Source of the DNA: Sutterella sp.
GTDB taxonomy: Bacteria > Pseudomonadota > Gammaproteobacteria > Burkholderiales > Burkholderiaceae_F
Assembly: GCA_017936545.1 (NCBI GenBank)
Contig: JAGBFJ010000053.1
Coordinates: 1 to 44,656 of the forward strand
Length of the DNA: 44,656 nt
Direction: 5' to 3'
Made by a program: the position numbers and the translations under genes. The notes beneath the pieces are model-generated. The model saw only the letters and a list, made by a program, of their open reading frames with translations, had not been told where the DNA came from and did not search any database. Positions 1-44,656 of this stretch are shown here, piece after piece; the first letter of the stretch is position 1; the number at the start of each line of letters is the position of its first letter.

Positions 1-128
1 AGTACATGGGCCGCTGCCTCGGCGTGATCGGCATCAAGGGCAAGGACATGCTCATGATCATGACGGTGCCCGTCATCACGGCCATCCTCTCGCTCTTCGT
101 GATGCGCATCATCGTTCTCGGCAGCTGA
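1..128 (+). CDS. C-terminal end of an integral membrane protein (partial, probable transporter)
   Basis: The reading frame enters from outside the window and stops at TGA 126-128, leaving 41 residues. The tail has a short polar stretch (IGIKGKD) followed by one strongly hydrophobic segment of about 25 residues (MLMIMTVPVI...VMRIIVLGS), which looks like the last transmembrane helix of a polytopic carrier with its C-terminus right after the helix. The family cannot be fixed from this fragment; ion-coupled permeases often end this way. A strong terminator follows 23 bp downstream, so this gene ends its transcript. Confidence 0.6.
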   Translation, partial: YMGRCLGVIGIKGKDMLMIMTVPVITAILSLFVMRIIVLGS

Positions 129-151
129 TAGCTTCTGAGCACTGATCTATC

Positions 152-187
152 GAGCCCGGCGGACACGGCGTCCGCCGGGCTCTTTTT
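152..187 (+). terminator. Rho-independent terminator after the truncated membrane protein
   Basis: A perfect 12-bp stem (GAGCCCGGCGGA at 152-163, TCCGCCGGGCTC at 171-182) with a 7-nt loop runs straight into a T tract (183-187). It separates the upstream gene from the helicase. Confidence 0.9.
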
Positions 188-197
188 TCGCCCACCG

Positions 198-203
198 TAT
201 AAT
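198..203 (+). promoter_or_regulatory. Possible -10 element for the helicase gene
   Basis: A perfect TATAAT lies 58 bp before the helicase ATG and just after the preceding terminator. No good -35 hexamer is visible at 16-18 bp, so this is only a candidate. Confidence 0.35.
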
Positions 204-260
204 CAAAGGAGTTTTTCTTCGTTTCTGCGGGACAACTGCGCCCGAACGGATAGTTCCGAG

Positions 261-3200
261 ATGCCCAGCCCGTGCATCGTTTTCTTTGACTGCGAAATCG
301 CGCCCGACTCCGGCGCGGTACTCGACATCGGCGCCTTCGCGACGGACCGTACGGTCTTTCATTCGGCAGACAAAGCCGCTTTCCGCGCTTACACGGGCCG
401 GGCCGACTATCTGTGCGGTCACAACGTGACGGAGCACGATCTGAAGTACGTGAGCGGCGACGTCAAAAACGTCCCCGTCATCGACACGCTCTTTCTTTCC
501 GCGCTCCTTTTTCCGCAGAACCAGTTTCACCGCCTCCTCAAAAACGAAAAGCTCCGCTCCGACGAACTCAACAATCCGGTGAGCGATGCCAAAAAAGCCG
601 CTCAGCTTTTCGGCAGGGAGCTCGAAGCCTTCCGGGCGCTGGAACCCGACGTGCAGGCCGTCTTTGCGGGGCTCCTCTCTTCGCATCCCGCCTTTCGCGG
701 ATTTTTCCGATATCTCGGCATGAAGCCCGCCGCCGAACCGACGGCCGACATCATCAGACGGCATTTTTCCGGCCGTTTCTGCAGTCATGCCGAACTCGAA
801 GATCTCGTTCAGAGCCGGCCTCTCGAGCTGGCGTTTACTCTTGCGCTCATCCGCATCGACGATCTGCATTCCGCCGTCCCCGCCTGGGTTCAGCGCCGCT
901 TTCCCGCCGTCGACGATGTCATGAGCGCACTCAGAAGCACGCCCTGCGACGCCGGCTGCGCCTGGTGCCGCCGCATGAACGTCAGCGAGGGACTGAAGCG
1001 ATGGTTCGGTTTTCCCGGCTTTCGTCTCTATGCCGGAGAGCCCCTGCAGGAGATGGCCGCCGGCGCCGCAGTCAGCGGGCGCTCGCTTCTGGCCGTCTTC
1101 CCGACGGGAGGCGGCAAGTCGCTCACCTTCCAACTGCCGGCCCTGATGGCCGGAGAAGCGGTTCGGGGACTCACCGTCGTGATTTCCCCTCTGCAGTCCC
1201 TGATGAAGGACCAGGTGGACCATCTCTCGGATGCGGGCATCGATTCCGCCTTTACGGTCAACGGCCTTCTGAGTCCCATCGAACGCGCCGACAGCCTCAA
1301 TGCGGTGGCGGACGGCAGGGCGTCGATCCTCTATCTGTCGCCGGAACAGCTCCGCTCGCGCACGATCGAGCGCGTGCTTTCCATGCGTCGCATTGTGCGC
1401 TTCGTGATTGACGAGGCGCACTGCTTCTCCGCCTGGGGCCACGACTTCCGCGTCGACTACCTCTACATCGGCGACTTCATCGCCAGGCTCGAAAAGCTGT
1501 CGGGCGGCAGACGCATTCCCGTCTCCTGCTTTACGGCCACCGCCAAGCAAAAGGTCATTCAGGACATCAGAGACTATTTCGCCGAGAAGCTCGGCGTCTC
1601 GCTCGATCTCTTCACGACCCGTGCCCAGCGCGAGAATCTGCGCTACACGGTGCTGCACTGCGAAGACGCCGCTGAAAAATACACCGAGCTGCGCCGCCTC
1701 GTTGAAACGCGCATCGTGCCGACCATCATCTACGTCTCGCGCACGGCGACGGCCGAAGCTCTGGCTGCCCGCCTCACCAAGGACGGCTTTCCCGCTCTGC
1801 CCTACCACGGGAAGATGGAGCCCGAAGCCAAAATCCGCCATCAGGATGCATTCCTGTCAGACCGCGTGAGGATCATGACGGCGACGAACGCCTTCGGCAT
1901 GGGCGTCGACAAGCCTGACGTCGGTCTGGTCGTGCACTACGATATTTCGTCCTCGCTGGAAAACTACGTTCAGGAAGCCGGACGCGCAGGACGGGATCCG
2001 ACGCTCGCCGCCGAATGCTTCGTTTTATTCAACGAAGAGGATCTGGACCGGCATTTCACGCTGCTCGCCGAAAGCAAGCTGTCGCTCGCCGACATCCAGC
2101 TTGTCTGGCGTGCCGTGAAGAGTCTGACGAAGTCTTCTGCAAAAATCTCGATCTCGGCCTATGAACTCGCCCGCGAATCCGGGTGGGACACCGATGCCGA
2201 AGACATGGAGACACGTCTGCGCACGGCGCTGGCCGCGCTCGAGCAGGCCGGCTACATCCGGCGCGAGCAGAATGCACCCCGCGTCTACGCCTCGGGAATC
2301 GCCGTGCACACGTTCACGGAGGGTGCCGCCAGAATCGATGCTTCTGCGGTCTTCCGCACACCCGAGCAGCGTCTGGTTGCCAAACGCATCCTTCGTGCGC
2401 TGATTTCAAGCCGCCGCACCCATGAAGCCCGCGACGCCGACGCGGAATCCCGCACCGACTATCTTGCCGACCGCCTCGGCCTCGGCATGCCTGATCTTCT
2501 TGAAGCTGTCGGGCGTCTTCGCGCCGCAGGCATCCTCTCCGATCAGAGCGACATGACCGCGGCGCTCAGGAAGAACGACACCGAAAAGAAGTCCGCCAGA
2601 CTTCTCGGCGACTTTGCAGACCTCGAGCGCTTTCTTATTCCGAAAATCGCCGGAGCCGTTCCCGGCTATCCGGTCAGTCTCAAGGAACTCAACCGGGAAG
2701 CCGAAGAAGCGGGGCTGCGGTCGGCAAGCCTGAAGAACATCCGCACGATCCTGACATTTCTCCGAACAAAGGGCTTCATGCGTCAGGGACGAACCGGTCA
2801 GGCCAATCTGATCCGCATTGAACCCCTTGTTCCTCAAGAGACGCTTCTCGCCGCCTCCCGGAAACGGACGGAACTGGCCGCCTTCGTGCTCGAAGAGCTG
2901 TATGCGCTTTCAGAATCGCAGGCGCCCGCAGAGAATGCTGAAACACAAAGCGTGGCCTTCTCCGCGCTCGGTCTGCTGAAGGCCGCACAAAACCGTCTTC
3001 TATCCGAGAGCGACATGACGCTGCGCGACATCGAGGATGCCGTGCTCTATCTCGCCCGCATCGGCGCCATGCGGCTTGACGGCGGTTTTCTCGTCGTCTA
3101 CAACGCGCTCACGATCGTCAGGATCGTCAGCGACAACAAGCGTCAGTTCCGCAAGAGCGACTACGCACGGCTCGACGAGTACTACCAGCAGAAAGTTCAG

Positions 3201-5096
3201 CAGATTCACATCGTCGGCAAATACGCCAATCTGATGGTGAAGGACTACGAACTGGCGCTGCGCTACGTGGAAGACTACTTCCAGCTCGACTACCGCACCT
3301 TCATCTCCCGCTACTTCAGAGGTTCCGAATCGGAGGAAGTCCGGCTCAGCATGACCAGGCGCCAGTATGACCGGATCTTCGGCGGACTGACCCCGAAGCA
3401 GAAGGCCGTCATCGACTCCCGCTCCCAGTACATCGCCGTCACGGCAGGCCCCGGCAGCGGCAAGACCCGTGTGCTCGTGCACAAGCTTGCCTCCCTTCTG
3501 ATGCAGGAGGACATCCGAGCCGAGCAGCTTCTGATGCTGACCTTCTCGCGAGCGGCCGCCACCGAATTCAAAAAACGCCTGATCGATCTGCTCGGCGCCG
3601 CCGCTCATTACGTTGAAATCCGAACGTTCCACGGCTTCAGCTTCGACGTGCTGGGCCGCCCGGGCACGCTTGAAGAATCGAAGGACGTCGTTTCCCGCGC
3701 CGCTGCGCTGATCCGGGACGGCAGCGTGGAATCTGCCCGGATTTCCAAGTCCGTGCTCGTCATCGACGAGGCGCAGGACATGGATGAACACGACTTCGCG
3801 CTCATCGACGCCCTGATGGTCCGCAATGAGTCGATGCGCGTCATTGCGGTGGGAGACGACGATCAGAACATCTACGAATTCCGGGGATCCGACTCAAAGT
3901 ATTTCCGTTCGTTGATCACGCAGCGCGATGCGGAGCGCTTCGAGCTGGTCGAGAACTGGCGAAGCGGCCGGCTGATCGTCGCGCTGGCCAACGCCTGGGC
4001 GGACGGCATTCGCAATCGTCTCAAGCGAAACGAAACCGTCTCCGTCAGCATGACGGAAGATCAGGCCGTGCTTGTCCGCCATCCGCAGACCTGCCTCGCC
4101 GAAGCGGTCTGCGAAGATCTCCTGCGCCGGGCGGTACCCGGTTCGACGGCGGTGCTCACAGGCACCAACGAGGAAGCCTTTCAGGTGTACGCCGGTCTGA
4201 TCCTCCGAGGACGCCGGGCGAAACTCGTGCAGAGCCGGGGGGAAGCCGCGCCGGCAAATCTCCTCGAAGTACGCTCGTTCCTGCAGTATCTGAAGCGCCG
4301 CAGCAGCGGGGCAGCCGTCTCCGGCACGCTCTGGCAGGAAGCAAAGGCATTCCTCGCTTCACGCTTTGCAGAAAGCAGCGCGCTCTCGGGCGTCATGCAT
4401 CTCATCGATCTTCTGGAGTCCGTTACGCCCGAAGACCGCTATCTCTCCGACATCGAGGAATTCTTTGTCGAATCCACCTTCGAGGACATGTGCGGCGACG
4501 ACCGGGGCACGGTGTTCGTCTCCACCATTCACAAGGCAAAAGGCCGTGAATTCGACACGGTCTACCTTCTGCTGTCCGGCGACTCCTTCCAGACCGATGC
4601 CGCGAGACGCGCGGTCTACGTGGGTCTGACCCGTGCGAAGACGGCGCTTTTCGTGCACTGGTCCGGGCGGGGCTTCAAAGGATTCGCTGTCGAGGGGGTC
4701 GTCTCGGAAGACGATCCCGCCGCATACCCTCAGCCCGACGAGGTCACGCTGCCTCTCACGCATGAAGACGTCTGGCTCGACTGGTTCCTCGACAAAAAGG
4801 CCATGCTGGTCCGGCTTCGCGCCGGCTCCGCCCTTCGGCCGGGACGCCGCGGAGAACTTCTCGGCCGCGCCGACGGCTGCGAAAGAGCCGTCGTCAGGCT
4901 CTCTCAGGCGTGTCTCGCCAAAGTCGATCAGCTAGAGGCCTCGGGCTATGAGCTCACGGCCGCCGACATCGGCTTCATCGTCGCCTGGCGGCGCAGAGAC
5001 CGCGAAGGCGAAGACGCCGTTCTGCTTCCCAATCTTTATTTCACCAGACGCCGCGATCCGAATGCCGAAACGTCTGCGGATCCGGCAGCCACCTAG
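261..5096 (+). CDS. Exonuclease-like / RecQ helicase / UvrD-type helicase fusion protein
   Basis: A 1611-residue protein with three modules. Residues 1-130 resemble a DEDD 3'-5' exonuclease: D10-x-E12, D60 in GHNVTEHD and D109 in NPVSDA. A Cys cluster (CDAGCAWC, about residue 235) precedes the RecQ part, which has Walker A TGGGKS (282-287), DEAHCFSAWGHDF (384 on), motif III TATAK, and GMGVDKPDV followed by the arginine-finger region QEAGRAGRD. After a helical middle comes an SF1A helicase: GPGSGKT (1063-1069), DEAQD (1169 on), GDDDQNIYEFRG, TIHKAKGREFD and GLTRAKT (about 1455). Both ATPase sites look intact. The likely role is DNA unwinding in repair or recombination; the exonuclease assignment rests on few motifs. 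The SDR gene starts 9 nt downstream. ATG 261 has only a weak ribosome site. Confidence 0.9.
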   Translation: MPSPCIVFFDCEIAPDSGAVLDIGAFATDRTVFHSADKAAFRAYTGRADYLCGHNVTEHDLKYVSGDVKNVPVIDTLFLSALLFPQNQFHRLLKNEKLRSDELNNPVSDAKKAAQLFGRELEAFRALEPDVQAVFAGLLSSHPAFRGFFRYLGMKPAAEPTADIIRRHFSGRFCSHAELEDLVQSRPLELAFTLALIRIDDLHSAVPAWVQRRFPAVDDVMSALRSTPCDAGCAWCRRMNVSEGLKRWFGFPGFRLYAGEPLQEMAAGAAVSGRSLLAVFPTGGGKSLTFQLPALMAGEAVRGLTVVISPLQSLMKDQVDHLSDAGIDSAFTVNGLLSPIERADSLNAVADGRASILYLSPEQLRSRTIERVLSMRRIVRFVIDEAHCFSAWGHDFRVDYLYIGDFIARLEKLSGGRRIPVSCFTATAKQKVIQDIRDYFAEKLGVSLDLFTTRAQRENLRYTVLHCEDAAEKYTELRRLVETRIVPTIIYVSRTATAEALAARLTKDGFPALPYHGKMEPEAKIRHQDAFLSDRVRIMTATNAFGMGVDKPDVGLVVHYDISSSLENYVQEAGRAGRDPTLAAECFVLFNEEDLDRHFTLLAESKLSLADIQLVWRAVKSLTKSSAKISISAYELARESGWDTDAEDMETRLRTALAALEQAGYIRREQNAPRVYASGIAVHTFTEGAARIDASAVFRTPEQRLVAKRILRALISSRRTHEARDADAESRTDYLADRLGLGMPDLLEAVGRLRAAGILSDQSDMTAALRKNDTEKKSARLLGDFADLERFLIPKIAGAVPGYPVSLKELNREAEEAGLRSASLKNIRTILTFLRTKGFMRQGRTGQANLIRIEPLVPQETLLAASRKRTELAAFVLEELYALSESQAPAENAETQSVAFSALGLLKAAQNRLLSESDMTLRDIEDAVLYLARIGAMRLDGGFLVVYNALTIVRIVSDNKRQFRKSDYARLDEYYQQKVQQIHIVGKYANLMVKDYELALRYVEDYFQLDYRTFISRYFRGSESEEVRLSMTRRQYDRIFGGLTPKQKAVIDSRSQYIAVTAGPGSGKTRVLVHKLASLLMQEDIRAEQLLMLTFSRAAATEFKKRLIDLLGAAAHYVEIRTFHGFSFDVLGRPGTLEESKDVVSRAAALIRDGSVESARISKSVLVIDEAQDMDEHDFALIDALMVRNESMRVIAVGDDDQNIYEFRGSDSKYFRSLITQRDAERFELVENWRSGRLIVALANAWADGIRNRLKRNETVSVSMTEDQAVLVRHPQTCLAEAVCEDLLRRAVPGSTAVLTGTNEEAFQVYAGLILRGRRAKLVQSRGEAAPANLLEVRSFLQYLKRRSSGAAVSGTLWQEAKAFLASRFAESSALSGVMHLIDLLESVTPEDRYLSDIEEFFVESTFEDMCGDDRGTVFVSTIHKAKGREFDTVYLLLSGDSFQTDAARRAVYVGLTRAKTALFVHWSGRGFKGFAVEGVVSEDDPAAYPQPDEVTLPLTHEDVWLDWFLDKKAMLVRLRAGSALRPGRRGELLGRADGCERAVVRLSQACLAKVDQLEASGYELTAADIGFIVAWRRRDREGEDAVLLPNLYFTRRRDPNAETSADPAAT

Positions 5097-5105
5097 GACA
5101 CTGCC

Positions 5106-6062
5106 ATGAAGAACATTCTCGTCATCGGCTCGGCCGGTCAGATCGGCTCCGAACTCGTTCCCGCCCTTCGCAACCGCGGCTACAGCGTCGTCGCCGGCAC
5201 GAGCGGCCGCACGCCCATGCCCGCTCATCTTGCCGACGGCCCTTCCGCCGTCGTCAACCTGATGGACCGCGATGCGCTCGCCAAAACCGTCGACCGCTTT
5301 GAGATCGACACGGTGTTCAACCTGGCCGCCATTCTGTCGGCCACCGCCGAATCCAAGCCGATGGCCGCCTGGGACGTGGGCGTCAACGGCGTCATCGGTC
5401 TTCTGGAACTCGCCCGCGACAGGAAGCTCTCCGTCTTCACGCCGAGCTCTATCGGCGTCTTCGGTCCGGAAACGCCGCACAATCCGACGCCTCAGGATAC
5501 CGTCTGCCGCCCCCGCACGATGTACGGCATCACCAAGGTGGCGGGCGAACTCCTCTCCGACTACTACCGCAGCAAATACGGCGTCGACGCCCGAAGCCTG
5601 CGCTATCCGGGTCTCATCTCCTACGTCACGCCGCCCGGCGGCGGCACGACCGACTACGCAGTCGACATCTACTGGAAGGCCGTTGAAAACGGCGCCTACG
5701 AATGCCCGATTGCCGCCGGCACCTACATGCCCATGATGTTCATGCCCGATGCACTTCGAGCCGCCGTCGACCTCATGGAGGCCGACGCTTCCCGTCTTCG
5801 CCACTTCAACAGCTTCAACGTGAACGCGCTCTCCTTCGATCCCGAAGGCATCGCCGGGAGCATCCGCCGCCGCATCCCCGAATTCAGGCTGAGCTACAAG
5901 GTGAATCCCCTTCTTCAGGGCATTGCCGAAAGCTGGCCAGACGCGCTTGACGACACGGCGGCCCGTGAAGAATGGGACTGGAAGCCGGAATACAGCCTGG
6001 ACGAGATGACGGACATCATGCTCCGGGAGATTGCCAAACGTCTCGGAAAGGCTGCGGCATAA
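5106..6062 (+). CDS. NAD-dependent epimerase/dehydratase family protein, L-threonine 3-dehydrogenase-like
   Basis: 318 residues with an extended-SDR fold. The N-terminal glycine motif is GSAGQIG (residues 8-14), the substrate loop contains NLAAILSATAE, and the catalytic pair is Y-x-x-x-K in MYGITKVAGE. The run TPSSIGVFGP...RPRTMYG and the later LRYPGLIS are typical of the SDR-type L-threonine 3-dehydrogenases, which oxidise L-threonine to 2-amino-3-oxobutyrate with NAD+. The usual partner, 2-amino-3-ketobutyrate CoA ligase (kbl), is not in the window, so substrate identity is inferred from motifs only. AGGAC overlapping the helicase stop codon serves as ribosome site, and the 9-nt gap suggests co-transcription with the helicase. 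Confidence 0.8.
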   Translation: MKNILVIGSAGQIGSELVPALRNRGYSVVAGTSGRTPMPAHLADGPSAVVNLMDRDALAKTVDRFEIDTVFNLAAILSATAESKPMAAWDVGVNGVIGLLELARDRKLSVFTPSSIGVFGPETPHNPTPQDTVCRPRTMYGITKVAGELLSDYYRSKYGVDARSLRYPGLISYVTPPGGGTTDYAVDIYWKAVENGAYECPIAAGTYMPMMFMPDALRAAVDLMEADASRLRHFNSFNVNALSFDPEGIAGSIRRRIPEFRLSYKVNPLLQGIAESWPDALDDTAAREEWDWKPEYSLDEMTDIMLREIAKRLGKAAA

Positions 6063-6083
6063 GCCTTTCATCAGGGTACGGTA

Positions 6084-6095
6084 TTAAGTCGACTT
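6084..6095. promoter_or_regulatory. Palindrome TTAAGTCGACTT, possible GntR-regulator site
   Basis: This perfect 12-bp palindrome is identical to the core of the 18-bp palindrome (19800-19817) at the promoter of the GntR regulator. It lies upstream of asparaginase but also upstream of a terminator, so a role would need a promoter in 6095-6160 reading through, or a distinct transcript. Confidence 0.35.
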
Positions 6096-6158
6096 TTGTA
6101 ATCGCCATCTGTCACCCAAACATCATACCGTATCCCCTGCAAAACAATATTCAACATC

Positions 6159-6197
6159 ACGCCGTGCCGGACAGATTCTCTTCAGCACGGCGTTTTC
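6159..6197 (+). terminator. Intrinsic terminator, end of the helicase-SDR transcript
   Basis: A 9-bp perfect stem (ACGCCGTGC 6159-6167 with GCACGGCGT 6185-6193) is followed by a short T run. Confidence 0.6.
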
Positions 6198-6385
6198 GCA
6201 TCACAACTCTCTTCCTCAGGGTGTACTGGCATCTCCAGCCTTGCCAAGTTTTTTCTTCTCCCCCGTCAATCGTCGGAAGCCCGATAGAGCCGGCGGGTTT
6301 TCGGGAAATGTTCTCCGAATGCCTCATCGCCAGAATGATGCCGTCGGATACGCTTGCCGACCGAATACTCAGAAGGAGAGCTCCC

Positions 6386-7432
6386 ATGAAGATAAGGCTT
6401 ATTTCTTTGGCATTCGCCTTGTCGGCAATGACCGCTTTCGCCGCCGACCTTCCCCAGGTGGCCATTCTTGCCACCGGAGACACTATTGCCGGTACTGCCG
6501 CCAAATCGACCGAAATGGCGCATTACAAAGCCGGTGATCTTGCCATTCAGACACTGATTGATGCAGTTCCGGACATTCAGGAATACGCATCGGTCACCGG
6601 TGAACAGATCGTCAAGATCTCCTCAAACAATCTGACGGATGATGTTCTTCTTAAAGTCGCCAAACGCACCAACGAGCTGCTCGCAGATCCCAAAGTGAGC
6701 GGCGTGGTAATTACACACGGCACGGATACACTGGAAGAAACCGCCTGGTTCCTGAATCTGACAGTAAAGAGCCGCAAGCCCGTCATCGTCATCGGCGCCA
6801 TGCGGCCGGCGACGGCCATCAGTGCCGACGGTCCGGTGAATCTGCTGAACGCGGTGCGTCTGGCCGCGGATCCTAAAGCGGCGGATCAGGGCGTGCTCAT
6901 CGCGCTGAATGATGAAATCAATTCCGCCCGGGATGCCTCCAAAACCAGCACCACCAGCGTATCGACGTTTAAGTCTCCTGAATTGGGGCTGCTCGGCTAT
7001 ATCGCCGGAGGCGAGCATTACTTCCTTCGCAAAACGCTCAAACGTCATACCTGGCAGTCGGAATTCGACATTTCCGGCCTGAACGCTCTTCCTCAGGTTG
7101 AAATCATCTACTCGCATGCCAATGCCGGAAGACTCTTTGTCGATGCAGCTGCGGCGGCGGGCGTCAAAGGCATCATTCACGCCGGTACAGGCGACGGATC
7201 CATTCACAAAGCGACGGAAGCCGGACTTCTTGACGCCATGAAGAACGGGATGGTTGCAGTTCGTTCCGCTAGAGTCGGCAACGGCGTCATTACCGGAGGG
7301 AGCCGCTATGAAAAGGCCTGTTTTATCAATGCCGGCACGCTGTCTCCGCAGAAAGCCCGCATTCTCCTTCAGCTCGCACTGACGAAGACCAGTGATCCGG
7401 CTGAAATTCAGCGCATGTTTAACGAATACTGA
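6386..7432 (+). CDS. ansB: Periplasmic (type II) L-asparaginase
   Basis: 348 residues. A signal peptide (MKIRLISLAFALSAMTAFA, cleavage about A19/A20) directs export. The enzyme hydrolyses asparagine to aspartate and ammonia. The first active-site segment is ILATGDTIAG with nucleophile T33; the second is THGTDTLEET with T113-D114; SADGP and SARVGNG also match the family. Most relatives read TGGTIAG, so D32 replacing glycine next to the nucleophile is unusual. The start at 6386 is chosen because AAGGAG lies 7 nt upstream and the signal peptide begins there; the frame is open further upstream but without such features. It is flanked by terminators, hence probably monocistronic. Confidence 0.93.
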   Translation: MKIRLISLAFALSAMTAFAADLPQVAILATGDTIAGTAAKSTEMAHYKAGDLAIQTLIDAVPDIQEYASVTGEQIVKISSNNLTDDVLLKVAKRTNELLADPKVSGVVITHGTDTLEETAWFLNLTVKSRKPVIVIGAMRPATAISADGPVNLLNAVRLAADPKAADQGVLIALNDEINSARDASKTSTTSVSTFKSPELGLLGYIAGGEHYFLRKTLKRHTWQSEFDISGLNALPQVEIIYSHANAGRLFVDAAAAAGVKGIIHAGTGDGSIHKATEAGLLDAMKNGMVAVRSARVGNGVITGGSRYEKACFINAGTLSPQKARILLQLALTKTSDPAEIQRMFNEY

Positions 7433-7560
7433 TCGAGGCTGATCGTCGGTCTGCAACTAGAACAATCCCTCAAAGAAGCAGGGACAACTTAGAAGAGTCA
7501 GCTGTCGGCTGTTCGTTCAGAATGTTTCGCAGAGCACAAGTGTTCCCAAGGTGAGTCTTT

Positions 7561-7596
7561 GGCCGGTCTCCTATTCGGATTCCGGCCGTTTTTTTC
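7561..7596 (+). terminator. Terminator of the asparaginase gene
   Basis: GGCCGG (7561-7566) pairs with CCGGCC (7582-7587), followed by an eight-base T-rich tract beginning at 7589. Confidence 0.75.
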
Positions 7597-7613
7597 TGAA
7601 ACAGCTTTCTGCG

Positions 7614-7650
7614 AAAAAGCCGACCAATCCGTATCGGACTGATCGGCTTT
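7614..7650 (-). terminator. Terminator of the hflX transcript
   Basis: A long stem (7616-7631 with 7635-7650, two mismatches) is followed on the minus strand by a T tract (7614-7618). It closes the der-hfq-hflX side against convergent ansB. Confidence 0.7.
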
Positions 7651-7668
7651 GTCTGAACATTCGCGGGC

Positions 7669-8865
7669 TTATTTCTTGCGCCGGGTCAGGTAGTTTTCAA
7701 TGTTGTCGTCGCTGAGATTCGCGCGCTCTTCGGCGATCTCCTCCTCCCAGGGCTCGAGTTCTCGGGGCTCGCTGGGATTCTCGATTCGCCAGTTGCCTGC
7801 GAATTCCCCGATCGCCTTGCGAAGCTCGTCCATCCCGGCGCCTGTCAGCGCAGAGACGAACACAGCCTTCGGCTTGCCGTCGGGATGACGGACGATCTCT
7901 GGCGTGAGCGTCGTGTTGTCGATTTTGTTGTAGACAAGAATGACGGGCACGTCATCGGCCTTGATTTCCTCAAGGACGGCATTCACATCCCGGATCTGAT
8001 CTTCGCGAACGGGCGAAGAAGCGTCGACCACATGAAGCAGCAGATCCGCGTGGACCGTTTCGTCCAGCGTCGACTTGAATGCCTCGACGAGCTGATGCGG
8101 AAGTCCGCGGATGAAGCCCACCGTATCGCTCGCCACGACGGTTTCCTCGTCGCTGATCCAGCAGCGGCGGGCCGTCGTATCCAGCGTTGCAAAGAGCTGG
8201 TCGGCAGCGTAGGACTTCGCCCGGGTCAGGCGGTTGAAGAGCGTCGACTTGCCGGCATTGGTATAACCCACCAGCGAAACGCTCAGCGTATCGCTTCTCG
8301 AACGGGAGCGGCGCTGAGTATCACGCTGCCGTGCGAGACGCTTGAGCTGATCGCGAAGCTGCTTCATTCGAACGCCGATCATTCGGCGGTCGAGTTCGAT
8401 CTGCTTTTCGCCCGGGCCGCCCGTCTTGCCGAGACCGCCGCGCTGGCGCTCAAGGTGAGTCCAGCCGCGCACGAGCCGAGTCGACAGGTGCTCGAGCTGC
8501 GCGAGCTCCACCTGCAGGCGGCCTTCGCGGCTCTTGGCGCGAGCTCGGAAGATGTCGAGAATGAGCTGGGTGCGGTCAAGCACGGGCAGATCGATAGCGC
8601 GCTCGATGTTGCGCTGCTGCGCCGCAGAAAGCGGCACGTCGAAAACGACGATCTGAGCATTCGCCTCGCGGGCGAGCTCGGCGAGCTCGTCCACCTTGCC
8701 GGAGCCGATGAAGAAGGCGGGATCAGGCTTGTCTCTGCGTGCCTGCATGAGCCCCACGGGCTCGTAATCGTCCGACTTCACCAGGAGCGCAAGCTCTTCA
8801 GCCGAGTCCTGATAGACGACGCGTCCGACAATGACGGACACGAGAAAGGCGCGCGAGGTCTTCAC
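7669..8865 (-). CDS. hflX: Ribosome-associated GTPase HflX
   Basis: 398 residues, normal length for the family. The N-terminal HflX domain contains FFIGSGKVDEL and the glycine-rich loop RGGLGKTGGPGE (about 141-153). The GTPase domain follows with G1 GYTNAGKST (200-208), G3 DTVGF and G4 NKID. HflX splits stalled or heat-damaged 70S ribosomes using GTP. It lies 34 nt downstream of hfq as in other betaproteobacteria, but hflK and hflC, which usually follow, are absent: a terminator and convergent ansB come next. Confidence 0.96.
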   Translation of the reverse strand: MKTSRAFLVSVIVGRVVYQDSAEELALLVKSDDYEPVGLMQARRDKPDPAFFIGSGKVDELAELAREANAQIVVFDVPLSAAQQRNIERAIDLPVLDRTQLILDIFRARAKSREGRLQVELAQLEHLSTRLVRGWTHLERQRGGLGKTGGPGEKQIELDRRMIGVRMKQLRDQLKRLARQRDTQRRSRSRSDTLSVSLVGYTNAGKSTLFNRLTRAKSYAADQLFATLDTTARRCWISDEETVVASDTVGFIRGLPHQLVEAFKSTLDETVHADLLLHVVDASSPVREDQIRDVNAVLEEIKADDVPVILVYNKIDNTTLTPEIVRHPDGKPKAVFVSALTGAGMDELRKAIGEFAGNWRIENPSEPRELEPWEEEIAEERANLSDDNIENYLTRRKK

Positions 8866-8899
8866 CTCGCGCGTCGAATCAATTTGAAAGATGCTTATC

Positions 8900-9133
8900 T
8901 CAGTTCTCCGGAGTCGCAGGCATGTTCACGGCACGGGTCGGAACCACGGTGCTGATGGCGTGCTTGTAGACCATCTGCGTGACTGTGTTGCGAAGAAGGA
9001 CGACATACTGGTCAAAAGATTCAATCTGACCCTGAAGCTTGATGCCGTTGACGAGATAAATGGAAACGGGGATGTGTTCCTTGCGAAGGATGTTGAGGAA
9101 CGGATCCTGCAGAAGCTGACCTTTCGTAGCCAT
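8900..9133 (-). CDS. hfq: RNA chaperone Hfq
   Basis: 77 residues beginning [19 protein letters not shown]. The Sm1 motif ([16 protein letters not shown]) and Sm2 motif ([10 protein letters not shown]) are intact and the C-terminal tail is short (about 12 residues). The homohexamer pairs small RNAs with mRNAs. ATG 9133 is chosen because it gives the canonical N-terminus; the frame continues upstream only as non-homologous sequence. It lies between der and hflX; the 222-nt gap from der contains a terminator, so hfq probably has its own promoter. Confidence 0.97.
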
Positions 9134-9314
9134 ATTATTTTTCTCCGACCGTGCTCGACAGTGCGGTTGTCTGCCGGTCTTATCGTATGTAGTTGTTATA
9201 CCGTGCCGCCCTCTGACGCCTGGCTTCGGGCGGCCGTGACAGCTGCATCTGTTGCGCAGTCCGTCAGGTGTAATCTTAACACTGCCCGTGTGAGCATCAG
9301 CGGCACAGCAAATG

Positions 9315-9338
9315 AAAACGCCCCCGAAGAGGCGTTTT
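9315..9338 (-). terminator. Terminator after der
   Basis: AAAACGCC / GGCGTTTT forms an 8-bp stem with an 8-nt loop, 17 bp beyond the der stop codon. The T run is short, so read-through into hfq is possible. Confidence 0.65.
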
Positions 9339-9355
9339 CTTGTGAGCAAACGCAA

Positions 9356-10699
9356 TCAGCGTTTCTCATCCTTTACAAAGGGGTTCTCCTTCGTGCGGAA
9401 TTCGATGCGAAGCGGCGTGCCCGCCAGGTCGAACTTTTCGCGGAAGAAGCTTTCCAGATAACGCTTGTAGCTGTCGCCGATATCCTCGAGCGCATTGCCG
9501 TGGATCACGATCACAGGCGGGTTCGAGCCGCCCTGATGAGCAAAGCGGGGCTTCGGACGGCCGCCGCGGGCACGCGGAGGCTGCTGACGTTCGACTGCTT
9601 CAAAGAGCGCGCGCGTCAGCTTCGGCGTCGGAATCTTGCGGTACGCAGCCGCATGCGCTTCGTCGACCGCCTTCATGAGATGGTTGAGGCCGTTGCGCTT
9701 CAGAGCCGAGATGCGGATCATGCGGGCCCAGCGCAGGAAGTGCAGCTTGCGTTCGAGTTCGAGATTGAACATCTCGCGCTCATAGCCCGTGAGAAGGTCC
9801 CACTTGTTGACGGCGACGACAAGCGCGCGTCCGGCTTCAAGCACGTAGCCCGCAATATGCGCGTCATGATCGGCGATGCCGTTCTTTGCATCGATGACGA
9901 GAATCACCACGTTGGCGTCTTCGATCGCCTGCAGCGTCTTCACGACGGAGAACTTCTCGACCGCTTCAAAGACCTTGCCCTTTTTGCGAAGCCCCGCCGT
10001 GTCGACGAGCTCGTAGGGACGGTCGTTGTATTCAAAGTCCACCTTGATGGCGTCGCGCGTCGTGCCGGGCATGTCGAAGGCAATCAGACGCTCTTCGCCG
10101 ATGAGCGCATTGATGAGCGTCGACTTGCCGGCGTTCGGACGGCCGGCGAGAGTCACCTTGAGGCGCTTGGGCGCATCGGGATCCGCCGGCTCCTCATCCT
10201 CGGGTTCGGGCTCGAATCCTTCGAGCGCGAGCTCCATCAGGCTGCTGACGCCCTGGCCGTGAGCGGCGGAGATGAGCCACGGTTCGCCCAGACCGAGTTC
10301 ATAGAACTCGGCGGCGGCGACGGACGACAGACCTTCCGCCTTGTTGACGACGAGAATGATCTTGCGGCCCGATTCGCGAAGACGGACGGCAATGCGCTGA
10401 TCGTGCGGCGTCAGACCGGCTCGGGCGTCAGTCACGAAAATGACGACGTCGGCTTCATCGATGGCCAGTTCCGCCTGGCTCGCCATTTCACGGACGATGC
10501 CTTCGGACTTCACCGGCTCAAAGCCGCCCGTGTCGACCACAATGTAAGGAATAGGCCCGACGCGTCCCTGGCCGTACTGACGGTCTCGTGTAAGGCCGGG
10601 AAAGTCGGCGACGATGGCGTCGCGGCTGCGGGTCAGGCGGTTGAAAAGCGTGGACTTGCCCACATTAGGACGGCCCACGAGGGCAATGACAGGAAGCAT
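9356..10699 (-). CDS. der: Ribosome-assembly GTPase Der (EngA)
   Basis: 447 residues with the tandem GTPase layout unique to Der. G domain 1 has GRPNVGKST (9-17), DTGGF and NKAEG; G domain 2 has GRPNAGKST (186-194), DTAGL and NKWD. The C-terminal KH-like domain (about 355-440) is followed by a short basic tail. Der acts in 50S subunit maturation. It follows bamB, as in other proteobacteria, with an 88-nt gap that can fold into a long hairpin. Confidence 0.97.
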
Positions 10700-10722
10700 G
10701 TTGAAGTGAAAAAGGATTGATC

Positions 10723-10759
10723 AGGACGGCCCGGCTGAAAGGTCAGACCGGGCCGTCCT
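10723..10759 (-). terminator. Hairpin between bamB and der (attenuating terminator?)
   Basis: A perfect 12-bp stem (10723-10734 with 10748-10759) sits just before der. No T run follows directly (TTTTT only about 18 nt later), so it may lower rather than stop transcription. Confidence 0.45.
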
Positions 10760-10787
10760 CGGTAAGAAGTGTGGGGACCGCCCGGCC

Positions 10788-11930
10788 TCAGCGCTCAAGC
10801 GGCTCCTGCAGAAGATAGGCCACCTCGCCTTCGGCGCTCTGGAAGACGGCGCCGTAGCCCATCTGAGCGGCAGGCGCGCGAACCGGACCGCCGATACGCG
10901 TGCGGGCGACGACCTGGCCGTTCGCCGGGTTGATCAGCGAAATATAGCCTTCGAAGTCAGCCACGGCCACGGTCGCGCCGACGCGGATCGGCGCGCTCAG
11001 CCAGCGGTACGTGAAGTCGGAGTTGGTCCAGGCTTCGCGGCCGTTCTGGCGGTTGAAGGCATGGAGACGGCTTTCGGAGTCGACGATGTACATCAGCTGG
11101 CTGTCCGAGATCGGACCGGTCACGGCGTCGACCTTAGTGTTCCAGACGAGCTGGCCGTTCATGGAATTCATGCAGACGAGATTGCCCTGGAAGGCGGCGG
11201 CGCACATCAGCTGCTGGTCCACCCAGGGACGGCCCACCACGTCGATGAGGCGCTCGACTTCGGTGATGCCGTGCGCCTGACCGATGACGGCGTCAAAGAC
11301 GACCTTGCCGTCGAGGCTCAGAGCGAGAAGACGGCCGTTGGCCTGACCAACAAGAATGCCAGCGGGCGCCCAGGCCATCTGCGAGAAGCCCTGAAGCGTG
11401 AGCGCGGGGGCCTGGCCCTGATAGCGCCAGAGACGTTCGCCCGTGATGAGGTCGAACGCCGTCACTCGGGTGTCAGCCGTCTTCACGATGATGCGGCCCT
11501 GACCGACAAGCGGCGGAACTTCCGTTTCGGCGGAGAGCGGCGCCTTCCAGATGAACTTGCCTTCGGCGCTGTACACCTCAAGTTCGCCGCGGCCCGTCAC
11601 GACGGCGATGTAGTTGCCGTCCGTGCCGACGCCGGCCGTTACGGTGCCGCCCGTTTCAGCCTTCCACACCTTCTTGCCGGTATTGCGGTCCAGGCGGTAG
11701 AGCGCATCGCCGCCCGCCGCATAGACGGCGTTGTCGGTGACCGCAGGCGTCAGAAAGCCCGAGTTGTCGCCCACGTCCGCCGACCAGGAAATCTTGGCGC
11801 GCACCAGGGGCTTGAAGTCCTGAAGCTCCGCCGGTTCATGGCTGTCGGGCGTGGAGAAGAAGCCGCAGCCCGCCATCGGCAGAGCCAGCATGGCGGCGGC
11901 AACGCCGGTCATGAGTCGCTTTGCAAACAT
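10788..11930 (-). CDS. bamB: Outer membrane protein assembly lipoprotein BamB
   Basis: 380 residues. A lipoprotein signal peptide ends in LPMAGC (acylated C22), so the protein is anchored to the inner face of the outer membrane. The rest shows repeated beta-propeller blades of the PQQ type, with recurrent N/D-x-x-x-G-x-x-x-W motifs such as DRNTGKKVW, DLITGERLW, NSMNGQLVW and NRQNGREAW. BamB supports the BamA machine that inserts beta-barrel proteins. It lies between the yfgM-like gene and der, the conserved order. Confidence 0.95.
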   Translation of the reverse strand: MFAKRLMTGVAAAMLALPMAGCGFFSTPDSHEPAELQDFKPLVRAKISWSADVGDNSGFLTPAVTDNAVYAAGGDALYRLDRNTGKKVWKAETGGTVTAGVGTDGNYIAVVTGRGELEVYSAEGKFIWKAPLSAETEVPPLVGQGRIIVKTADTRVTAFDLITGERLWRYQGQAPALTLQGFSQMAWAPAGILVGQANGRLLALSLDGKVVFDAVIGQAHGITEVERLIDVVGRPWVDQQLMCAAAFQGNLVCMNSMNGQLVWNTKVDAVTGPISDSQLMYIVDSESRLHAFNRQNGREAWTNSDFTYRWLSAPIRVGATVAVADFEGYISLINPANGQVVARTRIGGPVRAPAAQMGYGAVFQSAEGEVAYLLQEPLER

Positions 11931-11986
11931 TGTTGTCTAACTCGTTCGAAAAATTACTGAGTATGAGGATTCTAAAAGCAAAAGAA

Positions 11987-12033
11987 GCGGCATTGGGAGC
12001 GAAGCCGGTGTTTTTCACCCGTCCCGATGCCGC
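11987..12033 (-). terminator. Imperfect hairpin between the yfgM-like gene and bamB
   Basis: GCGGCAT-GGGA-type arms (11987-11998 and 12022-12033, one mismatch) with a nested small stem are followed on the minus strand by CTTCTTTTGCTTTT. A TAGAAT (11969-11974) just beyond could be a -10 for bamB. Confidence 0.5.
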
Positions 12034-12071
12034 CGGCTTTTGCCTTCGGGGGCCGACAGGCCCCCGTCCGG

Positions 12072-12710
12072 TCAGTCCAGAGGAGGAAGCGCCGCGAGCT
12101 TGCGCTCAACCACGATGCGCACGGCGTTTTCCTTCGAAGCAGTCTTGAGCGCCTTTTCCCATGCGGCGCGGGCCTTCGCGATGTCGCCCTTCACGAACCA
12201 GGCATCGCCGAAGCGGTCGTCGACAAGCGCCTGCTGATCAGGCACCGGCTTGGCCGCTTCGAGCTGCTTGAGCGCTTCGTCGGGCTTCTTGTCGGAAAGC
12301 AGAACGCCGGCAAGACGCACGCGGGCAAGCGTGTCGTACTCTTCGCGGCCCGATTTTTCGATCACCCAGGTAAGACGGGCTTCGGCCGAAGCGAGGTTGC
12401 CGGTTTCAGCCTCCACGCCGGCAGCGGCGAGCGCGCCGAGCGGAGCGTAGATGGTGGAGCCGTATTCGGACACAAGGCCGGTCGCAATCGAGGCGACGTT
12501 CTTCATGTCCTTCTGCATGACCGCGTTCTGAAGCTGGACGTAGGCGCCTGAAGCCTTGGCGGCCTGATTGCGCTGATACCAGTTCCAGCCGTTCCAGGCG
12601 GCAAAGCCCAGACAGACGACGCAGACGGCGGCGGTTACCGGGGTGCCCCACTGGTCCCACCAGGCCTTCATTTGGTCAATACTCTCTTGTTCTTCTAAGT
12701 CATAAGCCAT
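12072..12710 (-). CDS. YfgM-family tetratricopeptide protein (SecYEG ancillary subunit)
   Basis: 212 residues. The short N-terminal cytoplasmic part (MAYDLEEQESIDQMKAWW) is followed by one transmembrane helix (about 24-44) and a periplasmic TPR-like domain rich in alanine helices (for example YAPLGALAAAGVEAE and DAWFVKGDIAKARAAWEKAL). YfgM of E. coli associates with the SecYEG translocon and periplasmic chaperones. The position between hisS and bamB is the conserved one and supports the call. A 37-nt gap separates it from hisS. Confidence 0.9.
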   Translation of the reverse strand: MAYDLEEQESIDQMKAWWDQWGTPVTAAVCVVCLGFAAWNGWNWYQRNQAAKASGAYVQLQNAVMQKDMKNVASIATGLVSEYGSTIYAPLGALAAAGVEAETGNLASAEARLTWVIEKSGREEYDTLARVRLAGVLLSDKKPDEALKQLEAAKPVPDQQALVDDRFGDAWFVKGDIAKARAAWEKALKTASKENAVRIVVERKLAALPPLD

Positions 12711-12747
12711 CGCTTAGGGCTCCTGTGTGAGTTCAATCGATGTCGGT

Positions 12748-14040
12748 TCAGCAGCCGGCCTTCACGGCAGCGGCCACGGCAGCAGCGGCTTCGGCCGCCG
12801 GCACCGTCGTCTGTTCGGCAAACGCGCCGGCGCCTTCGCGCAGCGCCTTGACGGCGACGAGACCCTGAGCCGTTTCGTCTTCGGTCGCAAAGACGGCGAA
12901 GGCTGCGCCGCTGGCGTCGGCCTTCTTCATCTGGCTCTTGATGCTCGCTTCGCCCGGGTGAACGATCACGCGCACGCCGAGATCGCGCATGGCTTCGGCA
13001 AGCAGCATCGCCTGAAGCTGCGTGTCGCCGCCGTGGTGGATCACGTAGACGTCGGTCTGCGTGCGAACCGGCACGCGGCCGCATTCGCGCATGAGTTCAA
13101 TGACGCGTTCCATACCCATGGCAAAGCCCACGCCCGGCGCGGGACGGCCGCCCAGCATTTCGATGAGCGGGTCGTAGCGTCCGCCGCCGCAGATCGTGCC
13201 CTGGGCGCCGAGCTTGTCCGTGATCCACTCGAAGACCGTGTGGTTGTAGTAGTCAAGACCGCGGACGAGACGCGGATTGATGACGTAGCTGATGCCGGCG
13301 GCGCTCACGAGTTTTTCCATGCGTTCCAGGAACGCGCGGCTTTCGGCGCCGAGATAGTCGAGCAGACGGGGAGCGGCGTTCACCATGTCCTGCATGTCGG
13401 GATTCTTGGTGTCAAGAATGCGGAGCGGATTGGTGTAGAGACGTCGCTGAGCGTCCTCGTCGAGGAGATCCTTGTGGGCTTCGAAGTACTTGATGAGGGC
13501 GTCGCGGTGAGCCTGGCGTTCGGAAAGGGCGCCGAGCGTATTGAGCTCGAGGCGCACTTCGCCCACGCCGAGTTCCTTCCAGATGCGGCCGAGCATGATG
13601 ATCATTTCGGCATCGATGTCGGGTCCGGCCATGCCGAGCGCTTCCGCGCCGAGCTGATGGAACTGACGGTAGCGGCCGCGCTGCGGACGCTCGTGGCGGA
13701 ACATCGGGCCGCAGTACCAGAGACGCTGCGTGGCGCCGTAAAGAAGGCTGTGTTCGTTCACCGAACGGACGACGGCGGACGTGCATTCCGGACGCAGCGT
13801 CAGCTGGTCGCCATTCATGCTGTCGGTAAAGGAATACATTTCCTTTTCGACGATGTCGGTTACTTCGCCCACGCCTCGCGTGAAGACCTTGGTGTTTTCA
13901 AGAATCGGCGTACGGATCTCCTGATATCCGTAGCGCTCAAGCACGCCGACGGCGGTGCTCTGAAGCGTCTGCCAAATCGCAGCATCCTGCGGGAGCATGT
14001 CGTTCATGCCCTTGACGCCGGCAAATTTTTCCTTGCTCAT
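12748..14040 (-). CDS. hisS: Histidine--tRNA ligase
   Basis: 430 residues of class II synthetase. It starts [17 protein letters not shown], a family-typical N-terminus; an upstream in-frame TTG at 14055 is less likely. Motif 2 is in [16 protein letters not shown], the histidine-binding signatures [12 protein letters not shown] and GGGRYDPL are present, motif 3 is [12 protein letters not shown], and an anticodon-binding domain follows. It charges tRNA-His with histidine. It lies 18 nt downstream of ispG, consistent with an ispG-hisS-yfgM operon. Confidence 0.97.
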
Positions 14041-14058
14041 TTTGTCGTTTTTCAACTG

Positions 14059-15321
14059 TTATGAATGGCTTGCGGCCCCGGACTTCCCGCCGTAGGTCGT
14101 TTGCACGAATTCTTCTATCATAGCCTGAAAGCGGGTCTGCATGTCTTCACCCTTGAGACTGCAGACCTTTTCACCGCGAACGTAGACCGGCGCCACGGGG
14201 CTTTCTCCCGCCCCGGGAAGGCTGATGCCGATGTCGGCCTGACGGCTTTCTCCCGGTCCGTTGACCACGCACCCCATGACGGCGACCGTCATGTTTTCGC
14301 AGCCCGGCGCAGTCACGCGCCACTCGGGCATGCGCTCGCGCAGAAACTGCTGCGTGGAGGAAGCGAGACGCTGGAAGAGGTCCGACGCGGTGCGTCCGCA
14401 GCCGGGGCAGCTCGTCACCATCGGCGTAAAGCTTCGGAAGCCCATCGACTGCAGAATTTCCTGCGCGACGACCACCTCCTCCGTGCGGGGCGCGCCCGGC
14501 GCGGGCGTGAGCGAAACGCGGATCGTATCCCCGATGCCTTCCTGCAGAAGGACGGAGAGCGCCGCCGTCGAGGCCACGATGCCCTTCGAGCCGATGCCCG
14601 CCTCGGTAAGGCCGAGATGAAGCGCAAAGTCGGCTCTTGCGGCCAGCATGCGGTAGACGGCGATCAGTTCCTGCACGTCGGAGACCTTGGCCGAGAGCAC
14701 GATGCGGTCGGCGGGCAGTCCGAGACGCACGGCCTCGAACGCACTGGTGACCGCGCTTTCGACAAGCGCGCGGCGAAGCACTTCGGCGGGCGTCAGCGGT
14801 CCGCCGGCCTCGTGGTTTTCGTCCATCATGCGCGCGAGAAGCGCCTGATCGAGCGAACCCCAGTTCACGCCGATGCGCACGGCGGCGCCGTACTTCTTGG
14901 CGGCTTCAATCATGAGGGCGAAGTTTTCCTCGCCCTTCGAGCCTTTTCCGACGTTGCCCGGATTGATGCGGTACTTCGAGAGCGCCGCAGCACATTCGGG
15001 ATAGTCGGTAAGGAGCTTGTGTCCGTTGTAGTGGAAGTCGCCCACGAGCGGCACGTCGCAGCCGGCGCGGTCGAGCGCCTCGCGAATACGGGCCACGCCG
15101 CGCGCGGCGTCGGGCGTATTGACGGTCAGTCGAACCAGTTCGCTTCCCGCGCGAGCAAGCGCCAGAATCTGACCGACGCTTCCCTCGACGTCCGCGGTCG
15201 ACGTGTTGGTCATCGACTGCACGACGATCGGATTCATGCCGCCGATCACTACCCGGCGGCCGCCCCAGCGGACTTCCACCGCGCGGGATTTGCGCCGCAT
15301 GACGAGAGTCTTTTCAGTCAC
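14059..15321 (-). CDS. ispG: 4-hydroxy-3-methylbut-2-en-1-yl diphosphate synthase
   Basis: 420 residues. IspG reduces MEcPP to HMBPP in the MEP isoprenoid pathway and needs a [4Fe-4S] cluster. The conserved N-terminal barrel ([19 protein letters not shown]) and the C-terminal cluster ligands SCPGCGR and GCVVNGPGE are present. The GTG start at 15321 is preferred because GGAG lies 7 nt upstream; an internal ATG at 15300 has no such site. rodZ lies upstream with a weak terminator between, hisS directly downstream. Confidence 0.96.
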
Positions 15322-15378
15322 GCCACATCTCCAAAACTGCTTGTCGTCACAATAGTTATGCCCGCTCCCATGCCGAGA

Positions 15379-15401
15379 AAGGCGGCCTTGAGGGCCGCCT
15401 T
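15379..15401 (-). terminator. Hairpin between rodZ and ispG
   Basis: A 9-bp stem AAGGCGGCC / GGCCGCCTT with a 5-nt loop, followed by only a short T run on the minus strand. Probably partial termination. Confidence 0.5.
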
Positions 15402-15425
15402 CGTCTGCCGGTGCGGGCAGTGTTC

Positions 15426-16358
15426 TTACTTCAGCACGAAGCGGGAAATCCCGCCGCGCGTCACCTGAGCGAGATCGAACGGCTTGCCGTCGACCATGAG
15501 CTGCATCGCCTGCGCGTTGCCGACGGTCACCTTGGATCCCTTCGGAACGTCGAGCGTCACCGTCGCGCCGGCCTTCATTTCCTGCGCCAGCAGATTCTTG
15601 CCGTTCGGATCGACGATCTGCACCCAGCAGGGAGCGCTCGTCGTCAGCATCGTGCGGTAGACCCCGGGCTGCTGAGAAACCGTCAGCGGCTTTTCCTCGG
15701 CAGGCTTGGCAGCCTCGGCCTGAGGAGCGGGCTCCTCGGCCTTCACGGGTTCGGCCGCCTTGGGCTCGGACGCCGCCTCAGCGGGCTTCGCTTCAGGCTT
15801 GGCCTCCGTCCGGGTTTCGGGAACGGCCGCTTCCGGGGCCTTCGCCACCGCCTTCTGGGCAGGTGCGGCGGCAGGCGCCTCAGCGGCGGGCGCTCCGGCT
15901 TCCGTCTGCACCTTGGAGCCTCCGAACTGATCGTTCCAGAAGCACCAGGCGCCGGCAGCCACGGCGAGCACGATCACCGCAACGGCAGCGATCTTCAGGC
16001 CCTTGTGCCGGTTCGTGCTGTTGACCACCGTTTCGCTTCTCGGATCATGGTCGGGCAGCACGCCGACGCTCGGGCTTCCGAAACGGTTGGTGTAGTCCGC
16101 CACGAGCGGGGCGGCGTCGATGCCGAGCACGCCGGCGATGCCTCGGATGAAGGCGCGCACATAGACGGGCTCAGGCAGCTGATCGAGACTTTCTGACTCG
16201 ATGGCCTTGAGCTGCTGCACCGAAAGACGGGAACGCGCAGCCATATCGCCGAGCGAAATGCCCTGCTCCTCGCGTACGCGGCGAAGCACGTCGCCGAAGC
16301 CTTCCTTCGGCACGGCGGTCACAGAGGGCTCGGTTTTCTGCGGGGCGGTTTCGGCCAT
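15426..16358 (-). CDS. rodZ: RodZ-like cell-shape protein
   Basis: 310 residues. The N-terminal helix-turn-helix of the Xre type (about 20-90, [20 protein letters not shown]) lies in the cytoplasm. A single transmembrane helix follows at about 121-141, then a low-complexity Ala/Pro/Glu/Lys linker (about 155-230) and a C-terminal beta domain of the DUF4115 type ([15 protein letters not shown]). RodZ links MreB to the elongation machinery. GAGGAGG lies just before ATG 16358. Its place between rlmN and ispG is conserved; pilF, often present between them, is missing. Confidence 0.9.
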
Positions 16359-16391
16359 GTTGCCTCCTCACTCGGTTCAATAGGCGGATGA

Positions 16392-17558
<1,167 letters not shown>

Positions 17559-17582
17559 GCTTGTGTCCTCACACTTGGCCGA

Positions 17583-18008
17583 TTAGCGGCTGTGAATGGC
17601 GAGAGCCGGGAAGAAGTAGGCGATTTCGACGGCGGCCGTTTCCGGAGCGTCGGAACCGTGGACGGCGTTGGCGTCGATGCTCTGAGCGAAGTCAGCGCGG
17701 ATCGTGCCGGGAGCAGCCTTCTTCGGGTCGGTGGCGCCCATGAGTTCTCGGTTCTTGAGGATGGCGTTTTCGCCTTCGAGAACCTGAACCATGACCGGGC
17801 CGGACGTCATGAAGGCAACGAGATCCTTGAAGAAGGGACGTTCCTTGTGAACGGCGTAGAAGCCTTCGGCTTCAGCCTGGGAAAGATGACGCATCTGGGC
17901 GGCGACGATCTTGAGGCCGTTCGATTCGAAACGGGAATAGATCTTGCCGATCACGTTCTTGGCAACGGCGTCCGGCTTGATGATGGAGAGGGTGCGTTCA
18001 ATAGCCAT
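17583..18008 (-). CDS. ndk: Nucleoside diphosphate kinase
   Basis: 141 residues, standard length. The N-terminus [15 protein letters not shown] and the active site NAVHGSD with phospho-histidine H117 are intact. It transfers the gamma phosphate between nucleoside triphosphates and diphosphates. ndk is the first gene of the minus-strand block; TAAAAT about 125 bp upstream (around 18135-18140) is a possible -10. Confidence 0.97.
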
Positions 18009-18385
18009 TTGTATCTCTCAGAATAAATGGTGATGGGATAAAAATAGGGCCGGCGACGCCCAGTCCGAAGGACGGCGCACCGGGAAAAAACCGACAAAAG
18101 GGAGCTTCTCGGGCTCCCTCTCGATTCGAACATTTGATTTTAGCACGGGGACTCTTCATTCCTTCGCGGGCATCCCTCGTTTTTTCGCGTTTCTTCACGA
18201 GGTTCTCGATAATTTGCACTTGGTTACCAAGTGCTCCGTGAAAACGCCGTTTCCGGCTCTTCGCCTGCTCGGCGCCGACGTGGCAAAATTGAAAGATGCT
18301 TTGCTTTTGCCGGGCGGCCTCTGCTCTGACGTCCGGCGCGGATCCGTCCGCCCTGACAAGCGGACGCACCAGGACCCACTCCACC
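18009..18385. other. Divergent intergenic region between ndk and the unknown gene at 18386
   Basis: A 377-bp gap. It holds a perfect 19-bp inverted repeat (18216-18234), GATAAT at 18208-18213 as a possible rightward -10, and a possible leftward TAAAAT for ndk. The frame of the downstream gene is open back to 18296, but that stretch does not look coding. Confidence 0.5.
18216..18234. promoter_or_regulatory. 19-bp inverted repeat, operator-like
   Basis: GCACTTGGTTACCAAGTGC is a perfect palindrome around a single central base (9+1+9). It lies just downstream of GATAAT, where a repressor would block transcription of the gene at 18386. No regulator is assigned. Confidence 0.45.
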
Positions 18386-18976
18386 ATGGCCCAGCTTCAG
18401 ATCGATAAGGTTTTTGCAGAAAATTTGGGCGTCTCCTACGGGGGATGCGTTCGCGACCTCGCTGCCAGTCTCTTCAACAAGGAAGTCGCTCAGGCGGCGG
18501 GCGTCAGACTCAACCCTCTCCCCTTCCTCGGAACCGAGGAAAAAATCCGCTTCAAGTCATACTGGGCGGCGGCTCTTCAGGGCGTGGGCTGTTGGGCCGC
18601 GCTCACGTCGATTCCCGAATACCTGACCGACGACAAGCTGCTTCGCAAGACGGTCTTCAACATGCAGTCCTCGGCCGACCTGGCGCTCTCGAAGGTGCTG
18701 CTTTCCAAGCTTTCGGACGACGACTTCAAGCGCTACGACGCGATCCGCCGCCGTCTAATCCGCATCAGCCAGAATGAAAATACGGAAAAGGAGACGCTGG
18801 CGCGCGCCTTCCTGTCCGAAATCAACGGCATTCCCGACTCGGACGTGCCCGATTCGCGCGTGACGGCGCTTTCTGTGCACATCGGCATGGCGGCCGGTCT
18901 CTTCACGAAGCTCGCCAACATTTCCAAGAAGGATCCGGGATCCTATTCGCGCGCGCAGCAGAAAGCCGCCAAATAG
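18386..18976 (+). CDS. Protein of unknown function
   Basis: 196 residues from MAQLQIDKVFAENLGVSYGG. I do not recognise the family. It has no signal peptide or clear membrane helix; the middle (FKSYWAAALQGVGCWAAL) is moderately hydrophobic and aromatic, residues 95-140 look helical and basic (FKRYDAIRRRLIRIS), and the tail is lysine-rich. Base composition resembles the neighbours. ATG 18386 is preferred over an in-frame ATG at 18296 because the upstream extension is cysteine- and serine-rich and unlike a conserved start. It is divergent from ndk, behind an operator-like palindrome, and convergent with the GntR gene across a shared terminator. Confidence 0.75.
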   Translation: MAQLQIDKVFAENLGVSYGGCVRDLAASLFNKEVAQAAGVRLNPLPFLGTEEKIRFKSYWAAALQGVGCWAALTSIPEYLTDDKLLRKTVFNMQSSADLALSKVLLSKLSDDDFKRYDAIRRRLIRISQNENTEKETLARAFLSEINGIPDSDVPDSRVTALSVHIGMAAGLFTKLANISKKDPGSYSRAQQKAAK

Positions 18977-19006
18977 CTCCGGCGCGCTCCGCCCTTCCCT
19001 TCAGCA

Positions 19007-19034
19007 AGAAAGCCCGCAAATCCGCGGGCTTTCT
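19007..19034. terminator. Bidirectional terminator between convergent genes
   Basis: AGAAAGCCCGC (19007-19017) pairs perfectly with GCGGGCTTTCT (19024-19034), 11 bp, with A/T-rich ends that can serve both strands. Confidence 0.85.
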
Positions 19035-19045
19035 GCTTTCGGCGC

Positions 19046-19741
19046 TTATTCGCCTTCGAAGATTTCCTGAACGGCGTCCCTCAGATCCGCCACGGCCTTC
19101 TTCGGCTTGTCCTTCTTCAGATTCTTGAGGAAGGAATGCAGAAGCTCGGAAAGCGCCCGGAAGTCCTGCGGATCCTGCAGCTTGGCCTCGAAGCGGCGCA
19201 TGCCGCAGCGGTCGATCACACCCGCAAAAACGCTCATGATGCGGTTGCCCGTCGCCGCGGCGAGACCGCGGAAGAAGGCCTGCACCGCCTCGCGCGCCTT
19301 CACGGGATCCTGGGCATTGTCGCCCACGGCATTGGCGAGACGTTCGAGTTCGCCGAGTCCCTGCGGCGTCAGCCGCGTGCAGAGCGCGGGAACGAGGCCG
19401 CAGAGCAGCCACTGAGCGGCGTCGGCATATTCCGCATCGGTATAGCCCGCCACCTGGAACTGCAGGTCGATCTGCTGAGTGAGGCTCCCTGAGGTCACCT
19501 TGGTCACCACGCTGCCGCCGTGCTTTCTGCGCGTGAGGACGCCTGCCTGATTCAGACGTTCGATGGCCTTGCGGACCTTGTAGCGGGTCACGCCGAACCG
19601 GACCGCGAGCTGCTGCTCGCTTTCGAGCTTGAAGCCCGGCTTCTGAAAGCAGTCCATCATGTAGCGCTCGAACTCGCCGTAAAACTTTTCATCCGCTTCG
19701 CGCCGGGCCTGCGCTCTTGCCCTGTCTTCAGCCTTGCTCAT
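19046..19741 (-). CDS. GntR-family transcriptional regulator (FadR-like C-terminal domain)
   Basis: 231 residues from MSKAEDRARAQARRE. A winged helix of the GntR type (about residues 30-85: LESEQQLAVRFGVTRYKVRKAIERLNQAGVL in two parts, then KHGGSVV) is followed by an all-helical ligand domain like FCD. The ligand cannot be inferred. In-frame ATGs at 19783 and 19768 would lengthen it; 19741 is preferred because AAGGAG (19754-19759) precedes it and a -10-like TACAAT (19782-19787) would place the transcript start after 19783. That AAGGAG is 12 nt away, so the start stays uncertain. A perfect 18-bp palindrome overlaps the expected -35 region, suggesting self-repression. Confidence 0.85.
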   Translation of the reverse strand: MSKAEDRARAQARREADEKFYGEFERYMMDCFQKPGFKLESEQQLAVRFGVTRYKVRKAIERLNQAGVLTRRKHGGSVVTKVTSGSLTQQIDLQFQVAGYTDAEYADAAQWLLCGLVPALCTRLTPQGLGELERLANAVGDNAQDPVKAREAVQAFFRGLAAATGNRIMSVFAGVIDRCGMRRFEAKLQDPQDFRALSELLHSFLKNLKKDKPKKAVADLRDAVQEIFEGE

Positions 19742-19781
19742 GTTCTGTTGCGTCTCCTTAACCGACATATGTCGTTCTTTC

Positions 19782-19787
19782 ATTGTA
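19782..19787 (-). promoter_or_regulatory. Possible -10 (TACAAT) of the GntR regulator gene
   Basis: TACAAT on the minus strand lies about 41 bp before the preferred ATG. The palindrome at 19800-19817 would cover its -35 region. Confidence 0.4.
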
Positions 19788-19799
19788 CGTCGGTTTTTT

Positions 19800-19817
19800 A
19801 GTTAAGTCGACTTAACT
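19800..19817. promoter_or_regulatory. 18-bp perfect palindrome, probable operator of the GntR regulator
   Basis: AGTTAAGTCGACTTAACT has dyad symmetry with no gap. It lies immediately upstream of the GntR gene and its 12-bp core recurs at 6084-6095. Confidence 0.6.
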
Positions 19818-19827
19818 GCCTTGATTT

Positions 19828-19857
19828 TTAAAAAAAGCCGCAGAAAACTGCGGCTTT
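19828..19857 (-). terminator. Terminator of rlmD
   Basis: AAAGCCGCAG / CTGCGGCTTT is a 10-bp stem with a 4-nt loop (19834-19857), followed on the minus strand by a long T/A-rich tract ending near 19828. Confidence 0.85.
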
Positions 19858-19881
19858 CGGGAGTTTCGGGAGGGCTTTCCC

Positions 19882-21336
19882 TTACTGCGGGAGATTCATT
19901 TTGACGTCATCGTCGCCCTGCGCGGCGATCCGGCGTTCAATCGCCTCCGCCTCGTCGGACTTCTTCTCGGGACGGGGCCCCGGCTCGAGCACGGCGATCG
20001 ACTCCACGTGACCGGTATGCGGGAACATGTTCATGATGCCGGCCGCACGGATGTGCCAGCCGCCTTCGTGGTGAAGAACCGCGCAGTCGCGGGCAAGCGT
20101 CGCCGGATTGCAGGACACGTAGACCACGCGGGCCGGGCGCTTGTCGGTGGCGGCGAGCACTCGAGCGAGCGCAAGCGCGCCTTCGCGCGGCGGATCGATC
20201 AGCACGCGGTCGATGCCGTCCATGCGCTTCCAGAGGGCGTCCCAGTCGGCTTCGCACCAGGTAAAGAGATTGCGGGCGACGAAGTCGGTCTTTTCCGTGA
20301 GGCCGTTGTCGGCCGCGCCCTGGCGTGCTCGGGCGACCAGTCCTTCGGAGCCTTCGATGCCGATGACGCGGGCGCTGCGGGTCGCGAGCGGCAGAGTAAA
20401 GTTGCCGAGACCGCAGAAGAAGTCCGCCACGTGATGATGGCGTTCGACGCCGAGCAGACGCACGGCGCGGCCCACCATCGTTTCGTTGAGGGCATGGTTC
20501 ACCTGAGTGAAGTCGGTCGGCTTGAAGGCGATGCGCACGCCGAATTCGGAGAGCGTCAGTCCGAGCGCTGATTCGTTTTCAGGCAGCACCGCATGCGCGC
20601 TTTCCGGGCCCTTGGGCTGGAGCCAGATGTCGGCGCCGTGTTCGCGGCCGAAGGCCATCAGACGCTCCATGTCCGTTTCGCTCGGCGTTTCGAGCAAGCG
20701 GAAGACCAGCGCCGTGCGGCCGTCGCCGCCCACCGCGACTTCAATCTGCGGCATGCGCTGACGGATGGAAAGGCCCGCGACGAGCTCGCGCATCGGCTTG
20801 AGCATGTCGGCCACGTTCTTCGTCAGAATGTGGCACTCCGACATATCCGCGACATAGGAAGAGCTCTTTTCGTGAAAACCGACGAGCACGCCGCCCTTCT
20901 TCGCCACGTCGCGCACCGTCAGACGGGCGCGGTGACGGTAGTTCCAGAAGGGGCCGTAGATCGGCGGAATCATCGATTCGGGACGAACCTTGCCGATGTG
21001 CCAGAGCGTGTCGACAAGCACCTTTTCCTTGAAGGCCACCTGAGCGCGGGGCTCGAGATGCTGCATGGCGCAGCCGCCGCAGCTGCCCGGACCGTGACCG
21101 AAATTCGGACACTTCGGCTTGGTGCGAAGCGTGCTTTCGCGGTGAACGGCCGTCACTCGGCCCATTTCGTAGCTCGTCTTGTTGCGGAGCCGCTCGTACG
21201 TGGCGAGTTCGCCCGGGAGAGCGCCCTCGATGAAAACCACCTTGCCGTCGTGATGCGCCACACCGCGGCCTTCCTGATCAAGACGTTCGACTTCGACCGT
21301 GAAGCATTCGGGCGTCTTTTCCTTGCGTCGTGCCAT
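19882..21336 (-). CDS. rlmD: 23S rRNA (uracil-1939-C5)-methyltransferase RlmD
   Basis: 484 residues, a little longer than usual because of an acidic C-terminal tail. An N-terminal TRAM domain (about 1-65) comes first. Cysteines typical of the [4Fe-4S] cluster follow (CPNFGHGPGSCGGC, and a fourth Cys in SECHIL). The SAM-dependent domain has DFFCGLGNFTLPLA, DPPREG, and the catalytic cysteine in YVSCNPATLARD. It methylates U1939 of 23S rRNA. In related betaproteobacteria rlmD follows rpoS; here nlpD is the upstream neighbour. Confidence 0.94.
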   Translation of the reverse strand: MARRKEKTPECFTVEVERLDQEGRGVAHHDGKVVFIEGALPGELATYERLRNKTSYEMGRVTAVHRESTLRTKPKCPNFGHGPGSCGGCAMQHLEPRAQVAFKEKVLVDTLWHIGKVRPESMIPPIYGPFWNYRHRARLTVRDVAKKGGVLVGFHEKSSSYVADMSECHILTKNVADMLKPMRELVAGLSIRQRMPQIEVAVGGDGRTALVFRLLETPSETDMERLMAFGREHGADIWLQPKGPESAHAVLPENESALGLTLSEFGVRIAFKPTDFTQVNHALNETMVGRAVRLLGVERHHHVADFFCGLGNFTLPLATRSARVIGIEGSEGLVARARQGAADNGLTEKTDFVARNLFTWCEADWDALWKRMDGIDRVLIDPPREGALALARVLAATDKRPARVVYVSCNPATLARDCAVLHHEGGWHIRAAGIMNMFPHTGHVESIAVLEPGPRPEKKSDEAEAIERRIAAQGDDDVKMNLPQ

Positions 21337-21511
21337 TTGAATTCTCTCTAAAACGTGTACCGGGCCCGCCGAATTGTGCCGGCGCGCCGCTCATGCCATC
21401 CGTCCTCCGGACTGCCGGCGCATCTGCTGTGCGCCGAGCCGCTGACTTTACCAAAAATCCGCACGGACGGCATCTTCCGGACGGGCCGAATCGGATTCCG
21501 AAAAGAATAAA

Positions 21512-21537
21512 CGCCGTCCCCGGCGAGGAGGACGGCG
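21512..21537 (-). terminator. Terminator of the surE-nlpD transcript
   Basis: CGCCGTCC / GGACGGCG forms an 8-bp stem (21512-21519 with 21530-21537), followed by a T-rich stretch on the minus strand. Confidence 0.65.
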
Positions 21538-21564
21538 CGTTCATCCGCAAAGTCAGGCTGAATC

Positions 21565-22449
21565 TCAGCGCTTGGGCAGGAACTGGATCGGATTGATCGG
21601 CTTGCCCTTGTCGCGGACTTCGAAGCGCAGCATAGCGCCCGCGGCCGTGCCGCCGAGCTCGGCGATCTTCTGGCCGGACGACACTCTGTCGCCCACCTTG
21701 ACGGTCACCTTGGAGTTGTAGCCGTAGGCGGTGACCAGCGTCGGCGTATGCTTCACGATCACGAGGTTGCCGTAGCCCGGCACCGTGCTTCCGACGTAAA
21801 TCACTTCGCCCGCCATGGCGGCGACCACCACGTCGCCCCGGGTGCCGGCGATGTCAATGCCCTTGCCGTTCTTCGCATAGTCGGACAGCACCTTCCCTTC
21901 CACGGGCCAGATCATGCGCGAGCCGGGCATCACGGCGGGAAGCGGTTCGGCAGGCTTGGGCGCGGGTTCGGCAGCCGCTTCGGCGGGCTGTTCCTCCTGC
22001 GGCTCTTCAGCCTTGGGCTCCTCCTTCGGAGCCGGCTTCGGAGCTTCGATCGGCGTGTCGGCCGTCACGCGGCTCACGCGCACGCCGGGCGCGGGCACGT
22101 AGGCGCGCGGCGCTTCGGTGCTTTCAGGGAGCCTGAGCACCTGTCCGATGCGAAGCTGCGTCGGATCGGCGACCGAATTGAGCGACGCGAGCTGCTTCGT
22201 CGAAACGCCGTAGCGGACTGAAATGTTGTAGAGCGTATCGCCCGGCGCCACGGTGTGCGTGCGACCGGAATCAACGGGCGCGCCGGGGATCAGGCTCGGC
22301 GTCCGTCCGATCACGGGCGCCGCGCTTTCCTTCGAATAGGTCGACTTGTCGACGATGCCGGCCGGACCGACGTCAACCGAAGAACAGCCGCTCAGGAGCG
22401 CAGTCACGCCCGCCGCGGCGAAAAGCAGAGTGGTACGAATCAGTCTCAT
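21565..22449 (-). CDS. nlpD: LysM/M23-domain lipoprotein, NlpD-like amidase activator
   Basis: 294 residues. The signal peptide ends in the lipobox LLSGC (acylated C22). A LysM peptidoglycan-binding domain (about 63-107, HTVAPGDTLYNISVRYGVS) is followed by a Pro/Glu/Ala-rich linker and a LytM/M23 fold (about 195-290). The metal ligands of active M23 peptidases are not conserved (GIDIAG, and AYGYN where HxH would be), as in NlpD of E. coli, which activates amidase AmiC rather than cutting peptidoglycan itself. Its ATG overlaps the surE stop (TGATG), indicating translational coupling. Confidence 0.92.
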   Translation of the reverse strand: MRLIRTTLLFAAAGVTALLSGCSSVDVGPAGIVDKSTYSKESAAPVIGRTPSLIPGAPVDSGRTHTVAPGDTLYNISVRYGVSTKQLASLNSVADPTQLRIGQVLRLPESTEAPRAYVPAPGVRVSRVTADTPIEAPKPAPKEEPKAEEPQEEQPAEAAAEPAPKPAEPLPAVMPGSRMIWPVEGKVLSDYAKNGKGIDIAGTRGDVVVAAMAGEVIYVGSTVPGYGNLVIVKHTPTLVTAYGYNSKVTVKVGDRVSSGQKIAELGGTAAGAMLRFEVRDKGKPINPIQFLPKR

Positions 22450-23222
22450 CAGTATTCCTTGTGTTCGAAGTCGATGGGCGCCTCCATCCAGCCTCTGACG
22501 GTGGGCACCTGCTTGTAGTTGGTAAGGTCGACCTGCAGAGGCGTCACGGACACGAAGCCGTGCGAGGTCGCCCAGAAATCCGTTCCCTCTTCGGCGTCGG
22601 CGGGCTTGCCGGCCGCGCCGAGCCAGTAGATCGGGAAGCCGCGCGGGCTCATTTCCCGGATCACGTTCTCAGCCGACATGCGGCGGCCGAGACGCGTGCC
22701 TCGGATGCCGCGAAGCGCTTCGACCGGCATGTTGGGCATATTGACGTTCAGCAGCACGCCGGCATCGCTCTCCCGGCTTTCAAGATAGCGCTCCACCACG
22801 ATCTGAGCGATGCGGGCCGCACTGTCGAGCTCCGCCCAGCCTTTGTCGATCTGGGAAAACGCAATGGACGGAATGCCGAAAAGATAGCCTTCAATGGCCG
22901 CCGCCACGGTGCCCGAATACATCGTGTCGTCGCCCATGTTGGCGCCGCAGTTGATGCCCGACACCACCAGGTCCGGCTTCTCGATCAGTCCGGTCAGCGC
23001 CACGTGAACGCAGTCGGAAGGCGTGCCGGACAGCACGTAGAGGCTGTCGCCCTCAGTATGCTCGACCGTCAGGGGACGATTGAGCGTCAGGGAATTGGAT
23101 GCGCCCGAATGATTGTGGTCGGGCGCCACGACGGTCACGCGGCCGAACCTGCGCATGGCCCTGGCGAGCGCCTGGATGCCGGGCGCACGATAGCCGTCGT
23201 CGTTGGAGACAAGAATATGCAT
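22449..23222 (-). CDS. surE: 5'/3'-nucleotidase SurE
   Basis: 257 residues starting MHILVSNDDGYRAPG. The metal-binding NDDG, the PDHNHSGASN motif and SGINCGANMGDD are intact. SurE dephosphorylates nucleoside monophosphates and is linked to stationary-phase survival in E. coli. The start at 23222 is the canonical one; an upstream in-frame ATG at 23300 would add 26 non-conserved residues. surE-nlpD is kept, but pcm between them and rpoS after them are missing. Confidence 0.95.
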   Translation of the reverse strand: MHILVSNDDGYRAPGIQALARAMRRFGRVTVVAPDHNHSGASNSLTLNRPLTVEHTEGDSLYVLSGTPSDCVHVALTGLIEKPDLVVSGINCGANMGDDTMYSGTVAAAIEGYLFGIPSIAFSQIDKGWAELDSAARIAQIVVERYLESRESDAGVLLNVNMPNMPVEALRGIRGTRLGRRMSAENVIREMSPRGFPIYWLGAAGKPADAEEGTDFWATSHGFVSVTPLQVDLTNYKQVPTVRGWMEAPIDFEHKEY

Positions 23223-23383
23223 AGCTTGAAGGCAGAGGTGGGGAAAGGCTTTGCAAAAGCGCTTTCCGATCATAATCCGACTGATTTTAGCTGATGACAA
23301 TCAGCCGGGAGCGCCTCTCCTTCCATCCGGGCCGAACGGTACGTCCGGCCGCCGGCGCCGAGCCGAAAGACGCCTGCCGAAGC

Positions 23384-24628
23384 TCAGATAGACTGCGGCA
23401 CGAAAATCCTCTCTTCCGGGAAGCGGAAGCTGAATTCGGAGCCTTTGCCCGGCGCGGAGCGGATGCGCAGTTCGCCGCCGTTTCTTCGCAGCACGTGCTT
23501 GACGATGGCCAGACCGAGACCGGTCCCTCCCGTATCCCGGGAGCGTCCCTTGTCCACGCGGTAGAAGCGTTCGGTGATGCGCGGAATATGTTCGGGCGCG
23601 ATGCCGATACCGGTATCGGTCACCGTCAGAACGGCGCCGGTGCCCTCCCGGCGCCAGACGACGCGGATGTCGCCGCCCGCGGGCGTATAGCGGACGGCAT
23701 TGCTGACGAGATTCATGACCGCGCTGCGGATTTCGTCGGGGAAGCCGACGAGAGAAACGTCCTCGCAGGAGGACGTGATCCTGTGCTGTCCTCCCGAGAG
23801 CGCCCGACCCTCGCGGACGACGTCGTCGATCAGCCTGGGCACGGCGATGAGCTCGGGATCGGCCGCGGCGTGCTCGTCCTTGTTTTCCAGATGCGAAAGC
23901 ATCAGCAGGTCGTCAGTCAGACGGCGCATTCTCTGGGTCTGCTCGCGCATGAGCTTCAGGTGGTAGGCCCTGACGTCCTCGGGCATCTCGGGCGTCGAGA
24001 GTTCGAGAAAGCCGCCGATGACCGTGAGCGGCGTCCTGAGCTCATGAGAGACATTGGCCACGAAGTCGCGCCTCATGTCTTCGAGGCGCCGTCTTTCGGT
24101 GACGTCGTGCGTCACGATGATCATGTGCCTGTCGTCGGGCGCCACGACGGCGACGTCGAGAATCAGCGAATCGTCAGGCGAGATCAGATTGAAGTGACGC
24201 TCGTAGTTGCGCTGGCGCATCCACTCTCGGAAGTCGGCGCTTTCGATATGGTCGAGAAAATCGCTGCCCTCGTCCTCCATGGTGAGACCGAAATGATGAG
24301 ATGCGGTCGTGTTGACCCATTCGATCTTCCAGCCTCCCTTCAGAATCACGACGCCTTCGGGCAGAAGCTCCAGCGTCTGACGGTAGCGAGCATCGCGCGC
24401 GGCCAGTCTTTCCTCGAGACTGCGCTGCTCGTCGGCGGAAAGCCTCCCCGCCCAGACGGAGAGCGCCGTGCAGACAGCGACGCCGACGGAAAAGACCGCC
24501 AGCGCTTTTTCTCCCGCTCCGGCCATCCAGAGCGTTCCCGCTGCCAGCGTCACGACCAGAAGACCGGCGACGACGGCGATGCCGAGCCTTTGCACTAAAA
24601 GTGCGCGCTTTGTCAGACGCTCAGCCAT
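23384..24628 (-). CDS. phoR: Phosphate regulon sensor histidine kinase PhoR
   Basis: 414 residues. One or two N-terminal membrane helices (about 15-60) are followed by a PAS domain (about 80-175), the dimerisation/phosphoacceptor domain with H195 in FVANVSHELRTP, and a HATPase domain with N-box NLVSNAVRYTP, G1 DTGIGI and G2 GTGLGLAIV. It phosphorylates PhoB under phosphate limitation and is held in check by PhoU and the Pst transporter. It lies 14 nt after phoB as the last gene of the pst-pho block. Confidence 0.95.
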   Translation of the reverse strand: MAERLTKRALLVQRLGIAVVAGLLVVTLAAGTLWMAGAGEKALAVFSVGVAVCTALSVWAGRLSADEQRSLEERLAARDARYRQTLELLPEGVVILKGGWKIEWVNTTASHHFGLTMEDEGSDFLDHIESADFREWMRQRNYERHFNLISPDDSLILDVAVVAPDDRHMIIVTHDVTERRRLEDMRRDFVANVSHELRTPLTVIGGFLELSTPEMPEDVRAYHLKLMREQTQRMRRLTDDLLMLSHLENKDEHAAADPELIAVPRLIDDVVREGRALSGGQHRITSSCEDVSLVGFPDEIRSAVMNLVSNAVRYTPAGGDIRVVWRREGTGAVLTVTDTGIGIAPEHIPRITERFYRVDKGRSRDTGGTGLGLAIVKHVLRRNGGELRIRSAPGKGSEFSFRFPEERIFVPQSI

Positions 24629-24642
24629 GATTCGTCACCCGC

Positions 24643-25344
24643 TCAGACATCCGCGCGGCAGCGGTACCCGATGCCGCGGACCGTTTCGACGATGTCCTCC
24701 GCACGGGTTCCGGCCAATGCCTTTCTGAGGCGCAGCATGTGCACGTCGACCGTTCTTTCGTCGACGAAGGCGCTGCCCCACACGCTGTCGAGCAGCTGTT
24801 CGCGCGTAAAGACCCGGCCCGGACGGGAGGCAAACAGAAAGAGCAGGCGGAATTCCTTGACGGAAAGCTTGAGGGGCTTGCCGTCAACCGTTGCCTCAAA
24901 CCTGGTTTCGTTCATGGAGAGAGGCCCGTGAACGATCACCCGGTCGCGTTCTTCTCGTGCGGGCCGGACGCCCCCGGACGACCGCCGCAGCACCGCTCGG
25001 ATGCGGGCTGTCAGCTCCCTCGGAAGAAACGGCTTCACGACGTAGTCGTCGGCGCCGCCGTCAAGTCCCGCCACGCGGTCCGCCTCGTCGCCCCGGGCCG
25101 TCAGCATGATGACGGGCAGATCCCTGAGATCGCTGCTCTGCTTGACGGCGCGAAGAAGGTCAAATCCCGACCCGTCAGGCAGCATCACGTCCAGGAGCAT
25201 CAGATCGGGTCTGCCCGAAGCCAGCGCGGCACGCGCCTGCGCAAGATCGGCGGCCTTCACAGCCGTCATTCCGTCGGCTTCACAGACAAAGGCGACCAAT
25301 TCACGGATCGCCGTCTCGTCTTCGACAATGAGGATTTTGGTCAT
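24643..25344 (-). CDS. phoB: Phosphate regulon response regulator PhoB
   Basis: 233 residues. The receiver domain (1-120) has acidic pocket E8-D9-E10, phosphoacceptor D52 in LMLLDVMLPDG, and conserved K103-region PFLPRELTARI. The OmpR/PhoB winged helix (about 135-230) carries the recognition segment DERTVDVHMLRLRKAL and ends in VRGIGYRCR. Phosphorylated PhoB activates genes with Pho boxes, such as pstS in this window. It is flanked by phoU (18 nt) and phoR (14 nt). Confidence 0.96.
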   Translation of the reverse strand: MTKILIVEDETAIRELVAFVCEADGMTAVKAADLAQARAALASGRPDLMLLDVMLPDGSGFDLLRAVKQSSDLRDLPVIMLTARGDEADRVAGLDGGADDYVVKPFLPRELTARIRAVLRRSSGGVRPAREERDRVIVHGPLSMNETRFEATVDGKPLKLSVKEFRLLFLFASRPGRVFTREQLLDSVWGSAFVDERTVDVHMLRLRKALAGTRAEDIVETVRGIGYRCRADV

Positions 25345-25362
25345 GCTGACTTTCCAAGGAGT

Positions 25363-26070
25363 TCAAGCACCGGCAGATGCCGAGGGCCCCGCCTCAGTAT
25401 AAAACTCATGCCTCACGTCGGCGCCTTCTGCGATGTAGATCACAGCTTCCGCCACGTTTTTCACATGATCCCCCACGCGCTCGAGAGAACGCGCGATCCA
25501 CATCAGCCCAAGGGCGCTCGAGACCGAGGACGGATCCTCCATCATGTGCGTAACCAGACTTCTGAGTGTCGTGCGGTAGACGTCGTCGATCATGCCGTCT
25601 CGTTCGATGACGGCCCGCGCCTCCTGGGTATCGAGTCTGCCGATCGCATCGAGCACGTCTTCGATCATAAGTCCGACGGCGGCCAGTCCCATGGCGAGCG
25701 TCGAGCGGTTGGCGAGCACCGACGCGTCAAGACCCTTGAGTTCGGAAACAGCACGGGCCATGTTCCGGATTTCGTCTCCCATGCGTTCGAGGTCGACCGA
25801 AATGCGGCTCAGACCGATCAGAAACCGAAGATCGCCCGCCGCCGGCTGACGGCAGGCAAAAATGGCCTCGATCCTGGCGTCGATGGACACCTCCATGCCG
25901 TTGACCTCGGCGTCGCGCGCCATGATCCGGCCCGCCTCCCGGCAGTCGACCGACTGCAGCGCGGCAGCGACGTCGGAAAGCTGACTGCGCACGAGTCTTC
26001 CCATGTCGTCGGTGGCTTTCAGCACTTCCTTCAGATCGCGGTCAAAGCTTGAGACGATATGAAGCGCCAT
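25363..26070 (-). CDS. phoU: Phosphate signalling protein PhoU
   Basis: 235 residues from MALHIVSSFDRDLKEVL. Two three-helix-bundle repeats are visible with the metal-binding-type motifs ERMGDEIRNMA and ERVGDHVKNVAEA. PhoU couples Pst transport to PhoR, restraining the kinase when phosphate is plentiful. An earlier in-frame ATG at 26085 overlaps the pstB stop (TAATG); 26070 is preferred because GGGAG lies at the right distance before it, but coupled initiation at 26085 cannot be excluded. Confidence 0.95.
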   Translation of the reverse strand: MALHIVSSFDRDLKEVLKATDDMGRLVRSQLSDVAAALQSVDCREAGRIMARDAEVNGMEVSIDARIEAIFACRQPAAGDLRFLIGLSRISVDLERMGDEIRNMARAVSELKGLDASVLANRSTLAMGLAAVGLMIEDVLDAIGRLDTQEARAVIERDGMIDDVYRTTLRSLVTHMMEDPSSVSSALGLMWIARSLERVGDHVKNVAEAVIYIAEGADVRHEFYTEAGPSASAGA

Positions 26071-26084
26071 TTTCTTTTCTCCCA

Positions 26085-26903
26085 TTAGCCGAATCGGCCG
26101 GTGATGTAGTCTTCCGTCGCCTTTTTCGCGGGACGGGTGAAGATGTCTCTGGTCAGTCCCGTTTCAATCAGCTCGCCCAGATAGAGGAAGGCCGTGTAGT
26201 CCGAGACTCGCGCCGCCTGCTGCATGCTGTGCGTCACGATCACGACCGTATAGTCCTTCTTCAGCTCCTCGATGAGCTCCTCGATGCGTGCGGTCGAAAT
26301 CGGATCGAGGGCCGAACACGGTTCGTCGAGAAGCAGAACTTCGGGCTTCACGGCGATCCCGCGGGCGATGCAGAGACGCTGCTGCTGACCGCCCGAGAGG
26401 CTCGTTCCGGGCTCGCTGAGCTTGTCTTTGACGTCGTTCCAGAGCGCCGCCTTGCGGATGGCCCATTCGACGCGCTCGTCGAGCTCGGCCTTGCTCAGCT
26501 TCTCCCTCAGCCGCACCCCGTAGGCGATGTTGTCGTAGATGCTCATCGGAAACGGCGTCGGACGCTGGAAGACCATGCCCACGCGGCTTCTCAGATCGCA
26601 CTCGTCGGTGTCGGGCGCCAGAATATTGACACCGTCGATCAGCACTTCGCCTTCGGCGCGCTGGCCGGGATAGAGCGAATACATGCGGTTGAAGGTTCGC
26701 AGAAGCGTCGACTTTCCGCAGCCCGACGGGCCGATGAAGGCCGTGACGCAGCCCTCAGGAATTGTCAGAGAAATGTCTTTGAGCGCACGGAAGTTCCCGT
26801 ACCAGACATCAAGGTGATTTACCGTAATCTTCGGAGCGGGTTCTGTCCCGGCGGCCGCCTTCGGCGAGCCGGCCTCAATTCGGATATCGGTCATAGAAAT
26901 CAT
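26085..26903 (-). CDS. pstB: Phosphate ABC transporter ATP-binding protein PstB
   Basis: 272 residues. Walker [10 protein letters not shown] (58-66), Q-loop [12 protein letters not shown], signature [16 protein letters not shown], Walker [14 protein letters not shown] and the switch histidine in VTHSM are intact. The [11 protein letters not shown] run is specific to PstB. It powers phosphate import through PstA/PstC. The first about 24 residues are non-conserved, so a later start is possible (ATG 26894). Confidence 0.97.
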
Positions 26904-26915
26904 TCAAAAATCAGT

Positions 26916-27773
26916 TCAGCGGGCGCGGCGGCGTTCGCGCAGAATAATGGCGGCCAGACTCATGACAAAGACCAGCACGACGAGCACAAGTGCGGTGCCG
27001 TACTGCAGCGGTCTCGTCGCCTCGATGTTGGTGCCCGACGTCGCCATCACGTAGACGTGATAGGGCAGCGCCATTACGGGCTCAAAGAGCGACACGCTGT
27101 TTTTGGGCGTAAAGAACACGGCGCCCGTGTACATGATGGCAGCCGTTTCACCCGCCGCCCTCGCCAGAGCAAGAATGGCGCCGGTCAGAATGCCGGGAAG
27201 CGCGTTGGGCAGCAGCACCTTCATGATGGTTTCCCGGCGGGTGGCGCCGAGTGCAAGCGAAGCCTCCCGCCAGTCCTGGGGAATCTGCTTGAGCGCGGTT
27301 TCGGTGGTGTTGATGATGATCGGCAGCGAAAGAACAGCCAGCGTCAGCACGCCCGAAAGCAGACTCACGCCGAAGCCGCAGAAGACGACGAAGAACGTCA
27401 GTCCGAAGAGGCCGAAGACGATCGACGGCACGCCCGCCAGATTGGCAATCGAGAGTCTCACCACGGTCATCGCCGGCGACTCGCTGCGGTATTCGTTCAG
27501 ATAGACGGCGCTCGCCACCCCGAGCGGAAGCGCAATGAGGAGCGCGCCGGCAGCTAGAAGAAACGTGCCTGCAATGCAGGGCCAGATGCCGCCCTCGCTC
27601 ATCATGTTTCTCGGTGCTTCGGTGAGAAACTCCCAGCTCATGGCCGGGAGCGCATTGACGAAGACCACGGCCAGCATGCCCAGAAGCGTGACGAGGCAGA
27701 GTGCGGCCGCCAGCCGCATGACCGCAAAGCCGGTGAAGCCCGCCAGCAGGCGGAGTCGGAAGCTTTTCATCAT
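26916..27773 (-). CDS. pstA: Phosphate ABC transporter permease PstA
   Basis: 285 residues with six predicted membrane helices and the EAA-type loop EASLALGATRRETIMKVLLPNA that docks on PstB. It forms the membrane channel with PstC. The start codon overlaps the pstC stop (ATGA, 27770-27773), which implies translational coupling; pstB follows after 12 nt. Confidence 0.96.
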   Translation of the reverse strand: MMKSFRLRLLAGFTGFAVMRLAAALCLVTLLGMLAVVFVNALPAMSWEFLTEAPRNMMSEGGIWPCIAGTFLLAAGALLIALPLGVASAVYLNEYRSESPAMTVVRLSIANLAGVPSIVFGLFGLTFFVVFCGFGVSLLSGVLTLAVLSLPIIINTTETALKQIPQDWREASLALGATRRETIMKVLLPNALPGILTGAILALARAAGETAAIMYTGAVFFTPKNSVSLFEPVMALPYHVYVMATSGTNIEATRPLQYGTALVLVVLVFVMSLAAIILRERRRAR

Positions 27774-28663
27774 ACCCCCTTGAGCGAGAAGCGCCTCGTG
27801 AAGTACCAGGCGAGAAGATTGAAGACGAAGGTCGTCAGAAAGAGCACGAGTCCGGCTGCGTAGAGCGCGTGATAGTGCTCGCTCCCGACGGCGGCCTCAG
27901 CCATTTCGGCCGCGATGCCGGCCGTCATCGGACGCACTGGATCGAAGAGACTCTCCGGCACGATGCCTGCTCCCCCCGCCACCATCAGAACCACCATCGT
28001 TTCGCCGATGGCACGCGAGATGCCGAGCATGACCGACGTGCCGATGCCGCCCATGGCCCAGCGAAGCTCGACCCGGCAGAGCGTCTCCCAGCGTGTAGCG
28101 CCGAGCGCCAGCGACGCTTCCCGCATCGCGGCAGGCACATTTTTAAGCGCGTCCTCGGAAATGGACGCAATGGTCGGAATGCACATGAAGGCGAGCATCA
28201 GGCCCGCATTGAGAAGATTGAGTCCGGTCGGCAGACCGAAGACGTTCTGCAGCCACGGCGCGACGATGACCATGCCGATAAAGCCGATCACCACGGACGG
28301 CAGAGCCGCCATCAGTTCAATCACCGGCTTCAGAAAGCGGGTGACGCTGGGCGGCACGGCGCAGTGAAGCGCCGCGGCGGTCAGCACGCCCGCCGGCACG
28401 GCGAAAACCGTCGTGAGAAGCGCCACGGCAAAACTGCCGGCGATCATGGCGCCTAAACCGAAAACCGGCGGATCATCCGTCGGATACCACTCGGTGCTCA
28501 GAAGAAAGTCTGCGAGAGGCCGTTCCTGAAGAAGGGGAAGCGCCTGGGAAAGCAGAAAGATCACGATGGCGGCGAGCGCCAGCACGCTGACGCAGGCCAC
28601 GGCGCCGAGACTTCGCTCGAAGAGCTGTTCCCCCAGTCGGCCGGCATTGCCCGTACGAGTCAT
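27770..28663 (-). CDS. pstC: Phosphate ABC transporter permease PstC
   Basis: 297 residues with six predicted membrane helices. The helix-loop AALPSVVIGFIGM and the EAA loop EASLALGATRWETLCRVEL are typical of PstC. AAGGAG lies 6 nt before ATG 28663. It is separated from pstS by 99 nt containing a long stable hairpin, the usual arrangement for making more PstS than permease. Confidence 0.96.
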   Translation of the reverse strand: MTRTGNAGRLGEQLFERSLGAVACVSVLALAAIVIFLLSQALPLLQERPLADFLLSTEWYPTDDPPVFGLGAMIAGSFAVALLTTVFAVPAGVLTAAALHCAVPPSVTRFLKPVIELMAALPSVVIGFIGMVIVAPWLQNVFGLPTGLNLLNAGLMLAFMCIPTIASISEDALKNVPAAMREASLALGATRWETLCRVELRWAMGGIGTSVMLGISRAIGETMVVLMVAGGAGIVPESLFDPVRPMTAGIAAEMAEAAVGSEHYHALYAAGLVLFLTTFVFNLLAWYFTRRFSLKGV

Positions 28664-28682
28664 ACAAGGCTCCTTAAAGAAA

Positions 28683-28755
28683 CGGCGCCCCGGTCTGATG
28701 ACACCGGTCCCACCCGTCTCATTCGGGAACCGGGCGTCACCGGACCGGGGCGCCG
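28683..28755 (-). terminator. Large stem-loop between pstS and pstC
   Basis: A perfect 12-bp GC-rich stem (28683-28694 with 28744-28755) closes a 49-nt loop that can itself pair. There is no T run, so it is more likely an mRNA stabiliser or partial attenuator than a full terminator. Confidence 0.55.
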
Positions 28756-28762
28756 AAAGCCG

Positions 28763-29581
28763 TTACTTGGTCAGAGGCACGAAGCCGGACTTCTGCACGA
28801 AGGCCTGTCCTTCGGCGCTCAGCGTGTAGTCGATGAGCGTCTTCACGTCGCCTTCGGGCGCCTTGGCCGTAAAGAGATAAAGATCGCGCGAGATGGGCCA
28901 GCTGCGGTCCTTGGCCGTTTCGGCGGACGGCTTCACGCCGTTGACCTCAACGCCCTTCACCTGCTTGTCAAGGTAGCCCACGCCGATGTAGCCGATCGCA
29001 TTGGCATTGCTCGTCACGGCCTGAACCACGCCGCCGTTGGAGCTCTGCAGCAGAGCGCGGGGAGAAACGCGGGTCTTGCCCATCACGAGTTCCTGCCAGC
29101 ATTCGAAAGTGCCGGACGAGGAATCGCGGCCGACCACGACGATGGGCGAATCGGCACCGCCCACTTCCTTCCAGTTTCTGATGGTACCCGCATAGATGTC
29201 GCGAACCTGCTCGAGCGTTAGCTTCGTCACGCTGTTCTTCGGGCTCACGACCGGGATGATGGCGTCAAGCGCCACCGTAATGCGCACGGGCTTGATGCCG
29301 TGCTTTTCGAAATCGGCGACTTCCTTCGCCTTGAGATCGCGGCTCGACATTGCCACGTCGGTCATGCTGTCACGAAGGGCCTTGATGCCGTTGCCGGAAC
29401 CCGTACCGGAAATGGTCACGGTGATGTCCTTATGCTGCTGCATAAAGGCTTCGGAAACCTGCTGCATCACGGGAAGAACGGTCGTGGAACCATTCAGGCT
29501 GACGGAGCCGGCATAAGCCGTCCCGGCAATGGCAAAAGCGGCGATGACCGCGGCGGACGACTTAAGGAATTTGGTACGCAT
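28763..29581 (-). CDS. pstS: Periplasmic phosphate-binding protein PstS
   Basis: 272 residues. A signal peptide (cleavage about GTAYA/G) leads to a periplasmic binding-protein fold. Phosphate-contacting segments are visible: GSTTVLP, SGTGSGNGI, the SSRD of AMSSRDLK, and RDSSSGT. It delivers phosphate to PstCAB. AGGA lies about 7 nt before ATG 29581. Pho-box-like repeats lie 66-118 bp upstream, so PhoB control is likely. Confidence 0.96.
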   Translation of the reverse strand: MRTKFLKSSAAVIAAFAIAGTAYAGSVSLNGSTTVLPVMQQVSEAFMQQHKDITVTISGTGSGNGIKALRDSMTDVAMSSRDLKAKEVADFEKHGIKPVRITVALDAIIPVVSPKNSVTKLTLEQVRDIYAGTIRNWKEVGGADSPIVVVGRDSSSGTFECWQELVMGKTRVSPRALLQSSNGGVVQAVTSNANAIGYIGVGYLDKQVKGVEVNGVKPSAETAKDRSWPISRDLYLFTAKAPEGDVKTLIDYTLSAEGQAFVQKSGFVPLTK

Positions 29582-29646
29582 GTCTTATCCTGCAAACAAT
29601 AGTCAAAACAGTCGCGCAGGTACTCTTCTCCTGCACGCTTCGCAGT

Positions 29647-29666
29647 ATGACAATGCGCCGTGACGG
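29647..29666 (-). promoter_or_regulatory. Second Pho-box-like site before pstS
   Basis: On the minus strand CCGTCAC-GGCGCA-TTGTCAT: two copies resembling CTGTCA with helical spacing. Weaker than the site at 29682-29699. Confidence 0.45.
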
Positions 29667-29681
29667 CCCGATAACATCCCG

Positions 29682-29699
29682 ATGACGATTTCGTGACAG
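29682..29699 (-). promoter_or_regulatory. Pho box (PhoB site) upstream of pstS
   Basis: On the minus strand CTGTCACGAAATCGTCAT closely matches the Pho-box form of two 7-bp CTGTCAT-like repeats separated by 4 bp. It is placed to activate pstS and lies only 10 bp from a GTG that could begin the divergent gene. Confidence 0.7.
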
Positions 29700-29805
29700 C
29701 TTTTCAGGGGTGTTCTCAGGTAAGTTTTCGGCAGAAACCGGCGGCTTCAGGCGCTCTGGCGGGCTTAGAGTTTCCTTCATCCGAAACCTGCCTGCGAGGC
29801 TCAGC

Positions 29806-30522
29806 ATACACATCATCTGCCACATGATTTCGTCCGTTGACGGCCGCCTTCGCTCTTCAGCCTGGAGCCGGAGCGCCGATCCCGTCGACATCAACGCCGT
29901 CTACGAGTCGGCGGCCAGTCGTTTTTCTTCGGACGGCTGGATCGTCGGGCGCACGACGATGGCCGAATACGGCGAGGGCGTCACCGAATCGCTGCCGGCA
30001 GTACCGAGACCGGAGGACTCACCGGCGCCGCTTCCCTTCGCCGGCCGCCGAGAGGGCCGGCCGCTTGCCGTTGTCTTTGATCCTAAGGACAAGCTGCGTT
30101 TTGCCGGTTCTTCGCTGCCGACCGGAGAACACCTGACCGCCGTGCTCTCTCCCGACTTCGGCGACGCCCATCTGGAAGCGCTCCGCCGGGCCGGCGTCTC
30201 TTATGTTTTTGAGGGCCGCGGCTCGGAACGGAGCCGGCTGTCGGAGGCCCTGGCCTCTCTGGAGGCGCTCTTCGATGTTCATACCCTGCTCCTTGAAGGC
30301 GGCATTCTGAATGGAAGCTTCCTTGAGGCCGATCTGATCGATGAAGTGTCGCTTCTCGTCTATCCGGGCATCGACGGCGTCTACGGCAGCCCGGCCGTCT
30401 TCGGCCGGCAGTGCGGTGACGGACCGTCTCCCTCCCGTCATGTCAGACTGAAGCTGATAGAAGCCGAGCCGCTCCCGGGTGGAGTGGTCTGGCTCCATTA
30501 CGAAAACCGCCGCTCAGCCTGA
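29806..30522 (+). CDS. RibD C-terminal / dihydrofolate reductase-like protein
   Basis: 239 residues counted from codon 29806. The fold is that of the RibD C-terminal reductase: MISSVDGRL at the N-terminus, VGRTTMAEYG, PLAVVFDPKDKLRF, and near the end LLLEGGILNGSFLEADLIDEVSLLVYPGIDG. Such enzymes use NADPH; the substrate of stand-alone members is unclear. Most homologues begin within a few residues of IICHM-SSVDG. The only start codon that fits is ATA at 29806, with GAGG 6 nt upstream; GTG 29710 would add 32 residues with a poor ribosome site, and ATG 29824 would cut into the conserved strand. It is divergent from pstS and convergent with assT. Confidence 0.8.
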   Translation: MHIICHMISSVDGRLRSSAWSRSADPVDINAVYESAASRFSSDGWIVGRTTMAEYGEGVTESLPAVPRPEDSPAPLPFAGRREGRPLAVVFDPKDKLRFAGSSLPTGEHLTAVLSPDFGDAHLEALRRAGVSYVFEGRGSERSRLSEALASLEALFDVHTLLLEGGILNGSFLEADLIDEVSLLVYPGIDGVYGSPAVFGRQCGDGPSPSRHVRLKLIEAEPLPGGVVWLHYENRRSA

Positions 30523-30545
30523 TTCGGAGCGACATTAAAAGAACA

Positions 30546-30573
30546 GGCGCCTTCGCCTCACGGCGAAAGCGCC
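30546..30573. terminator. Bidirectional terminator between the RibD-like gene and assT
   Basis: A 5+6-bp stem with one mismatch (30546-30557 with 30562-30573), loop TCAC, between two convergent genes. The T runs are modest. Confidence 0.6.
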
Positions 30574-30603
30574 CTTCTTCTGTCGGATCTCAGCCGGAAA
30601 ACG

Positions 30604-32412
30604 TCAGCGGGAGAATGCCTTCGTCAGATCCAGCGGCAGCGCTCGGTAGCCGAGACCGCCCGAGCTGATTTCCATTTCAAAAACCGGTTCCCTGCCGCCC
30701 CAGCGGAACTCGGTGAGCACCGGCTTCACGCCGGCCGGACTGCGCAGACCCACGCTCGCCCAGTAAACGACGACGGAGTCACGGTCCTTCTGGTATTCGA
30801 CGGAAGACGTGATCGGCGAATAGATTTCATGTCCCCGCTGTTCGCCGTAGCTCCAGATCTGCTCGACAGTCCCTGCCTTTTCATCCACGCGGTAGATTAC
30901 CGCCCGGCTGTACTTCTCGTTCTGATCATCGGGCTGGACGAAGGCACGGCCGTCTCCGTTGTCGAAGACAGAAACGATCGTCACGCCGGGTTCGCTCTTT
31001 TCATCGATCTTCCACGACGTATGCTGGGTCCAGGTCCAGTCGAAGCCGCCGTCGCATTTGCCGATGCGGCAGCTGAGCGGCTTGCCGTCATGACCGATCG
31101 GCGTCAGAACCTTTTCCTTCAGTCCAGCCTTCCAGCCGTTGGGCGCCGCGAGAATCCACTTCACCTTCTTGTCGCGTCCGATCTTGATGACGGCAGACTG
31201 ATGACGGGACGAAAGAATAATGCTGTCGTCTGCCGGATCGTAGTCGACAGAATTCACATGCGCCCAGTTGCGGCCGGTGCCGGTGCCGGCGATGTCGCCG
31301 AAGGCGTGCTGAGCTTCAAGCTTGGCGAGCTGCGCCGCGGTCAGCGTCTTGCCGGTCTGGCTTTCATCGACATTAAGACAGACTGCGCCCTGGTCAATCG
31401 ACTTCACGACGATGTTGCGGTTCGGATCGAGAATGTCGAAAAGGCGCCATTCATCAACGACATTGCCCGACGCATCGACTTCGATAATCAGATCTCGGAC
31501 CGTGCGCACGCGGGTATTGTCCGCCCTGCGAAGGTCGGCCGACGCCACGCGAAGGAAATAGTGCCCGTTCGCTGCCGGCATCATGGCGTGACTGAAGTCG
31601 GCATAGTTCCCGGGCAGACGGCGGTTGAACACTTCGCGTCCGAGAAGGTCGTACTTCGCATAGCGCTGGCCGTAGCCCCAGGACAGTGCGCCGTCGTCGT
31701 TCTGATGGAAGCCCATCATGATGCCGGAACGATAGATCGATTCCGGATCGTAGATGCCGTCGGGCTTCATGTACCAGCGGATTTCACCCTTGGTATCCAG
31801 CACGGCGTTGCGGGGCGCGAAGTTCCACTCCAGCGCGCCGCCGACCGGATTGTTCCAGACGGCTCTGGCGCCGCCCGCCGACACGGGAGCCAGATTGTTG
31901 ATGAAGTAAAGACGGTCGGACAGATCCTTCGGAGCCGGCGTCTTCACCTGCGCAGCCATGAAGACCGGCTTCCCGGACGGATTGCCCGTCTGATCGAAAG
32001 CCACGCCGGGCGTCCAGATCTCATAGCTTTCAGTCACCTTGGTTTCTTCGCCGAGGAACACGCGCGTATAGCTCACCTCAACCGTGTTCTTCCAGTCGGG
32101 ATAGAGTCCGAAGACCGGAATGCCGCCGTAGGTGAGAAGCGTTTGCGGACCGACCTTGTAGGCGATTTCCTGACCGTTCTCCTTCGGCACGATGCGCACA
32201 TGCGCCTCCCTGAGAACGTAGCCGCCGTTCTTGATGAGCGCCGTCAGCGGTGCCAAACCGAAGGGATTGAGCACGGTTTCGCCGAGCTGCCCCTGAACGG
32301 CATGCTTCACGGCCGTGCCGCTCGGTCCGCCCGCAGCCTGAAGAGCAGGCGCCGCCAGCATGACGGCGAGGATACCGGCAGCCGCCGGCAGAAGTCGGAA
32401 TGCACGCTTCAC
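30604..32412 (-). CDS. assT: Aryl-sulfate sulfotransferase (PAPS-independent, periplasmic)
   Basis: 602 residues. A signal peptide (cleavage near LQAAG) exports it. The six-bladed propeller enzyme moves sulfate from one phenolic sulfate ester to another phenol through a sulfo-histidine. Family landmarks are present: FSHAM (H275), NWAHVNSVDYDP (H385), SSRHQSAV (R403) and WTQHTSW (H464, matching the catalytic histidine of E. coli AssT). C448 and C453 match the structural disulfide. The dedicated oxidases DsbL and DsbI that accompany assT in uropathogenic E. coli are not adjacent. The start is GTG 32412 with GGAGG 7 nt upstream. Gut substrates are plausible but inferred. Confidence 0.92.
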   Translation of the reverse strand: MKRAFRLLPAAAGILAVMLAAPALQAAGGPSGTAVKHAVQGQLGETVLNPFGLAPLTALIKNGGYVLREAHVRIVPKENGQEIAYKVGPQTLLTYGGIPVFGLYPDWKNTVEVSYTRVFLGEETKVTESYEIWTPGVAFDQTGNPSGKPVFMAAQVKTPAPKDLSDRLYFINNLAPVSAGGARAVWNNPVGGALEWNFAPRNAVLDTKGEIRWYMKPDGIYDPESIYRSGIMMGFHQNDDGALSWGYGQRYAKYDLLGREVFNRRLPGNYADFSHAMMPAANGHYFLRVASADLRRADNTRVRTVRDLIIEVDASGNVVDEWRLFDILDPNRNIVVKSIDQGAVCLNVDESQTGKTLTAAQLAKLEAQHAFGDIAGTGTGRNWAHVNSVDYDPADDSIILSSRHQSAVIKIGRDKKVKWILAAPNGWKAGLKEKVLTPIGHDGKPLSCRIGKCDGGFDWTWTQHTSWKIDEKSEPGVTIVSVFDNGDGRAFVQPDDQNEKYSRAVIYRVDEKAGTVEQIWSYGEQRGHEIYSPITSSVEYQKDRDSVVVYWASVGLRSPAGVKPVLTEFRWGGREPVFEMEISSGGLGYRALPLDLTKAFSR

Positions 32413-32478
32413 TTAGGTTCCTCCGATGGTGATGAATCGACGTTTTCATCGTATCAGCCGTCGCTTTGACTAAGCTTA

Positions 32479-32501
32479 CGTACTGCTCGCCCGGCAGTAC
32501 G
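32479..32501. promoter_or_regulatory. Inverted repeat upstream of assT
   Basis: CGTACTGC and GCAGTACG (8 bp each, 7-nt spacer) lie 67 bp before the assT start. It could be an operator or a small hairpin; no regulator is assigned. Confidence 0.35.
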
Positions 32502-32526
32502 AACTTCGAATCCGGCCCAAAAATGA

Positions 32527-32557
32527 AAAAGGATCCCGCACAACACGGAATCCTTTT
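32527..32557 (-). terminator. Terminator of the SDF symporter gene
   Basis: A 12-bp stem with one G-U pair (32527-32538 with 32546-32557), A-rich on one side and T-rich on the other, 26 bp after the stop codon. Confidence 0.8.
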
Positions 32558-32583
32558 CTGAATGACATCGGCCCGACAGTAAA

Positions 32584-33837
32584 TCAGCGGGCGTCGGCCT
32601 CGGAGAGATCGCGGTTCACCAGAGCGGCAACCGTGCTGTCGGACCAGACGTTCAGCGTTGTTTCAATCATGTCGATGACGGCATAGAAAGGCAGAATCAC
32701 GCCGAGCAGCGTGATCGGCACGTTCATGCTGACGAGAAGACTTGCGGAGAGGAAGAAGCATCCCATCGGCACGCCGGCGTTGCCGACGGCGGCAAGCGTA
32801 GAAATTAGCACCCACACGGCAAGCGTCATCGGCGTGATGTCGGCGCCGGCATTCTGCATCAGATAAATCACCGTGACGAGGATGAAGGCGGCGCAACCGT
32901 TCATGTTGATGGTCGTGCAGATCGGAAGCACGAAACGAGCCACGCTGCTTCTGACGCCGACGTTGTTTTCCGAACAGCTCATCGTGACGGGAAGCGTGCC
33001 GGCCGACGATTTCGAGAAGAAGGCCAGTGCGAGCGCAGGCGCCATGCCTCGGGCCACGCGAATCGGATCTACGCCGCGGGCGAGCATCAGAAGCGGCAGA
33101 ACGACAATCATCTGAACGAAGTTGGCAGAGAGAATCGTCGCAAAATACGCGCCGAGACCCGACAGTTCGACGCCGTGGGTCATTTCAACCACGAGCCCAG
33201 AGATGAAGCCGAAAATACCGACCGGCAGGACGCGGATCACCCACTTCACCAGAATGAAGAGCACTTCCTGCACGCCGGTGAAGAAGGCCAGCATCACTTC
33301 CTGAGGGCGGCCGGGCTTCATGCGACCGACGGCCAGACCGACCGCGGCGGCGATCAGCAGAACGGACAGCACGTTCGCCGAAAGGAAAGGCGCGATCAGA
33401 TTGTCGGGAACAATCGTCTTCACATACTCAAGATAGGAATGCTGGGTGACCTTGGCCGCCACATTCTGCGCATCCACCACCGTCACGTTGGCCGGCGAGA
33501 AGAACACGTAGAGAAGCGCGGCCAGACCGGCAGCGAGCACCGTCGTGAAGAGCGTATAGAAGACCGTGTGCCGGAAGATGCGGCCCGTTTCGCGGCTCTG
33601 GGAGAAGTTAGCAAGCGTGGCGATGATCGAGACGGCGATGATCGGCACGCTGATGAACTTGAAGAGACGGACGAAGACGGTGCTGATGAAGTCGGCGAAG
33701 GCGTGAAGCGTCTCGCCGCCCCAGAAGCCGCAGGCAGCTCCGAGAAGGATGGCCGCGGCATAGGCAGCGGCCATCAGAAGCTGGGAGCGCTTCGTCTCGG
33801 CGCTTATGCCGTTCAGACTGTTTTTAACTGTTGTCAT
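32584..33837 (-). CDS. SDF-family (glutamate/dicarboxylate-type) cation symporter
   Basis: 417 residues with the eight helices and two re-entrant hairpins of the DAACS family. HP1 reads SKSSAGT (275-281), TM7 reads NMNG (311-314; usually NMDG), HP2 reads GNAGVPMG, and TM8 reads DMIETTLNVWSD. Aligned with the archaeal homologue GltPh, D389 matches D394, T393 matches T398 and N396 matches N401, but E392 replaces R397, the residue that binds the side-chain carboxylate of aspartate. The substrate is therefore probably not a plain acidic amino acid or dicarboxylate; neutral or hydroxylated amino acids are possible, by analogy with SstT. No purine-rich ribosome site precedes ATG 33837 (CCTCCCTTC instead). 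Confidence 0.85.
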   Translation of the reverse strand: MTTVKNSLNGISAETKRSQLLMAAAYAAAILLGAACGFWGGETLHAFADFISTVFVRLFKFISVPIIAVSIIATLANFSQSRETGRIFRHTVFYTLFTTVLAAGLAALLYVFFSPANVTVVDAQNVAAKVTQHSYLEYVKTIVPDNLIAPFLSANVLSVLLIAAAVGLAVGRMKPGRPQEVMLAFFTGVQEVLFILVKWVIRVLPVGIFGFISGLVVEMTHGVELSGLGAYFATILSANFVQMIVVLPLLMLARGVDPIRVARGMAPALALAFFSKSSAGTLPVTMSCSENNVGVRSSVARFVLPICTTINMNGCAAFILVTVIYLMQNAGADITPMTLAVWVLISTLAAVGNAGVPMGCFFLSASLLVSMNVPITLLGVILPFYAVIDMIETTLNVWSDSTVAALVNRDLSEADAR

Positions 33838-33914
33838 GAAGGGAGGTCCAGGCTATCGGACGGTATCTGAGCTGCGTTCTGCATCAGCCGTCCGTACGTT
33901 ATTCGAAACGGTTG

Positions 33915-33920
33915 ATTCTA
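33915..33920 (-). promoter_or_regulatory. Possible -10 of the SDF symporter gene
   Basis: TAGAAT on the minus strand, about 78 bp before the start codon; no strong -35. The remainder of 33838-34071 shows no gene. Confidence 0.35.
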
Positions 33921-34071
33921 CGCAGAACGGACGATTCGATCAGCCCGAACCGTCCACCGCCGGCGTCCGATCAGCAGTTTGTTTGACGCAAACGGCATGA
34001 AATGCGAACAGACCGCGCCCTATTCTGCCTGCTGACCGCCTCTGATCATCGGTGAGGACTGCCGCTTACTG

Positions 34072-35514
34072 CTATCTGCCCCGAAACCTGCGTCTGTTTG
34101 CAGCCGGGTCCGGTGCACTCCGAGAGAACATTCTGTCCATTGTCGACTTAAGAGATTCAGGCTTCGGCTGTTTCTCTCGGGTCTGTCTCGTGCAGAACCT
34201 GCCCCATTCTTCAAATACGAGGCGCATCTGTCCTCTCATCAGGCGATGATCCTCTTCGCAGGTATAGCAGTCGCTCAGCTTGTCCAGACAGCTTCTGATC
34301 AGAGCCTCCGAATAACACGGGTGATCAAACTTCTTCCACGCGTAAGCCCATTTTTCAAAGGTGCCGCGCGACAGCCCCTGCATCGTGACGATACGCGGAT
34401 CACCTGTGCGCGGATGCGTAAGTTCCGGATCCGTCCATCCGATGCCGTCGATCTTCTTCTGCGCATCATGCATGCGCTTGATCAGAGCCGGGAATGCTTC
34501 ACGGGAAACTGAGGCGTATCCGGTTCGGAAAATATTGGGGAATATAAATCCCTTCGACTCTCCGCCGATTCTCGGCATTCTCTCCAGCAGATCAACGGCA
34601 GCCGAGCTGAGCGGCGTATGCCGGTCAAAATCAAGCCGTCCGAATTCCTGAATGCGAATCCGGGGAATCACGTGCTCCCAGCGTCCCTCGCTGTTTTTGC
34701 GGATCTCTTCCCAGAAAGCCTCGCGGGCGGTGGTATTTCGCGCAGCCGTCAGAATGCCGAAGGCAAGACTTGCAGCAGTCTGGCTGCCGGGCACCAGCTT
34801 CATCAGAGCCGCAAAGAAAGCAGGCATGCGTTCCGGATCGAGCGCCGGATCATGGACGCCCGCCGGTATCTCCTTTCTCGGCAGAAGCTTGTCGAGCTGG
34901 GTTCCGCCGTATCTGGCCGGGTTTCTCATGGCCGGAATGATTTCCCGCTCGATCCCCCAGTCGATCGCCTTGCAGATGTCGCCGAGGATCCGAGTCGGCG
35001 TGTCCACCATCGTCGTCCATTTTTCCTCCAGCATCCGCTGCAGCTTCCTCGGCGTCAGACGTTCGACAGGACACTTCCGGATCTTTTCCGGGATATGCTG
35101 GTTGAAATAACCCTTCCAGAGCTCACGCTTGGACTTGATCGTTCCTCGGCGCCGGGCTTCTTTTTCCTGAAAAGCGAGCCATTTTTCCATCAGGACTTCG
35201 AAAGTCACGATTTTAGGCACTTTTCTATGCAAAACTGATGCATCAAGCGGTGTTTTATTTCCAGGAAAATAGTGCGTTCGTGGCAATGCAATGACTTCGA
35301 GAGCTTTTTGGTATGCCAAATTTACACTCATTGCCGGATACTTTCCCAGCGTGATCACACGTTTTTCTTTTCGCATACGCAAAATAAAAAACTTGCTGAC
35401 CGTACCATCGGAGAGCTTTCGAACGAGGACGGAAAATCCTGGAACACCACCGCAAGCAGTTGTTTTTGTTAAGCTTTCAATATCTCTATCAGTCAACTTC
35501 AGCTTGGAAGGCAT
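34072..35514 (-). CDS. P4-type tyrosine recombinase (integrase)
   Basis: 480 residues from MPSKLKLTDRDIESL; GGAG 6 nt upstream decides this ATG over one at 35550. The N-terminal arm-binding domain of the DUF4102 type (KFFILRMRKEKRVITLGKYPAMS) is followed by a core-binding and a catalytic domain. Catalytic positions: R259 (TAARNTTA), H299 before PLS, Q379-GLSR383 where HxxR is expected, and tyrosine Y417 (DCYTCEED). The first histidine of the box is Q and the second seems lost (RSCLDKL), so activity is doubtful. It is transcribed away from the adjacent tRNA-Pro, the classic site for P4-like islands, but nothing else mobile remains. The first 300 bp of the gene are more AT-rich than the surroundings. 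Confidence 0.85.
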   Translation of the reverse strand: MPSKLKLTDRDIESLTKTTACGGVPGFSVLVRKLSDGTVSKFFILRMRKEKRVITLGKYPAMSVNLAYQKALEVIALPRTHYFPGNKTPLDASVLHRKVPKIVTFEVLMEKWLAFQEKEARRRGTIKSKRELWKGYFNQHIPEKIRKCPVERLTPRKLQRMLEEKWTTMVDTPTRILGDICKAIDWGIEREIIPAMRNPARYGGTQLDKLLPRKEIPAGVHDPALDPERMPAFFAALMKLVPGSQTAASLAFGILTAARNTTAREAFWEEIRKNSEGRWEHVIPRIRIQEFGRLDFDRHTPLSSAAVDLLERMPRIGGESKGFIFPNIFRTGYASVSREAFPALIKRMHDAQKKIDGIGWTDPELTHPRTGDPRIVTMQGLSRGTFEKWAYAWKKFDHPCYSEALIRSCLDKLSDCYTCEEDHRLMRGQMRLVFEEWGRFCTRQTREKQPKPESLKSTMDRMFSRSAPDPAANRRRFRGR

Positions 35515-35730
35515 AACACTCTCCGCATGCGCGAATGGTACACATCCCAAAATACGAAACTTGTGTACCCAAAGTCAAGCCTTCGAGCGGTGTGGCGTTT
35601 TCTTAAGAGATCTTAAGGTGATCTTCTGAATGTTCCGTAAAACACTCAGTCTTTTACAGGCGGGAACCGGATAAATCCGATTTGACGAGGAAGACTCTTG
35701 AAGAGCAGATAAGGAATGATGCAGATACAA

Positions 35731-35764
35731 AAAAAGAGAGATGATTTACTCATACTCTCTTTTT
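35731..35764 (-). terminator. Terminator after tRNA-Pro
   Basis: AAAAAGAGAG (35731-35740) pairs with CTCTCTTTTT (35755-35764), extended by ATGA/TCAT across a bulge, 10 bp beyond the tRNA 3' end, with a T run on the minus strand. Confidence 0.8.
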
Positions 35765-35773
35765 CCTGGTGTT

Positions 35774-35851
<78 letters not shown>

Positions 35852-35926
35852 GAACTCAAAGTATATCTGAGATCCCCTCCCTAGGGAAGGGATCTTCAGA
35901 TAAATACCATAAATACGGTATCTTCT

Positions 35927-36310
35927 TTACTTTGCCTCATCCTTGATTAGGTTTTCCGTCACGCGCGCATTGAGCGTGCCGGACGGGTGGAAATTCACCA
36001 CGCGGCGCTCGTTGATGAGCACGGTTTCGCCGGTTTTCAGGTTGCGGCCCGGACGCGCATTTTTATCGCGAACCGAGAAGTTCCCTAGTCCCGGAAGCTT
36101 TACGACGTGACCCTGCTTCAGGTGTTCGATGATAAGTTCAAAGAAACGGTCCACAAACTGCTTGCCGTCGTGACGGTCAATACCGTGGCGTTCGAAAATA
36201 ACTTCGGCCAGCGCTGCCTTGTTCACAGTGATGCCGCCGACAACGACTTCTTCGTCCGCTGCGTCTTCAGCGTCGTCGATTTCTTCGAATTCTTCAGGCT
36301 TTCTCTTCAT
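35927..36310 (-). CDS. ihfA: Integration host factor subunit alpha, with acidic N-terminal extension
   Basis: 127 residues against about 100 in relatives. The core from about residue 27 (ITVNKAALAEVIFERHGI) includes VKLPGLGNFSVRDKNARPGRNLKTGE, the beta-arm with the intercalating proline, and VINERRVVNFHPSGTL. IHF bends DNA in recombination, replication and transcription. Residues 6-21 carry 11 acidic residues, an extension not present in the E. coli protein. No alternative ATG lies nearer the core. It lies 112 nt downstream of pheT, the conserved neighbour. Confidence 0.92.
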   Translation of the reverse strand: MKRKPEEFEEIDDAEDAADEEVVVGGITVNKAALAEVIFERHGIDRHDGKQFVDRFFELIIEHLKQGHVVKLPGLGNFSVRDKNARPGRNLKTGETVLINERRVVNFHPSGTLNARVTENLIKDEAK

Positions 36311-36323
36311 GTGAGTAGTATCC

Positions 36324-36358
36324 GAGTTCGGTTCCGCTCTCTTTCAGAGTTCGGTTCC
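36324..36358. repeat. 12-bp direct repeat upstream of ihfA
   Basis: GAGTTCGGTTCC occurs at 36324-36335 and 36347-36358, a 23-bp period, just before the ihfA start. It could be a protein-binding site; function unknown. Confidence 0.5.
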
Positions 36359-36373
36359 AGTTTGTCGAATTGA

Positions 36374-36401
36374 ACTGCCTTCCTAAGTATCGGAAGGCAG
36401 T
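36374..36401 (-). terminator. Hairpin after pheT
   Basis: ACTGCCTTCC / GGAAGGCAGT, a 10-bp stem with an 8-nt loop and no clear T run. Probably a partial terminator between pheT and ihfA. Confidence 0.5.
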
Positions 36402-36422
36402 ACACATTTTCAATAGTTTTTA

Positions 36423-38840
36423 TCAGGCACGCAGACGTGCACCGGCACGTTCGAGAACCTCAACAAGTGCGCGCATCGTACCGTCTGCCTCAAGGTCCGT
36501 CAAGGCTTCTTCACCCGACGAATTGAGTTCAACGGCGAATGCGAGAGACTTTTCGCCGGCCTGTTCGCCCGACGTCGGGCGATAGAGGTCGAAGAGCGAG
36601 AAAGCAGTCAGCGCAGCGAGACGAGGATCGGACACGCGGCCTTCGCTCACGGCATTGAAGAGCTTCTGCACTTCAAAGTCAGCCGGAACGACAACGGCGA
36701 TGTCGCGGTGCATCGGCTGGAACTTGCTCACCGGCGTGTAGCGCGGCAGTTCGAGCGCGAGCAGAGGATCGACTTCGAGCTCGAAGACGACCGGCGCCTT
36801 CGGAAGATCATAATCCTGAGCAAGCTTCGGATGAAGTTCGCCGATGAAGCCGACGCGCTTTTCGCCGATGTAAACGGCAGCCGAGCGGCCCGGATGCAGA
36901 CCCGGGAAGACTTCCTTCACGTAGCGGGCCTTGAGCGGCGCCACGAGACGTTCGATGTCGCCCTTCACGTCGTAGAAGTCGACCGGACGGGGGTCAAGAC
37001 CCCACTGGGCATCGGCAGCCGTGCCGTAGGCGAGGCCGGCGATGTGCTGCGGCTGGCGGACGCCCTTCACGGACCACGGGCCGTCGAGAACGGCGGGATC
37101 CGGGAAGAAGACGCGGCCGAGCTCGAACACGCGGACGCGTTCAGCCTTGCGGTTGAGGTTGTACTTCAGAATATCGACGAGACCGCCGATAAGCTGCGTG
37201 CGCATCACGGAAAGCTGCGAGGCGATCGGGTTCAGGAGACGGATCGGCTGTTCGTTGCCGGCGAAGTCCTTTTCCCAGGCTTCGGGCACGAAGGAGAAGT
37301 TGATCAGTTCCTGATAGCCGAGCACGGCCATTTCGCGGCGAAGCGCGTGAGCCGTACGGGAGGCTTCCTTCGGGCTCTTCATGGCGATGCGGGCCAGCGG
37401 CGGACGATCCGGCAGCTTTTCATAGCCGTACAGACGGGCCACTTCTTCAATCAGGTCCTCTTCGATTTCGATGTCGAAGCGGTGCGTCGGAGACTTGACG
37501 GTGAAGACTTCGCCGTCGAACGTGTAGTCAAAGCCGAGACGCGTGAAGATGTTCTTCATGGCTTCAACGGGGATGTCCAAGCCGACCACCTTGAGGCAGC
37601 GGGAGACGCGCATCGTCACCGGCTTGCGTTCCGGCAGATTCACGATCTGATCGTCGACCGGGCCCACCTTCGTCTCAGGCGTGCCGCAGATATCGAGCAC
37701 GAGACGGGTGATGTATTCCATATGGTCGGCGTTGGAGCCGAAATCGACGCCGCGTTCGAAGCGGTAGGCCGCATCGGTCGAGAAGTTGAGACGGCGGCAG
37801 CGGCCCTGAATGGAGGTCGGATGCCAGAAGGCCGCTTCAATGAAGAGATCCTTCGTGTCTTCAGAAATGGCGCTGGCGTCGCCGCCCATGATGCCGGCGA
37901 TGCATTCCGGACGATCGCCGTCGCAGACAACGCCGAAGTACGGATCGAGATCAACGGTCTGACCGTTGAGAAGCGTCACCTTTTCGCCTTCGCGGGCCCA
38001 GCGGACCGTAATCGCGTCGCCTTCGAGCTTGTCCATGTCGAAGAAGTGCGACGGACGGCCGAGTTCGAGCATGACGTAGTTCGAAATGTCGACGAGCGCG
38101 GAGATGTGACGCTGACCGGCGCGTTCAAGACGGTCGCGCATCCACTGCGGCGTTTCAGCCTTGGCGTTGAGACCGCGGATCACGCGGCCGGTGAAGCGGC
38201 CGCAGAGGTCCGGAGATTCAATGCGAACCGGAAGACGGCATTCGCAGGTCGGAGCCACCTTTTCCATGGAGGGAAGCGTCAGCGGAGCACCCGTCACGGC
38301 ATGCAGGTCGCGGGCTACGCCCGTCACGGACAGCGCGTCGCCGCGGTTCGGCGTGAGCTTGATTTCGATGCGGGCGTCGTCGAGCTTCGCGTATTCGCGA
38401 ATCGACATTCCGATCGGCGCATCGGACGGAAGAATCCAGATGCCGCTGTGATCTTCGCTCGTGCCGAGTTCGCGGGCCGAGCAGAGCATGCCCATCGAGA
38501 CCACGCCGCGGAGCTTGGACTTCTTGATCTTGAAGCCGCCGGGCAGTTCGGCGCCGATCAGCGCACACGGCACCTTGATGCCGGCCTTCACATTGGGCGC
38601 GCCGCAGACGATCTGGAGCACTTCGCCCGTTCCGGCGTTCACTTCGCAGACGTGCAGATGGTCGGAGTTTTCATGATCGCGGCAGGTGAGCACTTCGGCA
38701 ACCACGACACCCGTGAAAGCCGGCGCAACCGAGGTCACTTCCTCAACTTCGAGACCCGCCATGGTGAGCGTTTCGGCAAGATCGTCGGTATTGAGCTGCG
38801 GATTGACGTATTGACGCAGCCACTCTTCTGTAAACAGCAT
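36423..38840 (-). CDS. pheT: Phenylalanine--tRNA ligase beta subunit
   Basis: 805 residues, full length. An N-terminal tRNA-binding fold (about 40-150, VVVAEVLTCRDHENSDHLHVCEVN), the B3/B4 editing domain (about 210-370), B5, the synthetase-like core, and a C-terminal ferredoxin-fold anticodon-binding domain (about 710-805, PMHRDIAVVVP) are in the normal order. With PheS it forms the heterotetramer charging tRNA-Phe. It lies 31 nt downstream of pheS. Confidence 0.97.
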   Translation of the reverse strand: MLFTEEWLRQYVNPQLNTDDLAETLTMAGLEVEEVTSVAPAFTGVVVAEVLTCRDHENSDHLHVCEVNAGTGEVLQIVCGAPNVKAGIKVPCALIGAELPGGFKIKKSKLRGVVSMGMLCSARELGTSEDHSGIWILPSDAPIGMSIREYAKLDDARIEIKLTPNRGDALSVTGVARDLHAVTGAPLTLPSMEKVAPTCECRLPVRIESPDLCGRFTGRVIRGLNAKAETPQWMRDRLERAGQRHISALVDISNYVMLELGRPSHFFDMDKLEGDAITVRWAREGEKVTLLNGQTVDLDPYFGVVCDGDRPECIAGIMGGDASAISEDTKDLFIEAAFWHPTSIQGRCRRLNFSTDAAYRFERGVDFGSNADHMEYITRLVLDICGTPETKVGPVDDQIVNLPERKPVTMRVSRCLKVVGLDIPVEAMKNIFTRLGFDYTFDGEVFTVKSPTHRFDIEIEEDLIEEVARLYGYEKLPDRPPLARIAMKSPKEASRTAHALRREMAVLGYQELINFSFVPEAWEKDFAGNEQPIRLLNPIASQLSVMRTQLIGGLVDILKYNLNRKAERVRVFELGRVFFPDPAVLDGPWSVKGVRQPQHIAGLAYGTAADAQWGLDPRPVDFYDVKGDIERLVAPLKARYVKEVFPGLHPGRSAAVYIGEKRVGFIGELHPKLAQDYDLPKAPVVFELEVDPLLALELPRYTPVSKFQPMHRDIAVVVPADFEVQKLFNAVSEGRVSDPRLAALTAFSLFDLYRPTSGEQAGEKSLAFAVELNSSGEEALTDLEADGTMRALVEVLERAGARLRA

Positions 38841-38871
38841 GTCAGTTATTCCTTATTGGGCTCATCACGGA

Positions 38872-39888
38872 TCAGTTGAACTGGCGCAGGAAGCGCAGAT
38901 CGCCCTCGAAGAAGAGGCGCAGGTCGTCGATGCCGTAGCGAAGCATCGTGAGACGTTCGAGACCGGAGCCGAAGGCAAAGCCCATGTACTTTTCGGGATC
39001 GAGTCCGTAATTGCGCACGACGTTCGGATGCACTTCGCCGGCACCCGAGATTTCAAGCCACTTACCCTTGCGCGGACCGCTCGTAAACATCATGTCAACT
39101 TCGACAGAAGGTTCGGTGAACGGGAAGTAGCTCGGACGGAAGCGAACGATCAGGTCGTCCGTCTCGAAGAAGCGGCGCAGGAAATCGCTGTAGACGCCCT
39201 TCAGGTCCGTGAAGCTCACGTTGTCGCCGATCCACAGGCCTTCAACCTGATGGAACATCGGGGAGTGCGTGGCGTCGGAGTCGACGCGGTACGTGCGGCC
39301 CGGGGCAATCACCTTGATCGGAGCGGCATGCGTGCGGGCATAGCGGACCTGCATCGGAGAGGTATGCGGACGAAGCGGCAGCTGACGGCCTTCTTCGTCG
39401 GCGCGGTCGACGTAGAAGGTATCCTGCATCGAACGGGCAGGATGATTGGGCGGATTGTTGAGCGCCGTAAAGCTAAACCAGTCGCTTTCGATTTCAGGAC
39501 CGTCGGCCACGTCAAAGCCGATCGAGCGGAAAATTTCCTCAATGCGCATCCAGGTGCGCATCACCGGATGAATGCCGCCTTCGGAGCGGAAGCGCCCCGG
39601 CAGCGTCACGTCGATCGATTCGCTCGCGAGCTTCGCCTGAAGGGCGGCCTGAGCGAGCTGTTCGCGGCGGGCGTTGAGAGCCGCTTCCACGGCGGCCTTC
39701 GCCTTATTGATTTCCAGACCGCGGGCGCGGCGTTCTTCCGGCGGAAGCGCACCGAGCTGCTTCATGAGCATGGTCACGGCACCGGTCTTGCCAATGTATT
39801 TAGCCTTAGCGTCCTCAAGGGCGGCAGGCTGTTCGGCCTTGGCAAAGTCCTGACGTGCGGACTCAATGAGTTCGGAAAGATCCTGCAT
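38872..39888 (-). CDS. pheS: Phenylalanine--tRNA ligase alpha subunit
   Basis: 338 residues from [15 protein letters not shown]. An N-terminal coiled coil (about 1-90) precedes the class II core: motif 1 near [14 protein letters not shown], motif 2 in [14 protein letters not shown], motif 3 in [22 protein letters not shown]. It activates phenylalanine. ATG 39888 is preferred to an in-frame TTG at 39906; the ribosome site is weak (GGGA). Unlike the usual order it does not directly follow rplT: a convergent gene and terminator intervene, so pheST needs its own promoter. Confidence 0.97.
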
Positions 39889-40313
39889 ATTCACTAATCC
39901 CGACAACTGCTTGATGTTTCAACAAATGATCTGAGGCACGCACTGACACAAGTCCGTGCATGCCGTCCCTCCGCGGCCCGATTCAGGGCCCGGCGGAGTC
40001 GAAATGGGTCTAATCGCCTGTGCCGCAAAGCATCAGACGGTTTCCTCCGGCAAATCGTCCGCTCCGTCTGAACGAACGCCTTGCCGCAGCAAACCGTCAC
40101 ACGCATCCCGGGTGGGCGCGGAATTTTTTATTTTACAACGATTTCCAAGAAAACATCGGGAGAAATCCCCGAAAACCGCTACGGCGCACGGCATTCGCCG
40201 AACGGCTGTGCCGAAGAAGCCGCTACGCCGCCTTTCGTCCCGCCCGGCCCTGTTCCCTCGGCAGACGAAATTGGTAGACTGAACCGATGCCGACTGACGC
40301 CCGGAGGATTCGC
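39889..40313. other. Divergent intergenic region between pheS and the gene at 40314
   Basis: A 425-bp gap. It contains a long-range stem (GACGGTTT 40036-40043 with AAACCGTC 40091-40098), a GC-rich hairpin (39978-39993), and an AT-rich patch at 40121-40137 with TAAAAT on the minus strand (40130-40135) that may be the pheS -10. No phenylalanine-rich leader peptide like pheM was found. Confidence 0.5.
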
Positions 40314-40850
40314 ATGGCCAGGCAAAAGAAACCCCGCAAAAAGAGCTATCGCCCGAAATCCGTATCGGCCATCCATCCGCTTCTGATGCAGCTCCCGATG
40401 CATGACGAGGATGCGAAGTCTCTCGTCGACGAAGCCCGCAGCCATCTCATCAGCATGAGGATGGGCCCCAAGCGCGGTTCGCCGCTCATTCAGCTCATCA
40501 TTGAACTCGGCATTTTCTGGATCCTTGCCGAGAAAACCGAGGAATGCGCGGAAATCCGGACCTTCATCGAGTCCGCTCTCAATGCTGTCCGCAAAGACAT
40601 CCCCGTCCCAGGTCCCCTATCCGATCAGGCGTTCGAGTGCACGGCCGACGCGCTTGAAACCGGGCTCTCCGTGCTGCGCTGTTCGACGCAGGCCGAATTC
40701 AACCGAACGCGCGACTTTCTTCTGGGCGAAAACAGTTTTGCTCTCGTTGACGATCTGATCCGTGAAGCGGTCCGCGTCTTCGGCACCGACGAATGCGATC
40801 CGGCGAGTGAAGCCCGCCCGTCCGCCGCCGGCGACGGCACTGCAGACTGA
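40314..40850 (+). CDS. Protein of unknown function
   Basis: 178 residues. GGAGG 6 nt before ATG 40314 decides the start. The N-terminus is very basic (MARQKKPRKKSYRPKS), followed by a mainly helical body with a hydrophobic stretch (LIQLIIELGIFWILA, about 58-72) too short and isolated for a firm membrane call. The tail is acidic. I do not recognise the family. It is convergent with rplT and lies between rplT and pheS, which are adjacent in most proteobacteria. Confidence 0.75.
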   Translation: MARQKKPRKKSYRPKSVSAIHPLLMQLPMHDEDAKSLVDEARSHLISMRMGPKRGSPLIQLIIELGIFWILAEKTEECAEIRTFIESALNAVRKDIPVPGPLSDQAFECTADALETGLSVLRCSTQAEFNRTRDFLLGENSFALVDDLIREAVRVFGTDECDPASEARPSAAGDGTAD

Positions 40851-40886
40851 GCGGCGCCGATACCGCTTCACAGAAAAACTCAAAAA

Positions 40887-40922
40887 AAAAAGAGATCCGG
40901 CATTGCTGCGGGATCTCTTTTT
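40887..40922. terminator. Strong bidirectional terminator between the unknown gene and rplT
   Basis: A 12-bp perfect stem (AAAAAGAGATCC at 40887-40898 with GGATCTCTTTTT at 40911-40922) flanked by A and T tracts that serve both directions. It ends the thrS-infC-rpmI-rplT transcript. Confidence 0.92.
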
Positions 40923-40986
40923 CGAAGCCTTCGGACAAAAGCCGGCGGATTAAAGCGTCATCCGTCGTTCCGAAAAATGCTTTCTA

Positions 40987-41343
40987 TCAGGCGGCCTGAG
41001 CCTTGACCTGAGCGACGAGGGAGGCGAAGCCTTCCTTGTCGAAGACGGCCATGTCGGCGAGAACCTTGCGGTCCAGACCGATACCGGCCTTCTTCAGGCC
41101 GTTCATGAACACGGAGTACGTCAGGCCGTTGGAACGGGCACCGGCGTTGATACGGGCAATCCACAGACGGCGGAACGTGCCCTTCTTGTCGCGGCGGTCA
41201 CGGTAAGCATACTGACCGGCACGCATAACAGCCTGCTTGGCAACGCGGTAGACGTTGTTGCGGCGGAGGCTGAAGCCCTTGGAAAGGGCGAAAATCTTCT
41301 TATGACGGGCACGAGCCGTCACACCACGCTTAACTCGGGGCAT
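40987..41343 (-). CDS. rplT: 50S ribosomal protein L20
   Basis: 118 residues, standard length. The N-terminus [16 protein letters not shown] and the body [18 protein letters not shown] are canonical. L20 is an early 23S rRNA-binding assembly protein and in other bacteria represses its own operon. It lies 19 nt after rpmI. Confidence 0.98.
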
Positions 41344-41362
41344 CTTACTAACTCTCCTTTAA

Positions 41363-41560
41363 TTACGCGTAAGGCAGCATGCGACGCACGGAAGCGATAT
41401 CCGATTCATGGATATCAACCATGCCGCGGAGCTGACGCTTGTTCTTCGTCGTACGGTGGGAGAGAATGTGACGCTTCGTAGCGTGGGCGCGCTTGATCGA
41501 GCCGCTGGCGCGCGGCTTGAAACGCTTGGCCGCAGCGCGCTTGGTTTTCATCTTCGGCAT
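41363..41560 (-). CDS. rpmI: 50S ribosomal protein L35
   Basis: 65 residues: [30 protein letters not shown], and the small basic protein's usual end. It is a structural protein of the large subunit. It lies between infC and rplT as in nearly all bacteria; the 171-nt gap from infC contains a hairpin that may adjust the ratio. Confidence 0.98.
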
Positions 41561-41652
41561 TTGCCGTTACCTCTTTATTTGATGAGCCACAGGCGGTTCC
41601 TCCGAAGGGGAGCAACACTTCTTCAAGCCCGGGTTCACTTGTTATCCGAAAA

Positions 41653-41680
41653 CAACCGGCTGCGTTTGAAGGCAGCCGGT
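41653..41680 (-). terminator. Hairpin between infC and rpmI
   Basis: AACCGGCTGC / GCAGCCGGTT, a 10-bp perfect stem with an 8-nt loop, followed by GTTTT on the minus strand. It probably terminates only part of the transcripts because rpmI has no obvious separate promoter. Confidence 0.6.
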
Positions 41681-41731
41681 TCATCGGGAAAGACGTGATT
41701 CTACCTCAAAATTGAGGCCGTGTGTGAAAAA

Positions 41732-42253
41732 TCACTTCTTCTTTTTAGGAGCCAGCACCATGATCATCTGGCGGCCTTCGAGCTTGGGCTGGTGTTCAAC
41801 CTGCGCTACGTCGGCCAGCTCCGCCTTGATGCGGTCCATCAGATCCATGCCAAACTGCTGATGCGCCATTTCGCGACCGCGATAGCGCAGCGTCACCTTG
41901 GCCTTGTCGCCGTCCGTCAGGAATCGCACCAGGCTGCGGAGCTTCGTCTGGAAGTCGTTTTCGTCCGTCACCGGGCGGAACTTCACTTCCTTCACCTGAA
42001 TCACCTTCTGCTTGGCCTTGGCTTCCTGAGCCTTCTTCTGTTCCTGGTAACGGAACTTGCCGTAATCCATCAGACGGCAGACGGGCGGGTTCGCATTCGG
42101 CGCAATTTCGACGAGGTCGACATCGGCGTCCTCGGCCATGCGCAGTGCTTCCGCGGTGCGGACAATCCCGATCTGGGCGCCATCGACGCCGGTCAGACGG
42201 ACCTCAGGAACTCGGATCTCACCATTGATCCGATGCTTGCGATCTTGAGCTAT
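41732..42253 (-). CDS. infC: Translation initiation factor IF-3, apparent ATA start codon
   Basis: 173 residues. The N-terminal domain (codons reading [15 protein letters not shown] then [14 protein letters not shown]), linker ([16 protein letters not shown]) and C-terminal ribosome-binding domain ending in KKKK are complete. IF-3 keeps 30S subunits free and rejects wrong start codons. The conserved N-terminus extends well beyond the first ATG (42139). The only codon in the right place is ATA 42253-42251, with AGGAG (42261-42265) 7 nt upstream. E. coli infC starts with AUU and is repressed by IF-3 itself; the same logic probably applies. It lies 33 nt after thrS. Confidence 0.95.
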
Positions 42254-42286
42254 GACAGTACTCCTGAAAATGAGTGATCTTTACGG

Positions 42287-44206
42287 TCAGTGCGCAAACT
42301 GGGCGCGGCTTTCGTCTTCAGCCTTGATCATGGCGAGGAAGTCCTCCACCTTGATCACGCCGAGGTTCTTGCCGCCGCGGGCGCGGACCGCCACGGTGCC
42401 GTTCTGCTTTTCCTTCTCGCCGACGACGAGAATGTACGGAATCTTTTGCAGACTAAGCTCGCGAATTTTATAGTTAATCTTTTCGCTGCGCAAATCAGTA
42501 TGAACGCGAACGCGCGCTTCATGCAGCTTGGCAGCAACTTCCTTGGCGTAATCCTGCTGAGCGTCGGTAATGCAGGCTACGGCGCACTGAACCGGCGAGA
42601 GCCAGGTCGGGAAGGCGCCGGCGTACTGTTCGATCAGCATGCCGATCCAGCGTTCAAGCGAACCGAGGATGGCGCGGTGCAGCATCACCGGGATCTTGCG
42701 GGTATTGTCTTCGGCCACGTATTCGGCGCCGAGACGGCCCGGCATCTGGAAGTCGACCTGGATCGTGCCGCACTGCCAGGAGCGGCCGAGGCAGTCCTTG
42801 AGGTGGTATTCGATCTTGGGACCGTAGAAGGCGCCTTCGCCTTCGAGGATCTCATACTTGATGCCGACGGCGTCAAGGCTCTGCATCAGAGCCGCTTCAG
42901 CCTTGTCCCAAACTGCGTCTTCACCGATGCGCATGGCCGGGCGGGTCGCCACCTTGTAGGCGATTTCCGTGAAGCCGAAGTCCTTGTACACGCGCTGAAC
43001 GAGGCGGGTGTAGGCTTCGCATTCCTCAAGAATCTGGTCTTCCGTGCAGAAGATGTGGCCGTCGTCCTGCGTGAAGCCGCGAACGCGCATCAGGCCGTGC
43101 AGCGAACCGGACGGCTCGTTGCGGTGGCACTGGCCGAATTCGCCGATGCGAAGCGGCAGGTCGCGGTAGCTGCGCAGATCCGAATTGAAGATCTGGATAT
43201 GGCCCGGGCAGTTCATGGGCTTGAGCGCGTAGTAGCGGTTTTCGGACTCAGTCGTGAACATGTTTTCACGATACTTGGCCCAGTGACCGGAGCGTTCCCA
43301 GAGCGAACGGTCGAGCAGCTGCGGCGCCTTCACTTCCTGATAGCCGTGGTCCTGATAGACGCGGCGCATGTACTGTTCGATGACCTGCCAGAGGGCCCAG
43401 CCCTTGGCGTGCCAGAAGATCATGCCCGGCGCTTCGTCCTGAAGATGGAAGAGGTCGAGCTCGCGGCCGAGGCGGCGATGGTCGCGCTTTTCCGCTTCTT
43501 CGAGCATCTTGAGATAGGCGGCCTGTTCGTCCTTCGTCGCCCAGGCGGTGCCGTAGATGCGCTGAAGCATTTCGTTCTTCGAGTCGCCGCGCCAGTAGGC
43601 GCCGGCCACCTTCATCAGGCGGTGCACCTTCAGACGGCCCGTCGACGGGACGTGAGGACCGCGGCAGAGGTCGGTGAAGTCGCCCTGACGGTAGAGCGAA
43701 ATCGTTTCGCCGTCGGGAATGGCGGCAATCAGTTCAGCCTTGTACTTTTCGCCGAGACCGAGGAAGAACGCCACGGCGTCGTCGCGGGACATTTCTTCGC
43801 GCACGATCGGCAGATCGCGCTTCACGATTTCGTCCATGCGGGCTTCAATGGCCTTCAGATCTTCGGGCGTGAAGGGGCGGCTGTACGAGAAGTCGTAATA
43901 GAAGCCGTTTTCAATCGCCGGTCCGATCGTGACCTGCGCTTCCGGATAGAGTTCCTTCACGGCCTGAGCCATGAGGTGAGCGGTGGAGTGACGGAGAATT
44001 TCGAGACCGTCTGCATCGCGGCCCGTCACGATAGCGACGGCGGCATCCTGCTCGACTACATAAGACAGATCGACAAGCTTGCCGTCCACACGACCGGCAA
44101 GAGCAGCCTTGGCCAGACCGGCGCCGATGTCGGCGGCGATCTGAGCCACTGTAACAGCACCCGGGAATTCGCGCTTGGAACCGTCGGGAAGGGTAACAGC
44201 AACCAT
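42287..44206 (-). CDS. thrS: Threonine--tRNA ligase
   Basis: 639 residues from [18 protein letters not shown] 7 nt upstream fixes ATG 44206. Domains: TGS (1-61), editing domain with [11 protein letters not shown] and [10 protein letters not shown], class II core with motif 2 [10 protein letters not shown], zinc ligands (the Cys of MNCPGH and later histidines) and motif 3 [14 protein letters not shown], then the anticodon-binding domain. It charges tRNA-Thr. It heads the operon thrS-infC-rpmI-rplT. Its leader carries a threonine-codon leader peptide and an intrinsic terminator that ends 31 nt before the start. Confidence 0.98.
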
Positions 44207-44236
44207 TTGGTAACCTCGTTTCGTTTTGTACAGACG

Positions 44237-44324
44237 AAAAAAAAGTGCGGACATGAGCCGCACTTTTTTGTCTCGGTCAACTGATGGACAACGTCTCGCT
44301 CACGCCCTCTGATTAAAGAGAGGG
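44237..44324 (-). promoter_or_regulatory. thrS transcription attenuator (competing hairpins and terminator)
   Basis: In transcript order: hairpin 1, CCCTCT (44319-44324) with AGAGGG (44305-44310); antiterminator, GGGCGTGAGC (44298-44307) with GCTCATGTCC (44249-44258), ten pairs including two G-U; terminator, AAAAAAGTGCGG (44258-44269) with CCGCACTTTTTT (44239-44250), with a T run to 44237. Hairpin 1 and the antiterminator share GGG. The antiterminator takes the terminator loop and its top two pairs. No promoter fits between the terminator and thrS, so read-through must be allowed in some condition. Confidence 0.75.
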
Positions 44325-44357
44325 TGTTGTTGTGCGAAAGACCTGCTCAAAGCACAT
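44313..44357 (-). CDS. Putative threonine-rich leader peptide of thrS
   Basis: A 14-codon frame MCFEQVFRTTTPSL ending in TAA. Codons 9-11 are ACA ACA ACA (44325-44333), directly before the codons CCC TCT that form the 5' arm of hairpin 1. A ribosome waiting at these codons for charged tRNA-Thr would cover that arm and favour the antiterminator. The ribosome site is weak (GGGA, 10 nt upstream). The ATG lies 24 nt after the end of tRNA-Val, leaving little room for a separate promoter. The peptide is inferred from position and codons only. Confidence 0.65.
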   Translation of the reverse strand: MCFEQVFRTTTPSL

Positions 44358-44381
44358 TGTCAACAGTTCCCGTAATAATTC

Positions 44382-44458
44382 TGGTAGGCACGATTGGACT
44401 CGAACCAACGACCCCCACCATGTCAAGGTGATGCTCTAACCAACTGAGCTACGTGCCT
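44382..44458 (-). tRNA. tRNA-Val (anticodon GAC), downstream copy
   Basis: 77 nt with encoded CCA. The acceptor AGGCACG pairs with CGUGCCU, D stem GCUC/GAGC, anticodon stem UCACC/GGUGG with loop UUGACAU (anticodon GAC), T loop UUCGAGU. It is identical to the copy at 44559-44635. It is followed after 24 nt by the thrS leader peptide, with no terminator between. Confidence 0.95.
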
Positions 44459-44470
44459 GTCAAGGTTTGA

Positions 44471-44476
44471 ATTATG
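44471..44476 (-). promoter_or_regulatory. Possible -10 of the downstream tRNA-Val
   Basis: CATAAT on the minus strand (in GCATAAT), 12 bp before the tRNA 5' end. The upstream tRNA-Val copy has the same GCATAAT at a matching distance, which supports a promoter function. Confidence 0.45.
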
Positions 44477-44558
44477 CAGGAAGTTTTGCCAAAAAGCAAA
44501 CCGCCTGCTAAACGGCCCCTGAACCGTTTTCACACTGCGCACTTTCCGAAGAAAAGGC

Positions 44559-44635
44559 TGGTAGGCACGATTGGACTCGAACCAACGACCCCCACCATGT
44601 CAAGGTGATGCTCTAACCAACTGAGCTACGTGCCT
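44559..44635 (-). tRNA. tRNA-Val (anticodon GAC), upstream copy
   Basis: 77 nt, identical in sequence to the copy at 44382-44458, with encoded CCA. The 100-bp spacer between the two copies is not conserved with the sequence upstream of this one except for GCATAAT. Confidence 0.95.
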
Positions 44636-44648
44636 GTGTGAGGCACGT

Positions 44649-44654
44649 ATTATG
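44649..44654 (-). promoter_or_regulatory. Possible -10 of the upstream tRNA-Val
   Basis: CATAAT on the minus strand, 13 bp before the tRNA 5' end; the -35 would lie beyond the window edge. Confidence 0.45.
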
Positions 44655-44656
44655 CC

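Follow-up and report, generated by a model that had tools for sequence, protein, structure and literature searches.

Threonyl-tRNA synthetase genes have two textbook controls, translational repression of thrS in Escherichia coli and the T-box in Firmicutes. Leader-peptide attenuators are known from the E. coli operons pheST (leader gene pheM) and thrABC (leader gene thrL). Attenuation of aminoacyl-tRNA operons was reportedly surveyed by Lopatovskaya and others in 2010. For thrS, a leader with Thr codons, also called thrL, has been predicted in Streptomyces lividans TK24; it lies on a leaderless transcript, encodes the peptide MKRVRPFLETTPGFVPAR with two threonines, and its termination is called not clear in the part of the paper available (PMC8079986). 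In the accessible parts of the literature searched, this was the only threonine leader of thrS (PMC8079986). No thrS leader from Proteobacteria appeared in those parts, among them the available portions of PMC2965389, PMC4833913, PMC1262725, PMC4176332, PMC10219788, PMC10272879 and PMC3110155; the 2010 survey may list such a case.

The locus described here lies in the window, the whole 44,656-nucleotide stretch of Sutterella sp. DNA that was analysed. We are highly confident that it holds a classical ribosome-mediated leader-peptide attenuator, which senses charged tRNA-Thr and controls thrS-infC-rpmI-rplT. The parts of this attenuator, their order, their conservation and their geometry were read from the sequence, from folding and from comparison with relatives (Table 1). 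The leader ATG begins 24 nt past the 3' end of the second tRNA-Val gene. Further along, infC probably starts at an AUA at 42253 (minus strand), 3' of an AGGAG ribosome site; AUA is one of the rare start codons typical of infC. The hairpin and T run that probably end the operon were read by eye and are absent from the output of the simple consensus terminator scan. About 1 kb beyond that hairpin, in minus-strand order, come pheS and pheT, and we saw no Phe leader in the DNA before pheS, which was read by eye only.

Table 1. Coordinates of the leader, its RNA structures and the surrounding genes in the window
Feature	Positions	Strand	Evidence
tRNA-Val(GAC), first copy	44559..44635	-	ARAGORN; Rfam RF00005
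Probable promoter of second tRNA-Val: TTGCTT (44499-44494), 17 nt, CATAAT (44476-44471)	44471..44499	-	by eye
tRNA-Val(GAC), second copy, CCA encoded	44382..44458	-	ARAGORN; Rfam RF00005
Leader peptide ORF MCFEQVFRTTTPSL, 14 codons plus stop	44313..44357	-	equivalent ORF in 50/62 family genomes
Regulatory Thr codons ACA ACA ACA	44325..44333	-	sequence
1:2 hairpin CCCUCU (44324-44319) : AGAGGG (44310-44305), 6 pairs	44305..44324	-	folds
Antiterminator strand 2, GGGCGUGAGC	44298..44307	-	pairing, folds
Antiterminator strand 3, GCUCAUGUCC (terminator loop and edges)	44249..44258	-	pairing, folds
Intrinsic terminator GUGCGG-CUCAUGU-CCGCAC + 8 U (predicted)	44237..44263	-	hairpin search, folds
thrS, threonyl-tRNA synthetase	42287..44206	-	NCBIfam TIGR00418, E 9e-221
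infC, translation initiation factor IF-3	41732..42253	-	TIGR00168 on 41735-42139; upstream frame read from sequence
rpmI, ribosomal protein L35	41363..41560	-	TIGR00001
rplT, ribosomal protein L20	40987..41343	-	TIGR01032
Probable operon end, GAGATCC...GGATCTC hairpin + T run 3' of rplT	40882..40917	-	by eye

The leader reads ATG TGC TTT GAG CAG GTC TTT CGC ACA ACA ACA CCC TCT CTT TAA, which gives the peptide M C F E Q V F R T T T P S L. Among the 88 Thr codons of thrS, infC, rpmI, rplT, pheS and pheT, 2 are ACA; the leader has three in a row. Its best ribosome site is a weak GGGA (44371-44368), 10 nt 5' of the ATG. An in-frame TTG (44363-44361, minus strand), 4 nt past this GGGA, could be the true start, giving M-T-M-C-F... 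and one further Thr codon; the pattern TTG-ACN-ATG recurs in several genomes of the window's genus. When the window leader was shuffled with its dinucleotides preserved, at least three threonines in five codons arose in 4.5% of 1000 shuffles and in 6% of 300. By this measure the window alone is borderline, and the finding therefore stands or falls with its relatives.

We searched 67 genomes, the window's own included, of the family of the window, which we take to be a Sutterellaceae-type group. Five had no usable thrS start, leaving 62 with readable DNA before thrS. The original prediction had named a terminator kept without the Thr codons or the alternative pairing as the outcome that would count against it; what we found instead is that 50 of the 62 upstream regions (12 of 18 genera) carry both a Thr leader, with the core R-T-T-x-T or near it, and a T-run terminator, and that the other 12 (6 genera) lack both. 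An automatic rule had returned 43 genomes with leader and terminator, 8 with the terminator only and 11 with neither, and the figure of 50 includes 7 of the 8 terminator-only genomes, added after their sequences were read. In three of these (G052, G055, G038) the rule had misplaced the terminator or picked another ORF, and four have cores outside the rule (R-T-R-F-T in G029 and G041, R-T-P-F-T in G033, R-A-T-T in G054). Two of the 12 genomes counted as having neither hold a doubtful hairpin: that of G049 is long and poor and has no Thr leader, and that of G066 lies 227 nt before thrS by the strict rule, the automatic rule finding none. Four genomes of genus g4 (G014, G016, G018, G019) have a terminator by the later automatic rule and none by the strict one.

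What the family keeps is mostly the threonine itself. Outside the core the leaders differ between genera: around the R-T-T they read RTTTTR in g2 and RTTFTGS in most of g6 and g7, and they end in QTTLTRF and RTTLTII in g15 and in RTTTPSL in part of g1, the stop codon following in each case. The Thr codons are ACA in g1, ACT and ACA in g2, ACG with ACA or ACC in most of g4, and ACT and ACG in the compact group, so that the variation falls mostly on the third base. The amino acid differs in G054, where Ala replaces the first Thr, and in G029, G041 and G033, where the second is Arg or Pro, and the core of several members holds just two Thr codons. The core alignment registered 49 of the 50 leaders; it missed G011 (E-T-T-N-T) and misregistered G036 and G039.

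Statistics of composition were taken on the 44 of the 62 family genomes with a strict terminator no more than 200 nt from thrS, using ORFs between the tRNA (or position -150) and the terminator. Threonine is the most enriched of the 20 residues in these ORFs, and at least three Thr in five codons occur in 33 of the 44 genomes, versus 0.94 expected. Among representatives of genera, some of them chosen with knowledge of their leaders, the count is 12 of 12 versus 0.23 expected. It is 29 versus 1.10 expected among 53 other named loci, which are those of 79 with a strict terminator no more than 200 nt from thrS. Thr codons of the leaders are also rarer than expected from the longest ORF of the locus, taken as thrS (in a few loci perhaps another frame), in 25 of 26 scorable family leaders and 28 of 32 named ones.

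The RNA downstream of the Thr codons in the window can pair in three ways. The leader stop codon sits in the loop of the 1:2 hairpin. The GGG of that hairpin at 44307-44305 is also part of the antiterminator, in which GGGCGUGAGC pairs with GCUCAUGUCC over ten positions, covering the loop of the terminator together with a single base of the left arm and the first two of the right. The terminator itself consists of GUGCGG (44263-44258) paired with CCGCAC (44250-44245) and a U tract at 44244-44237, and its T run lies 30 nt from the thrS ATG (44206); it was found by hairpin search and in folds, and the simple consensus terminator scan did not list it. Compared with shuffles, the 2:3 pairing of the window has p 0.04 and the 1:2 pairing p 0.06, and the whole-leader fold has z -2.39, with 6 of 200 shuffles as good. 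All the elements named in the original prediction are thus present as described: the 14-codon frame with ACA ACA ACA, the 6-bp hairpin, the ten-pair antiterminator sharing GGG with it, and the strong terminator with 8 Ts before thrS. Its two reservations were equally well placed, since the ribosome site is weak and the antiterminator disrupts the terminator only in part.

In the fold without a ribosome, the start region of the leader is also paired, in a long outer helix. Such a fold could be a site at which ThrRS, or some other protein, decides termination, with the ORF secondary; E. coli ThrRS is known for autoregulation and is named in the part of PMC2965389 available. Changes in the Thr codons, however, are mostly synonymous and preserve the amino acid, which a protein site would not require. 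An operator like that of E. coli would moreover probably not fit into the 30 nt past the terminator, and we regard this explanation as very improbable next to leader-peptide attenuation.

Pairing across lineages was examined in two ways. Against shuffles, 41 of the 46 family rows had a 2:3 duplex stronger than the mean (p 0.05 or less in 21) and 43 of the 46 a 1:2 duplex stronger than the mean (p 0.05 or less in 19); for G007 and G008 this set contains incorrect terminators, and for G038 an incorrect ORF. Pairing was near chance in 50 named-locus rows (median z 0.28 for 1:2 and -0.53 for 2:3), which we attribute to how the strands were cut. In a swap test on 18 divergent family leaders and 24 other chosen leaders, strands were cut by the Thr codons and the stop, and native partners outdid swapped ones over all 42 (z -6.2 for 1:2, z -5.4 for 2:3). 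The 24 other leaders gave z -1.8 (p 0.04) for 1:2 and z -3.8 (p 5e-5) for 2:3. The 18 family leaders gave z -5.9 for 1:2; within the family alone 2:3 showed no preference for its own partner (z -1.2, p 0.12). With the terminator loop alone as strand 3, the 2:3 result was p 0.49 for the family, 0.05 for the others and 0.013 for all. Because native 2:3 partners beat swapped ones over the 42, we conclude that the two strands have changed together as lineages diverged; this is less marked within the family, whose members differ little in strand 3.

Within the 12 genomes of the window's genus, 58 of 72 cells of the 1:2 hairpin and 109 of 120 cells of the antiterminator are paired, and the terminator stem is invariant in all 12. 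One genome, G058, has an altered strand 2 (GUGCCG) and an altered strand 3 (CGGC) with the pairing kept; across the 2:3 alignment columns a two-sided change occurs at only one pair, in one genome. The antiterminator of several other genera extends into the terminator left arm (GCGG), which answers the reservation about its reach for those genera and not for the window's own. Of the proposal that relatives would keep the Thr run and both pairings with compensatory changes, the retention is borne out between lineages, and the compensatory changes are thin in the window's genus. Taken together, retention across the family and the advantage of native over swapped partners support the predicted threonine attenuation of thrS.

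To model a ribosome on the leader, the RNA that it would cover was removed, on the assumption that its footprint reaches 13 nt beyond the start of the A-site codon, and the remainder was folded. Placing the A site on the first, second or third ACA makes the antiterminator the most stable fold at nascent ends 44249 (-20.0 kcal/mol) and 44245 (-21.4 kcal/mol). A ribosome on the stop codon masks strand 2 and leaves only four of the ten antiterminator pairs; at 44245 a different, weak structure (-13.8) is then favored, and the terminator appears only at 44237. Without a ribosome the 1:2 hairpin forms, and the terminator hairpin is present at ends 44245 and 44237. In the window folds, then, the 1:2 hairpin and the antiterminator exclude each other; strand 1 is hidden by a stall, and strand 2 by a ribosome that has reached the stop codon. 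Classical attenuators have this geometry. With the U tract fully transcribed, a stalled ribosome no longer prevents the terminator from being the most stable fold (-23.9). The switch must therefore be kinetic, and the antiterminator has to act while the right arm and U tract are still being made.

Moving the A site to either of the next two codons, CCC or UCU, leaves the antiterminator as the best fold, and the stall therefore need not be at Thr. This raises the possibility that the attenuator responds to slow translation in general, or to nascent-peptide arrest at R-T-T, and not to the charging of tRNA-Thr. Most leaders retain an Arg in front of the Thr pair. In 37 of the 49 registered it is encoded by CGA, a codon that accounts for 2 of 172 CGN codons in six genes of the window. 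Yet 7 of the 12 genomes in the window's genus use CGC or CGT at this codon, 4 use CGA and 1 has Ala; the enriched residue is Thr and not Arg, and the gene controlled is thrS. We consider a signal of this other kind unlikely and continue to favor threonine sensing.

From these parts we infer a translated leader, a stall and read-through. RNA polymerase would start at the tRNA-Val promoter or promoters and make the tRNA and then the leader, with a ribosome translating the leader behind it. When charged tRNA-Thr is ample, the ribosome would reach the stop codon and cover strand 2, or leave and let 1:2 pair; the terminator would then form, and only tRNA-Val and a short leader RNA would be made. 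When it is scarce, the ribosome would halt on ACA ACA ACA and cover strand 1, so that 2:3 could pair before the right arm of the terminator is finished and the polymerase could enter the genes for ThrRS, IF-3, L35 and L20.

The start of this transcript appears to lie at the tRNA-Val genes. The tandem genes (44382-44635, minus strand) each have their own promoter-like sequence; two copies occur in 11 of 12 genomes of the window's genus, and one in the other family genera in which tRNA-Val was found. The probable promoter of the second copy was read by eye, the simple promoter scan not listing TTGCTT-17-CATAAT, and we infer that it also serves the leader and thrS. Contig C9 of the same genome has as its last 98 bases the end of the window, so C9 (L002 1200-1598) is probably the upstream neighbor; on it TTGCTT-16-CATAAT stands before the first tRNA-Val, with a terminator-like hairpin between this promoter-like sequence and the end of the last gene of C9. 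In the 36 family genomes with tRNA-Val, the leader core lies 26 to 54 nt (median 44) past the tRNA 3' end, and in many of them promoter-like sequences were seen by eye just 5' of the tRNA. Given such sequences in the window, in C9 and in relatives, transcription from the tRNA-Val promoter is the simplest account of how the leader and thrS are read, and the two seem to share the tRNA-Val transcript.

A terminator in this position might merely end the tRNA-Val transcript, with thrS read from a promoter of its own and the Thr ORF a product of chance. A tRNA-Val gene does lie directly upstream in many relatives, and in a single genome the Thr ORF is near chance. Against this, 12 genera of the family, and loci beyond it, retain Thr leaders, and the other 6 lack leader and terminator alike; in all nine genomes of genus g2 both are present although no tRNA was found in the 500 nt searched. 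Comamonadaceae-type loci likewise have the leader without tRNA-Val in the 500 nt searched. The 30 nt from T run to ATG would leave thrS little room for its own promoter, the gap is under 30 nt in several relatives, and the simple scan lists no promoter between terminator and thrS. An independent thrS promoter was accordingly rejected, 30 nt being short for one that does not overlap the terminator. We find a chance ORF behind a plain tRNA terminator extremely improbable, and retain the reading in which the terminator is the decision point of a threonine attenuator.

Similar Thr leaders were found across Burkholderiales. Named loci that have one include Massilia, Janthinobacterium, Burkholderia, Paraburkholderia, Ralstonia, Cupriavidus, Roseateles, Acidovorax, Comamonas (mostly MTPRT...), Vogesella, Aquitalea and Azoarcus. 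The order was sampled with 80 of 114 non-family genomes with a match, about one per genus, from 47 families. A terminator lies within 230 nt of thrS in 59 of the 80, and at least three Thr in five codons occur in 16 of the 80 (11 of the 47 families), some of the ORFs in this sample running through tRNA-Val and perhaps being accidental (e.g. G096). Taking the order as a whole, the Thr leader is thus seen in a minority of families. In other orders (40 of 55 genomes) the corresponding counts are 11 of 40 and 1 of 40, and a looser rule finds a Thr leader in 25 of 80 and 2 of 40, respectively. Three Comamonadaceae-type loci outside the family retain the place of the leader, but Thr codons or the ATG have been lost. 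Thr codons are fewer in Polaromonas (L050), which also reads ATA for the leader ATG, and in Giesbergeria (L080), with the peptide MTPRTSSEKLAGR, and both keep a terminator; Rhodoferax (L057) has MTPRTSRQLFM and no good terminator nearby. The switch may be decaying in these three loci.

The sole genome from other orders with at least three Thr in five codons, G192, led to a family with a Thr leader of its own. By eye, MSTT, MRTT or MDTT leaders are present in 19 of 22 loci, a 23rd locus being partial and left out; the automatic rule finds 16 of 22, one by another ORF. In most of these loci (L271-L292) a strongly conserved GGTGGCCCGCG...GTGCGACATG is followed by MSTTTAHR and a stop codon, or a similar leader, and then by a GGCGCC-type terminator. 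The same GGTGGCCCGCG...GTGCGACATG occurs in a named member of the Lysobacterales (L116) and in a Pseudoxanthomonas MAG (L107), for which reason we call this group Xanthomonadales-like. Also by eye, GTGC...GCAC can enclose the leader start in this family, and a 5' GGTGG is complementary to the Thr codons ACCACC.

These patterns suggest a wider hypothesis, which we hold with only a slight lean in its favor. In many Betaproteobacteria, thrS-infC-rpmI-rplT would have no main promoter of its own and would be driven by the tRNA-Val promoter; the terminator would act both as the tRNA terminator and as a threonine gate, and tRNA 3' processing would set the 5' end of the leader. The MSTTTAHR leader would do the same job in Xanthomonadales, and Thr-codon attenuation, not an E. 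coli operator or a T-box, may be a main control of thrS in these proteobacteria. If so, the conserved Burkholderiales leader and the second, Xanthomonadales-like one would amount to a third solution for thrS. Threonine supply would be tied to the amounts of IF-3, L35 and L20, and an aminoacyl-tRNA synthetase would be coupled to a tRNA promoter. The leader would serve to report on Thr-tRNA charging, and RNA-seq of these bacteria is predicted to show a short RNA that lies between tRNA-Val and thrS.

Among the known controls of thrS, the Firmicute T-box likewise senses tRNA charging and controls a terminator before the gene, but it does so by binding tRNA directly, unlike the leader in the window. 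At the Rfam gathering threshold the window has only tRNA matches and no T-box, and there is no T-box among 14 weak Rfam matches of the leader. T-boxes, other Rfam leaders and riboswitches were rejected for want of a covariance model match; no Rfam leader family (e.g. the Thr operon leader) was found in the window, in 8 relative loci or in 17 of 23 Xanthomonadales-like loci. The Xanthomonas sRNA sX14, a weak match (E 1.5), was dropped as the thrS leader after giving no match in 17 of the 23 Xanthomonadales-like loci, and matches to HPnc0260 in relatives, one of them in L119 just above threshold, overlap tRNA-Val and look spurious. The translational operator of E. coli thrS likewise acts from the 5' region of the gene, but it is a tRNA-like RNA near the start that binds ThrRS, without leader peptide or terminator; in the leader fold, the 30 nt between terminator and thrS form only short weak stems.

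The closest likeness is to E. coli pheM and thrL. They too have a short ORF rich in codons for the sensed residue, a stop codon between strands 1 and 2, helices 1:2, 2:3 and 3:4, and a U-tract terminator before the operon. We therefore describe the window leader as classical leader-peptide attenuation, a mechanism already known, and claim no priority for it. It differs from pheM and thrL in what it controls, thrS with infC-rpmI-rplT, in lying just past a tRNA-Val gene, seemingly with no promoter of its own, and in a strand 3 that is mainly the terminator loop. Compared by description, the thrL of S. lividans is also a Thr-codon leader peptide predicted before thrS, but it comes from an actinobacterium and, in the part of the paper available, from a leaderless transcript, unlike the leader described here (PMC8079986).
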